A stretch of 64,000 nucleotides of DNA. Source: Winogradskyella sp. PG-2. Its GTDB lineage: Bacteria; Bacteroidota; Bacteroidia; Flavobacteriales; Flavobacteriaceae. A model generated the notes under the pieces. The model did no database searches. It was given only the letters and a program-made list of their open reading frames with translations, and was not told the origin of the DNA. Position 1 is the first letter of the stretch. Every line of letters starts with the position of its first letter. The stretch covers positions 294,501-358,500 of the forward strand of contig NZ_AP014583.1 of NCBI RefSeq assembly GCF_000828715.1. The letters are read 5' to 3'. The translations under genes and the position numbers were made by a program. This document shows positions 1-64,000 of this stretch, one piece after another.

Positions 1-1
1 A

Positions 2-460
2 TTAATTGGGTTGGCAACCTTCTTAATAGGACTATATTATTCAAGTTATACGGAAGCATCCATAATTTTTAGAGAAATTGAATTCTTACTTGCATATTTT
101 GTAAAGTTAGTTGGCTTCTTTAGTTTATGTTTATTCTTTGGTATGTTATTGAAACGTTCTGCCTTTGCATTAGGTTTTCTAGTGATCATGTATATATTCG
201 AGTGGCTTGTTTTCTGGGGGGCATATGAAGCTTTTGGTAGTGCGGATACTGCATTTAAAGTTAAAAACTTTATGCCTTTAGAATCGATGTATAAACTTAT
301 AGATCAACCTATTCAACGAATAGTAATGACCAAGTTTCCTGAAAAAACAGATATCGCATACGATTATGCTGTACATTGGTATGAGATTGCTATTGTTCTA
401 GGTTGGACAGCACTTTTCATCTTTTTGTCTTATCGATTATTAAAAAAGAGAGATTTATAA
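2..460 (+). CDS. ABC-2 type transporter permease, C-terminal part (5' end outside window)
   Basis: The reading frame is open from the first bases of the window, so this is the 3' end of a longer gene. About 150 residues are visible. They hold at least three hydrophobic segments: one near the start, one around 'FFSLCLFFGMLLKRSAFALGFLVIMYIFEW', here only indicated by its first part FFSLCLFFGMLL, and a last one, WTALFIFLSYRLL, followed by the basic tail KKRDL. A final membrane helix with a short basic cytoplasmic end is usual for ABC-2 permeases. The substrate cannot be told. It ends about 105 bases before the secreted-protein cluster and is probably not part of it. Confidence 0.6.
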   Translation, partial: LIGLATFLIGLYYSSYTEASIIFREIEFLLAYFVKLVGFFSLCLFFGMLLKRSAFALGFLVIMYIFEWLVFWGAYEAFGSADTAFKVKNFMPLESMYKLIDQPIQRIVMTKFPEKTDIAYDYAVHWYEIAIVLGWTALFIFLSYRLLKKRDL

Positions 461-565
461 TATATTTGGTAGCTATTGCTATGTAGTTTTCAATACTAAA
501 ACTAGGACTTTTTAAGTTGTAGTTGTTATATAGTATTGAGTAGTTTACTATACATCAAAGTTACT

Positions 566-3500
566 ATGAAAAAGATTGGTCTAATCTTTCTATTACTTGT
601 TACGTGTTTTGTTTCGTTTGGGCAAAACGAAGCATCGTACTGGTATTTTGGGCAAAATGCTGGCTTGCGCTTTGATGCTCAGGCCGGAACTGTAAATGCG
701 GTTACTGATGGACAAATTAATACCTTAGAAGGGTGTACCTCTATTTCTGATGCTGATGGCAATTTATTGTTTTACTCGGATGGAAGTACTGTTTGGAATA
801 GAAATCATCAGATTATGGTAAATGGAACTGGCCTCAAAGGGGATGATTCTAGTACCTCGTCTGGTCTAATTGTACCTAAACCACAAGATTCTGATTTCTA
901 TTACATATTTACAGTAGATGAACCTCATCATTTTAACACAGCAAATTTCCCAAATGAGACTGCAAATGATGGCGTGAACGATGGTCTAACTTACTCTAGA
1001 ATTAATATTCTAGATGATAACGGTTTGGGAGCAGTTGACGCTGTAGAAAAGAATATCCCTTTAGTTACTTATGACACATCTGATCCTCTTCAAGTTGATA
1101 CAAAATGTTCAGAAAAAATAACAGCTGTTAAAGCAGATGATTGCTCATCATTCTGGCTAATTACTCACTTTGCCGATACTTTTTATGCTTTTAAAATTGA
1201 TGAAAATGGTGTGGATTCAACACCTGTAACATCAGTAGTTATACCTTACATACCAGTTGAAGGATACAGACGTAATGCCTTAGGATACTTAAAAGCTTCT
1301 CCTGATGGTACAAAACTTATATCTGCAAACTTTGGAGAGTCAGCAGCCCTTGGCGAAAACTCAGGTGGTAGTATTAACTTATATGATTTTAATAACGATA
1401 CAGGTGTCGTTTCTAATAGTTTAGAGCTTTATAGTGCTCAAAACAATAACAGTCCTTATGGCGTAGAATTCTCAGCAGAAAATAGAAAAGTCTATGCCAC
1501 TGTTGGTGCTGGTGCAGCTGGTGGTGGTCAAAGCCAAATACTACAATGGAATTTGGAAAGCTCAGACATACCTAATTCAATACAGGTTATACACACATCT
1601 AATACAATAAGTGCAGGAGCATTGCAATTGGGAATAGATCGACGTATATACAGGGCACAAGTGAGTTTTCAAGATTTTAATAATACTGGACGTTATGTAG
1701 GAGTTATAAATAATCCCGAAGCTGATGGTTTAGCTACTAATTATGATGAACAGGGTGTCCTAGTAGACGTAAATGGTTTTGCTCAAAACCTAAGTAAAAT
1801 TGGTTTACCCCCTTTTATACAATCTTTATTTAATTCTCAAACCGATATTATTAGAAATGGGATTAGTACCACAGAATTAAAACTTTGTACAGGAGATACA
1901 TACACACTACAAGCTGAAGAGATTACTGGTGCAGATTATGTATGGTCTTTTGAAGGTACACCATTAACAGAAACATCTGATCAATTATTGATAGATACTC
2001 CAGGTTTTTACGAAGTATATATAGAACCCAATAATGGCGATTGTCCAATTGAAGGTAGTGCCGTAGTAGGTGTTTATGAAATCCCTGTCGCTAATCCGTT
2101 AACTGATATCGAGGTCTGTGATGATGCTAATAATGATGGATTATTCAGTTTTGATTTTACAAACAAAAACGCAGAAGCTTTATTAGCTCAAGATCCAAAT
2201 AGTAATAATGTACGCTACTTTGAAACACCAGATGATGCTAATGCTGGTGAAAATGAAATTTTATTCCCTTATTCTAATATTAGTAATCCTCAAACGATTC
2301 ATGTGCGTGTAGACAATGTTAGTAATCCTAATTGTTTTGATATAAATACATTTCAACTCGAAGTCTTCAATACTCCACAAATTGTACAATTAAACACTAT
2401 TGAGTTTTGTGATAATGTTGGAGACATTATGGATGGTTTTGCTATAATAGAATTAGGAGACCTTATTCCAACGATTCGAGGATCTCAAGATGAAATTGAA
2501 ACTAGTATAACATTTCATTCTACAGAAGATAATGCAGATACAAATACAAGCCCTCTGCCTTTAAGTTATACAAATAGTACAGCTTTTAATGAAACTATTT
2601 TTGTTAGAATTGAAAATACTACGAATACAACATGTTATAGTATTGGAAGCTTTGAGGTTATTATAAATGATGCACCAGAAGCTAACAATATAACCATTTT
2701 ACAATGTGATGAAGATGGTATACCAGAAGGGTTTACAACCTTTAACATCAATCAAAATTTAGAAGAGATTATTGGTAATAATACGGATAGAAGTGTAGAA
2801 TTTTATATTTCTCAAACTGATGCCGTAAACCAAGAGGATGCCATTAATGGTGATACTTTTGACAACTTTTTTAATCCTCAAATCATCTATGCAAGAGTTA
2901 CTAATACACTAACAGGTTGTGTAAACATTAGTGAAGTATCCTTGGAAGTAAGTACAACTGCATCTAACAATGCTAATCTATTCTTATGTGATGATGGCAT
3001 GGAAGATGGATTTGCAACTTTTAATCTTGCAGATTCTAATGCTGTTGTATTAGCTGGTGCACCTGTTACTTTAGATGTTCAATATTTTGAAACTTATAAT
3101 GATGCTTTGTTGGAAACTAACCCAATCGCAACATCCTATACAAATACTGCACCTTACAATCAAACTGTATATGCAAGAGTTGAAAACGCTAATGCATGTT
3201 TTGGTATTAGCGAAATTGAACTCACTGTTTTTGAATTGCCAAATATTGAAACGCAATTTGAAACGCTCTATTGTTTAAATTCATTTCCGCAAACTATAGT
3301 TTTAGATGGAGGTGTTATTAATGATTCACCTAGTAATTATAGTTACCAATGGTCCACTGGTGAAGACACTGCCACAATAGAGGTTGATGCACCTGGATCC
3401 TACACGGTAAGAATATTTAATACAAATGGTTGTTTTAAAGATAGAACCATTACTGTTTTGGCTTCTAATATTGCTACAATAACAAATATTGAAGTTATAG

Positions 3501-3949
3501 ATACTTCACAAAATAATTCTATAACCGTTTTTGTGTCTGGAGAAGGTGACTATGAATATGCAATAGATAATAGTAATGGTCCTTATCAAGATAGCAATGT
3601 GTTTGAAGATATACAACCAGGACTTTATACCATTTATGTGCGTGATAAAAACAATTGTGGTATCACTGAAGATTTAGTCTCAGTAATTGGATTTCCTAAG
3701 TTTTTTACACCAAACAATGACGGTGATTTTGACTTTTGGCAGGTCTATGGCATTAACAATCAATTTCAAGCAAATTCCTCTATTATCATCTTTGATCGCC
3801 AAGGCAAACTTTTAGCTGAGCTGGATCCTCTAGGACCAGGTTGGGATGGCACTTATAATGGTGCTAAAATGCCAACAAGCGATTACTGGTTTAAAGTTCA
3901 ACTCGAAGATGGTAGAACTTTTACGAGTCATTTTACACTCAAACGATGA
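566..3949 (+). CDS. T9SS type B sorting-signal protein with N-terminal beta-propeller-like region and four DxDG beta domains
   Basis: This is a secreted or surface protein of 1127 residues. I choose the ATG at 566 because it gives a clean signal peptide (MKKIGLIFLLLVTCFVSFGQ); a TTG ten codons upstream only adds a poor leader. Residues about 20-430 look like a WD40-like propeller (YWYFGQNAGLRFD, DGNLLFYSDGSTVWN, LKASPDGTKLISANF). About four beta domains follow, opening with CDDANNDG, CDNVGDIMDG, CDEDGIPEG and CDDGMEDG and each closing with a second Cys. The last 80 residues are a type B (CHU_C/TIGR04131-like) tail: FFTPNNDGDFDFWQVYG, IIIFDRQGKLL, GWDGTYNG, HFTLKR. The ATG of the next gene overlaps its TGA stop (ATGA), so the two are translationally coupled. 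Its 3' third is almost identical to that of the next gene. Ligand and role are unknown. Confidence 0.85.
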   Translation: MKKIGLIFLLLVTCFVSFGQNEASYWYFGQNAGLRFDAQAGTVNAVTDGQINTLEGCTSISDADGNLLFYSDGSTVWNRNHQIMVNGTGLKGDDSSTSSGLIVPKPQDSDFYYIFTVDEPHHFNTANFPNETANDGVNDGLTYSRINILDDNGLGAVDAVEKNIPLVTYDTSDPLQVDTKCSEKITAVKADDCSSFWLITHFADTFYAFKIDENGVDSTPVTSVVIPYIPVEGYRRNALGYLKASPDGTKLISANFGESAALGENSGGSINLYDFNNDTGVVSNSLELYSAQNNNSPYGVEFSAENRKVYATVGAGAAGGGQSQILQWNLESSDIPNSIQVIHTSNTISAGALQLGIDRRIYRAQVSFQDFNNTGRYVGVINNPEADGLATNYDEQGVLVDVNGFAQNLSKIGLPPFIQSLFNSQTDIIRNGISTTELKLCTGDTYTLQAEEITGADYVWSFEGTPLTETSDQLLIDTPGFYEVYIEPNNGDCPIEGSAVVGVYEIPVANPLTDIEVCDDANNDGLFSFDFTNKNAEALLAQDPNSNNVRYFETPDDANAGENEILFPYSNISNPQTIHVRVDNVSNPNCFDINTFQLEVFNTPQIVQLNTIEFCDNVGDIMDGFAIIELGDLIPTIRGSQDEIETSITFHSTEDNADTNTSPLPLSYTNSTAFNETIFVRIENTTNTTCYSIGSFEVIINDAPEANNITILQCDEDGIPEGFTTFNINQNLEEIIGNNTDRSVEFYISQTDAVNQEDAINGDTFDNFFNPQIIYARVTNTLTGCVNISEVSLEVSTTASNNANLFLCDDGMEDGFATFNLADSNAVVLAGAPVTLDVQYFETYNDALLETNPIATSYTNTAPYNQTVYARVENANACFGISEIELTVFELPNIETQFETLYCLNSFPQTIVLDGGVINDSPSNYSYQWSTGEDTATIEVDAPGSYTVRIFNTNGCFKDRTITVLASNIATITNIEVIDTSQNNSITVFVSGEGDYEYAIDNSNGPYQDSNVFEDIQPGLYTIYVRDKNNCGITEDLVSVIGFPKFFTPNNDGDFDFWQVYGINNQFQANSSIIIFDRQGKLLAELDPLGPGWDGTYNGAKMPTSDYWFKVQLEDGRTFTSHFTLKR
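2828..3949 (+). repeat. Copy 1 of a 1.1 kb nearly identical tandem repeat
   Basis: This segment is repeated at 5290-6414, 2465 bp further on (2462 bp before a one-codon indel). By eye I find four substitutions and one extra GAT codon in copy 2 before the last 20 bases, where the ends diverge. It encodes the end of the third and all of the fourth beta domain, the two Ig-like spacer domains and the T9SS type B tail. Confidence 0.9.
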
Positions 3950-6414
3950 ACATAAACCTAAATCTTTTTTCTAAACCTACTATAGTATTCAATGTCTTAC
4001 TATGGCTATTTTTATCGGGTTATGCTCAACAACCTTATGACTGTGTAAATGCAGTTACCGTTTGTGGAAATTCTAGTTTTAGCTTAGATGTTAATGGTAT
4101 AGGTACGCAGGAATTATCAGGTTCTAACACTTGTCAAAGTCAAGAAAATAACAGTATTTGGTTGCAAGTGACTATGGCAACTTCTGGCACTTTAGGTTTC
4201 ACATTAACACCTGGTAGCACAAGTATTAATGAGGACTATGATTTCTTCGTCTTTGGACCAAATGTAGATTGTGGTAATATTGGGCAAGCCATTCGCTGTT
4301 CTACTACAAATCCAGCTGCTGCTGCACAAGGCAATAATTTAACAGGTATGAATTCTACCTCAACAGAAGTTAATGAAGGTCCAGGACCTAATGGTGATAG
4401 CTTTGTTAGTGATATTGATGTACTTGCTGGTGAAACCTATTTTATAGTTATTGATAGACCTATTGGTAATAGTCCTTTTTCTTTAGAATGGACTGGTACT
4501 GCTTCGTTTCCTGATAATCCTTCCAACCCTTTATTAGGAAACCCCTCTGCTACTACTTTACCTGATTTAGATCTTTGTGACGGATTATTACTATTTAATG
4601 ACAATATAACTGAAATTGACCTTACAGATTTAACTCAAGCCATCATAAATGATGAAAGTGATGTTGCTGTAACTTATTATGCTTCTGAAAGTGATGCCAA
4701 TATTAAAGTGAATCCTTTAGGAAATATATTTAATAATACTACACCTTCTCAAACTATCCATGTGAGAATAGAAAATACGACAACAGATTGTTTTATTCTT
4801 AACAGATTTGATATTAATGTTACTGCTCTAGAAAATTTTAATATACCAACCGATTATGAAGTTTGTGATGATGATATTGATGGAGATGATCAAAACGGTT
4901 TGACAACTTTTGATTTTGATGTTAAAACACAAGAAATTACAAATGGTATTCTTGGAGCAAACTATAATATCTCATACCATATAAGCCAAGCAGATGCAGA
5001 AGCAGCTACTGCTCCACTCCCAACAAATTATACAAATACAGCACCAACAACTCCTACAGAGATATTTGTACGTATTGAAGATTTAGATTCAAGTTGTGTT
5101 GGTTTTGTATCCTTTAATATTATTGTAGCAACAAAACCAATAGCCAATGATGTTTCTATTTTACAATGCGATGAGGACGGCATACCAGAAGGATTTACAA
5201 CCTTTAATATTAATCAAATTGTAGATGACATTACGGATAATGACCCAAACTCTACAGTAGAATATTACCTTTCACAAGTAAATGCCGAAAACCAAGAGGA
5301 TGCCATTAATGGTGATGCTTTTGACAACTTTTTTAATCCTCAAATCATCTATGCAAGAGTTACTAATACACTAACAGGTTGTATAAACATTAGTGAAGTA
5401 TCCTTGGAAGTAAGTACAACTGCATCTAACAATGCTAATCTATTCTTATGTGATGATGATGGCATGGAAGATGGATTTGCAACTTTTAATCTTGCAGATT
5501 CTAATGCTGTTGTATTAGCTGGTGCACCTGTTACTTTAGATGTTCAATATTTTGAAACTTATAATGATGCTTTGGTGGAAACTAACCCAATCGCAACATC
5601 CTATACAAATACTGCACCTTACAATCAAACTGTATATGCAAGAGTTGAAAACGCTAATGCATGTTTTGGTATTAGCGAAATTGAACTCACTGTTTTTGAA
5701 TTGCCAAATATTGAAACGCAATTTGAAACGCTCTATTGTTTAAATTCATTTCCGCAAACTATAGTTTTAGATGGAGGTGTTATTAATGATTCACCTAGTA
5801 ATTATAGTTACCAATGGTCCACTGGTGAAGACACTGCCACAATAGAGGTTGATGCACCTGGATCCTACACGGTAAGAATATTTAATACAAATGGTTGTTT
5901 TAAAGATAGAACCATTACTGTTTTGGCTTCTAATATTGCTACAATAACAAATATTGAAGTTATAGATACTTCACAAAATAATTCTATAACCGTTTTTGTG
6001 TCTGGAGAAGGTGACTATGAATATGCAATAGATAATAGTAATGGTCCTTATCAAGATAGCAATGTATTTGAAGATATACAACCAGGACTTTATACCATTT
6101 ATGTGCGTGATAAAAACAATTGTGGTATCACTGAAGATTTAGTCTCAGTAATTGGATTTCCTAAGTTTTTTACACCAAACAATGACGGTGATTTTGACTT
6201 TTGGCAGGTCTATGGCATTAACAATCAATTTCAAGCAAATTCCTCTATTATCATCTTTGATCGCCAAGGCAAACTTTTAGCTGAGCTGGATCCTCTAGGA
6301 CCAGGTTGGGATGGCACTTATAATGGTGCTAAAATGCCAACAAGCGATTACTGGTTTAAAGTTCAACTCGAAGATGGTAGAACTTTTACGAGTCACTTTA
6401 CTTTGAAACGCTAA
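3946..6414 (+). CDS. T9SS type B sorting-signal protein with pre-peptidase-like N-terminus and four DxDG beta domains
   Basis: The product is 822 residues. Its ATG overlaps the stop of the preceding gene by four bases. A signal peptide (about residues 1-28, ending SGYAQQ) is followed by a Cys-rich beta domain (YDCVNAVTVCGNSSF ... GETYFIVIDRP) resembling the pre-peptidase-like domains of flavobacterial secreted proteins. Four beta domains follow with openings LCDGLLLFND, CDDDIDGDDQNG, CDEDGIPEG and CDDDGMEDG. The C-terminal type B tail (FFTPNNDGDFDFW ... HFTLKR) matches that of the upstream gene. Only the N-terminal half is distinctive, so the pair looks like two different front ends joined to one shared back end. 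It is probably exported through the T9SS and left on the cell surface; the binding target is unknown. Confidence 0.85.
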   Translation: MNINLNLFSKPTIVFNVLLWLFLSGYAQQPYDCVNAVTVCGNSSFSLDVNGIGTQELSGSNTCQSQENNSIWLQVTMATSGTLGFTLTPGSTSINEDYDFFVFGPNVDCGNIGQAIRCSTTNPAAAAQGNNLTGMNSTSTEVNEGPGPNGDSFVSDIDVLAGETYFIVIDRPIGNSPFSLEWTGTASFPDNPSNPLLGNPSATTLPDLDLCDGLLLFNDNITEIDLTDLTQAIINDESDVAVTYYASESDANIKVNPLGNIFNNTTPSQTIHVRIENTTTDCFILNRFDINVTALENFNIPTDYEVCDDDIDGDDQNGLTTFDFDVKTQEITNGILGANYNISYHISQADAEAATAPLPTNYTNTAPTTPTEIFVRIEDLDSSCVGFVSFNIIVATKPIANDVSILQCDEDGIPEGFTTFNINQIVDDITDNDPNSTVEYYLSQVNAENQEDAINGDAFDNFFNPQIIYARVTNTLTGCINISEVSLEVSTTASNNANLFLCDDDGMEDGFATFNLADSNAVVLAGAPVTLDVQYFETYNDALVETNPIATSYTNTAPYNQTVYARVENANACFGISEIELTVFELPNIETQFETLYCLNSFPQTIVLDGGVINDSPSNYSYQWSTGEDTATIEVDAPGSYTVRIFNTNGCFKDRTITVLASNIATITNIEVIDTSQNNSITVFVSGEGDYEYAIDNSNGPYQDSNVFEDIQPGLYTIYVRDKNNCGITEDLVSVIGFPKFFTPNNDGDFDFWQVYGINNQFQANSSIIIFDRQGKLLAELDPLGPGWDGTYNGAKMPTSDYWFKVQLEDGRTFTSHFTLKR
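5290..6414 (+). repeat. Copy 2 of a 1.1 kb nearly identical tandem repeat
   Basis: See copy 1 at 2828-3949. Differences seen are ACT/GCT and GTA/ATA codon changes, an added GAT, TTG/GTG, one silent GTG/GTA, and a diverged final 20 bases (CTCAAACGATGA against TTGAAACGCTAA). The identity ends almost exactly at the stop codons and does not run into flanking DNA. Confidence 0.9.
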
Positions 6415-6451
6415 ATTAATTTAAGTAACTTAGTTCAATAAATAAACACTA

Positions 6452-8233
6452 TTGAAAAAAGCACTGTACATATTATACATTCTATTGTTTAGTGCAACAA
6501 TCCCTCTAATTGCGCAAGATGTGTCCTTATTTCAACAATTTAACGGACGTTATGATTATACAGCTATTGGTAATACTCTAAATACAGTTGAAAATGGACC
6601 ATCTGCCTCATGCGCCATTCTATCCTCATCTTCTTCAGATTTAAATCTTAATGCAAGTCAAAATATAGCTGCTGCTTATCTCTATTGGGCTGGTTCTGGC
6701 ACTGGCGATTTTGATATTACTTTAAACGGCATCGCAGTATCAGCTGAACGCACTTTTAGTGATGCTTTAGATACGCAACGTGTCTTTTTTGCTGCGTTTG
6801 CGGATGTCACTACGATTATCACAAGTCAAGGTAATACTACTTATACAGTTTCAGATTTTGATTTAACTTCTATAATTGGACCTTACTGTGCTAGTGGAAC
6901 CAACTTTGGAGGTTGGGCAATTACTATTGTGTATGAAGATGATACATTACCACTTAATCAACTCAATGTTTATGATGGTTTACAAAGTGTGCCTTCTTTC
7001 TTAAGTATCACACTAGATAATCTAAACGTTCTAGACAACGAAGATGCAAAAATTGGTTTTGTAGCTTGGGAAGGTGATCGCGCTTTAGCTGTTAATGAAT
7101 CATTGACTATAAACGGAAATGTGATTAGTAATTTTCCTTTAAACCCAGCAAATAATGCCTTTAATGGTACAAATTCGTTTACAGGTGCTACGAATTTATA
7201 TAATATGGATATTGATGTTTATAATATTCAGGATAATATCAATATAGGTGATACTTCAGCAACCATTACACTCACTTCTGGACAAGATTATGTAATGATT
7301 AATAACATAATTACTGTACTTAATAGTCAATTACCAGATGCTACTATCGTAATTGATAATAATATTGTGAATTGTGGTGATAATGACATTGAGCTTTTTT
7401 ATACTATAAGTAATTTTAATAGTACAGAAATACTTCCTTCAAATACTCCTATAGCATTTTATTTAGATGGTATTTTAATTGGCCAAAGTTTAACTTTAAA
7501 CACAATTGCTATTGGTAGTAGTGAAAGCAACTCAATTGTAGTTACAGTGCCAGAAACTACAAATCCAAACTTTACTATAGTTGCCAATGTAGATGATGAT
7601 GGCACTATGAGCGGAATTGTAACAGAAACCAATGAGACTAATAATACAACCTCAGTTGCTATTGAATTACTTGTAATTCCTGATATTGTAGTGCTCCCAA
7701 ATTTGATAGGTTGTAATGAAGGTTTCGAAAAGTCTACCTATAACTTATATAATGCACTTGAAAGTCTAAATTATAACGAAGATGATATTTCTTTTTTCCT
7801 ATCTATTGAGGACCTTCAAACACAGTCCAATGAAATTTCAATTCCAACCAGTTACAATAACTCATCTAACCCTGAGACTATTTATGTAAGACTAATAAGT
7901 CCTCCTTGTTATGAAATTTTTCAATTCGATTTAACAATAGAAAATTGCCCTCCTTATATACCACGAGGGTTTTCACCAAATGATGACGGTTATAACGATT
8001 GGTTTAATATACAAGGTCTTTATGATATTTTTACAGAACATCAATTAAAGATTTATAATCGTTATGGTGATGTTATTTTTGAAGGCAACAACGATAAACG
8101 CTGGTATGGTCTTATTAACAGAGGATTAAACAATCATGGGGAATCTGCACCTGTAGGTACTTATTATTACATTCTTAATCTTAATGACCCAAATTATCAG
8201 CCATCAGTTGGCTGGGTTTATGTAAATTACTAA
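6452..8233 (+). CDS. Secreted protein with CHU_C-type (T9SS type B-like) C-terminus
   Basis: This gene encodes 593 residues and starts at a TTG 37 bases after the previous stop, giving the signal peptide MKKALYILYILLFSATIPLIAQ; no better ATG lies nearby. Residues about 25-290 form a beta domain (YLYWAGSGTGDFDITLNG, FGGWAITIVYEDD, KIGFVAWEGDR) of a type common in flavobacterial adhesin-like proteins. A CARDB-like segment follows (about 300-410, FYLDGILIGQSL ... NETNNTT), then one beta domain. The C-terminus reads FSPNDDGYNDWFNIQGL, LKIYNRYGDVIFEG, APVGTYYYILNL. It keeps the FSPNxDG and YNRYG motifs but ends in WVYVNY, not the usual xFxLKR, so it is a variant tail. It probably forms one transcription unit with the two genes before it. 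Confidence 0.8.
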   Translation: MKKALYILYILLFSATIPLIAQDVSLFQQFNGRYDYTAIGNTLNTVENGPSASCAILSSSSSDLNLNASQNIAAAYLYWAGSGTGDFDITLNGIAVSAERTFSDALDTQRVFFAAFADVTTIITSQGNTTYTVSDFDLTSIIGPYCASGTNFGGWAITIVYEDDTLPLNQLNVYDGLQSVPSFLSITLDNLNVLDNEDAKIGFVAWEGDRALAVNESLTINGNVISNFPLNPANNAFNGTNSFTGATNLYNMDIDVYNIQDNINIGDTSATITLTSGQDYVMINNIITVLNSQLPDATIVIDNNIVNCGDNDIELFYTISNFNSTEILPSNTPIAFYLDGILIGQSLTLNTIAIGSSESNSIVVTVPETTNPNFTIVANVDDDGTMSGIVTETNETNNTTSVAIELLVIPDIVVLPNLIGCNEGFEKSTYNLYNALESLNYNEDDISFFLSIEDLQTQSNEISIPTSYNNSSNPETIYVRLISPPCYEIFQFDLTIENCPPYIPRGFSPNDDGYNDWFNIQGLYDIFTEHQLKIYNRYGDVIFEGNNDKRWYGLINRGLNNHGESAPVGTYYYILNLNDPNYQPSVGWVYVNY

Positions 8234-8433
8234 AAGTGTTAAAGTTTTAAACCGTTCGTCTTAAATTTTTGCTGATGTATGTGAGTTACCTTAAATTTAA
8301 TTTCTCACAGTATGTCGCTGTTTATTCCCTCAAAAAAATTAAATAAATTTCCCTCGAACGATATAACAATATTGAGTTTAAGGTTAAGTCGCATTTACTT
8401 TAAAAAGTAATGGTCTTAAAAATTCAATTTGAG

Positions 8434-8461
8434 AAAAAAGGCCTCGTTTGAGATCTTTTTT
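8434..8461 (+). terminator. Candidate intrinsic terminator after the first three secreted-protein genes
   Basis: AAAAAAG pairs with CTTTTTT around a GC/AT internal mismatch and a CTC/GAG inner stem with a GTTT loop, ending in a T run. It lies 200 bases after the stop at 8233, which is far for a terminator, so confidence is moderate. Confidence 0.4.
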
Positions 8462-8473
8462 ATTACAAAAAGG

Positions 8474-8503
8474 TAAATGTTAGCTCCTAAATGTTAACAT
8501 TTA
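8474..8503. promoter_or_regulatory. Candidate operator: TAAATGTTA direct repeat inside a 16-bp palindrome
   Basis: TAAATGTTA occurs at 8474-8482 and again at 8488-8496, where it is the left half of a perfect palindrome TAAATGTTAACATTTA (8488-8503). The site is about 125 bases before the start of the next gene. The rest of the 395-base gap (8234-8628) is A+T rich. It also contains TTACTTT-AA-AAAGTAA (8395-8410) and a TGTGAG/CTCACA pair (8280-8309), but I see no convincing gene. No regulator can be assigned. Confidence 0.35.
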
Positions 8504-8628
8504 ATGTATTTCATCGTATTTTTTTGTATTTTATCTTATTTAAATCTATTTTTCCACACAAATTAAAGTATGAGTTAGAGTTAGTCCCAAATATACCCTA
8601 ATTAAAACTTTGTAACTTGACCCTAACT

Positions 8629-11600
8629 ATGAATTGTATTAACCGTTCCCTCCGCCTAATTCTATGTCTAATTTGTAGTATTAGTTTTGCGCAGCAAATT
8701 TCTGTAAACAATACAATTTCACCACAAAACCTTATTGAAAATACGCTTATTCAAGGATGTGTAGAAGTATCAAATATTTCTTCCCCGTCAAACGGAAGTG
8801 CTATTGGTCTCGGAAGCTTTGGTTATTTTGAACGCAGTACATCTAATTTTCCATTTGAAAATGGTATAGTTTTAACAACAGGTAATGCTGATTCTGCCGG
8901 TAATGGACAGAACAATGCAATATTAAATGACGGAGATGATTCCTGGACGACAGATAGTGATTTAGAATCTGCACTAGGCATTACGGGGACATTAAATGCA
9001 ACATCTATTGAGTTTGATTTTATATCAACCTCAAATCAAATACAATTTAATTACATATTAGCATCAGAAGAATACTTCGGTAATTTTCCATGTGAATACT
9101 CGGACGGTTTTGCGTTTTTAATTCGTGAAGCTGGTTCAGGTAATCCTTATACAAATATTGCATTAGTTCCAGGGACAACAATACCTGTTAATACTAATAC
9201 AGTTCATGATGAAATTGTTGGTTTCTGTGATGCATCCAATGGTGAATATTTTGAAGGTTATAATGTAGGTGACACTAATTACAATGGAAGAACAGCTATT
9301 CTATCAGCCACTGCATCTATTCAACCTGATGTATTATATCAAATAAAACTAGTCATTGCAGATCAGACAGATGAAAATTATGATTCTGCTGTTTTTATAG
9401 AAGGTAGTAGTTTTAGTGCTTCTGTAGATTTAGGAGAAGATTTATCTACCTGTGCAAGTAACATTCTACTTGATGCTGATATACATAATCCTGATGCTAC
9501 TTATAGTTGGTATTTTAATAACACACTCATTCCTTCAGTAGATACGGCTACTTTTAACGCTATTCAATCTGGTAACTATAGAGTTGAAATTGATATTTCA
9601 TTATCTGGAATAGCCTGTATTATTGAAGATGATGTTAACATTACAATAAGTTCTACACAATCATCAGATCCAATTTCTAATTATGAACTATGTGATGACC
9701 TAAGTAATGACGGTATAGAAACCTTTGACTTATCTACAAAAGATGGAGAAGTATTAGCTTCAGTACCAAGTTCTACTTATACAATTTCCTATCACCATTC
9801 AGATTTAGAAGCACAAAATGGGTTAAATGCAATTACCAACCCAATCCAAAACATAACAAGCCCACAACTTATTTATACAAGAATAGAGGATACAATTAAT
9901 GGGTGTTTAGCATTTTCTACTATAAGTTTAATCGTAAACCCTTTACCTACAATCATTGACCCTACTCCATTGTTGGTTTGTGATGACCAAGAAGCAGATG
10001 GTTTTACAACAATTGATTTAAGTGTTAAGGATGACGAAATAACTAATGGACAAATTAACTTAGTCGTAACTTATCACAGTTCTTCTACTGATGCAGCATC
10101 TGGCAGTAATGCTTTACCAATGCCATATGTAAATACAAATATAAACGAACAAGTTTTTGTAAGTGTTAGAAACCCGCAAACTGGATGTATTAGTACAACA
10201 ACATTAGATATTTCACTTTTAGATAATCCTGTTATAAATACCGGAAATCATTACATAGATGCCTGCGATGTAGATCATGATGGTCTAGCGGAATTTGACC
10301 TAACATCAATTATTCCAGAGGTCTTAGAAGGTTTAACAGGTGTGAGTGTGACTTTTCACGAAAGTATTGAAGAAGCTCTATCTGGTGATAACCCTATAGC
10401 TGATGATACCAATTATAACAATATTACAAGTAACGAACAAATTGTATTCATTAGAGTAGAAAGTGATGCAACAGGCTGTGCTTCTGTCACACCAATTGAA
10501 ATCCACACTAACTTATTACTAACAGCTACTAATCTTAGTGATGTTTCTTTATGTGATATTGACAATGATGATGTAGAAGGTTTTGACTTTTTAGCTATTG
10601 CTGCTAGTATCGTTCATGAATTAGAAGATATTACTATTGAATTCTATGAAACAGAAGGAGATAGAGATAATCAAACTAATCCTATTGACCAAACGGCGCT
10701 TTACAATTTACAAAGTAATCCTCAAACAATTTATATAACATTAGAAAGTCTAACTTGTTTTGACCAAGCAGATATTGAACTATTTCTTTATCCTGTTGAA
10801 AACTTTCCGTCTATAGGTAATGTAAGTGTTTGTGACGAAGACCAAGATGGGTTTACCACAACAGATTTATCATCCTTAGATACAGATGTTACTTTTAATG
10901 AAGATGGGTTTAGCGTTACTTATTTTTTAACAGAACAAGATGCAATAGATAATACAAATGTGCTTCCAAATCTTTATACTAATGTTTCGAATCCATTCAC
11001 TCTATTCCCCAGGATTAGTTTTGACGAAACAGGTTGTTCTTCAATAAATTCATTTGAGGTTGAAGTATTGCCTGCACCAGAAAGTCATAATCCAAACGAA
11101 ATTATAATTTGTGATGCAGATAGAGATGGCTTATTTAATATCAATTTAACGAATTCTATTCCCGAAGTGGTAGCCTCTACAGTGAATAGAACTATCACAT
11201 TCCACAATACTTTAATTGATGCTGATTTGGATGAAAATTCAATAATAAATCCATCTAATTACGAAGCGCAAACCGAAACTATTTTTATTAGAATTGAAAA
11301 CAATACAACAGGCTGTCATTCTACCCAAATATTAAATATTATAGTAAACACTTTACCTTATATTGGAGATTTAACCAATAATATGGGTAGTTATAATATT
11401 TGCGAAAATGAATCTGACGGTATTGGAGAATTTGTTTTTGAAACTAAAGATGCTGAAGCTTTAGATACGCAAACCGGTAAAGAAGTTTCGTACTATCTCA
11501 ACCTAAATGATGCTACCAATAAAGTCAATCCTATTAATAAAACAAGTCCTTATCAAAATATTAGTAATCCGCAAACCATCTTTGTTAGAGTAGACAATAT

Positions 11601-13467
11601 TACTGATGAAACATGTTTTACAACATCATCATTTACTATTGAAGTTGGTACAAACCCACAATACAATGAACCTACAGATTGGATTGTTTGTGATGATATT
11701 TCTAACGATGGTTCTGAAGTATTTGATTTTTCAACTAAAGTTGAAGAGATATCTGCAGGATTCTCAGATATTCAAAATGTGACATTCTATAGCACTGAAG
11801 AAGACGCTATAAATAGCACAAATCCTCTTCCTCTAGAATACGCAAATACAGTTAATCCTCAGGATATATTTGTGCAAGTAGATAATGGAACAATTTGTAA
11901 TTCAATTACGTCTTTTGTAATTAATGTTATTCAGGTTCCAGAAGTTAATCCTACTGTGCCTATAATTGTTTGTGATGACGATGGTGATGGATTTGTAACT
12001 TTTGATTTAACACAAACAGAAATAGACTTTTTAGATGTAAGACAAGATGATATTGTCATTAATTATTATGAAAATTTTGAAGATTCTGAGTTAGACTCTA
12101 ACCCAATAGTTAATCCAGAGAATTACACAAATACTTCAAGTATACAAACCGTATATATCAAGGTAACCAACACTGCATCTAATTGTTATGTAACACTTCC
12201 ACTAGAACTGATTGTAAATCTGCCTCCAGTGATAAATGATTTTGTCACTTATGATATTTGTGTTACTGATTCAAACAGTATAGATTTAACAGACATTAAT
12301 ATCGTAGCTGTAGATGTTAATTTTAATGTTATATTTAGCTATTTCACTAATGAAGTGGATGCTATTGCTAATACTAATGCATTAGATTCTAACTACACTT
12401 ACCAAACTAATTTTGACACTCTATTTGTTAGAGCTGAGTATAGTACAACACATTGTTTTAATTATTATGAATTTAATCTCAATGTAAATCCTTTGCCTAT
12501 TGCCAATCAACCTACAAATTTAGAAGCTTGTGATGATAATTTCGATGGATTATTGGAATTCGATTTATCTCAACAAAATAGTAGTATTTTGAATGGTCAA
12601 AACGCTACACAATTTACTGTAACTTATCACAATTCAGAATTACAAGCTCAAGAAAGTAATTCTGCTATAGAAACAAATTACTTTGCTTTTGATAGTGAAA
12701 TAATATATGCTCGAGTAGAAAATAATAGTACTGGTTGTTATAATACTACACAATTTTCAGTAGTGATAAACCCTTTACCAGTGATCGATATAGAAGATCA
12801 AGTGATTTGCTTAGACAATTTACCATTACTAGTTTCTGCTAATACAAATAATCCAACAGATCAATATCTGTGGTCAACTGGAGAAACAACTCCAGAAATT
12901 GAAATTACTGAAATTGGTATTTATAGCGTTACTATAACCTCTGAGTTTGGTTGCACTAACTCTCGAACTTTTGGTGTTTCTGAATCTGAAGCTGCTACAA
13001 TAGAAGTGACAGAAGTTGTTGATTTTTCAGATCCAAATAATATTACAGTAACTATTAGCGGTATTGGTGATTACCTTTATCAATTAGATGATAACGAACC
13101 ACAAGAATCTAATGTTTTTGAAAACGTAGCTATGGGTTACCATACGGTTACTATTATAGATTTAAATGGTTGTTCTAATGTAACCAAAGAAGTTTTAGTT
13201 ATTGATATTCCTAAATTCTTTACGCCAAATAATGATGGCGATTTTGACACATGGCATATTGTTGGTGTAGAAACACTACCTGGAACTATAATTAATATTT
13301 TTGATCGTTATGGTAAACACATAACACAAATAGCATCTAATACTCCGGGTTGGGATGGCTTTTATAATGGTCTTAAATTACCAGCTAGCGATTATTGGTT
13401 TGTTGCAGACGTAAAACGTGGTAATATTTCTTTTCAAGTTAAAGGTCATTTTACATTACGTCGATAG
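8629..13467 (+). CDS. Choice-of-anchor L domain protein with 11 DxDG beta domains and T9SS type B tail
   Basis: The ATG at 8629 gives MNCINRSLRLILCLICSISFAQQ, a signal peptide, and 1612 residues. Residues about 22-265 are a choice-of-anchor L domain (FPFENGIVLTTGNADSAG, FNYILASEEYFGNF, CEYSDGFAFLIRE, YDSAVFIEGSSF). I count 11 beta domains of about 85-95 residues. Each starts with a Cys-Asp loop (for example CDVDHDG, CDEDQDG, CDADRDG, CDDDGDG), contains a VTYHxSxxDA strand and a PQTIYVR strand, and ends with a TGC cysteine and a VNPLP linker. Two Ig-like domains (about 1385-1510) precede the tail FFTPNNDGDFDTWHIVG ... GHFTLRR. Several loops match the DxDxDG calcium-binding pattern; calcium binding is inference. 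It is a colinear paralog of the next gene. Confidence 0.85.
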   Translation: MNCINRSLRLILCLICSISFAQQISVNNTISPQNLIENTLIQGCVEVSNISSPSNGSAIGLGSFGYFERSTSNFPFENGIVLTTGNADSAGNGQNNAILNDGDDSWTTDSDLESALGITGTLNATSIEFDFISTSNQIQFNYILASEEYFGNFPCEYSDGFAFLIREAGSGNPYTNIALVPGTTIPVNTNTVHDEIVGFCDASNGEYFEGYNVGDTNYNGRTAILSATASIQPDVLYQIKLVIADQTDENYDSAVFIEGSSFSASVDLGEDLSTCASNILLDADIHNPDATYSWYFNNTLIPSVDTATFNAIQSGNYRVEIDISLSGIACIIEDDVNITISSTQSSDPISNYELCDDLSNDGIETFDLSTKDGEVLASVPSSTYTISYHHSDLEAQNGLNAITNPIQNITSPQLIYTRIEDTINGCLAFSTISLIVNPLPTIIDPTPLLVCDDQEADGFTTIDLSVKDDEITNGQINLVVTYHSSSTDAASGSNALPMPYVNTNINEQVFVSVRNPQTGCISTTTLDISLLDNPVINTGNHYIDACDVDHDGLAEFDLTSIIPEVLEGLTGVSVTFHESIEEALSGDNPIADDTNYNNITSNEQIVFIRVESDATGCASVTPIEIHTNLLLTATNLSDVSLCDIDNDDVEGFDFLAIAASIVHELEDITIEFYETEGDRDNQTNPIDQTALYNLQSNPQTIYITLESLTCFDQADIELFLYPVENFPSIGNVSVCDEDQDGFTTTDLSSLDTDVTFNEDGFSVTYFLTEQDAIDNTNVLPNLYTNVSNPFTLFPRISFDETGCSSINSFEVEVLPAPESHNPNEIIICDADRDGLFNINLTNSIPEVVASTVNRTITFHNTLIDADLDENSIINPSNYEAQTETIFIRIENNTTGCHSTQILNIIVNTLPYIGDLTNNMGSYNICENESDGIGEFVFETKDAEALDTQTGKEVSYYLNLNDATNKVNPINKTSPYQNISNPQTIFVRVDNITDETCFTTSSFTIEVGTNPQYNEPTDWIVCDDISNDGSEVFDFSTKVEEISAGFSDIQNVTFYSTEEDAINSTNPLPLEYANTVNPQDIFVQVDNGTICNSITSFVINVIQVPEVNPTVPIIVCDDDGDGFVTFDLTQTEIDFLDVRQDDIVINYYENFEDSELDSNPIVNPENYTNTSSIQTVYIKVTNTASNCYVTLPLELIVNLPPVINDFVTYDICVTDSNSIDLTDINIVAVDVNFNVIFSYFTNEVDAIANTNALDSNYTYQTNFDTLFVRAEYSTTHCFNYYEFNLNVNPLPIANQPTNLEACDDNFDGLLEFDLSQQNSSILNGQNATQFTVTYHNSELQAQESNSAIETNYFAFDSEIIYARVENNSTGCYNTTQFSVVINPLPVIDIEDQVICLDNLPLLVSANTNNPTDQYLWSTGETTPEIEITEIGIYSVTITSEFGCTNSRTFGVSESEAATIEVTEVVDFSDPNNITVTISGIGDYLYQLDDNEPQESNVFENVAMGYHTVTIIDLNGCSNVTKEVLVIDIPKFFTPNNDGDFDTWHIVGVETLPGTIINIFDRYGKHITQIASNTPGWDGFYNGLKLPASDYWFVADVKRGNISFQVKGHFTLRR

Positions 13468-13556
13468 CATTTGTTTCTTATAGAGAATAATGTTAAAATT
13501 ATTAATTGTTATCACTTCACGCATGTCATTTTAATAAGCTTTTCGAGGCTTTTTAG

Positions 13557-13591
13557 TATCTTTATGTCAAAAACAGAGAGCTCCGCTCTCT
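13557..13591 (+). promoter_or_regulatory. -7-like box and perfect leader hairpin before the next giant gene
   Basis: TATCTTTA (13557-13564) is one base from the Bacteroidota -7 consensus TAnnTTTG. It is followed at 13575-13591 by a perfect 7-bp hairpin, AGAGAGC-TCC-GCTCTCT, 30 bases before the ATG at 13622. The hairpin has no T run, so it would be an element of the 5' leader and not a terminator. Confidence 0.4.
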
Positions 13592-13621
13592 AGATTGCTG
13601 TAATAATTTCTAATTGACTCG

Positions 13622-16600
13622 ATGAAAAAGAAAAGTATATACTTATTTCTCTTCCTTTTCACGCATATATATTTCATATATGCGCAGCAAATCATTACTG
13701 ACAATTCTTTGCAGCCACAAGAGTTGATAGATAACCTGACTAATGGTAGTTGTGTTATTGCAGAAAATGCTACCTCCAACATTAACGGAACTATAAATGG
13801 CATTACCAGCTATGGATTATTTAATAGAGGTACTTCTGATTTTCCATTAGAGAATGGTATTGTATTATCTACAGGAAACATAACCTCCGCAGGTAATACA
13901 ACTCAATTTTTAAGTTTAAATGATGGAAATATAGATTGGGAAACAGACTCAGATATCGAATCTATTCTTGGTATAAACCAAACACTTAATACCACGTCTT
14001 TAGAATTTGATTTTACATCTACAAATAACAGTGTTGGGTTTAAATATATTTTTGCTTCAGATGAATACCAACAACAATATGCATGTAATTTCCGAGATGT
14101 ATTTGCTATTTTAATAAAAGAAGTAGGTTCTGCAGATCCTTATGTAAATATTGCTTTAATACCAGATACAAACATTCCTGTCACAACGAGTTCTATTCAT
14201 CCAGAAATTGTTAATGGTTGCGATGCAGAAAACGACTCTTTTTTTGAAGGATATAACCTTCCTGCAACTAATTTCGATGGACAGACAGTAGTTTTAAATG
14301 CAAGTACTGATATTACACCAGGTGTTACTTACCACGTTAAATTTATAATAGCAGATCATATTGATCAACGTTTTGATTCTGCCGTATTTATCGAATCTGA
14401 TAGTTTTGGAAACACAGTAGATTTAGGTCCTGATGTTACAGCCTGTGGTTCTTCTGTAGTTTTAGATGGTACAGTTACAATGCCAAATGCATCTTACACG
14501 TGGTTTAAAGACGACATAGAAATAGTTGGAGCAACAAGTCCTTTATTCGATGTCACAGAATCAGGAACTTATGAAATTGTGGTGACCATACAACTTCCAA
14601 ACGGAACCTGTTCATTTTCTGATTCTGTTATTATTAATACAGTTCCTTTTCAACAAGCTGTGCCAATCTCTGATCTTGTTATTTGCGATGAGCCACCTGC
14701 AGATGGCATTGTGTTCTTTGATTTAACAACAAAAAATGACGAAATATATGATGCTTTACCATCAACCGATTATGTTATAAGTTACCATAGATCAGAAGAT
14801 GATGCTTTTAATAACATCGCTCCAATTATTGGTGATTATCAAAACACAGATTCTTCTGAAACACTATATGTGAGAATAGAAAGTCTAGATGGTAGCTGTT
14901 TACAAATTGGTAATTTCAATGTAGAAATAGGTGCTAAACCAAATTTTATAATTATTCCTCCAATAATCCTATGTTCTCAATTTTTAATTGATGGTGTAGG
15001 CTATTTAGAACTCTCTTATTACGCTTTTGAAATTGCCAATTATGAATTTAATAGAACCGTTACATATCATACAACAGAACAAGATGCTAACGACGGAGTA
15101 GACTCAATCACCTTTGCATCTGAAATGCCTTTTGGATCAACTTATACTTACGTAAGAATCGTAAATGATTTTACAGGTTGCTTTATAGTAGTACCGATAC
15201 AAATTATCATTCTAGATCGCTTAGATTTCAACCAACGCTTTTTTATTGATTTATGCTTAGATTCAGGTGAATCCACAGCTATATTTGATTTAGAGATTAT
15301 CGTTAATGAAGTTTTAGAAGAATATCCAGATGCTAATGTTTCTTTTTACACAAGTATCCAAGATGCAGAAGATGAAGCGTTTCCGATTTTCCCAGGATAT
15401 CTATATCAAAATGAAACTCCGTTTCAACAAACTGTTTACATGAATGTTAAAAATCTAAATCAACCCTGTCCTACATTAGCTGAAGTAGATTTGCATACCA
15501 ATTTAACACGTAATGTAATTGGAGATCAACCTCTTGTTCAAAAGTGTGATGATATTTCGGGTGATGGAATATTAGATTTTGATTTAATGGAAGTTGCAGA
15601 AGAAATAAAAGACGGATACGATATTGATGTTACATTTTTTAACACCGTAGAAGATCGATCTAATGGCATAAATACAATTGATTTAGGCATACCATATACT
15701 GTTACTAATTCTGAAGGTATTATTTATGCGACCGTTTCTAGTAATAACTGTGACTACTATACTGAAGTAACCCTAAGAGTTAACCCTCTTCCTATATTAG
15801 CTCCACAGGTCATAGACTATTGTGGAAATCCTAATGCAGAAGAAGGTTATACTAGTATCTTAATTGGCCCTTTAAAAAATATAGTATCCGAAGGACTCTC
15901 AGATACAAGCATCGCATTTTATGAAAATGAAGCGGATGCCATATCTGATGAAAATGAGTTATTTGTAACTTACAATGCAACGAGTAGTTCGCCTATTCTT
16001 TATGCTCGTGTTATAAATGGAAGAACACAATGTTATAGTATTACAACCGTACAAGTCAATATCTCTGATGAGTTAGCTATTGCAACACCAGATCCGATTG
16101 TAGTCTGCGAATACGACTATGATGATACTGCAATAGTAAATCTAGAGAGTGTATTACCTCAATTATCTGATGATTTATCTAATGTAACAGTTTCATTTCA
16201 CGAAAACTTTAGACATGCAGTACTTAGCATAAGTCCTATTACTAATACTCAGAACTATACTACGCAATCTACCGAACTTTATATTAGGGTAGCCTTAGAA
16301 AATTTAGATTGTTTTGTTGTAGTTCCTTTAGATATTCAGATTTATGAAGACCCAATACTAAATTCAATTTCAGATTATATTAACTGTGAAACAGAACCAA
16401 ACTTAACTTCTGAATTTTATTTTATCAACAAAGACATCGAAGTAATTAATGGTCAATCTGGTATGGAAGTCCTTTATTTTGAAACTGAAATAGATGCAAA
16501 TAATAGAGAATATAGCATCGATAAAAATGCTCCTTATTTGGCATCTTCTAATCCACAAACTATATATGTAAGACTTGAGAATGAAGCAGGAAATAGTTGT

Positions 16601-18451
16601 TACAAAGTAGCACCTATGCAAATTGAAGTGAGACAAGCACCTCTTTACAACGAACCTACTGATATTTTTGAGTGCGATTATAATGGCAACCAATTAAATA
16701 CTGTAGATTTTAATGAAAAAATTGATGAAATTACTAATGGTGTTAGTCAAGATTTAAATGTTACGTTTCATCTAACTCCTCTAAATGCAGATATTAGTAC
16801 CAATGCGTTACCATTAAATTACACCACAACAGTAAATCCACAACTGATATATGCTCGTGTTGAAAATTTAGCTTCTGGTTGTCATAGTGTCGCTACATTT
16901 AATATTACAACCTTAGCGTTACCAGAGGTCAATTACGGACAATCACTTATTAATTGTGCTAATAATTATGAATTTGAACAAGAATGGAATTTAACAGACG
17001 TTGAACTTCTTATTTTAGAAGGTCGTCAATATGGTGTTGAATTTTCTTATTATGAATCTGTAGAAGATCTTCAAAATAATACCAATGAAATTCTAAATTT
17101 TGAAAATTATACCAACACGAGTAATCCTCAAACTATTTTTGCAAAAGTACTTAACGTCAGCACCACGTGCTTTTCTTCAGTACCATTTTCTTTAATATTA
17201 AATGGTCCTCCAGTAATTAATGACATTGAAACATTTAATACATGTGATACTTTAGATAATAGCATTAACCTCTTAGATATTAATGATGCTCTCTTCGAAA
17301 ACACTTTTAATGTACTTATAAGTTATCACACTAGTGAAACTGATGCTGAAGCAAATATAAATCCACTTAACACCAACTATTCGTATACAAATGCTATCGA
17401 AACTTTATACGTAAGAGCTGAATACAGTACCACACATTGTTATGCGGTTTATCCATTTACGCTTAATGTAAATCCATTACCAATCGCAAACCAACCTAAT
17501 GATTTAATAGCATGTGACGATGACTTTGATGGATTTGTACAGTTTGATTTATCACTACAAAACGGAGCCGTCTTAAATGGTCAGAATTCAAATGACTATA
17601 CTATTACATACCATAATTCTGAGATAGATGCCATTGAAAACAATGAAGCTATTGATAATGAATATTTAGCATATAATAGTGAAACCATTTTTGTAAGACT
17701 CACAAATAATGAGACGTCTTGTTATGATTTCACACAATTCTCCGTCGTAATAAATCCATTACCTTTTGTGTCTATTGAAGAACAAGTTGTTTGTTTAAAT
17801 AATTTACCACTTGTTGTTTCTGCTGATACTAATAACCCTTTAGATAGTTATTTATGGTCTACGAATGCAGCGACCTCAGAAATTGAAATCTTTCAAACTG
17901 GCACATATTCTGTAACCATTACTAATGAATTTGGTTGTGAAAGTACCAGTACATTTAACGTTACTGAATCAGAATCAGCAGAAATTGACGTCATTGAAAC
18001 TATTGATTTTTCAGATCCAAATAACATTACTGTAACTGTTAATGGTATTGGTAATTATCTATACCAATTAAATGATGGACCGCTTCAATCTTCAAATATT
18101 TTTGTAAACGTACCTATAGGATACAACACAATTACGATAATAGACCAAAATGGTTGTGATAGAATTACAAGAGACGTTTTAGTTATTGATACCCCAAAAC
18201 ATCTCTCTCCAAATGACGATGGAGATTTTGATACATGGCATATTACTGGAGTTGAAACTCTAACAGGTACAGTTATACATATCTTTGATCGCTATGGTAA
18301 ACTTCTAAAAGAGTTAGGCCATAACACTTCTGGTTGGGATGGTACTTTTAACGGCAACGAAATGCCAGCAGGTGATTACTGGTATATCGCTAATGTCATT
18401 CAAAATGGGGAAAGTTTTCAAGTGAAAGGGCATTTTGCTTTAAGACGTTAG
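13622..18451 (+). CDS. Choice-of-anchor L domain protein with 11 DxDG-like beta domains and T9SS type B tail
   Basis: This protein has 1609 residues and the signal peptide MKKKSIYLFLFLFTHIYFIYAQQ. The order is the same as in the gene before it: anchor L domain (FPLENGIVLSTGNITSAG, FKYIFASDEYQQQY, FDSAVFIESDSF), 11 beta domains, two Ig-like domains and a type B tail (HLSPNDDGDFDTWHITG, IHIFDRYGKLL, GWDGTFNG, GHFALRR). Matching domains align by position: the tenth domain in both carries VRAEYSTTHC followed by LNVNPLPIANQP. Many of its loops have lost acidic residues (CSQFLIDG, CGNPNAEEG, CANNYEFEQ), whereas the upstream paralog keeps DxDxDG more often. The pair arose by duplication of the whole gene and has since diverged. 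It is probably surface-attached; substrate unknown. Confidence 0.85.
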   Translation: MKKKSIYLFLFLFTHIYFIYAQQIITDNSLQPQELIDNLTNGSCVIAENATSNINGTINGITSYGLFNRGTSDFPLENGIVLSTGNITSAGNTTQFLSLNDGNIDWETDSDIESILGINQTLNTTSLEFDFTSTNNSVGFKYIFASDEYQQQYACNFRDVFAILIKEVGSADPYVNIALIPDTNIPVTTSSIHPEIVNGCDAENDSFFEGYNLPATNFDGQTVVLNASTDITPGVTYHVKFIIADHIDQRFDSAVFIESDSFGNTVDLGPDVTACGSSVVLDGTVTMPNASYTWFKDDIEIVGATSPLFDVTESGTYEIVVTIQLPNGTCSFSDSVIINTVPFQQAVPISDLVICDEPPADGIVFFDLTTKNDEIYDALPSTDYVISYHRSEDDAFNNIAPIIGDYQNTDSSETLYVRIESLDGSCLQIGNFNVEIGAKPNFIIIPPIILCSQFLIDGVGYLELSYYAFEIANYEFNRTVTYHTTEQDANDGVDSITFASEMPFGSTYTYVRIVNDFTGCFIVVPIQIIILDRLDFNQRFFIDLCLDSGESTAIFDLEIIVNEVLEEYPDANVSFYTSIQDAEDEAFPIFPGYLYQNETPFQQTVYMNVKNLNQPCPTLAEVDLHTNLTRNVIGDQPLVQKCDDISGDGILDFDLMEVAEEIKDGYDIDVTFFNTVEDRSNGINTIDLGIPYTVTNSEGIIYATVSSNNCDYYTEVTLRVNPLPILAPQVIDYCGNPNAEEGYTSILIGPLKNIVSEGLSDTSIAFYENEADAISDENELFVTYNATSSSPILYARVINGRTQCYSITTVQVNISDELAIATPDPIVVCEYDYDDTAIVNLESVLPQLSDDLSNVTVSFHENFRHAVLSISPITNTQNYTTQSTELYIRVALENLDCFVVVPLDIQIYEDPILNSISDYINCETEPNLTSEFYFINKDIEVINGQSGMEVLYFETEIDANNREYSIDKNAPYLASSNPQTIYVRLENEAGNSCYKVAPMQIEVRQAPLYNEPTDIFECDYNGNQLNTVDFNEKIDEITNGVSQDLNVTFHLTPLNADISTNALPLNYTTTVNPQLIYARVENLASGCHSVATFNITTLALPEVNYGQSLINCANNYEFEQEWNLTDVELLILEGRQYGVEFSYYESVEDLQNNTNEILNFENYTNTSNPQTIFAKVLNVSTTCFSSVPFSLILNGPPVINDIETFNTCDTLDNSINLLDINDALFENTFNVLISYHTSETDAEANINPLNTNYSYTNAIETLYVRAEYSTTHCYAVYPFTLNVNPLPIANQPNDLIACDDDFDGFVQFDLSLQNGAVLNGQNSNDYTITYHNSEIDAIENNEAIDNEYLAYNSETIFVRLTNNETSCYDFTQFSVVINPLPFVSIEEQVVCLNNLPLVVSADTNNPLDSYLWSTNAATSEIEIFQTGTYSVTITNEFGCESTSTFNVTESESAEIDVIETIDFSDPNNITVTVNGIGNYLYQLNDGPLQSSNIFVNVPIGYNTITIIDQNGCDRITRDVLVIDTPKHLSPNDDGDFDTWHITGVETLTGTVIHIFDRYGKLLKELGHNTSGWDGTFNGNEMPAGDYWYIANVIQNGESFQVKGHFALRR

Positions 18452-18502
18452 CTACAATCTAATATTAACATCTTTTATATAATCAAACGCTATTTTGATA
18501 GT

Positions 18503-18510
18503 TATCTTTG
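18503..18510 (+). promoter_or_regulatory. -7 promoter element TATCTTTG
   Basis: This is an exact match to TAnnTTTG, 18 bases before the ATG at 18529. I see no convincing -33 TTTG at the usual distance. It suggests that the 782-residue gene can be transcribed on its own. Confidence 0.45.
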
Positions 18511-18528
18511 CTATCCCTAAAGTTATAA

Positions 18529-20877
18529 ATGAAGCATTTTTTAGTATATACCACCTTATTATTAACACTATTTTCTTATTCGCAGAATATTAGTGTAAAT
18601 AGTCAAACTTATACTCCTCAACAACTCATTGAAGATATTTTAATTGATAGTGATTGTATTACTAATGTCTTAGTAACAAATATTGTAGGTGGAGATTTTG
18701 GTGGTATAGAGCAAAGCTATGGTTTTTTTGATGCAACCGGTACTACATTTCCTTTTGAAAGTGGCATTGTCCTTAGTACTGGAAGGTTAGTTAATGTACC
18801 TGGACCAAACAATACGCTAAGTGACGATGATGCACCTAACTGGGAAGGAGATTCAGATTTAGAATTTTCCTTAAATGAAACCAATACATTAAATGCAACT
18901 CTACTAGAATTTGATTTTACATCTGTGGCATCTCAAGTAAGTTTTAGGTACATTTTTGCTTCAGAAGAATATCAAGAAAATAATCCCAACAGCTGTCAAT
19001 TCTCTGACTTATTTGGGTTTTTAATCAGACCAACAGTTGGGCAAAATCAATATGAAAATATTGCACTAGTACCTGACACAAACATACCAGTTAAAGCGAC
19101 AACAGTAACTCCTGGAGTGCCTGGAAGCTGTCCACCTGAAAACGAAACTTATTTTGGAAGTTACAACGGTGTCAATTCACCTATAAACTTTAATGGACAA
19201 ACTGCTGTTTTAACTGCAACTGCTAACGTAGTTCCTAATCAATCCTACCATGTAAAATTGGTAATTGCAGATGAACAAAACTTTAGGTTTGATTCCGCTG
19301 TGTTTTTAGAAGCTGGTAGTTTTCAATTATCAACAGATTTGGGACCAAGCCGACTCATTGCAACAGGAAACGCTTTGTGTGAAGGAGAAACTCTAGATCT
19401 CATTGTTGATGAAGCTGGATTACCCTCTATTGATTGGTATAAAGATGATATTCTAATACAATCAACTCCAAGTGGATGTGTAGGTTGTGAGACATTTACT
19501 ATAATCGAACCAGGAACTTATACTGTTGAAGTAGGTCTTGCAGATGGTTGTATTTCCTTTGGAGAAGTGGTTATTGAATATTCTCCTTTACCTGTCGGAC
19601 AAGATTCAATTTTAATAGAATGTGATGTAAATCAAGATGGATTAACCACTTTTAATCTCTTTGATGCTACTAATAATTTAACTAACTCTGATGACTCATT
19701 AGCAATTCAAAATTTTTATCTAACAGAATCTGATGCTGAAAATAATATAAATCCAGTTTCAAATCCAACCAATTTTCAGAATACAGCACCTTTTCAAACA
19801 GTTTTCGCAAGAGTCATAAATGCTGCAAATTGTTTTGATATTGCTGAATTAGAATTACAAACATCTAATAATATAATAAGTATACCAGATTTAGGTGCCT
19901 GTGATGGAGACATTAGAGATGGTTTTGCAAATTTTACACTAAATGACATCGCTGCATCAATTATAACTCAGATACCTACGAATGCTGAAGTCACATATTA
20001 TGAAAACGAATCAGATGCATTAAGTGAGGTTAATGCACTACAAAGTAACTATGAAAATAGTATAGTAGATTCACAAACCATATTCGTGAAAATTAAAAAC
20101 AATAATCAATGTTTTAGTATTACAACCGTTAACCTCAATGTACTTTATACTCCACTTTTAGAACAGGATGAAACTATCCTTTACTGCCTTAATGCATTCC
20201 CAGAAACAATAACGATTTATGGAGGTATCCTCAATGATTTACCTAATAACTATTATTATCAATGGTTCTATAATGGAACGTTGACAGATGTTACAACATT
20301 ATTTAATGAGATTAACGAGGTTGGTATATATACTGTTATTGTTACAGATCCTAATGGCTGTTCAGCTCGTAGAACAATTACTATAAATCCTTCTGAAATT
20401 GCCATAATTGAAAATATCACCATAGAAGGTATTGCCCCAAATAACACTGTAACTATAGATGTTACTGGAAATGGTTTTTATGACTTTGCTGTAGATGATA
20501 TTGATGGTTTTTATCAAGAAAGCAATGTGTTTACCAATTTATCAGCAGGTTTTCACACCTTTTATATACGAGATAGAAATGGTTGTGGCATTACAGAAGA
20601 AATCATTTCTGTTCTTGGTTTTCCAAAATTCTTTACACCAAATGGAGATACTGACAACGAAACATGGAAAGTGAGAGGTACCAATACGCAATTCAGTCAA
20701 TTAGAATCTATTAATATTTTTAATCGTTACGGAAAACTAATCATACAACTCAATTCAGAACAAACAAGTTGGGATGGCAATCTTAATGGAAATAAACTAG
20801 CTAGTGATGATTATTGGTATGTCGCAAAGTTTATAGACGGCAGATCTTATACTGGTCATTTTGCGCTCAAGCGATAA
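18529..20877 (+). CDS. Choice-of-anchor L domain protein, short form (two DxDG beta domains), T9SS type B tail
   Basis: The product is 782 residues with signal peptide MKHFLVYTTLLLTLFSYSQ. The choice-of-anchor L domain occupies about residues 20-270 (FPFESGIVLSTGRLV, FRYIFASEEYQENN, FDSAVFLEAGSF). An Ig-like domain (about 275-355) and only two Cys-Asp beta domains (CDVNQDG, CDGDIRDG) follow. The final Ig-like pair is related to that of the first two genes of the cluster (YCLNAFPETI; FHTFYIRDRNGCGITEE) more than to its immediate neighbours. The type B tail is FFTPNGDTDNETWKVRG ... GHFALKR. The cluster thus mixes front ends, repeat numbers and back ends. It lies 124 bases upstream of the HTCS gene. 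Confidence 0.85.
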   Translation: MKHFLVYTTLLLTLFSYSQNISVNSQTYTPQQLIEDILIDSDCITNVLVTNIVGGDFGGIEQSYGFFDATGTTFPFESGIVLSTGRLVNVPGPNNTLSDDDAPNWEGDSDLEFSLNETNTLNATLLEFDFTSVASQVSFRYIFASEEYQENNPNSCQFSDLFGFLIRPTVGQNQYENIALVPDTNIPVKATTVTPGVPGSCPPENETYFGSYNGVNSPINFNGQTAVLTATANVVPNQSYHVKLVIADEQNFRFDSAVFLEAGSFQLSTDLGPSRLIATGNALCEGETLDLIVDEAGLPSIDWYKDDILIQSTPSGCVGCETFTIIEPGTYTVEVGLADGCISFGEVVIEYSPLPVGQDSILIECDVNQDGLTTFNLFDATNNLTNSDDSLAIQNFYLTESDAENNINPVSNPTNFQNTAPFQTVFARVINAANCFDIAELELQTSNNIISIPDLGACDGDIRDGFANFTLNDIAASIITQIPTNAEVTYYENESDALSEVNALQSNYENSIVDSQTIFVKIKNNNQCFSITTVNLNVLYTPLLEQDETILYCLNAFPETITIYGGILNDLPNNYYYQWFYNGTLTDVTTLFNEINEVGIYTVIVTDPNGCSARRTITINPSEIAIIENITIEGIAPNNTVTIDVTGNGFYDFAVDDIDGFYQESNVFTNLSAGFHTFYIRDRNGCGITEEIISVLGFPKFFTPNGDTDNETWKVRGTNTQFSQLESINIFNRYGKLIIQLNSEQTSWDGNLNGNKLASDDYWYVAKFIDGRSYTGHFALKR

Positions 20878-20905
20878 TCAAAATTAATATTTCATTTTTA
20901 GGACA

Positions 20906-20934
20906 TGTTACATGCGTAACACCCTTTGTTACAT
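20906..20934 (+). promoter_or_regulatory. Candidate HTCS/AraC binding site A: two TGTTACAT half-sites 21 bp apart
   Basis: TGTTACAT is present at 20906-20913 and again at 20927-20934, a start-to-start distance of exactly 21 bp. An inverted GTAACA (20916-20921) lies between them. The same arrangement occurs at 23905-23933. Tandem half-sites spaced by 21 bp are typical of AraC-family binding, and the gene downstream encodes an AraC domain. Binding itself is inferred. Confidence 0.5.
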
Positions 20935-20963
20935 AATTACCAGAGTTAACTCATTCATATTTA

Positions 20964-20971
20964 TAATATTG
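20964..20971 (+). promoter_or_regulatory. Imperfect -7 element TAATATTG of the HTCS gene
   Basis: This differs from TAnnTTTG at one base. It starts 37 bp after the second half-site of site A, the same distance as at the second locus. No good -33 element is present, as expected for an activator-dependent promoter. The start of transcription would be about 20976, which supports translation from 21002. Confidence 0.4.
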
Positions 20972-21001
20972 TATATATTAAATTTATCAGTTAATATTAT
21001 C

Positions 21002-23863
21002 ATGAATTTAAAGTATATCATCATTATCTTAATATTCCCTCTAATTTGTATTGGGCAAAATCAAGAAAAAATTGATTCTTTAAAAGCGCTCATTAAAACA
21101 TCTAAAAAATTATATAAAAAAGGCCTATTAGATAGTAGCTATAAATATGCAAAAGTTAGTTACAATTTGGCGAAACAACTAAATGCCGATTCCTTACAGG
21201 TAGAAATTTGTGGAACTCTGAGTATACTTGAGCCTAATTTAACAAAAGCATTAGCCTATATAGAGGAGTCTGAGCAATTTGCTATAAAAAACAATCAATG
21301 GAAACACCTAAAAAACATCTATTATACTAGAGGTGCGCTCTATTACAGAAAAAACATGAATGGCAGTGCTCTCGAGCATTTTCTTAGATTAGATTCTCTT
21401 TTAGAAATTAAGCAACGAGACAAATTCTTAACTGCCATGACTAAAGTAAAAATTATCGAAATTCTTTATGAATCGCGTTCTGTCAATGACACCAGTTATT
21501 TTCCTCAATTAAATAAAAACATTAATGATGGTCTTAAATTAGTTGAAGACGGATTAAAAATTGAAAAAGATAGTCTAGACTTCTACAATGCAAATTTTCT
21601 TAATGTCCCAGCAGCTATTTTTTACGAATATCAAGCCTATTTAGATACGGAAAGAAATCACCCTCAAAAAGCCATTGCTAATTACCAAATAGCACTAACA
21701 TATACTGTACATAGTGATACTATATTTAAGGAAAATCATCTTAGAAAATCTTTAATCTATAATGGATTAGCAAACTTATATAATAAAAACAATCAACTAG
21801 ATTCAGCTTTATATTATTTCAAAAAAGAATTAAAAGCAATTAATAAAAGTACTGACACTCTAAAAATGGCAATTACGCATTATAACATTGCCAAATTTTA
21901 CAATACTAATAAAAAACCAGAAAAGGCATTAGAGCACTTAAATACGTCTCAGGAACTTATGGATAATGCTTATTTTGTTCGTGAAGAAAACGAGTATGAC
22001 ATCCAAGAAATCTTTGCAAGTGTCTATTTTAATCTCGGGAAATTTGATAAAGCATTTGAGGCATCAGAAAAAGCAAGACATCACCTTATGTCAATTCAAA
22101 CCGAATTTAATAAGAAAAATATATCAGAGCTTGAAACAAAGTACCAGACCTCTAAAAAGGAACAAGAGATTAAATTGCTTAAATCTCAAAATGAAATCAT
22201 AGAAGAACAAAAAAAGAACGAACGCTATATTTTGTTAGGGAGTATATGTATTCTTTCTATTATTGGTTTTGCTCTATATTTTCTTTTTCGAAATCGTCAA
22301 AAAACAAACACCAAATTAAAGGAATTAGACACACTAAAATCTAACTTCTTTGCTAATATTTCGCATGAGTTTCGCACACCTTTAACATTAATAAACAGTC
22401 CTATCGATGATATTTTAACAGAAGATTCTATATCTAATCAAAAGCGACAACAATTTACTATAGCCAAGCAAAATTCTGAACGGCTTTTAAAACTTGTTAA
22501 TCAAGTTCTAGACTTATCTAAAATTGATGAAGGGCAGTTAAAATTAAAGCTACAACAAGGCAATGTGCTTCAACTTATTTTAGCACTAAGTGAAGCTTTC
22601 ACTTACCAAGCACTACAAAAAAATATTAGCTATATCCTTAATATAAATCATAGTATTGAGGAGGTTTGGTTTGATAAAGATGCTATTGAAAAGATAGCAA
22701 TTAACCTTTTATCTAATGCCATAAAATATACACCAGAAAATGGATTTATAACAACTGAAGCCTATATAGAAAAAAACAGACTATTTCTAAAAGTAAAAAA
22801 CTCTGGAAGAGGCTTAACAGCTTTTGAACTCGATAATATTTTTGGGCGTTTTTACCAAACTAATGAGCAAAATCAAGGTTCTGGTATTGGTTTAGCTCTG
22901 GTTAAAGAATTGGTAGAATTACATAAAGGAAAAATCGAAGTTCATAGTATACCAAACAAGGAAACACTATTTAGCCTCAGTCTATCTGTGGACGAAAATA
23001 ACTTCAAAAACAACACTATTTTAGTTAAGTCTAATAACGAAATTACAACCGAGACACATTTACACTCAGACCCTAAAATTGAAGATGATGAGGTCTTTAC
23101 AAATAGTGACTTACCTATTCTACTAATCGTAGAAGACAATGAAGACTTAAGGCATTTAATAAAACATATTTTTAAAGACAATTATAGTATTATTACTGCA
23201 CCGAACGGAAAAATTGGAGTTGAACTGGCTTTAGAACATATTCCAGATCTTATTATTTCGGATATTATGATGCCTATCAAAGATGGTATTGCGCTTACTA
23301 AAGACATAAAAAATGATGAGCGATCATCGCATATCCCAATAATATTACTGACGGCAAAAGCAGAAGTAGAAAGTCAGTTCTCAGGTATAGATTCTGGTGC
23401 CGACGATTATATTACCAAGCCTTTTGACAAAAAATTATTAGCACTTAAAGTCGAAAAACTCATTGCATCGAGGAAACAACTACAATTGCGTTACAGCCAA
23501 GAACTGGTATTACTACCAAAAGATATTTCTATTACTAATTTAGATGAACAGTTCTTGGAAAAAGTACAAACTACATTAGACAAAAACCTCATCGAGCCCT
23601 CATTTAATGTTACGGAATTCTCAGAAGCTGTTGGCATGAGTCGTATGCAATTACACAGAAAACTCAAAGCATTGACTGGTTTTACAGCATCAGAATTTAT
23701 TCGTTCTCAACGTCTAAAGCTGGCTGCGCAGTTTCTAAAAACCTCAGATATTAATATCTCGCAAGTTGGGTATTCTGTAGGTTTTAATGACCATTCTTAC
23801 TTTACCAAATGCTTTAAAGACTTTTACAAATGCACACCAACGGAGTATACAAAACGTAAATAA
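21002..23863 (+). CDS. Hybrid two-component system regulator (HTCS) with TPR sensor, kinase, receiver and AraC domains
   Basis: A single protein holds the sensor, the kinase and the transcription factor. From the ATG at 21002 it has 953 residues; an ATG at 20912 is rejected because it lies inside the candidate operator and ahead of the signal peptide. Visible parts are: signal peptide (1-18), TPR-like helical region predicted periplasmic (about 20-365), coiled coil, membrane helix (about 408-429), HisKA with ISHEFRTPL (His about 455), HATPase with NLLSNAIKYTP and GSGIGLALVKEL, receiver (VEDNED; Asp about 754 in IISDIMMP; Lys in ITKPFD), and AraC HTH (about 850-953, SRMQLHRKLKALTGFT, VGFNDHSYFTKCFK). 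It lacks the Reg_prop/Y_Y_Y propeller of glycan-sensing HTCS. Context suggests control of its own gene and the locus at 23977-26213. Confidence 0.9.
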   Translation: MNLKYIIIILIFPLICIGQNQEKIDSLKALIKTSKKLYKKGLLDSSYKYAKVSYNLAKQLNADSLQVEICGTLSILEPNLTKALAYIEESEQFAIKNNQWKHLKNIYYTRGALYYRKNMNGSALEHFLRLDSLLEIKQRDKFLTAMTKVKIIEILYESRSVNDTSYFPQLNKNINDGLKLVEDGLKIEKDSLDFYNANFLNVPAAIFYEYQAYLDTERNHPQKAIANYQIALTYTVHSDTIFKENHLRKSLIYNGLANLYNKNNQLDSALYYFKKELKAINKSTDTLKMAITHYNIAKFYNTNKKPEKALEHLNTSQELMDNAYFVREENEYDIQEIFASVYFNLGKFDKAFEASEKARHHLMSIQTEFNKKNISELETKYQTSKKEQEIKLLKSQNEIIEEQKKNERYILLGSICILSIIGFALYFLFRNRQKTNTKLKELDTLKSNFFANISHEFRTPLTLINSPIDDILTEDSISNQKRQQFTIAKQNSERLLKLVNQVLDLSKIDEGQLKLKLQQGNVLQLILALSEAFTYQALQKNISYILNINHSIEEVWFDKDAIEKIAINLLSNAIKYTPENGFITTEAYIEKNRLFLKVKNSGRGLTAFELDNIFGRFYQTNEQNQGSGIGLALVKELVELHKGKIEVHSIPNKETLFSLSLSVDENNFKNNTILVKSNNEITTETHLHSDPKIEDDEVFTNSDLPILLIVEDNEDLRHLIKHIFKDNYSIITAPNGKIGVELALEHIPDLIISDIMMPIKDGIALTKDIKNDERSSHIPIILLTAKAEVESQFSGIDSGADDYITKPFDKKLLALKVEKLIASRKQLQLRYSQELVLLPKDISITNLDEQFLEKVQTTLDKNLIEPSFNVTEFSEAVGMSRMQLHRKLKALTGFTASEFIRSQRLKLAAQFLKTSDINISQVGYSVGFNDHSYFTKCFKDFYKCTPTEYTKRK

Positions 23864-23904
23864 AACTAACTTCAAAACCCTTAGAACCCTTATTATTAAT
23901 AGTA

Positions 23905-23933
23905 TGTTACAATAGTTACAACTCTTGTTACAT
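23905..23933 (+). promoter_or_regulatory. Candidate HTCS/AraC binding site B: two TGTTACA half-sites 21 bp apart
   Basis: TGTTACAA (23905-23912) and TGTTACAT (23926-23933) are 21 bp apart, with a further AGTTACAA between them (23914-23921). Spacing and sequence match site A upstream of the HTCS gene. The similarity continues a few bases downstream, with CAG at matching places. The site ends about 30 bp before the -7 box at 23963. Confidence 0.5.
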
Positions 23934-23962
23934 ACCTCACAGTCTTCTTATTGGTATGCCTA

Positions 23963-23970
23963 TAGTTTTG
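23963..23970 (+). promoter_or_regulatory. -7 promoter element TAGTTTTG
   Basis: This is an exact TAnnTTTG match, starting 37 bp after the second half-site of site B. No TTTG is found at -33, which fits activator dependence. The next ATG (23977) is only seven bases further, so the transcript would be nearly leaderless. Confidence 0.5.
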
Positions 23971-23976
23971 TGGTGT

Positions 23977-24129
23977 ATGAAAAAAAAACGTACAACCTAC
24001 AAAAGCGAAATTGACCATTTTCAGTCAAAAACGATTTACATAAATGTTAATCATCTCACTTCTGGTAAATATGTTTTAAACATCACACATAATAATAAAA
24101 TCATAAAGAAAACCACTTTTAATAAATAA
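23977..24129 (+). CDS. 50-residue peptide resembling the end of a T9SS type A sorting domain
   Basis: The small reading frame encodes 50 residues beginning MKKKRTTYKSEIDHFQSK. Its second half, INVNHLTSGKYVLNITHNN with KIIKKTTF after it, follows the type A (Por_secre_tail) pattern of xxVxxLxSGxYxLxIxxxxxxxxKKFxx. It has no signal peptide, so it cannot use the T9SS in the normal way. An in-frame ATG at 23956 would add seven residues but overlaps the -7 box. It sits between the HTCS and the fibre-like gene, directly behind the candidate AraC site. It may be a remnant tail, a small regulator or a decoy; no function is claimed. Being short, it could also be non-coding. Confidence 0.45.
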   Translation: MKKKRTTYKSEIDHFQSKTIYINVNHLTSGKYVLNITHNNKIIKKTTFNK

Positions 24130-24222
24130 TCTGATAAAACTAAAATCTACAGACACCCATGCAACGATTTAAAGATGACATAACTTAAAGATTAGAGAGA
24201 TATAAAACATATCTATCTAACA

Positions 24223-24254
24223 AAAGAAAGCCGCTGTAGGGAGCGGCTTTCTTT
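24223..24254 (+). terminator. Strong hairpin, terminator or attenuator
   Basis: A perfect 13-bp stem AAAGAAAGCCGCT / AGCGGCTTTCTTT encloses a six-base loop. The GC-rich core followed by TTTCTTT fits an intrinsic terminator. It lies 24 bases before the ATG at 24279 with no -7 element in between, so transcripts reaching that gene probably read through the hairpin, which points to attenuation. The rest of 24130-24222 shows no gene. Confidence 0.65.
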
Positions 24255-24278
24255 AAAATATTAGCTAAAAACAAAAAA

Positions 24279-26213
24279 ATGAAAAATTATCTCACACTCT
24301 GTATTATTATGATTTGTATTACTTCTGTGTTAAATTCACAAGTTGGCATTAATACTACAGATCCACAAGCTCAATTAGATATTCGTTCGTCAAATCAAGC
24401 CGCACCAATAGCTACGGATGGCATACTCATCCCAAAAGTAGATGTGTTTCCAACTGGAGTCAGTTCAAATCAAGATGCCATGATGGTTTACCTTACGACT
24501 ACAGTTGGTAGTGACGCACCAGGATTTTATTACTACAGTCATGGAGCGGGATGGTTACCAATTGGCAGTGGAGCAAGAATAATTAATGATTTAATAGATG
24601 GTAAATCTGATAATGATGGCTCAGATAATGGTTCTTCAATTTTTTTAGGTATTGATGCAGGTCTTAATGATGATAGTTCCAATAATCATAATATAGGTGT
24701 TGGATTTCAATCTCTTCGTTTAAATAGTACAGGCAGTGAAAATACAGCAATTGGACATCAAGCTTTATCTTTAAATACAACAGGTACTCTAAATGTAGCA
24801 ACAGGATTTAGGGCTCTATTTCTTAATGCAGAAGGAAGTTATAATACAGCCACAGGATATAGGGCTTTGCGATATAATACAGAAGGAAATGGAAATGTAG
24901 CAACAGGATATCAATCTTTATACCGTAACATAACAGGGAATTCTAATATTGCAACTGGAAATAACAGCTTACTCTCAAATACTGAAGGGGATTATAATAT
25001 TGCTACTGGAACTAGAGCCTTAGGTGAGAATTTAATTGGAAGCTTTAATATAGCTAATGGTTATTATGCTTTAAATTTAAATACTGAAGGAAATTCTAAT
25101 ATCGCTATTGGAACTCAAAGTCAATATTCAAATATTACAGGTGATTATAATGTCGCTTATGGTGCTCAATCTTTATATGGTAACTCAACAGGATCTTACA
25201 ATATTGCTTTAGGTTATCGTGCAGGTTATAATGAAACAGGTTCTAATAGATTATATATAGAAAACAGTAGTTCTGCTTTTCCCTTAATTTACGGTGAATT
25301 CGATACTGATCTTTTAAGAATAAATGGCACTTTAGATATCAATAATGCGTATCAATTCCCTACAGCAGATGGAACTGTAAATCAAATCATGCAAACTGAT
25401 GGCGCAGGAAATGTGACTTGGGCTAATGCGGTAATCAATGAAATAAATGATTTAACAGATGCAAAGTCAGATAATGATGGTTCAGAAAATGGTTCGTCCA
25501 TTTTTTTAGGTATTGGAGCTGGTATTAATGACGATAGTTCAGATAACCGAAATATAGGAATTGGATATCAGTCTCTTAATTTAACAAATATAGGTGATAA
25601 TAATGTAGCTTTTGATTATCAATCTTTAATTAATAACTCAACTGGATCTAATAACATCGCAATTGGGTATGAAACTCTAAATAATAATATAACAGGATCT
25701 AGTAACATCGCAATTGGTTTTCAAGCAGGTTATAATGAAACAGGATCAAATAGATTATATATAGAAAATTCAGGTACAAATAACGCTCTTATTTATGGCG
25801 AATTTGATAATGACTTCATACGTATAAATGGCAGTCTAGATGTTACAGATGATTTAAGTGTTACTGATAATTTGAATGTCACTGGTACAATAGACGTAAC
25901 TGAAGAAATAAATCGAGTAGCAACAGGTAATGCTAACATCGTTCCTATTGCTTATGGAACAGTTGAGTCTAATGGTAATGTTTTAAGTGGTACAGGTAAT
26001 TTTACAGCAAGTTTAGCTTCTGGTGTTTTAACCATTAGTGTCAATACTGTAACATTAAGTGTGAATAATACCTCATGTGTAGTAACACCTTATTCAACTG
26101 CTTTTAGAACATCTAGCATTATTATAAGTGGTGGAGATATACAAGTTCGTATATTCAATAGTTCTGGCACTTTAACACCAACAACCTTTCAATTTACTAT
26201 TTATAAATTATAG
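24279..26213 (+). CDS. Secreted fibre-like protein with YadA-head-like repeats
   Basis: This encodes 644 residues with a signal peptide (MKNYLTLCIIMICITSVLNS) followed by VGINTTDPQAQLDIRSS, an opening common in Bacteroidota fibre-like proteins. Eleven 17-residue repeats (24681-25238) of the form GxxNIATGYxALxxNTx and four more (25542-25742) resemble the left-handed beta-roll of YadA-type heads. Both blocks end in the same module (AGYNETGSNRLYIENS, then LIYGEFDxD and RINGxLD). The last 100 residues are a beta domain ending FQFTIYKL. No T9SS tail is seen, nor an obvious membrane anchor, so export beyond the Sec step is unclear. Adhesin or fibre is inference. It may be controlled by the HTCS upstream. 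Confidence 0.7.
   Translation: MKNYLTLCIIMICITSVLNSQVGINTTDPQAQLDIRSSNQAAPIATDGILIPKVDVFPTGVSSNQDAMMVYLTTTVGSDAPGFYYYSHGAGWLPIGSGARIINDLIDGKSDNDGSDNGSSIFLGIDAGLNDDSSNNHNIGVGFQSLRLNSTGSENTAIGHQALSLNTTGTLNVATGFRALFLNAEGSYNTATGYRALRYNTEGNGNVATGYQSLYRNITGNSNIATGNNSLLSNTEGDYNIATGTRALGENLIGSFNIANGYYALNLNTEGNSNIAIGTQSQYSNITGDYNVAYGAQSLYGNSTGSYNIALGYRAGYNETGSNRLYIENSSSAFPLIYGEFDTDLLRINGTLDINNAYQFPTADGTVNQIMQTDGAGNVTWANAVINEINDLTDAKSDNDGSENGSSIFLGIGAGINDDSSDNRNIGIGYQSLNLTNIGDNNVAFDYQSLINNSTGSNNIAIGYETLNNNITGSSNIAIGFQAGYNETGSNRLYIENSGTNNALIYGEFDNDFIRINGSLDVTDDLSVTDNLNVTGTIDVTEEINRVATGNANIVPIAYGTVESNGNVLSGTGNFTASLASGVLTISVNTVTLSVNNTSCVVTPYSTAFRTSSIIISGGDIQVRIFNSSGTLTPTTFQFTIYKL
24681..25238 (+). repeat. 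Eleven 51-bp repeats coding for 17-residue beta-roll units
   Basis: Units follow a strict 17-residue period with Gly at position 1, Asn at 4, a hydrophobic residue at 5, Gly at 8 and a conserved Ala/Ser-Leu at 11-12. The DNA sequence has diverged between units, so the array is old. Confidence 0.75.
25542..25742 (+). repeat. Second array of four 51-bp beta-roll repeats
   Basis: The period and consensus are the same as in the first array. It is followed by the same AGYNETGSNRLYIEN module, which suggests that repeats plus cap were duplicated together. Confidence 0.7.
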
Positions 26214-26376
26214 CATTATTAAATAAACGTCTTAAGTTCACTGCACAATTCTTAAAAACTCAGGTTTGCACTAATGCTTTTTTATAACAATTATATAGTC
26301 CAAAACTTATAATTGGAGTTATGAATTTTCTTTCAAAATAATATTACGAATACCTTTAGCAATCAGTAAAATGGAA

Positions 26377-26407
26377 TTGATTTCTGCTAATCTTTGTCGT
26401 AACTTTG
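26377..26407 (+). promoter_or_regulatory. uvrB promoter (-33 TTG, -7 TAACTTTG)
   Basis: TTG at 26377-26379 and TAACTTTG at 26400-26407 are 20 bp apart, the normal Bacteroidota geometry. The ATG of uvrB is at 26412, so the transcript would be leaderless or nearly so. Confidence 0.55.
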
Positions 26408-26411
26408 TGTT

Positions 26412-28418
26412 ATGCGATTTAAAATTGAATCAGATTACAAACCAACAGGAGACCAACCAGAAGCTATAAAACAATTAGTAGGTGGTATTGACAGTAAAGA
26501 AAAGTACCAAACTCTTTTAGGTGTAACTGGTTCTGGAAAAACCTTCACGGTTGCTAATGTCATCGAAGAAGTGCAGCGTCCAACATTAGTTTTAGCTCAT
26601 AATAAAACGTTGGCAGCGCAACTCTATTCTGAATTTAAACAGTTTTTTCCTGATAATGCTGTTGAGTACTTTGTATCCTATTACGATTATTATCAACCAG
26701 AGGCTTACATTCCTGTATCTGGTGTATATATAGAGAAAGACTTATCTATTAACGAAGAAATAGAGAAGATGCGATTAAGCACAACCTCTTCTCTACTCTC
26801 TGGCCGTCGCGATGTGATTGTTGTAGCTTCCGTATCTTGTTTGTATGGTATTGGTAATCCTGTTGAATTTCAAAAAAATGTAATTACGATTGAACGCGAT
26901 CAAGTGATTTCTCGTACTAAACTATTACATCAATTGGTACAAAGTTTATACTCTCGTACTGAAGCCGACTTTAAAAATGGAAACTTTAGAATAAAAGGTG
27001 ATACGGTAGATGTCTTTCCAGGTTATTCTGACAACGCCTTTAGAATTCACTTCTTTGGAGACGAAATTGAAGAGATTGAAGCCTTTGATGCACATACCAA
27101 CGAAATTATAGAACGTTATGATCGCCTAAATATCTATCCTGCAAATATGTTTGTCACCTCGCCAGATGTTTTGAATGGTGCAATAAAGGATATTCAAGAT
27201 GATTTAGTAAAACAGCACGATTATTTCAAAGAAATAGGAAAACATCTCGAGGCCAAACGACTTAAAGAGCGCACCGAATTTGATCTAGAAATGATTCGTG
27301 AGTTAGGTTATTGCTCAGGAATTGAAAACTACTCAAGATATTTAGATGGAAGAGCTCCAGGAACTCGTCCTTTCTGTTTATTAGATTATTTTCCTGATGA
27401 TTATTTAATGGTTGTAGATGAAAGTCATGTAACCATTTCTCAAGTCCATGCTATGTATGGTGGTGATAGAAGCCGTAAAGTAAATCTTGTAGATTATGGT
27501 TTTCGTTTACCAGCCGCAATGGACAATAGACCTTTAAAGTTTGAAGAGTTTGAAGCATTACAAAACCAAGTAATTTATGTTTCTGCAACTCCAGCGGATT
27601 ACGAAATGCAAAAAACAGATGGAGTATACGTAGAGCAAGTCATTCGTCCTACGGGATTGTTAGATCCAATTATTGAAGTTAGACCAAGTCTAAACCAAAT
27701 TGATAATTTAATTGAAGAAATACAAGATCGTGTTGAAAAGGATGAGCGTACTTTGGTGACGACATTAACTAAGCGAATGGCTGAAGAATTAGTTAAATAT
27801 TTAACTCGTATTTCGATTCGTTGTCGTTTTATCCATAGTGATGTGGATACTTTAGAGCGTGTTGAAATAATGCAAGATTTACGCAAAGGTGTTTTTGATG
27901 TACTGGTTGGTGTTAACTTATTACGAGAAGGCTTAGATTTACCAGAAGTCTCTTTAGTTGCAATTTTAGATGCTGATAAAGAAGGTTTTTTAAGATCTAC
28001 GCGTTCTCTTACACAAACAGTTGGTAGAGCCGCAAGAAACCTCAATGGAAAAGCAATTATGTATGCAGATAAGATGACTAAGAGCATGCAAAAAACAATT
28101 GATGAAACTGAATATCGTAGAGAAAAGCAAATAGCTTACAACACCAAACATAATATTAAACCGAAAGCATTAAATAAAAGCTTAGATAGTGCTTTAGCTA
28201 AAAATTCTGTGAGTACTTACAGAACGGAATTAGATGCCAAAATTGCTGCAGAACCTGAAAGTGAATATCTAACAAAAGGTGAGCTCGAAAAGAAAATAAG
28301 AGAAAAGCGTAAATTAATGGAGCAATCCGCAAAAGCTTTAGACTTTATGGAAGCCGCTCGGTTTAGAGATGAGATTACAGCTTATCAAAATAAACTAGAA
28401 AAATTAAAAGTAAAATAG
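26412..28418 (+). CDS. uvrB: Excinuclease ABC subunit B (nucleotide excision repair)
   Basis: UvrB verifies DNA damage brought by UvrA and positions UvrC for incision. The 668-residue length is normal. Visible landmarks are Walker A GVTGSGKTFTVANV (about 38-51), the damage-binding beta-hairpin around YYDYYQPEAYIP (about 93-104), the DEAD-like box VVDESHVT (about 336-343), helicase motifs VGVNLLREGLDLPEV and QTVGRAARN, and the C-terminal UVR domain that contacts UvrC (KRKLMEQSAKALDFMEAARFRDEI shown here in part: LDFMEAARFRDEI). It is a single-gene unit facing the minus-strand TerB-like gene and ends ten bases from it. Confidence 0.97.
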   Translation: MRFKIESDYKPTGDQPEAIKQLVGGIDSKEKYQTLLGVTGSGKTFTVANVIEEVQRPTLVLAHNKTLAAQLYSEFKQFFPDNAVEYFVSYYDYYQPEAYIPVSGVYIEKDLSINEEIEKMRLSTTSSLLSGRRDVIVVASVSCLYGIGNPVEFQKNVITIERDQVISRTKLLHQLVQSLYSRTEADFKNGNFRIKGDTVDVFPGYSDNAFRIHFFGDEIEEIEAFDAHTNEIIERYDRLNIYPANMFVTSPDVLNGAIKDIQDDLVKQHDYFKEIGKHLEAKRLKERTEFDLEMIRELGYCSGIENYSRYLDGRAPGTRPFCLLDYFPDDYLMVVDESHVTISQVHAMYGGDRSRKVNLVDYGFRLPAAMDNRPLKFEEFEALQNQVIYVSATPADYEMQKTDGVYVEQVIRPTGLLDPIIEVRPSLNQIDNLIEEIQDRVEKDERTLVTTLTKRMAEELVKYLTRISIRCRFIHSDVDTLERVEIMQDLRKGVFDVLVGVNLLREGLDLPEVSLVAILDADKEGFLRSTRSLTQTVGRAARNLNGKAIMYADKMTKSMQKTIDETEYRREKQIAYNTKHNIKPKALNKSLDSALAKNSVSTYRTELDAKIAAEPESEYLTKGELEKKIREKRKLMEQSAKALDFMEAARFRDEITAYQNKLEKLKVK

Positions 28419-28428
28419 GGTTACCTAA

Positions 28429-28830
28429 TTAATTATACTGTACTTTAAAAATGTCAATTAAAAAATCTGGTGGTACAATTTTGTTTGGGAAACTATCCAT
28501 TAAATCTAAGACGCGATTAATAGATTCGTGACTTAATCCCATTCGTAAACCAAAATTATGAATCTTCACTAATTGTTTAGGGGCTACTCTATGATCTAAA
28601 TTCATAAGTAGTACTAATCTGTGAAACTGAACAATACGCTCACTGTGTGTTTTTAGATGCACATAGGTAACAGGATGATCAAATAGGTATTCAAAGTCTT
28701 CTTTTGATATATCCAACTGTTTGGCGATACTAAATAAAAAATTATATTCAATCGACTTTATATTTTCATCTGTTTGAGCAAAAGCAATCATTTCGGATAG
28801 CAAACTCAATTTTTCAGCTCTGTTAATCAT
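28429..28830 (-). CDS. TerB-like small helical protein
   Basis: This is a 133-residue, mostly helical protein with a TerB-like N-terminal pattern (EKLSLLSEMIAFAQTDENIKSIEYNFL, of which LSEMIAFAQTD and EYNFLFSIAKQLDIS are the clearest parts). There are no membrane segments or signal peptide. It is convergent with uvrB, stop to stop ten bases apart. Similar proteins next to uvrB are sometimes labelled as UvrB in annotations, but no UvrB motif is present here. TerB relatives occur in stress and metal contexts; nothing here identifies a function. Confidence 0.6.
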   Translation of the reverse strand: MINRAEKLSLLSEMIAFAQTDENIKSIEYNFLFSIAKQLDISKEDFEYLFDHPVTYVHLKTHSERIVQFHRLVLLMNLDHRVAPKQLVKIHNFGLRMGLSHESINRVLDLMDSFPNKIVPPDFLIDIFKVQYN

Positions 28831-29132
28831 GGGTTAGATAGTATTATTTTATTATTGTAAAGTTAAGTAGGTAGTTTATTTTATTGTCGTTGATATCTTG
28901 TATCTTGTCGAAAAGTTAGGTGTACTTTGTCGGAATTATTTAGCGTTTATCAACTCAACTTTGTAGCTAGCATACTACATAAAAATAATTTTGAGGACGT
29001 TCATCTATTTTTTTTAGCAATGAACCTTAAAATTTTACATTTAAACTGATTTTGGTATTCAACCTATTGAGGGCAAATGAACCTAATTGGGTAAACCTAA
29101 AGAAGAATATAAAAACAAGAAAAGAATTAAAT

Positions 29133-29399
29133 ATGACAAATAATGACATATTCAAAAAGTTGAGAGTAGCGCATAAGTTGAGAGATGACGATATGGTAAA
29201 AATTTTAGCATTGGTAGATTTTAGGATTTCTAAAAGTGAACTAAATGCTTTCTTTAGAAATGAAGATCACCCAAAGTATATGCCATGTGGAGATCAAATT
29301 CTTAGAAACTTCCTTAATGGGTTAATTATTCATTTAAGAGGACCTATGCCTAAAAAACAAAATTCAAATAAGGATAAACAAAAAAAGAGTAACAGTTAA
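29133..29399 (+). CDS. DUF1456 (YehS-like) family protein
   Basis: From the ATG at 29133 it encodes 88 residues beginning MTNNDIFKKLRVAHKLRDDDM, the usual start of this family. A longer frame from a TTG at 29052 is rejected because the added residues match nothing and look non-coding. Core motifs are MVKILALVDFRISKSELNAF and CGDQILRNFLNGLI. Family members often have two such units; this one has one unit and a basic tail rich in Lys and Asn. Function is unknown. The gap upstream (28831-29132) is A+T rich leader and promoter DNA for two divergent genes, with no further gene seen. Confidence 0.75.
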   Translation: MTNNDIFKKLRVAHKLRDDDMVKILALVDFRISKSELNAFFRNEDHPKYMPCGDQILRNFLNGLIIHLRGPMPKKQNSNKDKQKKSNS

Positions 29400-29430
29400 T
29401 GTTACTCTTTTTATTTAATTTTACATAACC

Positions 29431-29772
29431 TTATTTAGATTTTACCATCTTAACAGGAACTTTAAATGACTTACTATAACCAACAGCTTTCTTAGAAAGT
29501 TTTTTATAGTTTAAGCGGCTCTTAATAAAAGATTCAACAGTCTTATTATCAGTATCTACAGATAATACTACAATTTCATTCTCTTCATTAATAAAAATTT
29601 TCACCATTGCGTTAATAGTTTCATCCAATTGAAAATTTGGATTTTGCAATAAATCTCCAATAGATTTAGAGATTGAAGCTGGTTCAGCTTTTTCATTTGG
29701 ATTTGTGCTCGCTGAAAGTACACTACTAAACGTAACTGCTACGACTAGTACTAACATTTTTAATGTTTTCAT
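29431..29772 (-). CDS. Small secreted protein of unknown function
   Basis: The protein has 113 residues with a clear signal peptide (MKTLKMLVLVVAVTFSSVLSAS). The mature part has an amphipathic stretch (ISKSIGDLLQNPNF) and a mixed alpha/beta region (MVKIFINEENEIVVLSVDT ... FKVPVKMV) that resembles a small TonB-C-like fold, though this is only an impression. It is transcribed alone, convergent with the DUF1456 gene and downstream of sucC on the same strand, with a terminator between them. Function is not recognised. Confidence 0.65.
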   Translation of the reverse strand: MKTLKMLVLVVAVTFSSVLSASTNPNEKAEPASISKSIGDLLQNPNFQLDETINAMVKIFINEENEIVVLSVDTDNKTVESFIKSRLNYKKLSKKAVGYSKSFKVPVKMVKSK

Positions 29773-29890
29773 AATTATTCGATTTTTAGATTGATACTCT
29801 ATAGACGATTAATTATTAATGATGTTACACTATTAAGAGTTGAATTAACATAGTTTAACACTGACTAACAATCATTTAACATTAGGGCAA

Positions 29891-29918
29891 AAAAAATGCG
29901 CCTTTTGGCGCATTTTTT
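29891..29918 (-). terminator. Terminator of sucC
   Basis: A perfect stem AAAAAATGCGCC / GGCGCATTTTTT encloses a TTTT loop, 22 bases beyond the sucC stop. It ends in a T run when read on the minus strand and is symmetric enough to work both ways. Confidence 0.8.
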
Positions 29919-29939
29919 TATATAATATGTAGACTATGT

Positions 29940-31130
29940 TTATGAAAGTACCGCTTGTACTTTATCCGCAGCTTCTTGAAATTCAGTTGCACTCATAACA
30001 TCTAAACCAGAATTATCAATTAATTCTTTTGCGATGTCAGCATTTGTTCCTTGTAAGCGAACAATAATTGGAACAGAAATGTTGCCCATATTTTTATAAG
30101 CATCAATAACACCTTGTGCTACGCGGTCACAACGTACAATACCCCCAAAAATATTGATTAAGATTGCTTTTACAGCAGGATCTTTTAATATAATTTTAAA
30201 AGCAGCTTCTACTCTAGCTGCATCTGCAGTACCACCAACATCTAAAAAGTTTGCTGGTTCACCACCAGCTTGCTTAATTAAATCCATTGTTGCCATTGCT
30301 AAACCAGCACCATTGACCATACAACCAACGTTTCCGTCTAAATCTACATAGTTTAAACCTAAAGCACCAGCTTCAACTTCTATAGGATTTTCTTCACGTA
30401 AATCTCGCATTTCAGCTAAATCTCTATGTCTATATAAAGCGTTATCATCTAAAGTAACTTTAGCATCTACAGCCATAATCTTATCATCACTTGTTTTTAA
30501 AACCGGATTGATTTCAAATAAAGACGCGTCAGACTTTACATATGCTGTGTATAATGCAGATACAAATTTTGTCATTTCTTTAAAAGCTGCGCCAGATAAA
30601 CCTAAATTAAATGCTACACGACGCGCTTGGAAACCTAATAATCCTAACGCAGGATCCACCTCTTCAGTAAAAATTAAGTGTGGTGTTTCTTCAGCAACAG
30701 TTTCAATATCCATTCCACCTTCGGTAGAATACATAATCATATTTTTTCCTGTACCTCTATTTAACAGTACAGACATATAATATTCTTCTGGCTCATTATC
30801 ACCAGGATAATAAACATCTTCAGCAATTAATACTTGGTGCACTCTTTTTCCTTCAGCAGAAGTTTGAGGAGTTACCAAATCCATACCTATAATATTACCA
30901 GCAATTTCTTCAACCTCTTGGAGATTTTTAGCGAGTTTAACACCACCACCTTTTCCTCGTCCACCTGCATGAACCTGAGCTTTAATAACATGCCAACCTG
31001 TTCCTGTTTCAGCTGTCATTTGTTTAGCTGCATCAACTGCTGCTTTAGCACTTTGAGCTACAATTCCACGTTGAATGCGTACTCCAAAGCTGCTTAGTAA
31101 TTCTTTTCCTTGATATTCGTGTAAATTCAT
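29940..31130 (-). CDS. sucC: Succinyl-CoA synthetase (ADP-forming), beta subunit
   Basis: SucC binds the nucleotide and, with SucD, converts succinyl-CoA to succinate in the TCA cycle. The length, 396 residues, is typical. The ATP-grasp N-terminus (MNLHEYQGKELLSSFGV, KAQVHAGGRGKGGGVKLA), the Glu/Asn ligand region LFEINPVL with VDAKV after it, and the C-terminal GCMVNGAGLAMATMD and NIFGGIVRCD motifs are all present. SucD is not next to it, so the two subunits are coded apart in this genome. A promoter lies at 31189-31220 and a terminator follows the gene. Confidence 0.96.
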   Translation of the reverse strand: MNLHEYQGKELLSSFGVRIQRGIVAQSAKAAVDAAKQMTAETGTGWHVIKAQVHAGGRGKGGGVKLAKNLQEVEEIAGNIIGMDLVTPQTSAEGKRVHQVLIAEDVYYPGDNEPEEYYMSVLLNRGTGKNMIMYSTEGGMDIETVAEETPHLIFTEEVDPALGLLGFQARRVAFNLGLSGAAFKEMTKFVSALYTAYVKSDASLFEINPVLKTSDDKIMAVDAKVTLDDNALYRHRDLAEMRDLREENPIEVEAGALGLNYVDLDGNVGCMVNGAGLAMATMDLIKQAGGEPANFLDVGGTADAARVEAAFKIILKDPAVKAILINIFGGIVRCDRVAQGVIDAYKNMGNISVPIIVRLQGTNADIAKELIDNSGLDVMSATEFQEAADKVQAVLS

Positions 31131-31188
31131 AATAAATGTTCAATTTATTTTTTCCTTGAAAATGGAAATTCTATGATTTATTGGTGCA

Positions 31189-31220
31189 CAAAAATAAGGA
31201 TACTAAAACGTTTTTACCAA
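31189..31220 (-). promoter_or_regulatory. sucC promoter (-33 TTG, -7 TATTTTTG)
   Basis: On the minus strand TTG (31220-31218) and TATTTTTG (31196-31189) are separated by 21 bp. The leader would be about 50 bases. Confidence 0.45.
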
Positions 31221-31276
31221 TTGTTTTTAATAAATACTGTATCTTATTTTATCTATTTCAATTATCCTTAATTTTT

Positions 31277-31933
31277 TCAGTCTTTTAAACGCTTAATTAC
31301 AGAAAACGCTTTATCTACCAATAAATCCTCAACGACTATTGTAAACTCATTTGTGGTAGAAACAACTTCATACAGAGTAATTCTCTCCCAAGCTAAACGC
31401 TTAAAAATTTGATAGTATAAACCCGCAATTTTCGAATTACCTTTTGGTAAGTATATACTAATAGCAGATAGTTTATCTTGTTGTCCTATAAGTACTTCAT
31501 TTTTAAATGCTTTTGAGATACTTTCTTTCTCTGATGTTGAGATAATGATGTTACTCTCAAACATACCACGAGTAAAGGCATAGAAAATTTGTTGATTCGC
31601 ACTTATTTTTTCTAATACTTGTGTATGACTATTTATCAATGACTTTGAATTTTGAAATGTAAAGTCACTGAGGTTAGAACGTACTGTAATATCACCTAAG
31701 TTTTTAAAAACTCTTTTTAATGGAACTGAATTGTCAAGATTCAAAGGTTGTTGATGTCGTCGTAATGCCATCATAATGGCTCCGTCTTTAACAGGTTTAC
31801 GTAACATTTGAGAAATCGTATGATTTAAATCTTTTGCTAAAGCTGAAAAATTAATAATATCTCGAGATAAACCTTCTTCTAAAAAAGGACTTGACATTAT
31901 AATTTCATCTACACAAGAGGCTATTGTCTTCAA
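31277..31933 (-). CDS. HTH plus ACT-domain-like protein, divergent from lysA
   Basis: The product is 218 residues. The N-terminal part (about 1-60) reads as a helical, winged-helix-like segment (RDIINFSALAKDLNHTIS, then VKDGAIMMALRRH). The C-terminal 65 residues follow the ACT pattern seen at the end of aspartokinases (LSAISIYLPKGNSKIAGLYY ... ITLYEVVSTTNEFTIVVED). No kinase domain is present. ACT domains bind amino acids. The gene is divergent from lysA, which makes the last step of lysine synthesis, with 117 bases between the starts. A lysine-related or amino-acid-sensing regulator is a fair inference but unproven. Confidence 0.6.
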   Translation of the reverse strand: MKTIASCVDEIIMSSPFLEEGLSRDIINFSALAKDLNHTISQMLRKPVKDGAIMMALRRHQQPLNLDNSVPLKRVFKNLGDITVRSNLSDFTFQNSKSLINSHTQVLEKISANQQIFYAFTRGMFESNIIISTSEKESISKAFKNEVLIGQQDKLSAISIYLPKGNSKIAGLYYQIFKRLAWERITLYEVVSTTNEFTIVVEDLLVDKAFSVIKRLKD

Positions 31934-32050
31934 ATTGTTAATTATTTAACATTATGTGTAAAATTAGCTATATTTTTTCATTTATTATGTTTTAGCTACA
32001 AATAACTTCTACTTTTGATTCCCAATTAAATAATTATTAAGATTAAACTA

Positions 32051-33256
32051 ATGAAAAATAATACCTTATTAAAGATTGCAAAAGACTTTGAAAGTCCAGT
32101 TTATGTTTATGACTCAGAAACAATCACAACTCAGTATAAACGTTTAACAAAAGCATTTGGTAAGGTTAAGAATTTAAAGCTTAACTATGCAGTTAAAGCA
32201 CTATCAAACATTTCCATACTCAAATTATTTAATACTTTAGGTTCAGGAATTGATACTGTTTCTATTCAAGAAGTACAATTAGGTTTAAAGGCTGGTTTTA
32301 AACCTGAAAATATAATTTTCACTCCAAATGGAGTATCACTTGAAGAGATTGAAAACGTTTCTAAACTCGGAGTACAGATTAATATAGATAATCTTTCAAT
32401 TTTAGAACAATTCGGAACAAAACATCCTAATATTCCTGTTTGTATTCGTATTAATCCTCATGTAATGGCTGGTGGTAACACTAATATTTCAGTAGGCCAT
32501 ATAGATAGTAAATTCGGAATTTCTATACATCAAATTCCATTAATACTTCGTACTGTTGAAAATACCAAAATGAATATTAATGGTATTCATATGCATACTG
32601 GCAGTGATATTTTAGATATTGATGTCTTTTTATATGCTAGTGAAATTCTGTTTGAAACGGCTAAGAATTTCAAAAATCTAGATTTTATAGATTTTGGTTC
32701 TGGATTTAAAGTACCGTACAAAGCAGGTGATATTGAAACCAATATTGAAGAATTAGGAGTAAAACTATCTAAGCGTTTTAATGAGTTCTGTAAAGACTAT
32801 GGTAAAGAATTAACTCTAGCCTTTGAGCCAGGAAAATTTTTAGTTAGTGAAGCCGGAGTATTTTTAGCTAAAGTCAATGTCGTGAAACAAACCACCTCAA
32901 CAGTTTTTGCTCAGATAGATTCAGGATTTAACCATTTAATTAGACCAATGCTATATGGTTCGCAGCACGATATTTTGAATGTTTCTAACCCAAAAGGAAG
33001 AGAACGTTTTTACTCAGTTGTTGGTTATATCTGTGAGACTGATACTTTTGCCAATAACAGACGTATTTCTGAAATAAACGAAGGAGATGTGCTGTGTTTT
33101 AAAAATGCAGGAGCGTATTGCTATTCAATGGCAAGTAACTACAACTCTCGTTATAGACCAGCGGAAGTTCTCATCCATAAAGGAAAAGCTCATCTCATAA
33201 GAGAGCGAGAAACTTTTGATGATATTTTACATAATCAGGTAGAGATTTCACTCTAA
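32051..33256 (+). CDS. lysA: Diaminopimelate decarboxylase
   Basis: LysA removes CO2 from meso-diaminopimelate to give L-lysine, using PLP. The product has 401 residues. The PLP lysine is in LNYAVKALSN (about residue 48), the HIDSKFGI motif and the GIHMHTGSDI strand belong to the alanine-racemase-like barrel, FIDFGSGF lies in the glycine-rich loop, and the C-terminal AGAYCYSMASNYNSR holds the active-site tyrosine region. It is transcribed alone, divergent from an ACT-domain gene and followed by an intrinsic terminator. Confidence 0.95.
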   Translation: MKNNTLLKIAKDFESPVYVYDSETITTQYKRLTKAFGKVKNLKLNYAVKALSNISILKLFNTLGSGIDTVSIQEVQLGLKAGFKPENIIFTPNGVSLEEIENVSKLGVQINIDNLSILEQFGTKHPNIPVCIRINPHVMAGGNTNISVGHIDSKFGISIHQIPLILRTVENTKMNINGIHMHTGSDILDIDVFLYASEILFETAKNFKNLDFIDFGSGFKVPYKAGDIETNIEELGVKLSKRFNEFCKDYGKELTLAFEPGKFLVSEAGVFLAKVNVVKQTTSTVFAQIDSGFNHLIRPMLYGSQHDILNVSNPKGRERFYSVVGYICETDTFANNRRISEINEGDVLCFKNAGAYCYSMASNYNSRYRPAEVLIHKGKAHLIRERETFDDILHNQVEISL

Positions 33257-33261
33257 AAGTT

Positions 33262-33290
33262 AAAGCATTGCAAATTGCAATGCTTTTTTT
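33262..33290 (+). terminator. lysA terminator
   Basis: AAAGCATTGC and GCAATGCTTT pair perfectly around AAATT, followed by TTTT, six bases after the lysA stop. Confidence 0.85.
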
Positions 33291-33341
33291 ATACCTTTAA
33301 AATCCCCTCAAGTCTTTTCATACTATCACATTTAAAGACAA

Positions 33342-34526
33342 ATGAAATCAATCAAATCAACCCGAATAGAATCTATAGATATTCTAAGAGGTCTCGTTAT
33401 GGTCATTATGGCTTTGGACCATGTTAGAGACTACTTTCACATCAATGCTTTTGCTGGCAACTATCCAGAAAATTTGGAATCTACTAATATCATTCTTTTT
33501 GGAACACGTTTTATCCCTATTACTGTGCTCCAGTTTTTGTGTTTTTAGCTGGTACATCTGCATTTTTATATGGACAAAATAAATCAAAAGGTCAACTATC
33601 TAAATTTCTCATCACGCGAGGATTATGGTTAATATTTGCTGAAATATTTATCAATAATTTCTTGTGGTGGTTTGATCCTTCATTCGGCTTCACCAACCTT
33701 CAGGTCATTTGGGCATTCGGTATTTGCATGATTACTTTAGGAATCGTTATTCATTTCCCCAAGAAAATTATTCTTTTATTAGGCCTTCTTATCGTCTTTG
33801 GACATAATGCTTTAGATGGTATTGTCAAAGAAGGTGATAGCATTGGATCATTAATTTGGTACTTTCTGCATCAAATGAATGGTTTTAGTTATACTGAAGG
33901 TCATTTTTTATAGTTCTCATATCCTGTTTTACCATGGATTGGCGTCATTCTTTTAGGCTATTGTTTTGGAGAATTCTATAAAAAAGACGCGTCAATAACA
34001 ATCAGAAAAAAGTGGCTTTTATATTTAGGTTTATCAGCTACAGTTTTATTCTTTGTGTTTAGAGGTTTTAATTTTTATGCTGATCTAAATCCTTGGGCTT
34101 ACCAAGAAACTAAAGAAAACTATAATTTCATTCCTTAATGTGAGTAAATATCGACCTTCGTTAGCATATCTATTAATCACTTTAGGGCCAGCACTTTTAT
34201 TTTTACTTGTTGTAGAAAATATTAAAAACAAAATCACTAACTTTTTATTGGTTTTTGGACGAGTTCCTTTCTTTTATTATGTCTTGCACATCTTTGTTAT
34301 TCACATTGTTGCAATTATAGGATTATTAATTACAGGAAAAGATTGGAAATTGATGATTTTAGATAATGAAACGATGAGTTCTGGAAGACTTCAAGGATAT
34401 GGCTATTCTCTTTTTACTGTTTATTTAGTATGGATTTTAATTGTATTACTACTTTATCCAATCTGTAAAAGGTATATGAGATACAAAGCCAATAATAAAG
34501 ATAAATGGTGGTTAAGCTATTTATAA
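33342..34526 (+). pseudogene. Decayed DUF1624/HGSNAT-like membrane protein gene
   Basis: This is a broken copy of the intact gene that follows at 34613. It starts well (TRIESIDILRGLVM, ALDHVRDYF). Near 33520 one base is missing, so the frame that should read CAPVFVFLAGTSAFLYG is out of phase. At 33911-33913 a TAG interrupts the second frame (GHFL-stop-FSYPVLPWIG). Near 34120 another frame change is needed to reach NVSKYRPSLAY. The last part continues to the same end as the intact copy (YKANNKDKWWLSYL). At least three separate lesions make a sequencing error unlikely. Similarity begins before the ATG (GCTTTTTTATAC, then TTTAAAAT), so the duplication included upstream DNA. Confidence 0.85.
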
Positions 34527-34612
34527 TGAAGTAGAACTAAAAAGCGTTAATGTTTATAAAAGTACACTTAATACATCTTGCTTTTTTATACTTTTAAAAT
34601 AAATCAACTAAA

Positions 34613-35803
34613 ATGAAATCAGCTAAATCAACCAGAATTGAATCCATCGATATTTTGAGAGGTCTTGTAATGATAATTATGGCTTTAGACCATGTTAGAG
34701 ATTACACAAATACAGGCTATATGTTTGTTGACCCAACAAATCTTGAAACTACGACACCTATGTTATTCTTTACACGATGGATAACCCATTTTTGTGCACC
34801 CGTTTTTGTATTCTTAGCCGGAACTTCAGCTTTTCTATATGGAAGTAAGAAGTCCTCAAAAAATGGTCTTGCAAAATTTTTATTTACCAGAGGTCTATGG
34901 TTAGTATTTATAGAATTAACTGTCGTTAACTTTGCTTGGACATTCGATATAACATTAAGTGTACACATATTCCAAGTGATTTGGGCTATTGGTATATGCA
35001 TGATGCTTTTAGCAGCATTAATTTACTTACCAAAAAAAATACTATTTACCCTAGGATTTTTAATACTACTTGGTCATAATTTCCTTGATGGAATAACACA
35101 ACAAGGCACAGAACCATTATCGTTATTATGGTATTATGTGCATCAGTTTAATTTTCAAGTTATCAATGAAGGGCAAGGCATGTTAGCCATTGCTTATCCA
35201 TTTCTACCATGGTTAGGTATTATTATTTTAGGGTATTGTTTTGGGCATTTTTATCAGAAAGAATTTGATGCAACAATTAGAAAGACTTGGTTGCTTCGTA
35301 TAGGTATTGGAGCTATCCTTCTATTTTTTATTTTACGTTTTGCAAATATTTATGGTGATTCAAAGGCTTGGTCTTCTCAAGATAATTTAACTTATACTCT
35401 TTTATCTTTTTTTAATGTTACAAAATATCCACCTTCATTAATCTACACATTAATGACTATTGGACCTGCATTATTATTTTTATATGCTATTGAAACTGTT
35501 AAAAATAAAGTCACCAATTGGCTACTCGTATTTGGTCGGGTTCCTTTCTTCTATTACATTTTACACCTGTATCTTATCCATCTTATTGGCCTGATTGGGC
35601 TCGTAATTTTAGGTGAGAACTTGCAAGAACTTATAATGACTGTAAATCGTTTTAAAAGTGGTTACCTATTTAATATTGGATTTGATCTCTGGGTCACTTA
35701 CCTAGTATGGATTCTAGTTATTATTATTCTCTATCCTATTTGTAAAAAATACATGAAATATAAAGCCAATAATAAATACAAATGGTGGCTAAGTTATTTG
35801 TAA
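34613..35803 (+). CDS. DUF1624 / heparan-alpha-glucosaminide N-acetyltransferase-like membrane protein
   Basis: This is an integral membrane protein of 396 residues with about ten hydrophobic helices. The N-terminal signature STRIESIDILRGLVMIIMAL followed by DHVRDY carries the conserved His of this family, whose members resemble the lysosomal HGSNAT acyltransferase that moves an acetyl group across a membrane. Other family-like stretches are CAPVFVFLAGTSAFLYG, LPWLGIIILGYCFGHFY and FGRVPFFYYILHLYLIH. The acceptor in this organism is unknown. It is the working member of a tandem pair; the copy before it is a pseudogene. The start of the tricorn-like protease gene follows 46 bases later and may be co-transcribed. 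Confidence 0.8.
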   Translation: MKSAKSTRIESIDILRGLVMIIMALDHVRDYTNTGYMFVDPTNLETTTPMLFFTRWITHFCAPVFVFLAGTSAFLYGSKKSSKNGLAKFLFTRGLWLVFIELTVVNFAWTFDITLSVHIFQVIWAIGICMMLLAALIYLPKKILFTLGFLILLGHNFLDGITQQGTEPLSLLWYYVHQFNFQVINEGQGMLAIAYPFLPWLGIIILGYCFGHFYQKEFDATIRKTWLLRIGIGAILLFFILRFANIYGDSKAWSSQDNLTYTLLSFFNVTKYPPSLIYTLMTIGPALLFLYAIETVKNKVTNWLLVFGRVPFFYYILHLYLIHLIGLIGLVILGENLQELIMTVNRFKSGYLFNIGFDLWVTYLVWILVIIILYPICKKYMKYKANNKYKWWLSYL

Positions 35804-35849
35804 CTTTATAACATCATTCAATCATAAATATTAAAACCAACCGCCAAAC

Positions 35850-38800
35850 ATGAAATCACAATTTAAATTTAATAGACTTGTTCTCTCTTTTACTATTTTA
35901 TTTCTTTTATCAGGTCTTTTAGCTTTTGCTCAAGGTACACGATTACTTCGTCAACCTGATATTAGTAATACACATATCACTTATACTTATGGAAGTGATA
36001 TATGGGTTTCTGAATTAAATTCTAAAGATGCTAAGCGTATCACATCAACTGCAGCCGTAGAATCTAACCCATACTTTTCACCTGATGGAAATTGGATAGC
36101 TTTCAGCTCAAATCGTTCTGGTTCAAATAATGTCTATATCGTTTCAAAAGATGGTGGAGAACCTAAACGCTTAACATGGCACCCAAGTAGTTCTGCTGTA
36201 AGAGGGTGGACTAATGATGGTAAACATATTTTGTTTGCAAGTAATAGAGAAACTGCTCCTAGACCATATAACAGGTTATATACCATATCTATTGAAGGTG
36301 GAGCGCCTCAATTATTAACTAAACAATGGAGTTACGATGGAGCGTATTCACCAGATGGAAATCAACTCATAATAGATAAAATGGACCGTTGGGATGTAGA
36401 GTGGAGAGCCTATCGTGGTGGACAAAACACTCCTCTTATTATTCTCGATTTAGAAAATCAGAGTGAAGTGTTACTTCCTAATGAAAGTACTACAGATATT
36501 AAACCAATGTGGTTAGGAGATGAGATTTACTTTCTATCCGATAGGGATTTAGTATCAAACATTTGGTCGTATAATCCGAGAACTAAAGAATTAAATCAAA
36601 TTACAAAATATAAAGGTTCTGATGTAAAATGGCTAAATGGAAATGGCAACACTTTAGTATACGAACGTGATGGTTATTTACATAAAATGAGCATTTCATC
36701 AAGTAAATCCTCACAATTAGAAATTAACGTTGTTGGAGATTTTCCTTGGGCAGAAACTAAATGGAAAGATGTGTCCCGTTCTACTCGCTCTGCATCATTA
36801 TCACCAAATGGAAAACGTGCCATTATGCAATCTCGTGGTGATATTTTTACAGTCCCTGTTGAATTTGGTGATTCAAGAAATTTAACTGAAAGTTCTGGCA
36901 CTGCAGATCGAAGACCTATTTGGTCACCTAAAGGTGATAAAATTGCTTGGTTTTCTGATGAAAACAGAAAAGGTTATACATTGATGTTATCAACTCAAGA
37001 CGGTTTATCGCAACCAGAAGTAATTTCAATAGGTGAATCTAAATTAGGATGGAGTCCAACTTGGTCTCCTGATGGAAAATATATTGCTTTTGTAGACGAT
37101 GATGTTCGTTTACGTTATGTCAACCTAGAAACTAAAAAAATAAAAACTATTGATGTTGGTGGTAATAATTTAGAACGTGGTGGTATTGAATTAAAATGGT
37201 CACCAGATAGTAACTGGATAGCTTATGAAAAATCTGCATCAAATAACTTTAGACAAGTTTATATCTATTCGGTAAAAAATGATGTAACTAAAGCTATTAC
37301 TGACCCTTTCGCAGATTCATTTTCTCCAGCATGGGACCTAAATAAAAAGCAGCTTTACTTCTTAGCAAGTACAGATGTTGCACTAGGTTCTGGTTGGGCA
37401 AATACAAGCTCTATGACTGCTGATCCTGTTTATTCAGCTTATGTTGTGAATTTAGACGCTAATGATGATTCACCGTTTGAACCAAAAAGTGATGAAGAAG
37501 AAGTAAAAGAAGATGACGACAAAAAAAATGATGACAAAGAAGAAGACAAAGACTCTAAAGATAAAGAGGACGTTAAGAATAAGACTATGGTTGTAGATTT
37601 TGAGGAAATAGGTCGTCGTACTTTGGCGTTACCAATGCCCTCAAGATATTATGGTTACATTATTGCTGGTCCTAAAGGTTCTATTTTTATCTCAGAATAT
37701 ATTCAAAATGGAAGAGGCGCCACCCTTCATAAATTTAGTCTAGAAGATCAGGAAAGTAAAGAGTTTACAACTGGTGCTAGTTCAGTTTCGGTTACTTCTA
37801 ATGGAAAACATATGCTAGCTAGACTTAATGGAGATTGGAAAGTAATTAAAACTAGTGGAGCAAACGCTAAAAGCGGAAAACGCTTAAAAGTAAATCTTCA
37901 AATGAAGTTAGACCGTTCTGCTGAATGGGAACAAATATTTGAAGAAGCTTGGAGATACGAGCGCGATTATTTTTACGATCCTAATATTCATGGTCGTGAT
38001 TGGAAAGTGGTATATAAAAGATATGCACCGTTAGTTCCATTCATTAAACATAGAGCAGATTTAACCTATATATTAGATCAAATAAATGGCGAATTGTCTG
38101 TTGGTCATAGTTTTGTCTTTGGTGGTGATTACCCAAGTACAGATTATTCTAGAACAGGGTTATTAGGTGCTGATATGACCGAAAATAGTGGTCGTTGGCA
38201 AATAAAACGTATTTACACTACAGAAAACTGGAATCCAGGATTATCAGGTCCATTGGATGCTCCAGGGTTAAAAATAAAAGAAGGTCATTACATCGTTGGT
38301 ATTAATGGAAATGAAGTAAAATCTAATGATAATTTTTATAAACATTTAGACGGTACTTCTGGTAAGCAAACCATTCTTCATATTAATGATACACCAGAAT
38401 TTAAAGGACACTGGACAGAAATTGTAGAACCAATAAGAAGTGAGAATTCTTTAAGACAACGTACTTGGGTTGAAGACAATCGTAGATTAGTTGACAAGTT
38501 ATCGAATGGGCGCTTAGGTTATATTTGGGTGCCTAATACTGGCGGACCTGGTTTTGTATCCTTCAATCGCTATTATTTTGCTCAACAAGATAAAGAAGGC
38601 GCCGTTATTGATGAACGTTTTAATGGAGGTGGATTTTTAGATGACTATATGGTAGATTTAATGACGCGTAGCCTCAGAGCTGGATTAACCAATGAAGTTC
38701 CCAACGGAATACCAATGAAACTTCCTGCAGGTATTTTAGGGCCTAAAGTATTATTAATAAATGAGCTTGCTGGTTCTGGAGGAGATTTCTTTCCTTGGGT

Positions 38801-39119
38801 ATTTAGACAACAGAAGGCAGGAAAACTAATTGGAATGCGAACTTGGGGAGGATTGGTAAAATCATCTACACATTATGCTTTAGTCGATGGTGGTGGATTA
38901 ACTGCACCAGATAATGCCGTGTTTGACCCAATAAACAATAAATGGATTGCAGAAAATATTGGTGTAGCACCAGATATTGAAGTAAGACAAGATGCAAAAG
39001 CATTATCCAGTGGAAATGATCCACAACTCGAGATTGCTGTGGCAGAATTAATGAAACAACTTGGTGTTAAAAAAGAAATTAAAGCACCTAAATATTCCCA
39101 ACCTGCAAAAGGCAATTAA
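35850..39119 (+). CDS. Tricorn-like S41 family protease, exported
   Basis: The protein is 1089 residues with a signal peptide (about 1-27, ending LLAFAQG). Residues about 40-540 form PD40/WD40-like propeller repeats (NPYFSPDGNWIAFSSNR, RGWTNDGKHILFASNR, PTWSPDGKYIAFVDD). A very acidic and lysine-rich linker lies at about 548-577. The C-terminal half holds the tricorn core, a PDZ domain (about 760-850, LKIKEGHYIVGINGNEV) and the S41 catalytic region with NELAGSGGDFFPW, where the Ser before GGD is the likely nucleophile. The protease degrades peptides; a periplasmic place is inferred from the signal peptide. A 39-residue reading frame starts right after its stop. Confidence 0.92.
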   Translation: MKSQFKFNRLVLSFTILFLLSGLLAFAQGTRLLRQPDISNTHITYTYGSDIWVSELNSKDAKRITSTAAVESNPYFSPDGNWIAFSSNRSGSNNVYIVSKDGGEPKRLTWHPSSSAVRGWTNDGKHILFASNRETAPRPYNRLYTISIEGGAPQLLTKQWSYDGAYSPDGNQLIIDKMDRWDVEWRAYRGGQNTPLIILDLENQSEVLLPNESTTDIKPMWLGDEIYFLSDRDLVSNIWSYNPRTKELNQITKYKGSDVKWLNGNGNTLVYERDGYLHKMSISSSKSSQLEINVVGDFPWAETKWKDVSRSTRSASLSPNGKRAIMQSRGDIFTVPVEFGDSRNLTESSGTADRRPIWSPKGDKIAWFSDENRKGYTLMLSTQDGLSQPEVISIGESKLGWSPTWSPDGKYIAFVDDDVRLRYVNLETKKIKTIDVGGNNLERGGIELKWSPDSNWIAYEKSASNNFRQVYIYSVKNDVTKAITDPFADSFSPAWDLNKKQLYFLASTDVALGSGWANTSSMTADPVYSAYVVNLDANDDSPFEPKSDEEEVKEDDDKKNDDKEEDKDSKDKEDVKNKTMVVDFEEIGRRTLALPMPSRYYGYIIAGPKGSIFISEYIQNGRGATLHKFSLEDQESKEFTTGASSVSVTSNGKHMLARLNGDWKVIKTSGANAKSGKRLKVNLQMKLDRSAEWEQIFEEAWRYERDYFYDPNIHGRDWKVVYKRYAPLVPFIKHRADLTYILDQINGELSVGHSFVFGGDYPSTDYSRTGLLGADMTENSGRWQIKRIYTTENWNPGLSGPLDAPGLKIKEGHYIVGINGNEVKSNDNFYKHLDGTSGKQTILHINDTPEFKGHWTEIVEPIRSENSLRQRTWVEDNRRLVDKLSNGRLGYIWVPNTGGPGFVSFNRYYFAQQDKEGAVIDERFNGGGFLDDYMVDLMTRSLRAGLTNEVPNGIPMKLPAGILGPKVLLINELAGSGGDFFPWVFRQQKAGKLIGMRTWGGLVKSSTHYALVDGGGLTAPDNAVFDPINNKWIAENIGVAPDIEVRQDAKALSSGNDPQLEIAVAELMKQLGVKKEIKAPKYSQPAKGN

Positions 39120-39239
39120 ATGACAGGATTAGATTTAGTAATGGTATTTGCCGTAATCCTTTTCGCAAGATTAGGAGTACGGTTAGTATCTCGATATATA
39201 AAAATGAAGCGAGAAGATGACGGTGAAAATAAAGAGTAA
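39120..39239 (+). CDS. 39-residue membrane microprotein behind the tricorn-like protease
   Basis: The ATG directly follows the protease stop (TAA-ATG), so translation could be coupled. The peptide is MTGLDLVMVFAVILFARLGV, followed by a basic half RLVSRYIKMKRED and an acidic end. One membrane helix (about 5-19) with positive residues after it predicts N-out/C-in topology. I do not recognise a family. Support is the tight placement and the helix; its length leaves room for chance. Confidence 0.45.
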   Translation: MTGLDLVMVFAVILFARLGVRLVSRYIKMKREDDGENKE

Positions 39240-39262
39240 TGATCGTTAGTATTTAAAACTTG

Positions 39263-40876
39263 TTAACGACTAGAAGCTTTAGTTTGTTTAAGTGGAGAAT
39301 TAACCCAATATCTATCTAAGTTAAAATTTGGGATATTTACTCGTGTATTTTGAAGTGGCATGGCCTTATTAACAAAAATTAAATCTGAAGGTAGTTTTTT
39401 ACTTTCAAATATTTCTTGTGTAAATAACTCTCTAAATTGATAACCAACTAAGCGAGATTCTTTGTTAATTACTGTGCCAAATGTATCTTTAATCTTTTTT
39501 AATTTATAAGAAAAATCTTCGGACTTTACGGACTGTACATTTGTTGATATGCCCGCTGACCAATCCAAAACCTTTATCCTTACAGTATTAATATCTTCTA
39601 GTCTTATTTCTCTGACAATTAATTTTTTATCTTGATACCTTAACTTAAAATTGCTTTTCCTTTTTATAGTTGATTCATCAACTGGTTTATTAAATTTGAT
39701 ATAAAAATATTGATCATTTGGATCAAAATCAAAACTTTCAACTTTAAACGGATTAGGTTCTTTAATTATAAATCGGTTATTAAAAGTCATATAATTGAGA
39801 AACATCTTGTTTCCAACTACTTTATATTCTACTGTTACTTCAAATAAAATATTACCCGATTTACGAGATAAGTTTCCAAAAGCATTGTCTTTAGATCTCG
39901 CAGAATTATAATTCTTGTTTGAAAAGACACTGTATTCTATTTTGTGAATGGCAAAATTAGATTTAGCTATATAAATTTTACCTGCACCCATATATTTTGA
40001 ATTAGGGTTTTCTTTAGTTATAAATTCAATTTCATACAAAGGGACATCATCTATATACTTTACACTTAACAATTTAAAACGATGATTATTAACAAAATCG
40101 TCTCTAAAAACATATATAAATGAAAAACTACTTTTATTGTAATTTCGAATAGGATTATGAATATTTAAAATTTCTAATTCGTTTTGAATTTCTGTACCGA
40201 GTTTAGCACTATTATCATAAACTAAGGTTTTAGATTTTCCATAAATGCTATTTAACAAAAGTGTGTCTTGATAAAATTTATTATTTACATTATAAGAGTA
40301 AATTGCAGATGTATTGTCTTTATATAAATATTTACTTGTATTAAAACCAGCATCAAAACTTTCAACTATTGCTTCATTTAAATTATAATAATTATTATTC
40401 ACCAATTGGTAATCTCTATAATATGACATATAAGAATGAGGCGAGTAAGGATAATTTGTTGGAATTTTCCCAATCGAATTTCTAACTATATCTTCAACAC
40501 GTATATCTTTTTTATTAGACTTTGTACTACCAGAAATTAAAACTGCACCTAATGCTTCTATCTTTGGTTCTAAATAGATTGTATTAATCGTATTAATCTT
40601 TAGCGTGTTCAAATCTATTTTTAGAGTTTCAAACCCTATCGAAGAAATAACAATTTTCTCATACGATTCTTTGTAATTTATTGGCAATCTAAACTCGCCT
40701 TCTTCATCAGCAATAACACCATTTGGTGTACCTTCAAACTTTATTGTAGCATATGATACAGGATACTTTGATTCATAGTCTAAAATTTTGCATAATAACT
40801 CTTTAGGGGTTTGAGCAAACCCTGAGATAATTACACTGAATAATAAAAACAATGACAGTACGTATTTAAATTTCAT
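39263..40876 (-). CDS. Carboxypeptidase-regulatory-like domain protein (paralog 1)
   Basis: This encodes 537 residues with a signal peptide ending IISGFAQTP. An N-terminal CarboxypepD_reg-like domain (about 28-105: VSYATIKFEGTPNGVIADEEGEF in part, IVISSIGFETLKI) is followed by a large beta-rich region that is not a TonB-dependent barrel. It shares blocks with the gene at 41385: YRDYQLVNNNYYNLNEA, LEILNIHNPIRNY, FSFIYVFRDDFVNNHRF, FRELFTQ. The two paralogs are separated only by a glyoxalase-fold gene. Outer-membrane or periplasmic location is likely; function is unknown. It converges with the tricorn-like gene. Confidence 0.7.
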   Translation of the reverse strand: MKFKYVLSLFLLFSVIISGFAQTPKELLCKILDYESKYPVSYATIKFEGTPNGVIADEEGEFRLPINYKESYEKIVISSIGFETLKIDLNTLKINTINTIYLEPKIEALGAVLISGSTKSNKKDIRVEDIVRNSIGKIPTNYPYSPHSYMSYYRDYQLVNNNYYNLNEAIVESFDAGFNTSKYLYKDNTSAIYSYNVNNKFYQDTLLLNSIYGKSKTLVYDNSAKLGTEIQNELEILNIHNPIRNYNKSSFSFIYVFRDDFVNNHRFKLLSVKYIDDVPLYEIEFITKENPNSKYMGAGKIYIAKSNFAIHKIEYSVFSNKNYNSARSKDNAFGNLSRKSGNILFEVTVEYKVVGNKMFLNYMTFNNRFIIKEPNPFKVESFDFDPNDQYFYIKFNKPVDESTIKRKSNFKLRYQDKKLIVREIRLEDINTVRIKVLDWSAGISTNVQSVKSEDFSYKLKKIKDTFGTVINKESRLVGYQFRELFTQEIFESKKLPSDLIFVNKAMPLQNTRVNIPNFNLDRYWVNSPLKQTKASSR

Positions 40877-40903
40877 ATTAATTCAAAATATTTTATAAAG
40901 GGC

Positions 40904-41278
40904 TTATTTATCTCTGTAAAATGTTAATCCATTTTTATATAAATCGTAAAATGCAAACTCTTTAGTTCCCCAAGGAGTTTCTTTTAAAGATGTATTGTCA
41001 TGAAAAACATCTTGCGTTTTAAATTCTTCATGTAAAGCTTCAATATTATCAACATAAATGCGTAACATTTGTGTATTTAAACCATTATCCAATTCACTAC
41101 TATCGTGCCATTGTAAATGAATCTCTATTGAATCTCTTCTAACACCTGCATAACCCTGGACACTTGTGGCATCTCTAAATGCAAGTTGAAAACCCAATTT
41201 GCTTACATAATAATCTACAGCTTTGGAAACGTCTTTAACTGGTAGAACAGGATGAATTTGTTTAAGGTAACCAGACAT
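40904..41278 (-). CDS. Glyoxalase/bleomycin-resistance (VOC) superfamily protein
   Basis: The protein is 124 residues, the size of a single VOC monomer with two beta-alpha-beta-beta-beta units. Typical pieces are IHPVLPVKDVSKAVDYYVSK at the start, LGFQLAFRD, IEIHLQWHD and WGTKEFAFYDLYKNGLTFY near the end, which is the usual metal-ligand glutamate and closing strand region. Bleomycin-resistance-type members bind the drug rather than react with it; which activity applies here cannot be told. It has no signal peptide and sits between two exported paralogs, 27 bases before the first of them. Confidence 0.8.
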   Translation of the reverse strand: MSGYLKQIHPVLPVKDVSKAVDYYVSKLGFQLAFRDATSVQGYAGVRRDSIEIHLQWHDSSELDNGLNTQMLRIYVDNIEALHEEFKTQDVFHDNTSLKETPWGTKEFAFYDLYKNGLTFYRDK

Positions 41279-41384
41279 TCTTTATTATAAATATTTATAA
41301 ATGTAACGATTTAATTAAAATGTACAATCGATTAAAATATAGCAATTAATATTTATTTGTGCTTTATGCGTCTTTAAGTTTCAT

Positions 41385-42911
41385 CTAATTATCAGTAGTT
41401 TTTAATGGGGAATTAAGCCAGTAATCTTCAGTTTTAAAATCATTTATAAAAGCTTCTTTTAATGATTTACCTTTTTTTACATACTGTAAATTAGTATCTA
41501 ATGCTTTATTCAAAAATACACGTTGAACAAATAGCTCCCTAAATTGATGACCTTCAACTTTTGATTTCCCCATCTCAAAACCTTGTTCATCTTTAAAGTT
41601 TTTAAGTTTCAGAGTAAATAATGCCTTCTCTTCTATATTCTGTTGATTTAAAAAGGATGATGATTCCTTTTTAAGTTTTACCTCAATCGTTTTAGGTTTA
41701 ACAAATAATATTTCTTTAACACCCAATCTTCTATCCCTATAATAGATTTTGGCATCATTTGTTCGCGGTGCTATAACTGTATCCAATACTCTATTAAATT
41801 CTATTGTAAATAAGTTTTTTTCTTTAGTGTATTCCCAGCTTTCAATTTTTAAAGCGCCCTTTGGTGTTATGAAAAAATTATTATTAAAGGTTATATAGTT
41901 TAGATACATTTTATCATTTTCTTGCCGTTTATATTCAATATCTATAGTGAAAACTGACTTTTTTAAGCTGTTAGAATATAATTTATAATCAAACCGATGT
42001 ATTGAAAAATCTTCTTTAGATATATAAATAAACCCATTAGCATTGTAGGTATATCCAGTTATATAGGTTTTTGCTGAAAACTCAATTTTATATAGTTCTT
42101 CATCATCTAAAAAAATAGAGCCTTTATTATAAAACTTATGATTTTTAACAAAGTCCTTTTCAAAAACATAAACAAATGAAAAGCTACCACTTTTATAATT
42201 TCTTATTGGATTATGAATATCTAATAGCGTTAATTCATTACCTATACTACTACCCATTTTTCCATCTCTAATCAGTTTTGTATCATTATAAACAGAATTA
42301 CTTAACAATGTGTCTCTAGTAAACTCAGTATTCAATTCATAACTATATAATGCCGTATTATTTAAGGGATCACTTATTTTATGTGTTAAAAAACCTTGAT
42401 CAAAAACTTGTGCAATACCTTCATTCAAATTAATATATTTTTCATCTACGAATTGATAATCTCTGTAATAGGTTATATATGAAAAAGGGTCTACAGGGTA
42501 ATTGTCTTTAATGTGTACTATGGCCTTCTTTACAATTTCTTTAGCTGATAATTCTTTGTTGTTTTTACCATTTACAACGACCTCATTAAGTGGTTCGGTC
42601 TTAGGAATTATAAATATCGTATGGTAAGGTTGCTCTGTTAAGGAATTAAGAGGAACTATTTTAGTACTGTAACCAATACAACTTATTATTAAGGAATCAT
42701 TTTCTTTCTTGTATCGAATAGGTATTCTAAAATCTCCTAGAATGTTTGCTACAGTACCGTTTCTATTATTAACAAATCTAATTGTTGCATAAGGAACAGG
42801 CTTTTTAGATTCTGTATCTATGACTCTAAATAGCAGTTGTAGCTTTTCTTGAGATGAAGCAAAAAGTATCCCACAACATGCGAAAACTAAAGTGAGATAA
42901 AAGGAACGCAT
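41385..42911 (-). CDS. Carboxypeptidase-regulatory-like domain protein (paralog 2)
   Basis: The product has 508 residues with signal peptide MRSFYLTLVFACCGILFASSQ. The CarboxypepD_reg-like domain spans about 25-105 (VPYATIRFVNNRNGTV, SLIISCIGYSTKIV). The rest aligns with the gene at 39263: YITYYRDYQFVDEKYINLNE, LTLLDIHNPIRNY, FSFVYVFEKDFVKNHKF, HQFRELFVQ and DYWLNSPLK at the end. The regulatory domain resembles the N-terminus of TonB-dependent receptors but no barrel follows. It is probably periplasmic or outer-membrane associated. Function is not known; the shared IHNPIRNY block would be a good family marker. Confidence 0.7.
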   Translation of the reverse strand: MRSFYLTLVFACCGILFASSQEKLQLLFRVIDTESKKPVPYATIRFVNNRNGTVANILGDFRIPIRYKKENDSLIISCIGYSTKIVPLNSLTEQPYHTIFIIPKTEPLNEVVVNGKNNKELSAKEIVKKAIVHIKDNYPVDPFSYITYYRDYQFVDEKYINLNEGIAQVFDQGFLTHKISDPLNNTALYSYELNTEFTRDTLLSNSVYNDTKLIRDGKMGSSIGNELTLLDIHNPIRNYKSGSFSFVYVFEKDFVKNHKFYNKGSIFLDDEELYKIEFSAKTYITGYTYNANGFIYISKEDFSIHRFDYKLYSNSLKKSVFTIDIEYKRQENDKMYLNYITFNNNFFITPKGALKIESWEYTKEKNLFTIEFNRVLDTVIAPRTNDAKIYYRDRRLGVKEILFVKPKTIEVKLKKESSSFLNQQNIEEKALFTLKLKNFKDEQGFEMGKSKVEGHQFRELFVQRVFLNKALDTNLQYVKKGKSLKEAFINDFKTEDYWLNSPLKTTDN

Positions 42912-43024
42912 AAGTTAGGTTTTACTGCGATTAGTTCAATGTAAAATTAACTGACAAAAGTATTTAAGTTTCTTACTAGGTGTTAAATTATTATTAAAAT
43001 ACAAAGAACGAATTCTGTAATACT

Positions 43025-43591
43025 TTACTCGCGGACTTTACCCGAAAAATGATTCACTTTTGGGTTTATTGGATTACCTGTGCTACGTCTGTAAATAACC
43101 AACTGTCCACAATGCCATATCGCATCTGCAATTGGTCCATTAACCTGATTCCAAAACGGAATTTCTTGCTCACCAAAAATGATTTTATATTGAGACACAT
43201 TTTCACTAGACCTTAAAATATCTGCAGCAGTTTTGAGATTAGTCAAAGTTTTTGATCTCATATCTGAATATGATAAATTTTCGTTAACTCTAGCGTTCGG
43301 TTTCTTTAATGTTGAGTTCACAATAATTTTAGACAAATCATAAATATGCTTAATTGTTTCCTTTGATGATCTTCCGTCTTCATTTGCTTTATAAGCTAAA
43401 TCTTTTTCTGTTAAACTATCACTTGCCCAATAATATCGAAAACCAAGTGCATCTACCATTCTTGCTACCATAGTACCAGCAGTAAATTTTTCTGAATAGT
43501 CTGGCACTTCATAGTAAGGTAGTTCTGTGTTTTCTTGGGCAGCCAATCGACTAAATATAACTAAGGTCACTATAACTATAAATCTTTTCAT
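43025..43591 (-). CDS. Exported DinB-like protein
   Basis: This encodes 188 residues with a short signal peptide (MKRFIVIVTLVIFSRLAAQ). The mature part fits a DinB/YfiT-like four-helix bundle: early helix ending in FRYYWASDSL, a second with ETIKHIYDLSKIIV, and a late helix ADAIWHCGQLVIYRRSTG. The His in IKHIYDL and the His in IWHCGQL sit where this fold often binds a metal. Most DinB-like enzymes are cytosolic thiol-transferases, so an exported one is less usual. Its start lies three bases after the next upstream reading frame, so it belongs to an operon with the small membrane gene and probably the M28 peptidase. Confidence 0.65.
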   Translation of the reverse strand: MKRFIVIVTLVIFSRLAAQENTELPYYEVPDYSEKFTAGTMVARMVDALGFRYYWASDSLTEKDLAYKANEDGRSSKETIKHIYDLSKIIVNSTLKKPNARVNENLSYSDMRSKTLTNLKTAADILRSSENVSQYKIIFGEQEIPFWNQVNGPIADAIWHCGQLVIYRRSTGNPINPKVNHFSGKVRE

Positions 43592-43594
43592 ATC

Positions 43595-43878
43595 TTATTT
43601 TTTTTCTAAATCCAGAGTATCTTTAATTACCTTTTCTTTATTTCTAAATCTGTAAATAGAACAGATTAAAAGTATTAAACCTGTTATACATATAACACCA
43701 CCACTATCAACTGTTGACTGCAAATATCTAGCATTTATAGCCACCTCTGGTTTGAAAAACAAGAGTTTAATTAAACCTGCAAAAAAAAAACCAAACCTAA
43801 ACTTAGAATTAACCAATTCAAAAATCTATTTTCCTTACGAATTTCTTTTAACCTATGTTTATTGCCTCTTTTTTTCAA
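43595..43878 (-). CDS. Small two-helix membrane protein, frame split at a ten-T tract
   Basis: As written, an open frame runs from a TTG at 43816 and gives 73 residues (MVNSKFRFGFFFAGLIKLLF...). The other frame from a TTG at 43878, eight bases after the M28 peptidase stop, reads KKRGNKHRLKEIRKENRFLN then WLILSLGLVFF, a basic start followed by a good membrane helix, and runs out of frame at ten Ts. One more T would join both into a 94-codon protein with two membrane helices (WLILSLGLVFFFAGLIKLLF and GGVICITGLILLICSIY). This could be slippage, phase variation, a real mutation or a read error. No family recognised. Confidence 0.45.
43781..43790. repeat. Homopolymer A10 (T10 on the coding strand) at a frame switch
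   Basis: Ten identical bases lie within the coding strand of the small membrane gene, exactly where the two frames must join. Tracts of this length slip during replication and transcription. Confidence 0.75.
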
Positions 43879-43885
43879 TAGCTCT

Positions 43886-45289
43886 TTAATCCTTTATTTC
43901 TTTAGTTTTTGTAATCGTATCTGTACCATACTTATCCATCAAAAACACTAATGCAGTCATCGTAGCTGCACCTAACTCTAATTCGCGTTTATTTACGTGT
44001 TCAAATGTATCATTAGCTGCATGATGATGGTCGAAATAACGTTGCGAATCTGGTCTTAATCCAGCCAACACAGTATCATTATTTTTTAATGGGCCTATAT
44101 CTGCACCACTACCTCCTTTTTCAAAATAGTGAATTAAATAAGGTTTAAATAAAGGTTTCCATGCTTCGACTTTTGAAAACATAAGATCACTGCAATCAAA
44201 ACTGAAACCTCTTGGTGTAAATCCTCCTGCATCACTTTCTAAAGCGAATACATGCTTTTCATTCTTTTCTTTAGCAACCTCAGCGTACTTTCGCCCTCCT
44301 CTTAATCCATTTTCTTCATTCATAAACAATACGACTCTTATACTTCGTTTAGGGGTAATACCGCTCTCTTTTAATAAACGAATAACATCCATAGATTGCA
44401 CAACTCCTGCACCATCATCATGTGCTCCATCTCCTAAATCCCATGAATCTAGATGACCACCAACTATCATAAATTCATTTGGATATTCGCTTCCTGTAAT
44501 TTCACCAATAACATTGTATGATTGTACATCCTCAAATTGCTGACAACTTTGCTCAAAATAGAATTCAAGATTGCTATTATTTTTTAAAGCTTCACTTAAT
44601 TTAACAGCATCATTAGTGCTAATTGCTGCTGAAGGAATACGTTTCTCAACAGGTAAATCTCCATAACTCATACTACCAGTATGTGGATAATCATCTTGTC
44701 GAGAACTTAGTGAACGCACTATGGTACCAAGAGCACCAAATTTTGCTGCTTCTGCTGCACCTCTATAGCGTTCAGTAGAACAACCACCATAAGCTTGAAA
44801 CGTATTAATTAATTCTGTTTGTAAAGCTCTATTAATAAACACAATTTTACCTTTCACTTTTTCTGTGCCCAAGGCTTCTAAATCTTTGTACGTGCTTACT
44901 TCTAAAACCTTAGCCTTTATTCCTCCATTTGGTGTAGCAATAGAACCTCCTAAAGCACAAATATTAACTTTACTGATTTCACCAGAAATTTCAAAATATG
45001 CCATTTCCTTTTCACCTCTTACCCACTTTGGTACCATAACAGGTTGTAACCAAACTTTATCTAATCCAAGTTTCTCAAGTTCTGTTTTAGTATATTGCAC
45101 AGCAAGTTCTGCGTTTGTTGATCCAGACAAACGACCACCTATATTATTAGATATATGATCTAACCAATCATAACTTTTACCATTAGTTAGTGATGTAGAA
45201 TAAATTGTTTTTAAAACAGTTTCATCCGTTTGTGCATAGTTAAAAGTAAATACGCAACATAAAACTAAAGCAAGTAATCTAGTTTTCAT
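43886..45289 (-). CDS. M28 family zinc aminopeptidase, exported
   Basis: The protein has 467 residues with signal peptide MKTRLLALVLCCVFTFNYAQ. The two-zinc site is visible: GGHLDSWDLGDGAHDDGAG gives the first His and the bridging Asp, MNEENGLRGG the catalytic and ligand Glu, and ALESDAGGF a further Asp. The last His is probably in DHHHAND. A PA-like insert lies between about 120 and 260. It would trim N-terminal residues from peptides outside the inner membrane. Its start overlaps the end of the PPK2 gene by 11 bases, and the small membrane and DinB-like genes follow, so one operon is likely. Confidence 0.9.
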   Translation of the reverse strand: MKTRLLALVLCCVFTFNYAQTDETVLKTIYSTSLTNGKSYDWLDHISNNIGGRLSGSTNAELAVQYTKTELEKLGLDKVWLQPVMVPKWVRGEKEMAYFEISGEISKVNICALGGSIATPNGGIKAKVLEVSTYKDLEALGTEKVKGKIVFINRALQTELINTFQAYGGCSTERYRGAAEAAKFGALGTIVRSLSSRQDDYPHTGSMSYGDLPVEKRIPSAAISTNDAVKLSEALKNNSNLEFYFEQSCQQFEDVQSYNVIGEITGSEYPNEFMIVGGHLDSWDLGDGAHDDGAGVVQSMDVIRLLKESGITPKRSIRVVLFMNEENGLRGGRKYAEVAKEKNEKHVFALESDAGGFTPRGFSFDCSDLMFSKVEAWKPLFKPYLIHYFEKGGSGADIGPLKNNDTVLAGLRPDSQRYFDHHHAANDTFEHVNKRELELGAATMTALVFLMDKYGTDTITKTKEIKD

Positions 45290-46160
45290 TTTCTAATTGT
45301 TGTTTATATAAATTAATATTAGCTTTTTCGTCATCTGGTAATACTGGTTCTTCAATATCTGAATATGCGCTTAGTGTGTCATATAGAATTTTAGCAACCA
45401 GATAACGCGCCACTGGTTTATCATCTGCAGGAATGTTATACCATGGTGCATGTGGTTTAGAACTTCTATTTAAAACCTCCTCATAACAGTCTTGATATTT
45501 ATCCCAAAGTTTACGCTCTTTTAAATCGCCTGAAGAAAATTTCCAATTTTTCTCTTGCTTGTTTAAACGCCTCAATAATCTGTATTTCTGCTCACCTTTA
45601 GAAAGATTCAAAAAGAATTTAAATATAATAGTACCATTTTCTGCTATGTGTTTTTCAAAATTATTAATCTGCTCATAACGTTTATCCCAAAAGGCATCGT
45701 CAATTTTTGAAACATCATCTATGCCTGGAATATTCTCACTCATTATATAATAAGGATGCACACGTGTTACTAAAACATTTTCGTAATGCGTTCTGTTAAA
45801 AACACCAAACTTTCCTCGAGCTGGCAAAGCAATATAATGTCTCCATAGATAATCGTGTTTTAATTCTAATTCGGTTGGTACTTTAAAACTGTGCACTTCC
45901 ACACCTCTTACGTTAAAATCTTTGAACACTTCTCTTATCAAACTATCCTTTCCAGATGTGTCCATACCTTGCAAACATATTAACACGGAGTATTTTCCAT
46001 GCGCATATAATGTATCTTGTAATTTTCCTAGCTTCTTACGAACCGATTTTAATTCGTCCTTAACCGTATCTTCATCTACATCAACATTAATCTTTGTTGG
46101 CTGGTCTTTAAGGTTAATTTTAGATGTAATTTTAAAATCATTAAGATCTATTGATATCAT
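45279..46160 (-). CDS. Polyphosphate kinase 2 family protein
   Basis: PPK2 enzymes move phosphate between polyphosphate and nucleotides. The gene encodes 293 residues in one PPK2 domain. Seen are the Walker A loop GMDTSGKDSLIREVF (about 65-79), the following VHSFKVPTELELKHDYLWRH, the lid region ALPARGKFGVFNRTHYENVL with VTRVHP after it, and FKFFLNLSKGEQ, YRLLRRLNKQEKNWKFS. The size and motifs fit the AMP/ADP-type subgroups rather than the two-domain form. It has no signal peptide and is cytosolic, though the M28 peptidase behind it is exported; the 11-base overlap suggests coupling only of expression. Confidence 0.9.
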   Translation of the reverse strand: MISIDLNDFKITSKINLKDQPTKINVDVDEDTVKDELKSVRKKLGKLQDTLYAHGKYSVLICLQGMDTSGKDSLIREVFKDFNVRGVEVHSFKVPTELELKHDYLWRHYIALPARGKFGVFNRTHYENVLVTRVHPYYIMSENIPGIDDVSKIDDAFWDKRYEQINNFEKHIAENGTIIFKFFLNLSKGEQKYRLLRRLNKQEKNWKFSSGDLKERKLWDKYQDCYEEVLNRSSKPHAPWYNIPADDKPVARYLVAKILYDTLSAYSDIEEPVLPDDEKANINLYKQQLENEN

Positions 46161-46306
46161 AAAGTCTATTAATTGAAGTAAAGTTTATTGAGCATTAAAG
46201 ATATGAAAATTGCTATTGTTTTTCTCTTTATGATTATTTAATGTTTCTATTCAGAATTCAATATTTGTATGATGAAAATGTGTTATTTAGTGTTTATTAA
46301 ATTCTT

Positions 46307-46828
46307 ATGAGTAATACAGTAATTGTACAAGCAAGTTCTAGAAGTGTTGGAGACACAAGTAAAATTGTAAGCTATATAGAGTCAAAATATGGATTTGATG
46401 TCATTGATTTACATAAAAAAGAAATTAGTCATTACGATTACGAATTTAAAAATGTTGATGATGACTTCTTACCTACAATTACAAAAATCATAAAAACATA
46501 TGACATCATTATTTTTGCAACGCCAGTATATTGGTATAACATGAGTGGGATTTTAAAAGTGTTTTTTGATAGAATTTCTGACCTTTTAGTTAATCACAAA
46601 TCATTAGGAAGACAACTAAGAGGCAAGCAAATGGCAATGATAAGTTGTAGCAATGCGGGTGATTTAAAGGATGGATTTGATATGCCTTTTAGAGAATCAG
46701 CTGATTATCTTGGTATGACTTATCTAGGAAGTACGCATTCATGGATAGAAAAAAAAGCTATTAATCCAGAAGCTAAACTTCGGATTAATAACTTTTTTAA
46801 TAATTTATCTATTACAAAAAGTAAGTAG
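46307..46828 (+). CDS. NAD(P)H-dependent FMN reductase / flavodoxin-like fold protein
   Basis: This encodes 173 residues with a flavodoxin-like fold. The N-terminal strand and loop VIVQASSRSVGDTSKIV bind the FMN phosphate in this family, and IIFATPVYWYNMSGILKVFF followed by DRISDL is the second flavin-contacting motif. MAMISCSNAGDLKDGFDMPF is the third strand region. It has no signal peptide and is cytosolic. The substrate, possibly a quinone or other small molecule, is unknown. It is the only plus-strand gene in this stretch and converges with the response regulator. Confidence 0.85.
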   Translation: MSNTVIVQASSRSVGDTSKIVSYIESKYGFDVIDLHKKEISHYDYEFKNVDDDFLPTITKIIKTYDIIIFATPVYWYNMSGILKVFFDRISDLLVNHKSLGRQLRGKQMAMISCSNAGDLKDGFDMPFRESADYLGMTYLGSTHSWIEKKAINPEAKLRINNFFNNLSITKSK

Positions 46829-46839
46829 ATACTTCTATA

Positions 46840-48003
46840 TTATTTACTAGCAAAAGCTTTGACATCACTTTCACTAACTTCTTTTCCACCAAGTATAATT
46901 AAACGCTCTACTACATTTCGTAATTCTCGAATGTTACCTGTCCAATCATAATTTTGCAGCAACTTAATCGCCTTATCCGAAAAGGACTTTTTTGCGTTGC
47001 CTTGCTCTTTAGAAATCTTATCTGTAAAATAATTTATCAATAAAGGAATATCTTCTCTTCTATCATTTAATGCAGGTACTTCAATTAATATCACAGCTAA
47101 TCTGTGATATAAATCTTCTCTAAATTTCCCGTCCTCAATCTCCTTTTTTAAGTTTTTATTTGTTGCAGCAACAACACGTACATTGACTTTAATATCTTTA
47201 TCGCTTCCTACACGTTGAATTCTACTTTCTTGCAAAGCACGTAGCACTTTAGCCTGAGCTGATAAGCTCATATCACCTATTTCATCTAAAAAAATAGTGC
47301 CTCCATTTGCAGCTTCAAACTTACCTGCTCTATCTTTTGCTGCTGATGTAAAAGCCCCTTTAACATGACCAAACAATTCGCTTTCTATTAATTCACTCGG
47401 AATTGCAGCACAATTAACTTCTATCATTGGGCCTTTAGAACGTTCACTTTTTTGGTGTAACCAATGTGCAACTAACTCTTTACCAGTTCCATTTGGACCA
47501 GTAACTAAAACACGTGCATCGGTTGGTGCCACTTTATCTATCATATCCTTAATACGGGCAATACCATCACTTTCACCAATCATTTCGTAGTTCTTGCTAA
47601 CCTTCTTTTTTAGCATTTTGTTCTCAACTACGAGTTCTTTTCTGTCTAAAGCTATACGAACAGTATTTAATAATCGATTCAAATCTGGTGGTTTAGAAAT
47701 GTAGTCGAAAGCACCTAAACGCATTGTATTTATTGCAGTATCTAAATCTCCATGACCAGAAATCATTACCATAGGTGTTTCTGGCTTTATTTTTTTAACG
47801 GCTTCGAGCACCTCAACACCATCCATTTTTGGCATTTTAATATCACACAATACTAAATCGTAGTCCTCTTTTTTTATTTTTTCAATTCCAGCTAAGCCAT
47901 CTTCTGCCTCTTCAACCTGATAAGCATCACTTTCTTCCGAAAGGATTTTTACTAATACTCTGCGGATAGCCGCTTCATCTTCAATTATTAATATTTTTGA
48001 CAT
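46840..48003 (-). CDS. Sigma-54-type response regulator (REC + AAA+), no DNA-binding domain
   Basis: This is an NtrC-like regulator of 387 residues. The receiver (about 1-120) has Asp54 in LVLCDIKMPKMDG and Lys104 in YISKPP. The AAA+ domain has Walker A GPNGTGKE (169-176), the sigma-54 loop written GAFTSA (216-221) where GAFTGA is usual, FLDEIGDMS (238-246) and the R-finger region. The sequence ends at VKAFASK, about residue 387, without the Fis-type HTH that normally follows. It would have to act from solution or through a partner. It is the last gene of a leftward run and starts two bases after the DUF6268 stop. Confidence 0.9.
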   Translation of the reverse strand: MSKILIIEDEAAIRRVLVKILSEESDAYQVEEAEDGLAGIEKIKKEDYDLVLCDIKMPKMDGVEVLEAVKKIKPETPMVMISGHGDLDTAINTMRLGAFDYISKPPDLNRLLNTVRIALDRKELVVENKMLKKKVSKNYEMIGESDGIARIKDMIDKVAPTDARVLVTGPNGTGKELVAHWLHQKSERSKGPMIEVNCAAIPSELIESELFGHVKGAFTSAAKDRAGKFEAANGGTIFLDEIGDMSLSAQAKVLRALQESRIQRVGSDKDIKVNVRVVAATNKNLKKEIEDGKFREDLYHRLAVILIEVPALNDRREDIPLLINYFTDKISKEQGNAKKSFSDKAIKLLQNYDWTGNIRELRNVVERLIILGGKEVSESDVKAFASK

Positions 48004-48005
48004 AA

Positions 48006-48896
48006 TTATATTTTAAATTTTATTCCGCTTCTAAAATAAAAAGCATTTAATTCATTTAATTTAAATACTTCATCTCTATTTTCATTTCTCAGCACATTAT
48101 TCAGTCTAAAAGTATACCCAATATAAGAATAAGCTACTAAATGTTTTGTAAAACAATATTCATACCCAAGTCCACCTAAAACAATAGAAAGTGAAATATT
48201 ATTCACAGTTCGCTCATTAATAAGCATCGGTTTTTGAATATTCGCAAAATAACCATCAAGACCAGCAAATACTTGTAACATATTATGTTCGTTAAAAAAG
48301 TATTTTAAATTAGATTTTGGTACTCCTACACTAAACGACCATTTGTCATTAACACGTCTATAATAACTTACAAACGGAAGTGGAAATGGAACTCCTGCAG
48401 TTGTATTGTATGTTAGACCAAAAATGAAACGATATGGTTTCTCAATATCTTTAGCATCGGTTCTATCTTTAACAGCAAAAATACCTCCATTTAAAAATAT
48501 ATCATCTGAAGTAATCGTACTTGTCAAAGTAGAAGCTATTCTTGGATTTACTTTTAATCCTAAACGCCAATTCTCGTTAGCCTTAAAGGTATACCCTAAA
48601 TTTAAATCAATAATATTTAACCGATTCAAATTATTTTGATCAAACTGATAGTCATCTTCTAAATTCAGTATTATTCTATTGTATTCTGCTCCAACGATTA
48701 AGTAATCTTTATCCTTAATCTTAATAGGATAATTGACCGATGCTCTTAATCTTGTATAATTGTCTTCAGAGTTTCTGTTAGGTATAAATGAATACTCTAA
48801 ACGAGCTAAATCAGTAAGTTGCGCTTCTGCAAAATGAAAACTACATACTAATATCCACACTAGCAATATATTACAATTTGAGAAGCGTTTAATCAT
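48006..48896 (-). CDS. DUF6268 family outer-membrane beta-barrel protein
   Basis: The protein has 296 residues with a signal peptide ending CSFHFAEAQ. The mature part alternates polar and aromatic strands and turns (FIPNRNSEDNYTRLRASVNY, LGYTFKANENWRLGLKVNP, VSYYRRVNDKWSFSVGVP, YSYIGYTFRL) and ends in FRSGIKFKI, as outer-membrane barrels do. It lies between MscS and the response regulator with spacing of six and two bases, so it shares their transcript. A pore or receptor role is not established. Confidence 0.75.
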   Translation of the reverse strand: MIKRFSNCNILLVWILVCSFHFAEAQLTDLARLEYSFIPNRNSEDNYTRLRASVNYPIKIKDKDYLIVGAEYNRIILNLEDDYQFDQNNLNRLNIIDLNLGYTFKANENWRLGLKVNPRIASTLTSTITSDDIFLNGGIFAVKDRTDAKDIEKPYRFIFGLTYNTTAGVPFPLPFVSYYRRVNDKWSFSVGVPKSNLKYFFNEHNMLQVFAGLDGYFANIQKPMLINERTVNNISLSIVLGGLGYEYCFTKHLVAYSYIGYTFRLNNVLRNENRDEVFKLNELNAFYFRSGIKFKI

Positions 48897-48902
48897 ATAA
48901 TT

Positions 48903-49778
48903 TTATTTTTGAATAATATGGACATCGCGCTGTGGAAATGGAATCGATATATTATTTTCTCTAAATAAACGATCTATTTCAAATCGAATATCACTTTTAG
49001 GGAATGTAGCTTTAAAACTATCGTTTAAGGTAAATATAAGTTGAAAATTTAAAGAACTATCTCCAAAATCAGTAAATACAACTGTAGGCTCTGGAATATC
49101 TATAATGTCTTTATTAGCATGAGCAATTTGCAACAATATGTTTTTCACTAAGTGTACATCGCTTCCATAAGCGACACCAACAGAAACGCTCTCTCTAGTA
49201 AGTGTGCCGTTTTGAGTCCAGTTATATAACGAATTGGTTAAATATAAATGGTTTGGAATAACTAAAACCTTATTATCTATAGTTACAGCTCTTGTTGTTC
49301 TTAGTTTTATTTCTTCTATTCGTCCTACTTTTCCGTCTAACTCAATAATATCGCCAACATGAACCGACTGATCTACTAAAATAAATACACCAGAAATAAT
49401 ATCTTGAAATAAGGTCTGCAGTGCTAGACCAACACCAATTAGTAAAGCTGCTGATGCTGCAAATACAGCAGTCACATTAACTCCTACGCTATGCAGCGTT
49501 ATTAAAAGAATGATTATATAGACAAGCCACCTAAAATAGCCATAAACAACATTAAACTTACCCTTATCTTCTTTAGGGAGGCTTCTTGTAACTATTCTAA
49601 GAATAATTCTTAGAATTATTGTGGTAAAAAATATTGCTGTAATAACAATTAGTACATCCAGGATTGAGATGCTAATTTTATCTCCTAAATCAATATGTTT
49701 ATTAAGAAAATCACTTATTCGTTCCCAGCCAGAACTATCTTTTATTTTGTCTTCTATTTCATCTAAATCCTGAATCAT
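48903..49778 (-). CDS. Small-conductance mechanosensitive channel (MscS family)
   Basis: MscS channels open when the membrane is stretched and release solutes on osmotic downshock. The product is 291 residues. Three membrane helices are visible (about 35-58, 80-100, 105-130); the last, pore-lining helix VFAASAALLIGVGLALQTLF has the Ala/Gly pattern of MscS. The beta domain follows (IISGVFILVDQSVHVGDIIE, VGRIEEIKLRTTRAV, VLVIPNHLYLTN) and a C-terminal alpha/beta domain ends in IPFPQRDVHI, the usual MscS ending. It starts four bases after the ABC permease stop. Confidence 0.93.
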   Translation of the reverse strand: MIQDLDEIEDKIKDSSGWERISDFLNKHIDLGDKISISILDVLIVITAIFFTTIILRIILRIVTRSLPKEDKGKFNVVYGYFRWLVYIIILLITLHSVGVNVTAVFAASAALLIGVGLALQTLFQDIISGVFILVDQSVHVGDIIELDGKVGRIEEIKLRTTRAVTIDNKVLVIPNHLYLTNSLYNWTQNGTLTRESVSVGVAYGSDVHLVKNILLQIAHANKDIIDIPEPTVVFTDFGDSSLNFQLIFTLNDSFKATFPKSDIRFEIDRLFRENNISIPFPQRDVHIIQK

Positions 49779-49781
49779 AAA

Positions 49782-51098
49782 TTAATACTTCAGCCATTTA
49801 AATAATTCCTTATAAGTAGGCTTTTTACCATACATTAATATACCTACACGATAAATTTTTGCTGCAAACCAAACAGCGAACATAAAAGTACCAATTAGTA
49901 GTAATAAAGAAAGCCCTTGTTGCCATAATGGTACACCAAAAGGAATACGCATTAACATTACTACTGGCGACGTAAATGGAATAAATGAAAATACCGTTGA
50001 CACAGTACCATGAGGATCATCAATTACTGTAAATACACCTACATAAACAGCCAAGATCAAAGGCATTAAAATAGGCAACATAAATTGCTGAGTATCAGTT
50101 TCGTTATCAACAGCTGCACCAATAGCTGCGTACAATGAACTATATAACAAATAGCCACCAATAAAGAAAAATATAAATGCTACAACTAAATTAGCTAGAG
50201 GCAAATTATTTATTGCTGTGAGGCCATTTTCAACTATAGTCTGCATTTTGTCAGCTTCCATGGCTTGGTTCATTATCTCTTGTTGTTGCTGTGCCGATGT
50301 TTGCGCTATATCAATACCAAAAATCATGGACACAACTGTCATGAGTACACCTCCTAAGATTACCCAAATAGCAAACTGTGTCACTCCAGCTAATGAAGTT
50401 CCTATAATTTTACCCATCATTAATTGAATCGGTTTTACAGAAGAAATAATTATTTCAATAATTCGACTTGTTTTTTCCTCGATAACACTTCGCATTATCA
50501 TATTTCCATAAATAATAATGAACATAAACAATAAGTAACCAGCAATACCACCAAAAGCTAGCTTAACAATATTATCTATTTTAGAACTTTTTTCTCCTTC
50601 GAAGCTCTCTTGAGCAATATCTATACTTGTTTTAGAAGCTTCAATCTGCGCGAGCGTTACACCATCTTTCTGAAGTTTCATATCTCGCAAGCGCTTTTCT
50701 ATCTTTCGTTCTAAACTTGCCATTATAGTTATAGATGGAGACTCTTCAGAATAAAACTTTACATTATCGGTAAAAGCATCTAAAGAATCTACTTTAGAAA
50801 TATGCAATAGTCCATAATCTTCTTTCTCTTTAACTAAAGTTACGGCATCTTCTACATTCAATCCGTTTAAAATCGTATAATTTGTATTTTGAGTATTTAA
50901 AAATACTTTATCTAAATATCCAGATTCATCTAAAACAGAAATGGTTCGAAGTTTATCATTATTAAGTTGAGCCAAATATGATACCACAGCAATAAGTGCA
51001 ATCATAATTAATGGACTCAAAAAAGTCATTACAATGAAAGACTTGTTCTTAACCTTTGTAAGGTATTCTCTTTTTATAATGAGCGGTAAATGATTCAT
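49782..51098 (-). CDS. ABC-2 type permease, NatB-like
   Basis: The gene encodes 438 residues. One N-terminal helix (about 20-43, SFIVMTFLSPLIMIALIAVV) is followed by a large extracytoplasmic part (about 45-170) and then five or six further helices, the arrangement of NatB-type exporters. The central IYGNMIMRSVIEEKTSRIIE is a characteristic stretch before the permease helices. Its ATPase partner is the next gene upstream, two bases away. NatAB-type pairs can export sodium, but members of this family also move other substrates, so the cargo here is open. Confidence 0.88.
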   Translation of the reverse strand: MNHLPLIIKREYLTKVKNKSFIVMTFLSPLIMIALIAVVSYLAQLNNDKLRTISVLDESGYLDKVFLNTQNTNYTILNGLNVEDAVTLVKEKEDYGLLHISKVDSLDAFTDNVKFYSEESPSITIMASLERKIEKRLRDMKLQKDGVTLAQIEASKTSIDIAQESFEGEKSSKIDNIVKLAFGGIAGYLLFMFIIIYGNMIMRSVIEEKTSRIIEIIISSVKPIQLMMGKIIGTSLAGVTQFAIWVILGGVLMTVVSMIFGIDIAQTSAQQQQEIMNQAMEADKMQTIVENGLTAINNLPLANLVVAFIFFFIGGYLLYSSLYAAIGAAVDNETDTQQFMLPILMPLILAVYVGVFTVIDDPHGTVSTVFSFIPFTSPVVMLMRIPFGVPLWQQGLSLLLLIGTFMFAVWFAAKIYRVGILMYGKKPTYKELFKWLKY

Positions 51099-51100
51099 GC

Positions 51101-52027
51101 TTAGTTATTTTTTACAGTTTGAATAAAAATATCACTTGCAGAAGGAATAACTTCTACAAAATGGTGCACCTCGGCTTTGGCTGTTAAAAAAGAGAGTAAA
51201 TCATTAGGTGACGTATTATCATCTATTCTTATATTCAACTTAATATCATCATTTAAATTTTTAAAAGTAGCCGGAAATACCTCAAACGTATTCTGAATTT
51301 CCGAAAGCACCCTATCTTTATTAGCAGATTCTAAACCAACTTCAAACGTGTTTGTCCTATATTGACGCTTAATATCATTCAGTTTACCATCTAAAACTTT
51401 GTTAGATTTATGAATCAATGCAATGTGATCGCAAAGCTCTTCAACAGATTCCATACGGTGGGTTGAAAATATAACTGTCGCACCTTCATCTCTCAATTGC
51501 AATATCTCATCTTTAATAAGATTAGCATTGATTGGATCAAAACCCGAAAAAGGTTCATCAAAAATTAATAGCTTAGGCTTATGCAATACAGTAACCACAA
51601 ATTGAATCTTCTGAGCTTGACCTTTACTAAGCTCTTGAATTTTCTTATTCCACCAATCACCAATCTCTAACTTGTCGAACCAATATTTTAGTCTACTTTT
51701 AGCTTCAGATTTACTTAACCCTTTGAGTTGAGCCAAATACAAACATTGTTCTCCAACCTTCATTGATTTATATAATCCACGTTCTTCAGGCAAATAACCT
51801 ATATCTCTTATATGTTCAGGTTTTAGAGCCTGTCCATCTAAAAGTACAGAACCTTCATCTGGCATGGTAATTTGATTAATAATACGAATTAGTGTAGTCT
51901 TACCTGCACCATTCGGACCTAAAAGCCCAAAAATGCTACCTTTTGGCACAGCAATAGATACTTTATTCAGTGCTCTAAAATTTCCAAAATTCTTAGACAC
52001 GGAATTAGCAACTAATAAATCATTCAT
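51101..52027 (-). CDS. ABC transporter ATP-binding protein, NatA-like
   Basis: This 308-residue protein has Walker A GLLGPNGAGKTT (about 34-45), signature LSKGQAQKI (about 138-146) in place of LSGGQ, Walker B LLIFDEPFSGFDP (about 158-170) and the switch His in IFSTHRM. A C-terminal extension of about 90 residues follows, as in NatA and other ABC-2 type exporters. It is the first gene of a five-gene leftward run: ATPase, permease, MscS, DUF6268 and response regulator, with gaps of two to six bases. The run joins ion or solute export with membrane-tension release. Confidence 0.92.
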   Translation of the reverse strand: MNDLLVANSVSKNFGNFRALNKVSIAVPKGSIFGLLGPNGAGKTTLIRIINQITMPDEGSVLLDGQALKPEHIRDIGYLPEERGLYKSMKVGEQCLYLAQLKGLSKSEAKSRLKYWFDKLEIGDWWNKKIQELSKGQAQKIQFVVTVLHKPKLLIFDEPFSGFDPINANLIKDEILQLRDEGATVIFSTHRMESVEELCDHIALIHKSNKVLDGKLNDIKRQYRTNTFEVGLESANKDRVLSEIQNTFEVFPATFKNLNDDIKLNIRIDDNTSPNDLLSFLTAKAEVHHFVEVIPSASDIFIQTVKNN

Positions 52028-52209
52028 ATATAATTAAGTTTTGGTGGTAAGTTAGCTCGTAAATATATTAAATGTTATAGAGTTTTAAAGTATAATTGAC
52101 ACACATTTATCCACTATTTATAAAGCTTAACAAGAAAAAATGTTAGAAAAACAAAACCCACCCTCGTGGTTAGACAAGGATGGGAAAAAATTGCTATGAA
52201 AAAGAAAAA

Positions 52210-52235
52210 TTATCGCTAATTAGCATTAGCGATAA
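52210..52235 (-). terminator. Terminator behind dnaJ
   Basis: TTATCGCTAAT and ATTAGCGATAA form an 11-bp perfect stem with loop TAGC. On the minus strand it is followed by a T-rich stretch (ATTTTTCTTTTTC), 37 bases beyond the dnaJ stop. The rest of the 244-base gap (52028-52271) shows no convincing gene. Confidence 0.7.
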
Positions 52236-52271
52236 CTCAAAGATAATATTTTTTCTTTAACAGAAGCTTTT

Positions 52272-53387
52272 TTATGAAAACATATCTTTTACTTTTTCAA
52301 AAAAAGATTTATCAGAGCTTTCTGGTTTAGGATCAAAGTGCTCATCTTCTTTCATGCTTTCAAAAAATTCTTTTTGCTTTTTACTTAAAGTCTTTGGAGT
52401 CCAAACATTTACATGCACAAGTAAATCTCCTTTACCATAACCATTAATACTTGGAATACCTTTACCTCTAAGTCTTAATATTTTACCAGATTGTACACCT
52501 GTTTCAATCTTAATTCTCACTTTACCAGTAACTGCATCAATTTCTTTAGAGGTCCCTAAAACTGCATCTGGCAAACTCACGTACATATCGTAATGCAAAT
52601 TATCGCCTTCTCGTTTTAATGTTGGGTGATCCTCCTCGGAGATTACGACTAATAAATCACCAGCAATGCCATTTCCTGGTGCATCATTACCTTTTCCAGT
52701 AACTTTTAATTGCATCCCATCTTCAACACCAGCAGGAATCTTAACCGAAACCGTTTCTTCTGAAATTTTTAAACCTTGAGCATCCGCATCAGAAGGCTTT
52801 TTATCAATAATTTGACCTGATCCACCACATGTAGGACATGCAGCAGATGTCTGCATACGTCCCAATATTGTATTTGTAACTCTAGTTACTTGGCCAGCAC
52901 CATTACAAGTATTACAGGTTTTGTATGTTGTACCTTCTGCTTGTATTTTACGTTTTACTTTTATTTTCTTTTCTACACCATTAGCAACCTCTTCGAGCGA
53001 CAGTTTTACGCGAATACGTAAATTACTTCCTTTCACTACACGCTGTCTTCCGCCTCCGCCAAAACCACTAAACCCGCCTCCACCAAAGCCACCACCGAAA
53101 ATATCCCCAAATTGACTAAAGATATCATCCATGTTCATTCCGCCTCCGCCGAAACCACCTCCACCATCAAAAGCTTGATGACCAAACTGATCGTAACGTG
53201 CTCTTTTGTCTGCATTAGATAAAACTTCATAAGCTTCTGCTGCTTTCTTAAACTTTTCTTCAGCATCTGTATTATCTGGATTTTTATCCGGATGATACTT
53301 TAAAGCCATCTTACGATATGCCTTTTTAATTTCAGCATCAGTTGCACCTTTACTTATACCTAATACTTCGTAATAATCTTCTTTCAT
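52272..53387 (-). CDS. dnaJ: Chaperone DnaJ with a reduced zinc-binding region
   Basis: DnaJ delivers unfolded proteins to DnaK and stimulates its ATPase. The product has 371 residues. The J domain has HPD at 32-34, a Gly/Phe-rich linker runs about 74-112, and the substrate-binding beta domains and C-terminal dimerisation part follow. Only two CxxCxGxG motifs are present (CNTCNGAG 158-165 and CPTCGGSG 184-191) where the canonical form has four, so one zinc site can be formed. The spacing between them is natural, so this seems to be a lineage form rather than damage. It lies behind grpE on the same strand; dnaK is not in the window. Confidence 0.95.
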
Positions 53388-53395
53388 GTTTACTG

Positions 53396-53409
53396 CCCAC
53401 GAAAGTGGG
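53396..53409 (-). promoter_or_regulatory. Short hairpin just before the dnaJ start
   Basis: In the mRNA CCCAC-TTTC-GTGGG forms a 5-bp GC-rich hairpin nine bases before the ATG of dnaJ. Its place between grpE and dnaJ would allow an effect on translation or RNA processing; this is speculative. Confidence 0.35.
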
Positions 53410-53453
53410 TATCTTTTAATTTATTTCCAAAAAATTAGAAAAACTAGCTTTAT

Positions 53454-53993
53454 TTATTGCCCAATAACAACTTTAGGAAAACGAATGACTTTATCGCCTA
53501 ATTTATATCCACGTTCTACAACGTCAATAATTTTTCCTTTTAAATCATCACTAGGAGCAGGAATTTGAGTTACAGCTTCATGGTCATCTGCATTAAAAAC
53601 ATCACCTTGTTTTACTTCGATTTTAGATAAGCCCTTTTGCTCTAAAGTATTTATCAATTTATTATAAATTAATAAAACTCCTTTACGCAATTCTTCAGCT
53701 TCTTTATCATCTTCAATGTGTGTCAAAGCTCGCTCAAAATCATCTAAAACTGGTAACACAGCTACCATAACATCTTGACTTGCTGTCTTAAATAACTCAA
53801 TACGCTCTTTAGTCGTTCGTTTTTTATAATTCTCAAATTCTGCGAACAAACGCATAAACTTATCTTTCTCAGCAGCTAGTTGATCTTGTAACTGCTCTTC
53901 CGGAGATTTTTGTTCTTCTACTTCAACTTCAGATGTTGCAGTATCTTCTACCTGTGGTTCTTCCACGTCTTTATTTTTATTTTTTTTACTCAT
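53454..53993 (-). CDS. grpE: Nucleotide exchange factor GrpE
   Basis: GrpE releases ADP from DnaK. The length is 179 residues. A charged, probably disordered N-terminus (about 1-45, rich in Glu and Lys) leads into the long dimerising helix (QLAAEKDKFMRLFAEFENYK, then RTTKERIELF). The family motif DDFERAL occurs at about 80, and the C-terminal beta domain has AVTQIPAPSDDLKGKIIDVV with GYKLGDKVIRFPKVVIG at the end. It is the first gene of a grpE-dnaJ operon; dnaJ follows after 66 bases. No CIRCE element is seen upstream. Confidence 0.95.
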   Translation of the reverse strand: MSKKNKNKDVEEPQVEDTATSEVEVEEQKSPEEQLQDQLAAEKDKFMRLFAEFENYKKRTTKERIELFKTASQDVMVAVLPVLDDFERALTHIEDDKEAEELRKGVLLIYNKLINTLEQKGLSKIEVKQGDVFNADDHEAVTQIPAPSDDLKGKIIDVVERGYKLGDKVIRFPKVVIGQ

Positions 53994-54038
53994 TTTGAGT
54001 GCTATTTTTTAATCTAAAATTAAATCTTCGATTTAGAG

Positions 54039-54057
54039 ATGGCAAAAGTACTGCCAT
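54039..54057. promoter_or_regulatory. Inverted repeat ATGGCA-N7-TGCCAT between grpE and a YceI gene
   Basis: Six-base arms with a seven-base spacer lie in the 166-base region between divergent genes. It is the only strong dyad here and a possible operator; no regulator is known. Confidence 0.25.
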
Positions 54058-54119
54058 TATTATAAAAATGTCAAAATGTCATTAACATTTTTTTATAAAG
54101 TTTTAGGTAAGTATATTAT

Positions 54120-54127
54120 TAACTTTG
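54120..54127 (+). promoter_or_regulatory. -7 promoter element TAACTTTG
   Basis: Exact match to TAnnTTTG, 33 bases before the ATG at 54160. No TTTG is seen at -33. Confidence 0.45.
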
Positions 54128-54159
54128 CGTCTTAAAAATAAATCAAAACAAACACTAAC

Positions 54160-54813
54160 ATGAAAACCTCATTTATTAAAATTTTCGCTTTTATAGCCTT
54201 AATTTCATTTACAAACTGTAATGATAAAGCTAAAGAAGCAGAAACGACAAAAGCTGAAGAAGCTGCTGTAGCAGAAATAACTGCTGTATCCTACGAAACG
54301 AACACAGACCAATCAATGATTGAATGGAAAGGCTTTAAACCTACTGGATCTCATAATGGAACCATTGGCATTAAAAATGGTAAACTAAAAATTAACAACG
54401 GAGCTATTGAGGGTGGAAAGTTTTTAATAGATATGAATACTATCGTCGTTACTGATATCCCAGCTGAAAAAAAAGGGAATGGGAAACTTGTAGGTCATTT
54501 AAAAAGTGCTGACTTTTTTGATGTAGAGGCTTTTCCTGTAGCACAATTTGAAATTACAGGTTCTGAAACTGTAGAAGGTAAAACAATCCTTTCTGGTAAC
54601 TTAAAATTGAAAGATGCTACAAATAACATTAGTTTCCCAGTGACTTCTAGTGTAATTGATGGTAAAGTAACTTTAACTAGTGAAACTTTTACAATTGATC
54701 GCTCTAAGTGGAATGTAAAACATGGATCAAAATCTTTCTTTGATAACTTAGGTGATAGTTTTATTAATGATGATATTGAACTGAAAGTTACTTTGGTAGG
54801 AGCAAGTAAATAG
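54160..54813 (+). CDS. YceI-like domain protein, probable lipoprotein
   Basis: The product is 217 residues. The N-terminus MKTSFIKIFAFIALISFTNC is a lipoprotein-like signal with Cys20 as the likely lipid-bearing residue, although the lipobox (FTNC) is weak. An Ala/Glu-rich linker leads to the YceI lipocalin-like barrel (about 45-215): SMIEWKGFKPTGSHNGTIGI, LVGHLKSADFFDVEAFPVAQ, FEITGSE, TIDRSKWNVKHGS. YceI proteins bind isoprenoid-like molecules in the periplasm. It is transcribed alone, away from grpE, and ends at a clear terminator. Confidence 0.88.
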   Translation: MKTSFIKIFAFIALISFTNCNDKAKEAETTKAEEAAVAEITAVSYETNTDQSMIEWKGFKPTGSHNGTIGIKNGKLKINNGAIEGGKFLIDMNTIVVTDIPAEKKGNGKLVGHLKSADFFDVEAFPVAQFEITGSETVEGKTILSGNLKLKDATNNISFPVTSSVIDGKVTLTSETFTIDRSKWNVKHGSKSFFDNLGDSFINDDIELKVTLVGASK

Positions 54814-54837
54814 TCGTTCAATTAAAATATTTAAACT

Positions 54838-54864
54838 AAAAGCAGCTTTTTCGAGCTGCTTTTT
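54838..54864 (+). terminator. Terminator of the YceI gene
   Basis: AAAAGCAGCT pairs with AGCTGCTTTT around TTTTCG, followed by more Ts, 25 bases after the stop. Confidence 0.8.
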
Positions 54865-54986
54865 AATTATCTTTTTATTTGAATCTAATAAGGGTATAAT
54901 ATTTATACTTTCAAATAGATTTAGAGTATTAAAGCGGGATAGTTTTGCACTGAAACATTTTCTGATCTAGACTAGTTTTTTTTTAA

Positions 54987-55070
54987 TTAACGTTGTTTCT
55001 TATTTGAGCTGAAGTATAGAAGTGCACCATTAATAATTACTAAAACCAAAATTGCATAGAGAAAAATCAT
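54987..55070 (-). CDS. 27-residue single-helix membrane peptide
   Basis: The frame encodes MIFLYAILVLVIINGALLYF plus a basic end (SSNKKQR). The hydrophobic helix with a polar, positive C-terminus looks like a real membrane microprotein. It lies 51 bases downstream of another small membrane gene on the same strand and could share its transcript. No family is recognised, and its size leaves doubt. Confidence 0.4.
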   Translation of the reverse strand: MIFLYAILVLVIINGALLYFSSNKKQR

Positions 55071-55121
55071 AGTGTTCTTTTTTAATAAAACAACTGAGAC
55101 CTAAAAACTCCTAAAAAATAA

Positions 55122-55307
55122 TTACATAAAAATAAACTTAACTGCAGCTATCATACCTATAAAGCCAATAAAAGCAAGAAGTACCCAAATAGTTCCTTTA
55201 TAATAGCGCTTATGAAGTTTCAAATCCTTTCGATACTGAAAGGCAATAACGATAGCGAAGATTATAAAGAATAATATTCCAAAAATCAATTGACCAGTAC
55301 TAAACAT
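55122..55307 (-). CDS. Conserved small membrane protein with two helices
   Basis: From the ATG at 55307 the product has 61 residues (MFSTGQLIFGILFFIIFAIV..). I prefer this to an ATG six codons upstream because the start MFSTGQLIF leads directly into the first helix. The two helices (about 6-25 and 41-60) are joined by a basic loop YRKDLKLHKRYYKG, which predicts both ends outside. The KDLKLHKxYYKG loop appears to be a family signature in flavobacteria, from memory and not checked. Function is unknown. It is divergent from the MazG-like gene, with 52 bases between the starts. Confidence 0.65.
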   Translation of the reverse strand: MFSTGQLIFGILFFIIFAIVIAFQYRKDLKLHKRYYKGTIWVLLAFIGFIGMIAAVKFIFM

Positions 55308-55359
55308 TAGCTTATTTTTATGCAAAAATAGGAATTAAGCCACTAATAAACTAACAACA

Positions 55360-55746
55360 ATGCAAGACAAAATCAATGCAGTAAAAACATTTCATACCGC
55401 CTTCAAAATAGGACATAGAGAAACACCAAAAGCAGACTTAGGCATAGATAAAAATATGTTACGCTATAAATTAATGCGCGAAGAGAATGAAGAATATTTA
55501 GAAGCTGCTAATGAGAATGATTTAGTAGAAGTTGCTGATGCACTTGGTGATATGCTTTACATTTTATGTGGCACAATTATAGAGCATGGTATGCAATACA
55601 AAATCGAAGAGGTTTTTGAAGAAATTCAACGTAGTAATATGAGTAAACTTGGAGACGATGGCGAACCAATTTACAGAGAAGACGGTAAAGTTTTAAAAGG
55701 ACCTAACTACTTCAAGCCTCATATAAAAGAGATTTTAGAAAAATAA
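55360..55746 (+). CDS. MazG-like nucleoside triphosphate pyrophosphohydrolase
   Basis: This 128-residue protein has the all-alpha NTP pyrophosphohydrolase fold. The metal site is visible as REENEEYLEA (about 44-53) and EVADALGDMLYIL (about 61-73), which give the EExxE and ExxD patterns. A conserved ending (MSKLGDDGEPIYREDGKVLK, then GPNYFKP) follows, as in the family whose members resemble phosphoribosyl-ATP pyrophosphohydrolase. It would hydrolyse a nucleoside triphosphate to monophosphate and pyrophosphate in the cytosol; the preferred nucleotide is unknown. It converges with ilvE, 33 bases from its end. Confidence 0.85.
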   Translation: MQDKINAVKTFHTAFKIGHRETPKADLGIDKNMLRYKLMREENEEYLEAANENDLVEVADALGDMLYILCGTIIEHGMQYKIEEVFEEIQRSNMSKLGDDGEPIYREDGKVLKGPNYFKPHIKEILEK

Positions 55747-55779
55747 ATAAATGAAAATATTGTTTACGGAAAATTACAG

Positions 55780-56850
55780 CTAACACACTTTTACTCTCCA
55801 GTTAAAAGGATCGCTTGTTTGGTTGGTTTGTATATCCGTAATACGCTTTTTTAACAGTGTACCATAAGTGTTTTCTAGTACTGGCAACTCATAATCTTTA
55901 TCCTTAAAACCAAAGCCAGAGATAGGTGAAATTACAGCTGCTGTACCAGCACCAAACAATTCTTTAAGACTACCATTCTCAGAAGCTTCAATAAGTTCCG
56001 ATACTTTTATTTTCCTCACTTCTGTGGCAATTCCTTCAGCTTCAGCAATTGCTAAAATACTTTTTCGTGTGATTCCATCTAATATACGATCACTTGTTGG
56101 AACTGTAAGCAAGGTATCATTAATTCTAATAAATATGTTCATCGCACCAGCTTCTTCAATATATTCGTGAGTGTTGTCATCTGTCCAAATAACTTGCTGA
56201 TACCCTTTTTCTTTGGCTAATTGAGTTGGATAAAACTGGCCAGCATAGTTACCTCCAGCTTTAGCAAAACCAACACCACCATTAGCCGAACGAGAATATT
56301 GCTCTTCTATCAGCACTTTGACTTTACCAGAAAAATAAGGTCCAGAAGGTGCACAAGCAATAATAAATCTATAAGCATCTGCTGGAGAGGCATGAAAACC
56401 TTCCCCTGTTGCAAACATAAAAGGACGAATGTAGAAGGAACTTCCATCAGCTTTAGGAATCCAGTTCTTTTCAACCTTAAGCAATTCTTCTAGTCCATTC
56501 ATAAAATATGCTTCTGGTATTTCTGGCATTGCTAGACGCTTAGCAGAAATATTCATACGCTTTACATTATCCATAGGTCTGAATAAAAACACATTATCCT
56601 CAGCATCTTTGTATGCTTTCATCCCTTCAAAAATAGATTGTCCGTAATGAAAAATCTTAGCAGAAGGCTCCAAACTAATTGGCTGAAAAGGCACAATCTT
56701 TGGTGTTTGCCATTTTCCATCTTTATAATCACAAACAAACATATGGTCTGAGAATACACGGCCGAAGTCTAAATTATTAAAATCGACATTGGAAATATTA
56801 GTCGTTTCAGATTTTTCTATATGAATATCCTCACTGTAATTAATAGTCAT
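55780..56850 (-). CDS. ilvE: Branched-chain amino acid aminotransferase
   Basis: IlvE transfers the amino group of glutamate to the keto acids of valine, leucine and isoleucine with PLP. It has 356 residues, the class IV fold and the length of the larger bacterial/eukaryotic-type (BCAT II-like) group. Signs are FHYGQSIFEGMKAYKD, RPMDNVKRMNISAKRLAMP, FYIRPFMFATG, the PLP lysine in VGFAKAGGNYAGQF (about residue 200), EEAGAMNIF, SDRILDGITRKSIL and LFGAGTAAVISPI. It is a single gene with a -7 element just upstream. Confidence 0.95.
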   Translation of the reverse strand: MTINYSEDIHIEKSETTNISNVDFNNLDFGRVFSDHMFVCDYKDGKWQTPKIVPFQPISLEPSAKIFHYGQSIFEGMKAYKDAEDNVFLFRPMDNVKRMNISAKRLAMPEIPEAYFMNGLEELLKVEKNWIPKADGSSFYIRPFMFATGEGFHASPADAYRFIIACAPSGPYFSGKVKVLIEEQYSRSANGGVGFAKAGGNYAGQFYPTQLAKEKGYQQVIWTDDNTHEYIEEAGAMNIFIRINDTLLTVPTSDRILDGITRKSILAIAEAEGIATEVRKIKVSELIEASENGSLKELFGAGTAAVISPISGFGFKDKDYELPVLENTYGTLLKKRITDIQTNQTSDPFNWRVKVC

Positions 56851-56869
56851 AATCCTATGATTTATTTAG

Positions 56870-56877
56870 CAAAAATA
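56870..56877 (-). promoter_or_regulatory. ilvE -7 promoter element TATTTTTG
   Basis: An exact TAnnTTTG match on the minus strand, 20 bases before the ilvE ATG. A T-rich stretch lies near -33 but lacks the G. Confidence 0.45.
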
Positions 56878-56966
56878 CATAATCAATGCCGTTAATAAAA
56901 GGCTATATTCCCTTAAATTTTGTAAATTCGCAATTCAATATTTTATCAATAAAAAACTTATTAATA

Positions 56967-57473
56967 ATGAAAAAAATACTCTTATTCATAGCTCTTACTT
57001 TAAGTATGCTTTCTTGTAAAGACGAAACAAAAACTGCTGAAACTAAAATACAAGACGTTAAAGAAGAAATTGCTTATGCTTCTATAGGAATGGAAATTAA
57101 TGATGCAGACGCTTTAACTTCTGAGCGTATGATGGTACATTATAAAAACATGAAAGCTGGAGATACTGTACCAACTAAAATAAAAGGGAAAATCATAGAA
57201 GTATGCTCTAAAAAAGGCTGTTGGATGACTTTAGATATGGATGGTGAAAACGAAGTAATGGTAAAATTTAAAGATTATGGCTTTTTTATGCCACTAGATG
57301 CTGAGGGAGATGTGGTTGTTAACGGAAAAGCATTTGTTACTGAAACTCCAGTTGATGAATTAAGACACTATGCTGAAGATGCTGGTAAATCTAAAGAAGA
57401 GATTGAAGCCATCACTGAACCAAAACTAGAATATCGTTTTGAAGCTGATGGAGTCTTACTTAAAACTGAGTAA
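56967..57473 (+). CDS. DUF4920 domain lipoprotein
   Basis: I start at the ATG at 56967 (MKKILLFIALTLSMLSCKDE), which gives a lipoprotein signal with lipobox MLSC; an ATG at 56886 would bury it behind 27 unlikely residues. The product is 168 residues. The domain (about 45-145) resembles a small OB-like barrel: PTKIKGKIIEVCSKKGCWMT, LDMDGENEVMVKFKDYGFFM, VVVNGKAFV, with two close cysteines (CSKKGC). Membrane-anchored and periplasmic by inference; role unknown. Its stop is followed directly by mnmD. Confidence 0.78.
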   Translation: MKKILLFIALTLSMLSCKDETKTAETKIQDVKEEIAYASIGMEINDADALTSERMMVHYKNMKAGDTVPTKIKGKIIEVCSKKGCWMTLDMDGENEVMVKFKDYGFFMPLDAEGDVVVNGKAFVTETPVDELRHYAEDAGKSKEEIEAITEPKLEYRFEADGVLLKTE

Positions 57474-58157
57474 TTGAATCGTAAAATAATCACCACATCT
57501 GATGGTTCTAAAACTATTCAGATAGAAGACTGGGATGAACAATATCATTCCATCCATGGTGCTATACAAGAAGCAAATCATGTGTTTTTAAAACATGGTT
57601 TGCTTTTCTTTTGTGCTGAATTTATTTCAGAATCTAGTCCAATTTCAATATTAGAAATAGGTTTTGGCACAGGGCTCAATGCTTTTCTCACATTAATAAA
57701 AGCTGAATATCTAAAGCAATCCATTAACTATGTTGGAGTTGAAGCATACCCTGTTTCTTCTGAGGAGATTGAACAACTGAATTACGTTGAACTCATTTCA
57801 AAAAATCACGCTGATGAATTTCATAAAATGCATAGTTGTTCTTGGGAAGAGCAACATAAAATAACATCAGCTTTTCAACAAGAAAAACAACAAAAATTCT
57901 TCAAAGATATTACCGCTAAAGATAAATTTAATATTATATATTTTGATGCTTTTGGTGCACGTGTTCAACCCAATTTATGGACAGAAGATATTTTTAAAAT
58001 CATGTTTAATGCCTTGAAAAAAAATGGTGTCCTAGTTACATATTCTGCTAAAGGAAGTGTAAGACGTGCTATGCAAGCTGTGGGATTTGAGGTTGAACGT
58101 TTACCTGGACCTCCAGGTAAACGTGAAATGTTACGAGCACGCAAAATGAGATCGTAA
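57474..58157 (+). CDS. mnmD: tRNA (mnm5s2U34)-methyltransferase MnmD
   Basis: MnmD methylates nm5s2U at the wobble base of some tRNAs with S-adenosylmethionine. In many bacteria it is fused to an oxidoreductase as MnmC; here it stands alone with 227 residues. The start is a TTG placed right after the preceding TAA, and no ATG upstream is better. Motifs are HVFLKHGLLFF, the SAM loop ILEIGFGTGLNAFLT, IIYFDAFGARVQPNLWT (the acidic-F-A-P-like motif) and the ending YSAKGSVRRAMQAVGFEVER followed by LPGPPGKREMLRA. It is co-transcribed with the DUF4920 gene. Confidence 0.92.
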   Translation: MNRKIITTSDGSKTIQIEDWDEQYHSIHGAIQEANHVFLKHGLLFFCAEFISESSPISILEIGFGTGLNAFLTLIKAEYLKQSINYVGVEAYPVSSEEIEQLNYVELISKNHADEFHKMHSCSWEEQHKITSAFQQEKQQKFFKDITAKDKFNIIYFDAFGARVQPNLWTEDIFKIMFNALKKNGVLVTYSAKGSVRRAMQAVGFEVERLPGPPGKREMLRARKMRS

Positions 58158-58302
58158 CAATCGGGAAGCATAATGAGTCAAATGTTGAGAGCAACGAAAT
58201 GAAAAAAGTTAAATTACATCTTATTAACTCACCAAACGTTAAATCCAATCTAAAAACTACTACAACCGTTTTAACCTTTTGTATCTTTATAAAAAAGAAA
58301 AA

Positions 58303-59208
58303 ATGACCGTTTTAATAACAGGGGCGACAGGATTAATTGGACAGGAGATTGTAAAACAATGTCATGCAGAAGGCATTTCTGTGCATTACTTAACGACATC
58401 AAAATCTAAACTCAGTACTGATTCTAAATACAAGGGATTTTACTGGAATCCAAAAAAAAACGAGATAGACCATAAATGTTTTGAAGGCGTTTCTGCTATT
58501 ATTAATATGGTTGGCGCATCTATTTCTAAGCGCTGGTCAACGGATTACAAAAAAGAAATACTCGAAAGTCGAACTATAACCGCTCAACTTATACAAGATA
58601 CCATAAAAACGCATCAGTATAAGATAGAACATGTCGTTTCTGCTAGTGCCATTGGTATTTATCCAACAAGTGAGACAAATTATTACGAAGAAAATTATAC
58701 TGAAGTATCTTCATCCTTTTTAGGTAACGTTGTAGGACAATGGGAAGCTGCAGTAGATGGATTTAAAGCTTTAGGTTGTAAAGTTGCTAAAATTAGAATT
58801 GGTTTAGTTTTAGCTAAAGACGGAGGTGCTTTACCAGAAATTATGAAACCTATAAAGTTAGGAGCAGGTGCAGCTTTTGGTAATGGCAAACAATGGCAAA
58901 GTTGGATTCATATTGAGGATTTAGCTACTTTATTTGTATATACTCTACAAAATAAATTTGAAGGAATTTATAATGGTGTAGCACCAAATGCGGTTAGTAA
59001 TAGAGAACTCACCAAAGTTGCCGCCAGTGTTTTAAATCGGCCTTTAATTCTGCCCAACATACCTAAATTTGTCATGAAATTAGCTTTAGGTGATATGCAT
59101 ATTCTTTTATATGAAAGCCAACGTGTGAGCTCTAAGAAAATCGAAGTAAAAGGGTTTCATTTTAAGTATGCTAATTTGAGACCTGCTTTAGAAAATCTTT
59201 TATCTTAA
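58303..59208 (+). CDS. TIGR01777 family NAD(P)-binding epimerase-like protein
   Basis: The ATG at 58303 gives MTVLITGATGLIGQEIVKQC and 301 residues; an upstream ATG adds eight lysine-rich residues before the nucleotide-binding loop and is rejected. TGxxGxxG is present (GATGLIG). IINMVGASISKRWSTDYKKE and SASAIGIYP are family features, and the last third carries the extra domain typical of this group (WIHIEDLATLF, YNGVAPNAVSNREL). It is an extended SDR fold of unknown substrate, related to the cell-division inhibitor SulA-like annotation in older databases. A -7-like TATCTTTA lies at 58282-58289. Its end overlaps the anti-sigma gene by nine bases, tail to tail. Confidence 0.85.
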   Translation: MTVLITGATGLIGQEIVKQCHAEGISVHYLTTSKSKLSTDSKYKGFYWNPKKNEIDHKCFEGVSAIINMVGASISKRWSTDYKKEILESRTITAQLIQDTIKTHQYKIEHVVSASAIGIYPTSETNYYEENYTEVSSSFLGNVVGQWEAAVDGFKALGCKVAKIRIGLVLAKDGGALPEIMKPIKLGAGAAFGNGKQWQSWIHIEDLATLFVYTLQNKFEGIYNGVAPNAVSNRELTKVAASVLNRPLILPNIPKFVMKLALGDMHILLYESQRVSSKKIEVKGFHFKYANLRPALENLLS

Positions 59209-59991
59209 ATACACATTAGTTACCAAACGTGCTACAGTAGGTTGATCATTTCCACCAGCTGGCTCTATTGTTATATTTAAAGATTCAGCAGCATCAATAT
59301 ATGCCATAGTCATAATCGTTTTGTCTTTAGAAATAACTCCCATATCTATCATTTCACCATCTACATCTGCCCACATTTGATAATCGTGATCCGCATCTAA
59401 TTCTGGTAATCGTTCTGTATTAATTATTACAGATTTGGACTGATGATTGACGTAGCTCACCACTTTTGCTTCTGGTAAAGATGCATTTCCTTTCAAAATA
59501 TACTGCTCTGTATCAGGGTTTACAATGGCATTGAAGGACGCATTATTTTCTTTCAGTTTTACGTTTAGGACTTCAATAGTAGAGTTGAGTTCTATGTTAT
59601 TTGTTTCAACAACTTGTAACTGCTGTTTTACCTCATTAAGTTGAGAGTACATCCAAAAACTACCAATCATTAATAAAGCAGCAAAACTTGCTACCATACC
59701 TAAATAAAACTTTGAATTATTATTTTTATTAAGTGCTATAACTTTAGACTTTTCGTTAGATTCTGCCATAACACCTTTCAAAAGATTTGACTTTACAAAT
59801 GCTGGAGGAGTAATAGAATTTTCTAAACCTATTTTTTCAAAAACTTCTTCTAATTGGTCAAAGTAAGATTTTAGTTCAGCATCAGATACAACTAATTGCT
59901 CAATCTGCTCACATTGTGTCGCATTGAATTCTCCGAGCAGATTTTGCTCTAATAATCCATTTTCTAACAGCGACTTCTTCTCTATCTTCAT
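59200..59991 (-). CDS. Anti-sigma factor with RskA-like C-terminal domain
   Basis: This 263-residue protein has a cytosolic N-terminal half (about 1-90, LEQNLLGEFNATQCEQIEQL), one membrane helix (about 94-113, FYLGMVASFAALLMIGSFWM), a coiled coil (about 115-150) and an extracytoplasmic RskA-like domain (LDADHDYQMWADVDGEMIDM, MAYIDAAESLNITIEP). No HxxxCxxC zinc motif is seen in the N-terminus. It would hold the sigma factor coded just upstream at the membrane until a signal outside leads to release. The four-base overlap (ATGA) with the sigma gene supports coupling. Confidence 0.88.
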   Translation of the reverse strand: MKIEKKSLLENGLLEQNLLGEFNATQCEQIEQLVVSDAELKSYFDQLEEVFEKIGLENSITPPAFVKSNLLKGVMAESNEKSKVIALNKNNNSKFYLGMVASFAALLMIGSFWMYSQLNEVKQQLQVVETNNIELNSTIEVLNVKLKENNASFNAIVNPDTEQYILKGNASLPEAKVVSYVNHQSKSVIINTERLPELDADHDYQMWADVDGEMIDMGVISKDKTIMTMAYIDAAESLNITIEPAGGNDQPTVARLVTNVYLR

Positions 59992-60542
59992 AGCGCATTT
60001 AGTATTAGTAATATTAGACCTAAGGATTTTGCATACGTCGCTCGAAGCTGTTTTAAAGCTTGACGTATGTAAGACTTAAATGTTCCTAAAGGCACATCCA
60101 TTTCTTGATGTGCTTCTTGGTGCGTTAAACCTTTAAAGTATACCAATTCAATTGCTTCTTTGTGGTGTTCCTGTAAAGTAGTAACCGCTCCATTGAGTTT
60201 TGAATACTCAGGTTCTATACTAATAGCATCTTCTTTATTAGTATGTACACTAAAATCATCGGTTTGGATGAGCAAATCCGTTTTCCGAAGCACATTTAAC
60301 GTTTTGTTCTTTGCAATACGATATATCCATGTGTAAAAACGGCCTTTATCCTCGTCATAGCTTTCTGCTTTATCCCAAACGGTCATGAACGTATCTTGAA
60401 GTAAGTTTTGGGCTTTACCCTCATCATGGATCATTTTCAAAATGACACTATAAATTGCGCCAGAATATTTATCGTAGAGTAAGGCTAATGCACGCTCATC
60501 TTTATTTTTTAAATCTTGAATAAGTGTAGTATCGTTCTGCAT
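59988..60542 (-). CDS. ECF-type RNA polymerase sigma factor
   Basis: The product is 184 residues if started at the ATG at 60542 (MQNDTTLIQDLKNKDERALA). I reject an upstream ATG at 60593 because a perfect promoter (60560-60590) lies between the two, so the longer start would not be transcribed. Region 2 reads LLYDKYSGAIYSVILKMI, NLLQDTFMTVWDKAESYDED, FYTWIYRIAKNKTLNVLRK. Region 4 reads LQEHHKEAIELVYFKGLTHQ followed by EAHQEMDVPLGTFKSYIRQALKQLR, a clear HTH. Its partner is the RskA-like anti-sigma factor behind it. The divergent fasciclin gene is the nearest candidate target. Confidence 0.92.
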   Translation of the reverse strand: MQNDTTLIQDLKNKDERALALLYDKYSGAIYSVILKMIHDEGKAQNLLQDTFMTVWDKAESYDEDKGRFYTWIYRIAKNKTLNVLRKTDLLIQTDDFSVHTNKEDAISIEPEYSKLNGAVTTLQEHHKEAIELVYFKGLTHQEAHQEMDVPLGTFKSYIRQALKQLRATYAKSLGLILLILNAL

Positions 60543-60559
60543 TAATGTTAAAGATTTCC

Positions 60560-60590
60560 CAAAAATAAAGTCCTGCTCATCCAGAGCAAA
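60560..60590 (-). promoter_or_regulatory. Promoter of the sigma factor gene (-33 TTTG, -7 TATTTTTG)
   Basis: On the minus strand TTTG (60590-60587) and TATTTTTG (60567-60560) are separated by 19 bp, a perfect housekeeping-type Bacteroidota promoter. It gives a leader of about 12 bases to the ATG at 60542. Confidence 0.7.
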
Positions 60591-60670
60591 CATGCTTGTG
60601 TAAATATAAATGAAAGCACTTCAAAAACGAAATAAGTGCATTAATTAGTTTAACCAAAATTTAAAAAAAC

Positions 60671-61183
60671 ATGAAAAAATTAGTTTTTATTTTAACAACC
60701 TTCGTAGCCTTAACATTTACACAAACCGCAACTGCACAAAAAACAATCGTAGATGTTGCTTTAGGCAATGAAGATTTTTCAACATTAGTAGCTGCACTTA
60801 AAGCAGCAGATTTAGTTGGTGCTTTACAAGGTGATGGGCCTTTTACAGTATTTGCACCAACAAACAGTGCGTTTGCTAAAATTGATAAAGAAGCATTAGC
60901 AAATTTATTGAAACCAGAAAATAAAGAAGCACTATCAAATATTTTAACCTACCATGTAATTTCTGGGAAATTAATGGCCAGCGATGTTGTTGCTGCTTTG
61001 AAAAAAGGAAAAGGGAAAGTTGAAGTTAAAACTTTAAATGGAACAGTTTTAACTGTTGTACAAAAAAAGGGTAAAATCTGGTTAAAAGATGCTGCAGGAA
61101 ATTATAGCGAAATTACAGCTACTGATGTTGCAGGTAGTAACGGCGTAATTCACGTTATTGACACTGTAGTAATGCCTAAATAG
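60671..61183 (+). CDS. Exported fasciclin (FAS1) domain protein
   Basis: The product is 170 residues with signal peptide MKKLVFILTTFVALTFTQTATAQ. One FAS1 domain fills the rest: H1 motif GPFTVFAPTNSAF (about 56-68), the H2 motif ILTYHVISGK (about 96-105) and the closing VAGSNGVIHVIDTVVMP. FAS1 domains are adhesive or ligand-binding modules outside the membrane. It is divergent from the ECF sigma factor gene, with 128 bases between the starts. That gap contains a GCACTT/AAGTGC pair (60616-60621 and 60634-60639). The gene ends at a long bidirectional terminator. Confidence 0.93.
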   Translation: MKKLVFILTTFVALTFTQTATAQKTIVDVALGNEDFSTLVAALKAADLVGALQGDGPFTVFAPTNSAFAKIDKEALANLLKPENKEALSNILTYHVISGKLMASDVVAALKKGKGKVEVKTLNGTVLTVVQKKGKIWLKDAAGNYSEITATDVAGSNGVIHVIDTVVMPK

Positions 61184-61267
61184 TTTAAGTGTTTAATTAA
61201 TTTAATAGTCCTTACTACAAAGTTATTAATCGTTTTTTTGATTGATGGTGATTGATTAATAGCAAAG

Positions 61268-61300
61268 AAAAAGCACTTACAGAAATGTAAGTGCTTTTTT
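61268..61300. terminator. Bidirectional terminator between fasciclin and DPP III genes
   Basis: AAAAAGCACTTACA and TGTAAGTGCTTTTT form a 14-bp perfect stem with loop GAAA. Both ends carry T runs on the strand that needs them. Confidence 0.85.
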
Positions 61301-61323
61301 GATTTATTTTATTTAGTCTAAAC

Positions 61324-63354
61324 TTAGTTCACATCAGGAAGATGGTTATAATTTTTACTGTAATTAAGCATCTGCTCTGGATAACCAAGAGGCTGTGTTA
61401 CTTTAATTGCAATAATTTCGCCTGCATCATTTGTTTCTGGTACTAATACCGGATTCACAAACCCACTGTAAGGTGCAGATGTAAATTGCTTATTACGCTC
61501 TAGAACCTCAGCATGTAATATCTGGTCTACTTTAACACCATATCCTTCTACTAAAGCTTCAACAGCTTCAAAATCTCCTTCAGATTTAATACGCTGCGTT
61601 TCTCTTAATAACTGCCCAAATAGATCATGTAACTTTTTATAATCATTGATATTATAATACGTTTTACCATCTCTAGTCACTTTTTCAATCACATTATCTG
61701 CTTTTCCTTTTTCATAAGCCCAAGCTGAAACCCATTGCCTGTTTCTCATGTGTGCTTCTTCAACATCATCACCAAGATTTAAACGAATTAATTGACTCAT
61801 CAATCCATTTCTAATATAGCCATCAAAAGCAGCTTTTCCTACTTTTTCCCAATCTTCAACTAAGCCTAACTCTTGTAATTTAGAATCATACAAATAATAT
61901 AGACCAACCAAATCTGCTCGTCCTTCTTCTAAGGTAGATGCATAATTTTTAAGTGTTTCTTTAGTTTCACCAACACCTTTATTTAACTGTCCAGATGCAT
62001 GACCAATAACTTCATGTAAAGCCGTATGAAGTTTATCAGCTAATCCACCAAACTCTTCTTCAAGATGTAACTCTTCATCATCATGAACAAATTCTTTTAA
62101 ACGACCTGAACTCCCTGCATTGGCATAAGCATTAATAATATTACCAAGAGATACAGACTTACTTCCTACTTCTTTTCTTATCCAGTTGGCATTAGGTAAA
62201 TTAACACCAATTGGTGTACTAGGAGATGCATCACCAGCTTCTCCAGCTACGGTTACTACCTTATAAGTTACACCCACAACACTGTCTTTTTTGTGTTCTT
62301 CCATTAATGGTGAATTATCTTCAAACCATTGGGCATTTTCAGATAATACTGCCATTTTTTCAGACATATCAAAGTCATTTATTTGCACAATATTTTCATA
62401 AGAACCTCTGTAACCTAATGGATCATTATAAACTTCTATAAAACTATTTATGTAATCTACATTACCTGCTGTTGCGGCTGTCCAAGCAACATTATAATCA
62501 TCCCAAATCTGCAAATCACCAGTCATGTAATATTTAATTAATAAGTCAATCGCTTTACCTTGTGCTTCGTTTTCGGCTACTCCTCTAGCCTTTCCTAACC
62601 ACTCAATAATATTATCAATTGCCTCACCATATAAACCATCAGATTTATAAACACGCTCTTTTAGTACACCATCTTCTTTTATTAATTGTGAGTTTAATCC
62701 ATAAGATAAAGGTCTATCCCCATTTGGAGATTTTTTAGCCTTGTAGAAATTAATCACATCTTCGCTTGTTACATCAGGTCCGTAAAAATTAACAGCAGAC
62801 AAAGCGACATTATCAACACCTTTAGCCTGATTTACTTTCTTAATATCTTTATCATCAAATATAGCATTGAAAGCTGCACCATCTAATTTTGTATTAGTTG
62901 CCTTTAGCAATTCATTTAAATAGTCTTCAGAGAAACCTGGTTTCAATTTATCATTAGAATAATGATGATGAATCCCATTACTAAACCACACACGTTTTAA
63001 ATAGGTTTCAAAAGCTTTCCAATTATCCGAACTTTTATCATCTGCACTGTATGTTGTGTAAATATTTTCTAAAGCACGTCTAATTTTAAGATTGTGTCTA
63101 TAATTCTGATCCCACATAATATCACGACCAGCAAGACCCGCTTCTGTTAAATAATAAACTAATTTTTGCTCTTTTAAAGTTAGATTGTCCCAACCAGGAA
63201 TTTGATAGCGAAGAATCTTAATATCAGCAAATTGCTCTACATTAAAACTAAATTCTGTAGCTGTTTTTTCTAAAGATTCTTCTTTAACATCCTCCTTACA
63301 AGCCACTATTAATATAGCAAAAAGGAAAACTTTAAATATTGATTTTAACTTCAT
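61324..63354 (-). CDS. Dipeptidyl-peptidase III (M49 family), lipoprotein
   Basis: DPP III cuts dipeptides from the N-terminus of oligopeptides using zinc. I start at the ATG at 63354 (MKLKSIFKVFLFAILIVACK), which gives a lipobox IVAC; a start at 63402 would place 16 residues before it. The product has 676 residues. The six-residue zinc motif of the family is seen as HEVIGH (in LHTALHEVIGHASGQL), with the downstream EEGRADLVGLYYL giving the third ligand Glu. The final part (PYSGFVNPVLVPE, QPLGYPEQMLNYS) is usual for Bacteroidota members. An exported DPP III is expected to work on peptides in the periplasm or at the surface. Confidence 0.92.
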   Translation of the reverse strand: MKLKSIFKVFLFAILIVACKEDVKEESLEKTATEFSFNVEQFADIKILRYQIPGWDNLTLKEQKLVYYLTEAGLAGRDIMWDQNYRHNLKIRRALENIYTTYSADDKSSDNWKAFETYLKRVWFSNGIHHHYSNDKLKPGFSEDYLNELLKATNTKLDGAAFNAIFDDKDIKKVNQAKGVDNVALSAVNFYGPDVTSEDVINFYKAKKSPNGDRPLSYGLNSQLIKEDGVLKERVYKSDGLYGEAIDNIIEWLGKARGVAENEAQGKAIDLLIKYYMTGDLQIWDDYNVAWTAATAGNVDYINSFIEVYNDPLGYRGSYENIVQINDFDMSEKMAVLSENAQWFEDNSPLMEEHKKDSVVGVTYKVVTVAGEAGDASPSTPIGVNLPNANWIRKEVGSKSVSLGNIINAYANAGSSGRLKEFVHDDEELHLEEEFGGLADKLHTALHEVIGHASGQLNKGVGETKETLKNYASTLEEGRADLVGLYYLYDSKLQELGLVEDWEKVGKAAFDGYIRNGLMSQLIRLNLGDDVEEAHMRNRQWVSAWAYEKGKADNVIEKVTRDGKTYYNINDYKKLHDLFGQLLRETQRIKSEGDFEAVEALVEGYGVKVDQILHAEVLERNKQFTSAPYSGFVNPVLVPETNDAGEIIAIKVTQPLGYPEQMLNYSKNYNHLPDVN

Positions 63355-63415
63355 AGTATTTGTTTTATTTAGTTGCACACAAATGTAACATATATATAAC
63401 ATATCATAAAATTAC

Positions 63416-63423
63416 TATCTTTG
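63416..63423 (+). promoter_or_regulatory. -7 promoter element TATCTTTG
   Basis: Exact match to TAnnTTTG, 23 bases before the ATG at 63447. Confidence 0.45.
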
Positions 63424-63446
63424 GGAAACTACTAAATTAGATTAAA

Positions 63447-64000
63447 ATGAGATCCCTAAAATTCATTGTTTTACTATTGCTTGTCCTAATTATTGGGTTC
63501 TCAATATATATAGCAGTACAACCAAATTCTTTTGACGTTACTAGAACTAAAACTATAAATGCTCCTCAAGCTGTCGTTTATAATAATGTTATTGATTTTA
63601 AAAACTGGGAGGCTTGGAACTCTTGGAAAGAAGAAAAACCAGAAACTATAATAACACTCCCTGAGCAAACTTTGGGTATTGGAGGTTCTTACACTTGGGA
63701 AGATGAAGATGGAATTGGTAGCATGAAAACTACAGGTACAGAATCTATGAGTTCTATTTCTCAAAAAATGCAATTTGGAGATAACCCAGATTCTGATGTC
63801 ACATGGAACTTAAAATCAAATGAAGATGGAACAACTGATGTGACTTGGAATATAAAAGGTAAAGATTTAGGATTTGATTTTAAAGTATATACAACCTTAA
63901 AGGGTGGCATGGAAAAACTAATTGGCCCTCATTTTGAACGTGGTTTGACTATGCTAGATAGTGTGTTACAAAAAGAGATGAAAGTCTATAATATTGATGT
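63447..64000 (+). CDS. SRPBCC (polyketide cyclase-like) family protein, 3' end outside window
   Basis: The first 184 residues are present. An N-terminal membrane helix (about 5-25, FIVLLLLVLIIGFSIYIAVQ) is followed by the SRPBCC helix-grip fold: FDVTRTKTINAPQAVVYNNV, DFKNWEAWNSWKEE, GIGGSYTWEDEDG, VTWNLKSNEDGTTDVTWNIK, and the long C-terminal helix FERGLTMLDSVLQ. Proteins of this kind bind hydrophobic ligands in a deep pocket; the ligand here is unknown. It is divergent from the DPP III gene. The frame runs open to the end of the window. Confidence 0.85.
   Translation, partial: MRSLKFIVLLLLVLIIGFSIYIAVQPNSFDVTRTKTINAPQAVVYNNVIDFKNWEAWNSWKEEKPETIITLPEQTLGIGGSYTWEDEDGIGSMKTTGTESMSSISQKMQFGDNPDSDVTWNLKSNEDGTTDVTWNIKGKDLGFDFKVYTTLKGGMEKLIGPHFERGLTMLDSVLQKEMKVYNID

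Follow-up and report, generated by a model that had tools for sequence, protein, structure and literature searches.

Conserved 21-bp TGTTACA repeats accompany HTCS genes and a small T9SS sorting-domain-like peptide in Winogradskyella sp. PG-2 and its relatives

Introduction

AraC/XylS-family activators bind tandem half-sites next to the promoter. For the HTCS regulons of Bacteroides thetaiotaomicron, 16 direct-repeat motifs averaging 21 bp apart have been predicted and interpreted as dimer sites that face one side of the DNA (Ravcheev et al. 2013, PMC3878776). Direct repeats of this spacing are already published for Bacteroides HTCSs. The main text of that work brings up autoregulation once, for a Crp-family protein, and the words “peptide” and “secretion” are absent. 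In Porphyromonas gingivalis, a T9SS C-terminal-domain protein affects a two-component pathway (PorA-PorXY-SigP, PMC7712824), and the open-licence literature searched contained no description of a secretion-linked feedback for any HTCS.

The window analysed here is a 64,000-nt stretch of the Winogradskyella sp. PG-2 genome (NZ_AP014583.1, positions 294,501 to 358,500). Its preliminary description reported paired TGTTACA sites on both sides of an HTCS gene and proposed that the HTCS binds both pairs, activates itself and turns on a 50-residue peptide and perhaps a fibre gene. The features of the locus are as follows (window coordinates).

18529..20877, + strand, choice-of-anchor L protein with a T9SS type B sorting domain; upstream neighbour, outside the counted circuit
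20906..20912, + strand, upstream site in the HTCS promoter, distal half-site TGTTACA
20916..20921, + strand, GTAACA, forming the left arm of GTAAC-N7-GTTAC, a near-palindrome; the 8 genus relatives have a perfect TGTAAC-N7-GTTACA
20927..20933, + strand, TGTTACA half-site nearer the promoter, with the -7-type box 37 bp further on
20964..20971, + strand, HTCS promoter, -7-type element TAATATTG; transcription predicted to start at about 20976
21002..23863, + strand, HTCS of 953 aa: TPR sensor, HisKA, HATPase_c, REC and AraC-type HTH_18
23905..23911, + strand, downstream site, box A (TGTTACA) of its first 21-bp unit
23915..23920, + strand, box B of the first unit, GTTACA
23926..23932, + strand, TGTTACA box A, second 21-bp unit
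23936..23941, + strand, box B of the second unit, CTCACA, adjoining the -33 region
23963..23970, + strand, -7-type element TAGTTTTG; predicted start at about 23975
23977..24129, + strand, free-standing 50-aa peptide, similar to a T9SS type A sorting domain over the latter's C-terminal half
24223..24254, + strand, terminator-like hairpin with a 13-bp stem; 3' arm ends UUUCUUU, -21.4 kcal/mol, z -5.35
24279..26213, + strand, fibre-like protein of 644 aa without a Pfam match at E 0.001; a possible target

Results

Both pairs were found as described: the half-sites upstream of the HTCS gene (20906 and 20927) both read TGTTACAT, those downstream (23905 and 23926) read TGTTACA, the spacing is 21 bp in each case, and the start of the second half-site is followed at 37 bp by a -7-type box at both promoters (TAATATTG at 20964 and TAGTTTTG at 23963). 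In addition to what had been described, each site contains a GTWACA box 10 bp after the start of its first TGTTACA (20916 and 23915). The lack of a good -33 element, also pointed out before, is weak evidence, because the -33 motif is much less evident in Flavobacterium johnsoniae promoters in general (PMC6847099). The transcription starts were predicted by the rule that the last G lies at -5 (PMC6847099), which leaves the peptide mRNA a predicted leader of about 2 nt. The longest ORF of the HTCS begins at 20912, inside the upstream site, and this start was judged too early.

When gaps of 10–18 were allowed, these two pairs were the only ones in the window, while 100 shuffles gave a mean of 0.02 and none with two. 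The earlier statement that the window has no third pair holds for exact pairs and extends to the whole 3.8-Mb genome, where both exact 21-bp pairs sit in this window and the reversed-pattern control gave one match. Near-matches do occur: with up to three mismatches, 28 were counted in the window versus 14.7 expected, and 1 of 100 shuffles reached 28. The nearest ones (two mismatches, minus strand) are at 26027–26054, within the fibre gene, and at 29854–29881.

Conservation of the downstream site was examined at 90 loci found by the sequence of the peptide (107 short frames had no internal stop; loci were already at hand for 30, and of the other 77, 60 were fetched and 17 were not). Exact TGTTACA-N14-TGTTACA was present upstream of the peptide in 45/90 loci, and the count rose to 65/90 and 73/90 with up to one and two mismatches, respectively, whereas any other spacing between 10 and 35 gave at most 1, 5 and 22 of 90 loci at zero, one and two mismatches, and shuffles gave 0, 0 and 0.5. 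A -7-type box was located at exactly 37 bp in 60 of the 73 loci having a site with up to two mismatches. In the genus, 55 exact pairs were detected in 27 of 68 genomes against two matches of the reversed pattern. The strict -7 pattern was missing at 37 bp in 17 of 53 genus sites, six of which carry a variant there (TAATATTG, TAATTTAG or TAATTTCG) and 11 of which resemble chance matches. Lone TGTTACA words show no enrichment within the window (21 versus 15.7 expected), as would fit a coincidence of AT-rich intergenic words, but the genome and genus counts compared with the reversed control, together with the peak at 21 bp in the spacing scan, led us to reject a chance origin of the pairs, the probability of which is practically negligible.

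At 82/90 peptide loci the nearest upstream gene encodes an AraC domain. Among the eight peptides for which the nearest upstream ORF is not an AraC gene, one lies at a contig end, two have an AraC gene 1.3–1.5 kb further up, and the remaining ones have none within the stretch. One genome from a different family likewise contains the module of HTCS, site and peptide, and a scan of genome contigs with the HTCS yielded five distant loci. The second HTCS of the PG-2 genome has neither the site nor the peptide downstream. The sites, their spacing and the co-inheritance of the module are thus established by computation: the search of this genome and its relatives that the preliminary description had proposed found the pair conserved behind HTCS genes and not scattered at random genome-wide. 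The earlier observation of paired sites is confirmed and was understated.

The regulator of the window proved to be an HTCS as it had been called, since Pfam detected TPR, HisKA, HATPase, REC and AraC-type HTH domains in one chain. HisKA, HATPase, REC and HTH_18 were found in 44/44 scanned regulators (the window and 43 of 57 extracted, the relatives being mostly cut N-terminally by the fetched stretch). The sensor, which is probably periplasmic, is of the TPR type in at least 14/44, window included, and 29 belong to the Reg_prop class (Pfam and the revised patterns agree). In the alignment of the 44, which is a better basis than the HTH1 pattern that missed 21/87, residues S880, R881, Q883, L884, H885, R886 and K887 of HTH1 are invariant or 90% conserved. 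In the second HTH, a residue varies with a base of the site: the base at +16 of the first unit is T at 18/18 sites of regulators with Thr in HTH2 versus 2/41 with Asp (Fisher p 3e-13, for a position picked after viewing the group consensus and with shared ancestry ignored), and the same base occurs in the second unit at 15/18 versus 4/41. This computed covariation points to the adjacent HTCS as the binder of the downstream site.

It could be supposed that a different AraC-type protein binds there, for example the tandem HTCS paralogue, as two tandem HTCSs exist at 5/8 genus loci (L015, L017–L020). However, the window, L016, L021 and L022 have a single HTCS and keep the sites, and the covariation is with the adjacent HTCS, making this option quite improbable. 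Binding by the adjacent HTCS, as had been proposed for both sites, is therefore favoured by conservation and covariation at the downstream site; the binder of the upstream site is less certain.

A palindrome, TGTAAC-N7-GTTACA, and not a 21-bp direct repeat, precedes the HTCS block in 8/8 genus relatives examined, with the same distance of 37 bp to TANNATTG in seven of them and to TAATATAG in the eighth (L021). Apart from the window, only one genome of the genus (G035, S41) showed an exact direct repeat ahead of an HTCS-type gene. Outside the genus, a scan of 250 bp at rule-called HTCS starts (40 regions fetched, 11 without a callable start dropped) found a site at 2/29, one of them with a direct repeat (L200), and none at the other 27; one locus beyond the 29 (L244) has an upstream pair with one mismatch. 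With a site at just two of 29 family starts outside the genus, autoregulation was rejected as the conserved core, and judged by these sequences it is the less conserved half of the circuit.

Palindromes are typical of Crp-type dimers, and the upstream one may be read by another regulator, for instance one of this type, in which case the HTCS gene would not be self-regulated. A Crp-family protein of Bacteroides is reported to have a 22-bp palindromic motif (PMC3878776). The proximal half, however, matches the peptide promoters both in its word, TGTTACA, and in its distance of 37 bp to the -7 box, hence we regard a foreign regulator as unlikely. In the full scheme of the preliminary description, the upstream 21-bp site closes a self-activation loop of the HTCS, which drives the peptide and the fibre gene as well. 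The exact repeat at 20906/20927 with its correct 37-bp spacing stood, and the upstream direct repeats in G035, L200 and, with one mismatch, L244 agree with the scheme. On the other hand, the upstream site is a palindrome in the eight relatives examined in the genus, 27/29 family starts are siteless, the hairpin precedes the fibre gene, and the sign of control was presumed, so the complete scheme appears doubtful.

Similarity of the window peptide to the T9SS type A sorting domain is confined to the second half of that domain, with scores below the curated cut-offs (22.7 versus 27 bits in Pfam, 17.4 versus 23 in NCBIfam); the peptide does not constitute a full type A domain, and its 50 aa do not comprise a signal peptide plus a cargo domain. 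PF18962 was matched by 30/78 peptides at E 0.01 or better, and in NCBIfam a leptospiral lipoprotein family was matched by 26/78 and the sorting domain by 13/78. Comparison of the peptide core with six sorting domains, chosen by a pattern including LxxGxY, gave 93.3% over 22 columns in hhalign, and by profile similarity the core appears homologous to the sorting domain. Peptides and Por_Secre_tail / TIGR04183 have the L-x-x-G-x-Y-x-L-x-I core near the C-terminus in common; GxY starts 21–24 residues before the C-terminus in 87/90 peptides, and its G and Y are invariant across 78 sequences. The starts were set by a rule allowing 40–62 aa (43–61 resulted), thus length conservation is partly built in. 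None of the 90 peptides has a hydrophobic signal-like stretch (no run of 8 in the first 30 residues, by a simple pattern and not a signal-peptide predictor), and a cytoplasmic location is presumed. Foldseek of the peptide model returned 22 matches, all with E-values above 0.001, the best PDB sequence match had E 0.04, and named homologues are labelled hypothetical or secretion tail.

Where dS was unsaturated, dN/dS of the peptide was 0.04–0.43 and mostly ≤0.2, so the peptide is under purifying selection; like the covariation, this selection is a computed result, and it supports the view that the peptide behaves as a real protein. The ORF might be taken for a leader feature that is not translated, or for the dead remnant of a gene for T9SS cargo, given that it matches only the second half of the domain and precedes other genes, but the low dN/dS, the fixed GxY position and the invariant G and Y make this very unlikely, and the dead fragment was rejected on dN/dS. 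The peptide would rather be the conserved output of the module. As to the claim that the HTCS turns it on, the conserved site with its 37-bp spacing before the peptide speaks for control, the direction of which we infer.

The peptide class tracked the HTCS class in 42/44 cases with the revised sensor and peptide patterns (the first, less clean patterns gave 24 and 1 for the Reg_prop class and 11 and 17 for the other). The kinase correlation was 0.69 and that of the sensor 0.66, with 0.35 and 0.28 within classes; since it is barely above the sensor's and lower within classes, it singles out no partner.

Between peptide and fibre gene the window has the hairpin, which a simple consensus terminator scan also listed, without excess over shuffles (1 found versus 1.4). 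Because the hairpin precedes the fibre gene and the gene has no exact TGTTACA pair of its own, its suggested activation by the HTCS is doubtful here, and the fibre was rejected as the obvious target in the window. In many relatives, the first downstream genes encode fibre, OmpA, lipoprotein or other secreted proteins, and in relatives such as L015 and L018–L021 the next gene starts 3–5 nt past the peptide stop; operon transcription is presumed. Of the 70 first downstream proteins listed, 10 were scanned; neither SusC nor SusD was present among these, and none of the 10 had a sorting domain at E 0.001 (one judged by the best 25 of 35 NCBIfam matches). Several first downstream genes outside the scanned set, e.g. 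L108, L122 and L155, end like sorting domains.

Discussion

The HTCS, with its TPR sensor, histidine kinase, receiver and AraC output, would be switched on by an envelope signal, and two copies of its AraC domain, arranged head to tail, would bind as a dimer to the two 21-bp units. In each unit, the near-invariant first HTH may contact box A (TGTTACA), and the variable second HTH box B, which lies about 10 bp further on. As the second unit ends by the -33 region, the dimer could recruit RNA polymerase to a -7-only promoter 37 bp on. The conserved output would be the mRNA, predicted to be almost leaderless in the window, for a cytoplasmic peptide of about 50 residues like the second half of the T9SS sorting domain. 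In many relatives the close next gene (fibre, OmpA, lipoprotein or other secreted protein) would follow on the transcript; in the window the hairpin may leave the peptide transcript alone. In the genus, the palindromic site with the same 37-bp spacing would add control of the HTCS gene. We consider this explanation as a whole, from HTCS through 21-bp site to peptide, to be probable.

The likeliest role of the peptide, put forward tentatively, would be feedback on the HTCS, with its kinase or receiver as partner. It could instead serve secretion, acting on T9SS cargo as a decoy or in the manner of a chaperone, in agreement with its similarity to the sorting domain and with the sorting-domain-like ends of several downstream genes, but the absence of signal-like stretches in all 90 peptides, the lack of sorting domains in the 10 scanned downstream proteins and the tracking of HTCS class by peptide class render this rather unlikely. 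Returning to feedback, a wider and more speculative proposal is that many Flavobacteriaceae HTCSs possess a dedicated cytoplasmic micro-protein that mimics half of a T9SS sorting domain, is the first product of the activated operon, and either acts back on the kinase by physical contact or links it to type IX secretion load. If the peptide does regulate the kinase or sense secretion load, this would be a new control layer in a large environmental bacterial family. The results bring to light a widespread family of proteins of about 50 residues under purifying selection, and provide a concrete DNA code for HTCSs beyond gut Bacteroides (box A word, box B variants and fixed 37-bp spacing), which predicts regulons for surface proteins.

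Like AraC/XylS activators, the HTCS would place two HTHs on two boxes about a helical turn apart in units two turns apart, as fitted here, but its AraC domain is receiver-controlled and fused to a sensor kinase. PorA of P. gingivalis differs from the peptide in being larger and surface-exposed and in acting via PorXY-SigP rather than an HTCS (PMC7712824). With Por_Secre_tail / TIGR04183, the T9SS type A sorting domain, the peptide shares the C-terminal core, yet it is the second half only, free-standing, without signal-like stretch and, in the window, below the cut-offs. The protein architecture is that of the B. thetaiotaomicron HTCSs, whose predicted direct repeats likewise lie on average 21 bp apart (PMC3878776). 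The latter have mostly COG3292 sensors and were studied in connection with polysaccharide loci (PMC3878776), whereas the regulators described here include the TPR type, have surface proteins as first downstream genes, have one box A word in common across many genera and are followed by a micro-protein.

Repeats flanking the HTCS gene

The hybrid sensor-regulator gene (HTCS) lies between two pairs of TGTTACA words, the upstream site at 20906/20927 and the downstream site at 23905/23926, the latter preceding a short ORF. On re-checking, the four words and both −7-type boxes (promoter elements beginning 37 bp past the position where the second half-site starts) were found exactly where the preliminary description had placed them, and its observation that the window holds no third pair was borne out, as gaps of 10–18 gave just the two pairs against 0.02 expected. 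Nor does the 3.81-Mb genome contain any further exact 21-bp pair; the reversed-pattern control gave one match in it. Near matches (two mismatches) occur on the minus strand at 26027–26054, within the fibre gene, and at 29854–29881.

21002–23863: full HTCS with TPR sensor, between the two sites
23977–24129: 50-codon ORF (the peptide), starting about 2 nt past the predicted transcription start

The transcription start was predicted by the rule in PMC6847099. For HTCS, the start of the longest ORF, at 20912 and thus within the upstream site, was judged too early. Upstream of HTCS, 6452–8233, 13622–18451, and 18529–20877 encode secreted proteins whose sorting domains are of T9SS type B (CHU_C). 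The other HTCS of the genome (L239, G000:C1:1041662–1043209) has neither a pair (≤3 mismatches) nor a peptide downstream, though a fibre-like gene comes next.

Conservation within the genus and the upstream site

Using the HTCS sensor half (430 aa) as query, 9 of 68 genus genomes, including that of the window, were matched at E 1e-20. The search in the genome and its relatives proposed earlier found the downstream pair retained in all eight relatives, as an exact TGTTACA-N14-TGTTACA behind the HTCS block. A tandem HTCS pair precedes the site in five of the eight relatives (L015, L017–L020), while HTCS is single in the window, L016, L021, and L022. In total, 55 exact pairs were counted in 27 of the 68 genomes, versus two occurrences of the reversed pattern, and TANNTT[TG] stood exactly at 37 in 36 of 53 distinct contexts, with a close variant in 6 more. 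Many of these sites precede further secreted genes and therefore appear to mark a regulon. According to our reading of their contexts, 20 lie directly behind an AraC-type gene and 19 of these have a peptide downstream, starting within about 115 bp in 18 cases and about 1.6 kb on at site S22; site S17 has none.

Ahead of the HTCS block, all eight relatives carry the palindrome TGTAAC-N7-GTTACA, with a promoter-type box 37 bp past the start of its TGTTACA (TANNATTG in seven, TAATATAG in L021). Outside the genus, 40 regions around HTCS starts were fetched and the start was callable in 29, two of which had an upstream site (an exact direct repeat in L200, a palindrome with one mismatch in L213); one more upstream pair, with one mismatch, stands at L244, a locus retrieved on other grounds. 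Sites that would allow the HTCS self-regulation predicted previously thus occur in 8/8 relatives, there as a palindrome that either HTCS or another protein might read, and in 2/29 cases elsewhere; the putative self-control, be it activating or repressing, seems consistent across the genus set covered here and sporadic beyond it.

Co-inheritance of peptide, site, and HTCS

With the alignment of eight genus peptides as query, 397 family genomes were searched at E 0.001; matches came from 107 genomes, which represent 87 of the 237 genera. By our count, 107 of the matches were short frames, and about 30 belonged to longer frames or contained stops. Ninety of the 107 short-frame loci were examined, two of them from the genus of the window and one being the window itself. 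The nearest upstream same-strand ORF (≥100 aa) encoded an AraC domain at 82 of the 90. When TGTTACA pairs at spacings 10 to 35 were sought in the 330 bp ahead of the peptide, spacing 21 was found at 45, 65, and 73 loci with 0, 1, and 2 mismatches, versus 1, 5, and 22 for the best other spacing and 0, 0, and 0.5 in shuffles; the 5 and 22 loci, at spacing 12, perhaps reflect an internal box. The −7-type box stood exactly at 37 in 60 of the 73 loci. Since the loci were picked by the peptide and by neither site nor HTCS, the three are tied together.

A phylum sample of 395 genomes contained 13 with a match at E 1e-4: stand-alone frames were found in six genomes of the same family and in G644 of another family, and the other six matches were parts of long frames. 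In G644, HTCS is followed by the exact pair, TAAGTTTG at 37, the peptide, and a protein whose C-terminal end looks OmpA-type. At another locus, the gene directly behind the peptide (L093:64–1494, −) encodes a fibre protein that matches YadA-head and Peptidase_S74 (endosialidase chaperone).

Covariation of HTCS and site

Domains were scanned in 44 HTCSs, namely that of the window and 43 of 57 extracted genes, mostly N-terminally cut by the stretch end. HisKA, HATPase, REC, and HTH_18 were present in all 44, and the sensor parts were Reg_prop (29), Y_Y_Y (29), and TPR (at least 14). The first HTH is nearly invariant, like box A (TGTTACA) of the 21-bp unit, and the second is variable. With Thr in the second HTH, base +16 of the first unit was T in 18/18 loci; with Asp it was T in 2/41 and G in 28/41. 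In the second unit, +16 was T in 15/18 of the Thr and 4/41 of the Asp class (12 loci with other residues excluded). The association (p 3e-13) refers to a position picked post hoc and is uncorrected for shared ancestry, but it fits the expectation for a site that the adjacent HTCS reads.

The peptide and its possible role

The peptide has a basic N-terminus followed by a core of approximately IYLN(V/I)(N/D)HLxKGxYxLxIxxKNKxIK, in which neither the G nor the Y of GxY varied among 78 sequences; dN/dS was 0.04–0.43 among ten genus sequences for pairs with unsaturated dS. A run of eight hydrophobic residues near the start was found in 0/90 peptides. The AlphaFold2 model is a hairpin (pLDDT 87.7, pTM 0.50), for which the fold search returned no match at E 0.001 or better. 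The peptide aligns to positions 39–73 of the 75 of Por_Secre_tail, with a score under the curated cut-off. Among the 78 members, Por_Secre_tail was matched at E 0.01 by 30 and DUF3244 by 15, and, in NCBIfam, a leptospiral lipoprotein family by 26 and the sorting domain by 13. Profile comparison with six sorting domains, preselected by a pattern including LxxGxY, gave 93.3% over 22 columns. Of 295 homologues, the 120 listed are mostly nameless; the names among them are hypothetical protein, uncharacterized protein, and secretion C-terminal sorting domain. At L241 (G000:C1:2296037–2296156), the peptide model recognises the second half of a T9SS sorting domain that is apparently split by a stop. 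Peptide class tracks sensor class in 42/44 cases (revised patterns). A feedback partner of HTCS is, tentatively, the most likely role of the peptide, though at less than even odds, and a factor in T9SS traffic ranks somewhat lower.

Parts, spacing, co-inheritance, covariation, and selection were demonstrated computationally. In the mechanism we infer, phosphorylated HTCS would bind the repeat and, once bound, activate the −7-only promoter, with the peptide made first. A strong hairpin at 24223–24254 (13-bp stem, −21.4 kcal/mol, z −5.35) ends 24 nt before the fibre gene starts and might act on that gene as a terminator or as an attenuator; as it lies between the peptide and fibre genes, the fibre gene may not be co-transcribed in the window. 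Of the proposed HTCS control of the peptide and perhaps the fibre gene, the former part accords with the conserved site before the peptide (73/90 loci with up to two mismatches), while the latter is weakened here by the hairpin. In L015 and L018–L021, the next gene begins 3–5 nt past the peptide stop.

Comparison with known systems

The 21-bp direct repeat is the published pattern of Bacteroides HTCSs (PMC3878776), and is common to these and the present module. As far as the literature searches show, a box A word common to many genera, the proposed box B code, and surface-protein genes as putative HTCS targets are new, the foremost new element being the conserved stand-alone peptide. For the action of a sorting-domain protein on a two-component pathway, the nearest precedent is PorA (PMC7712824).
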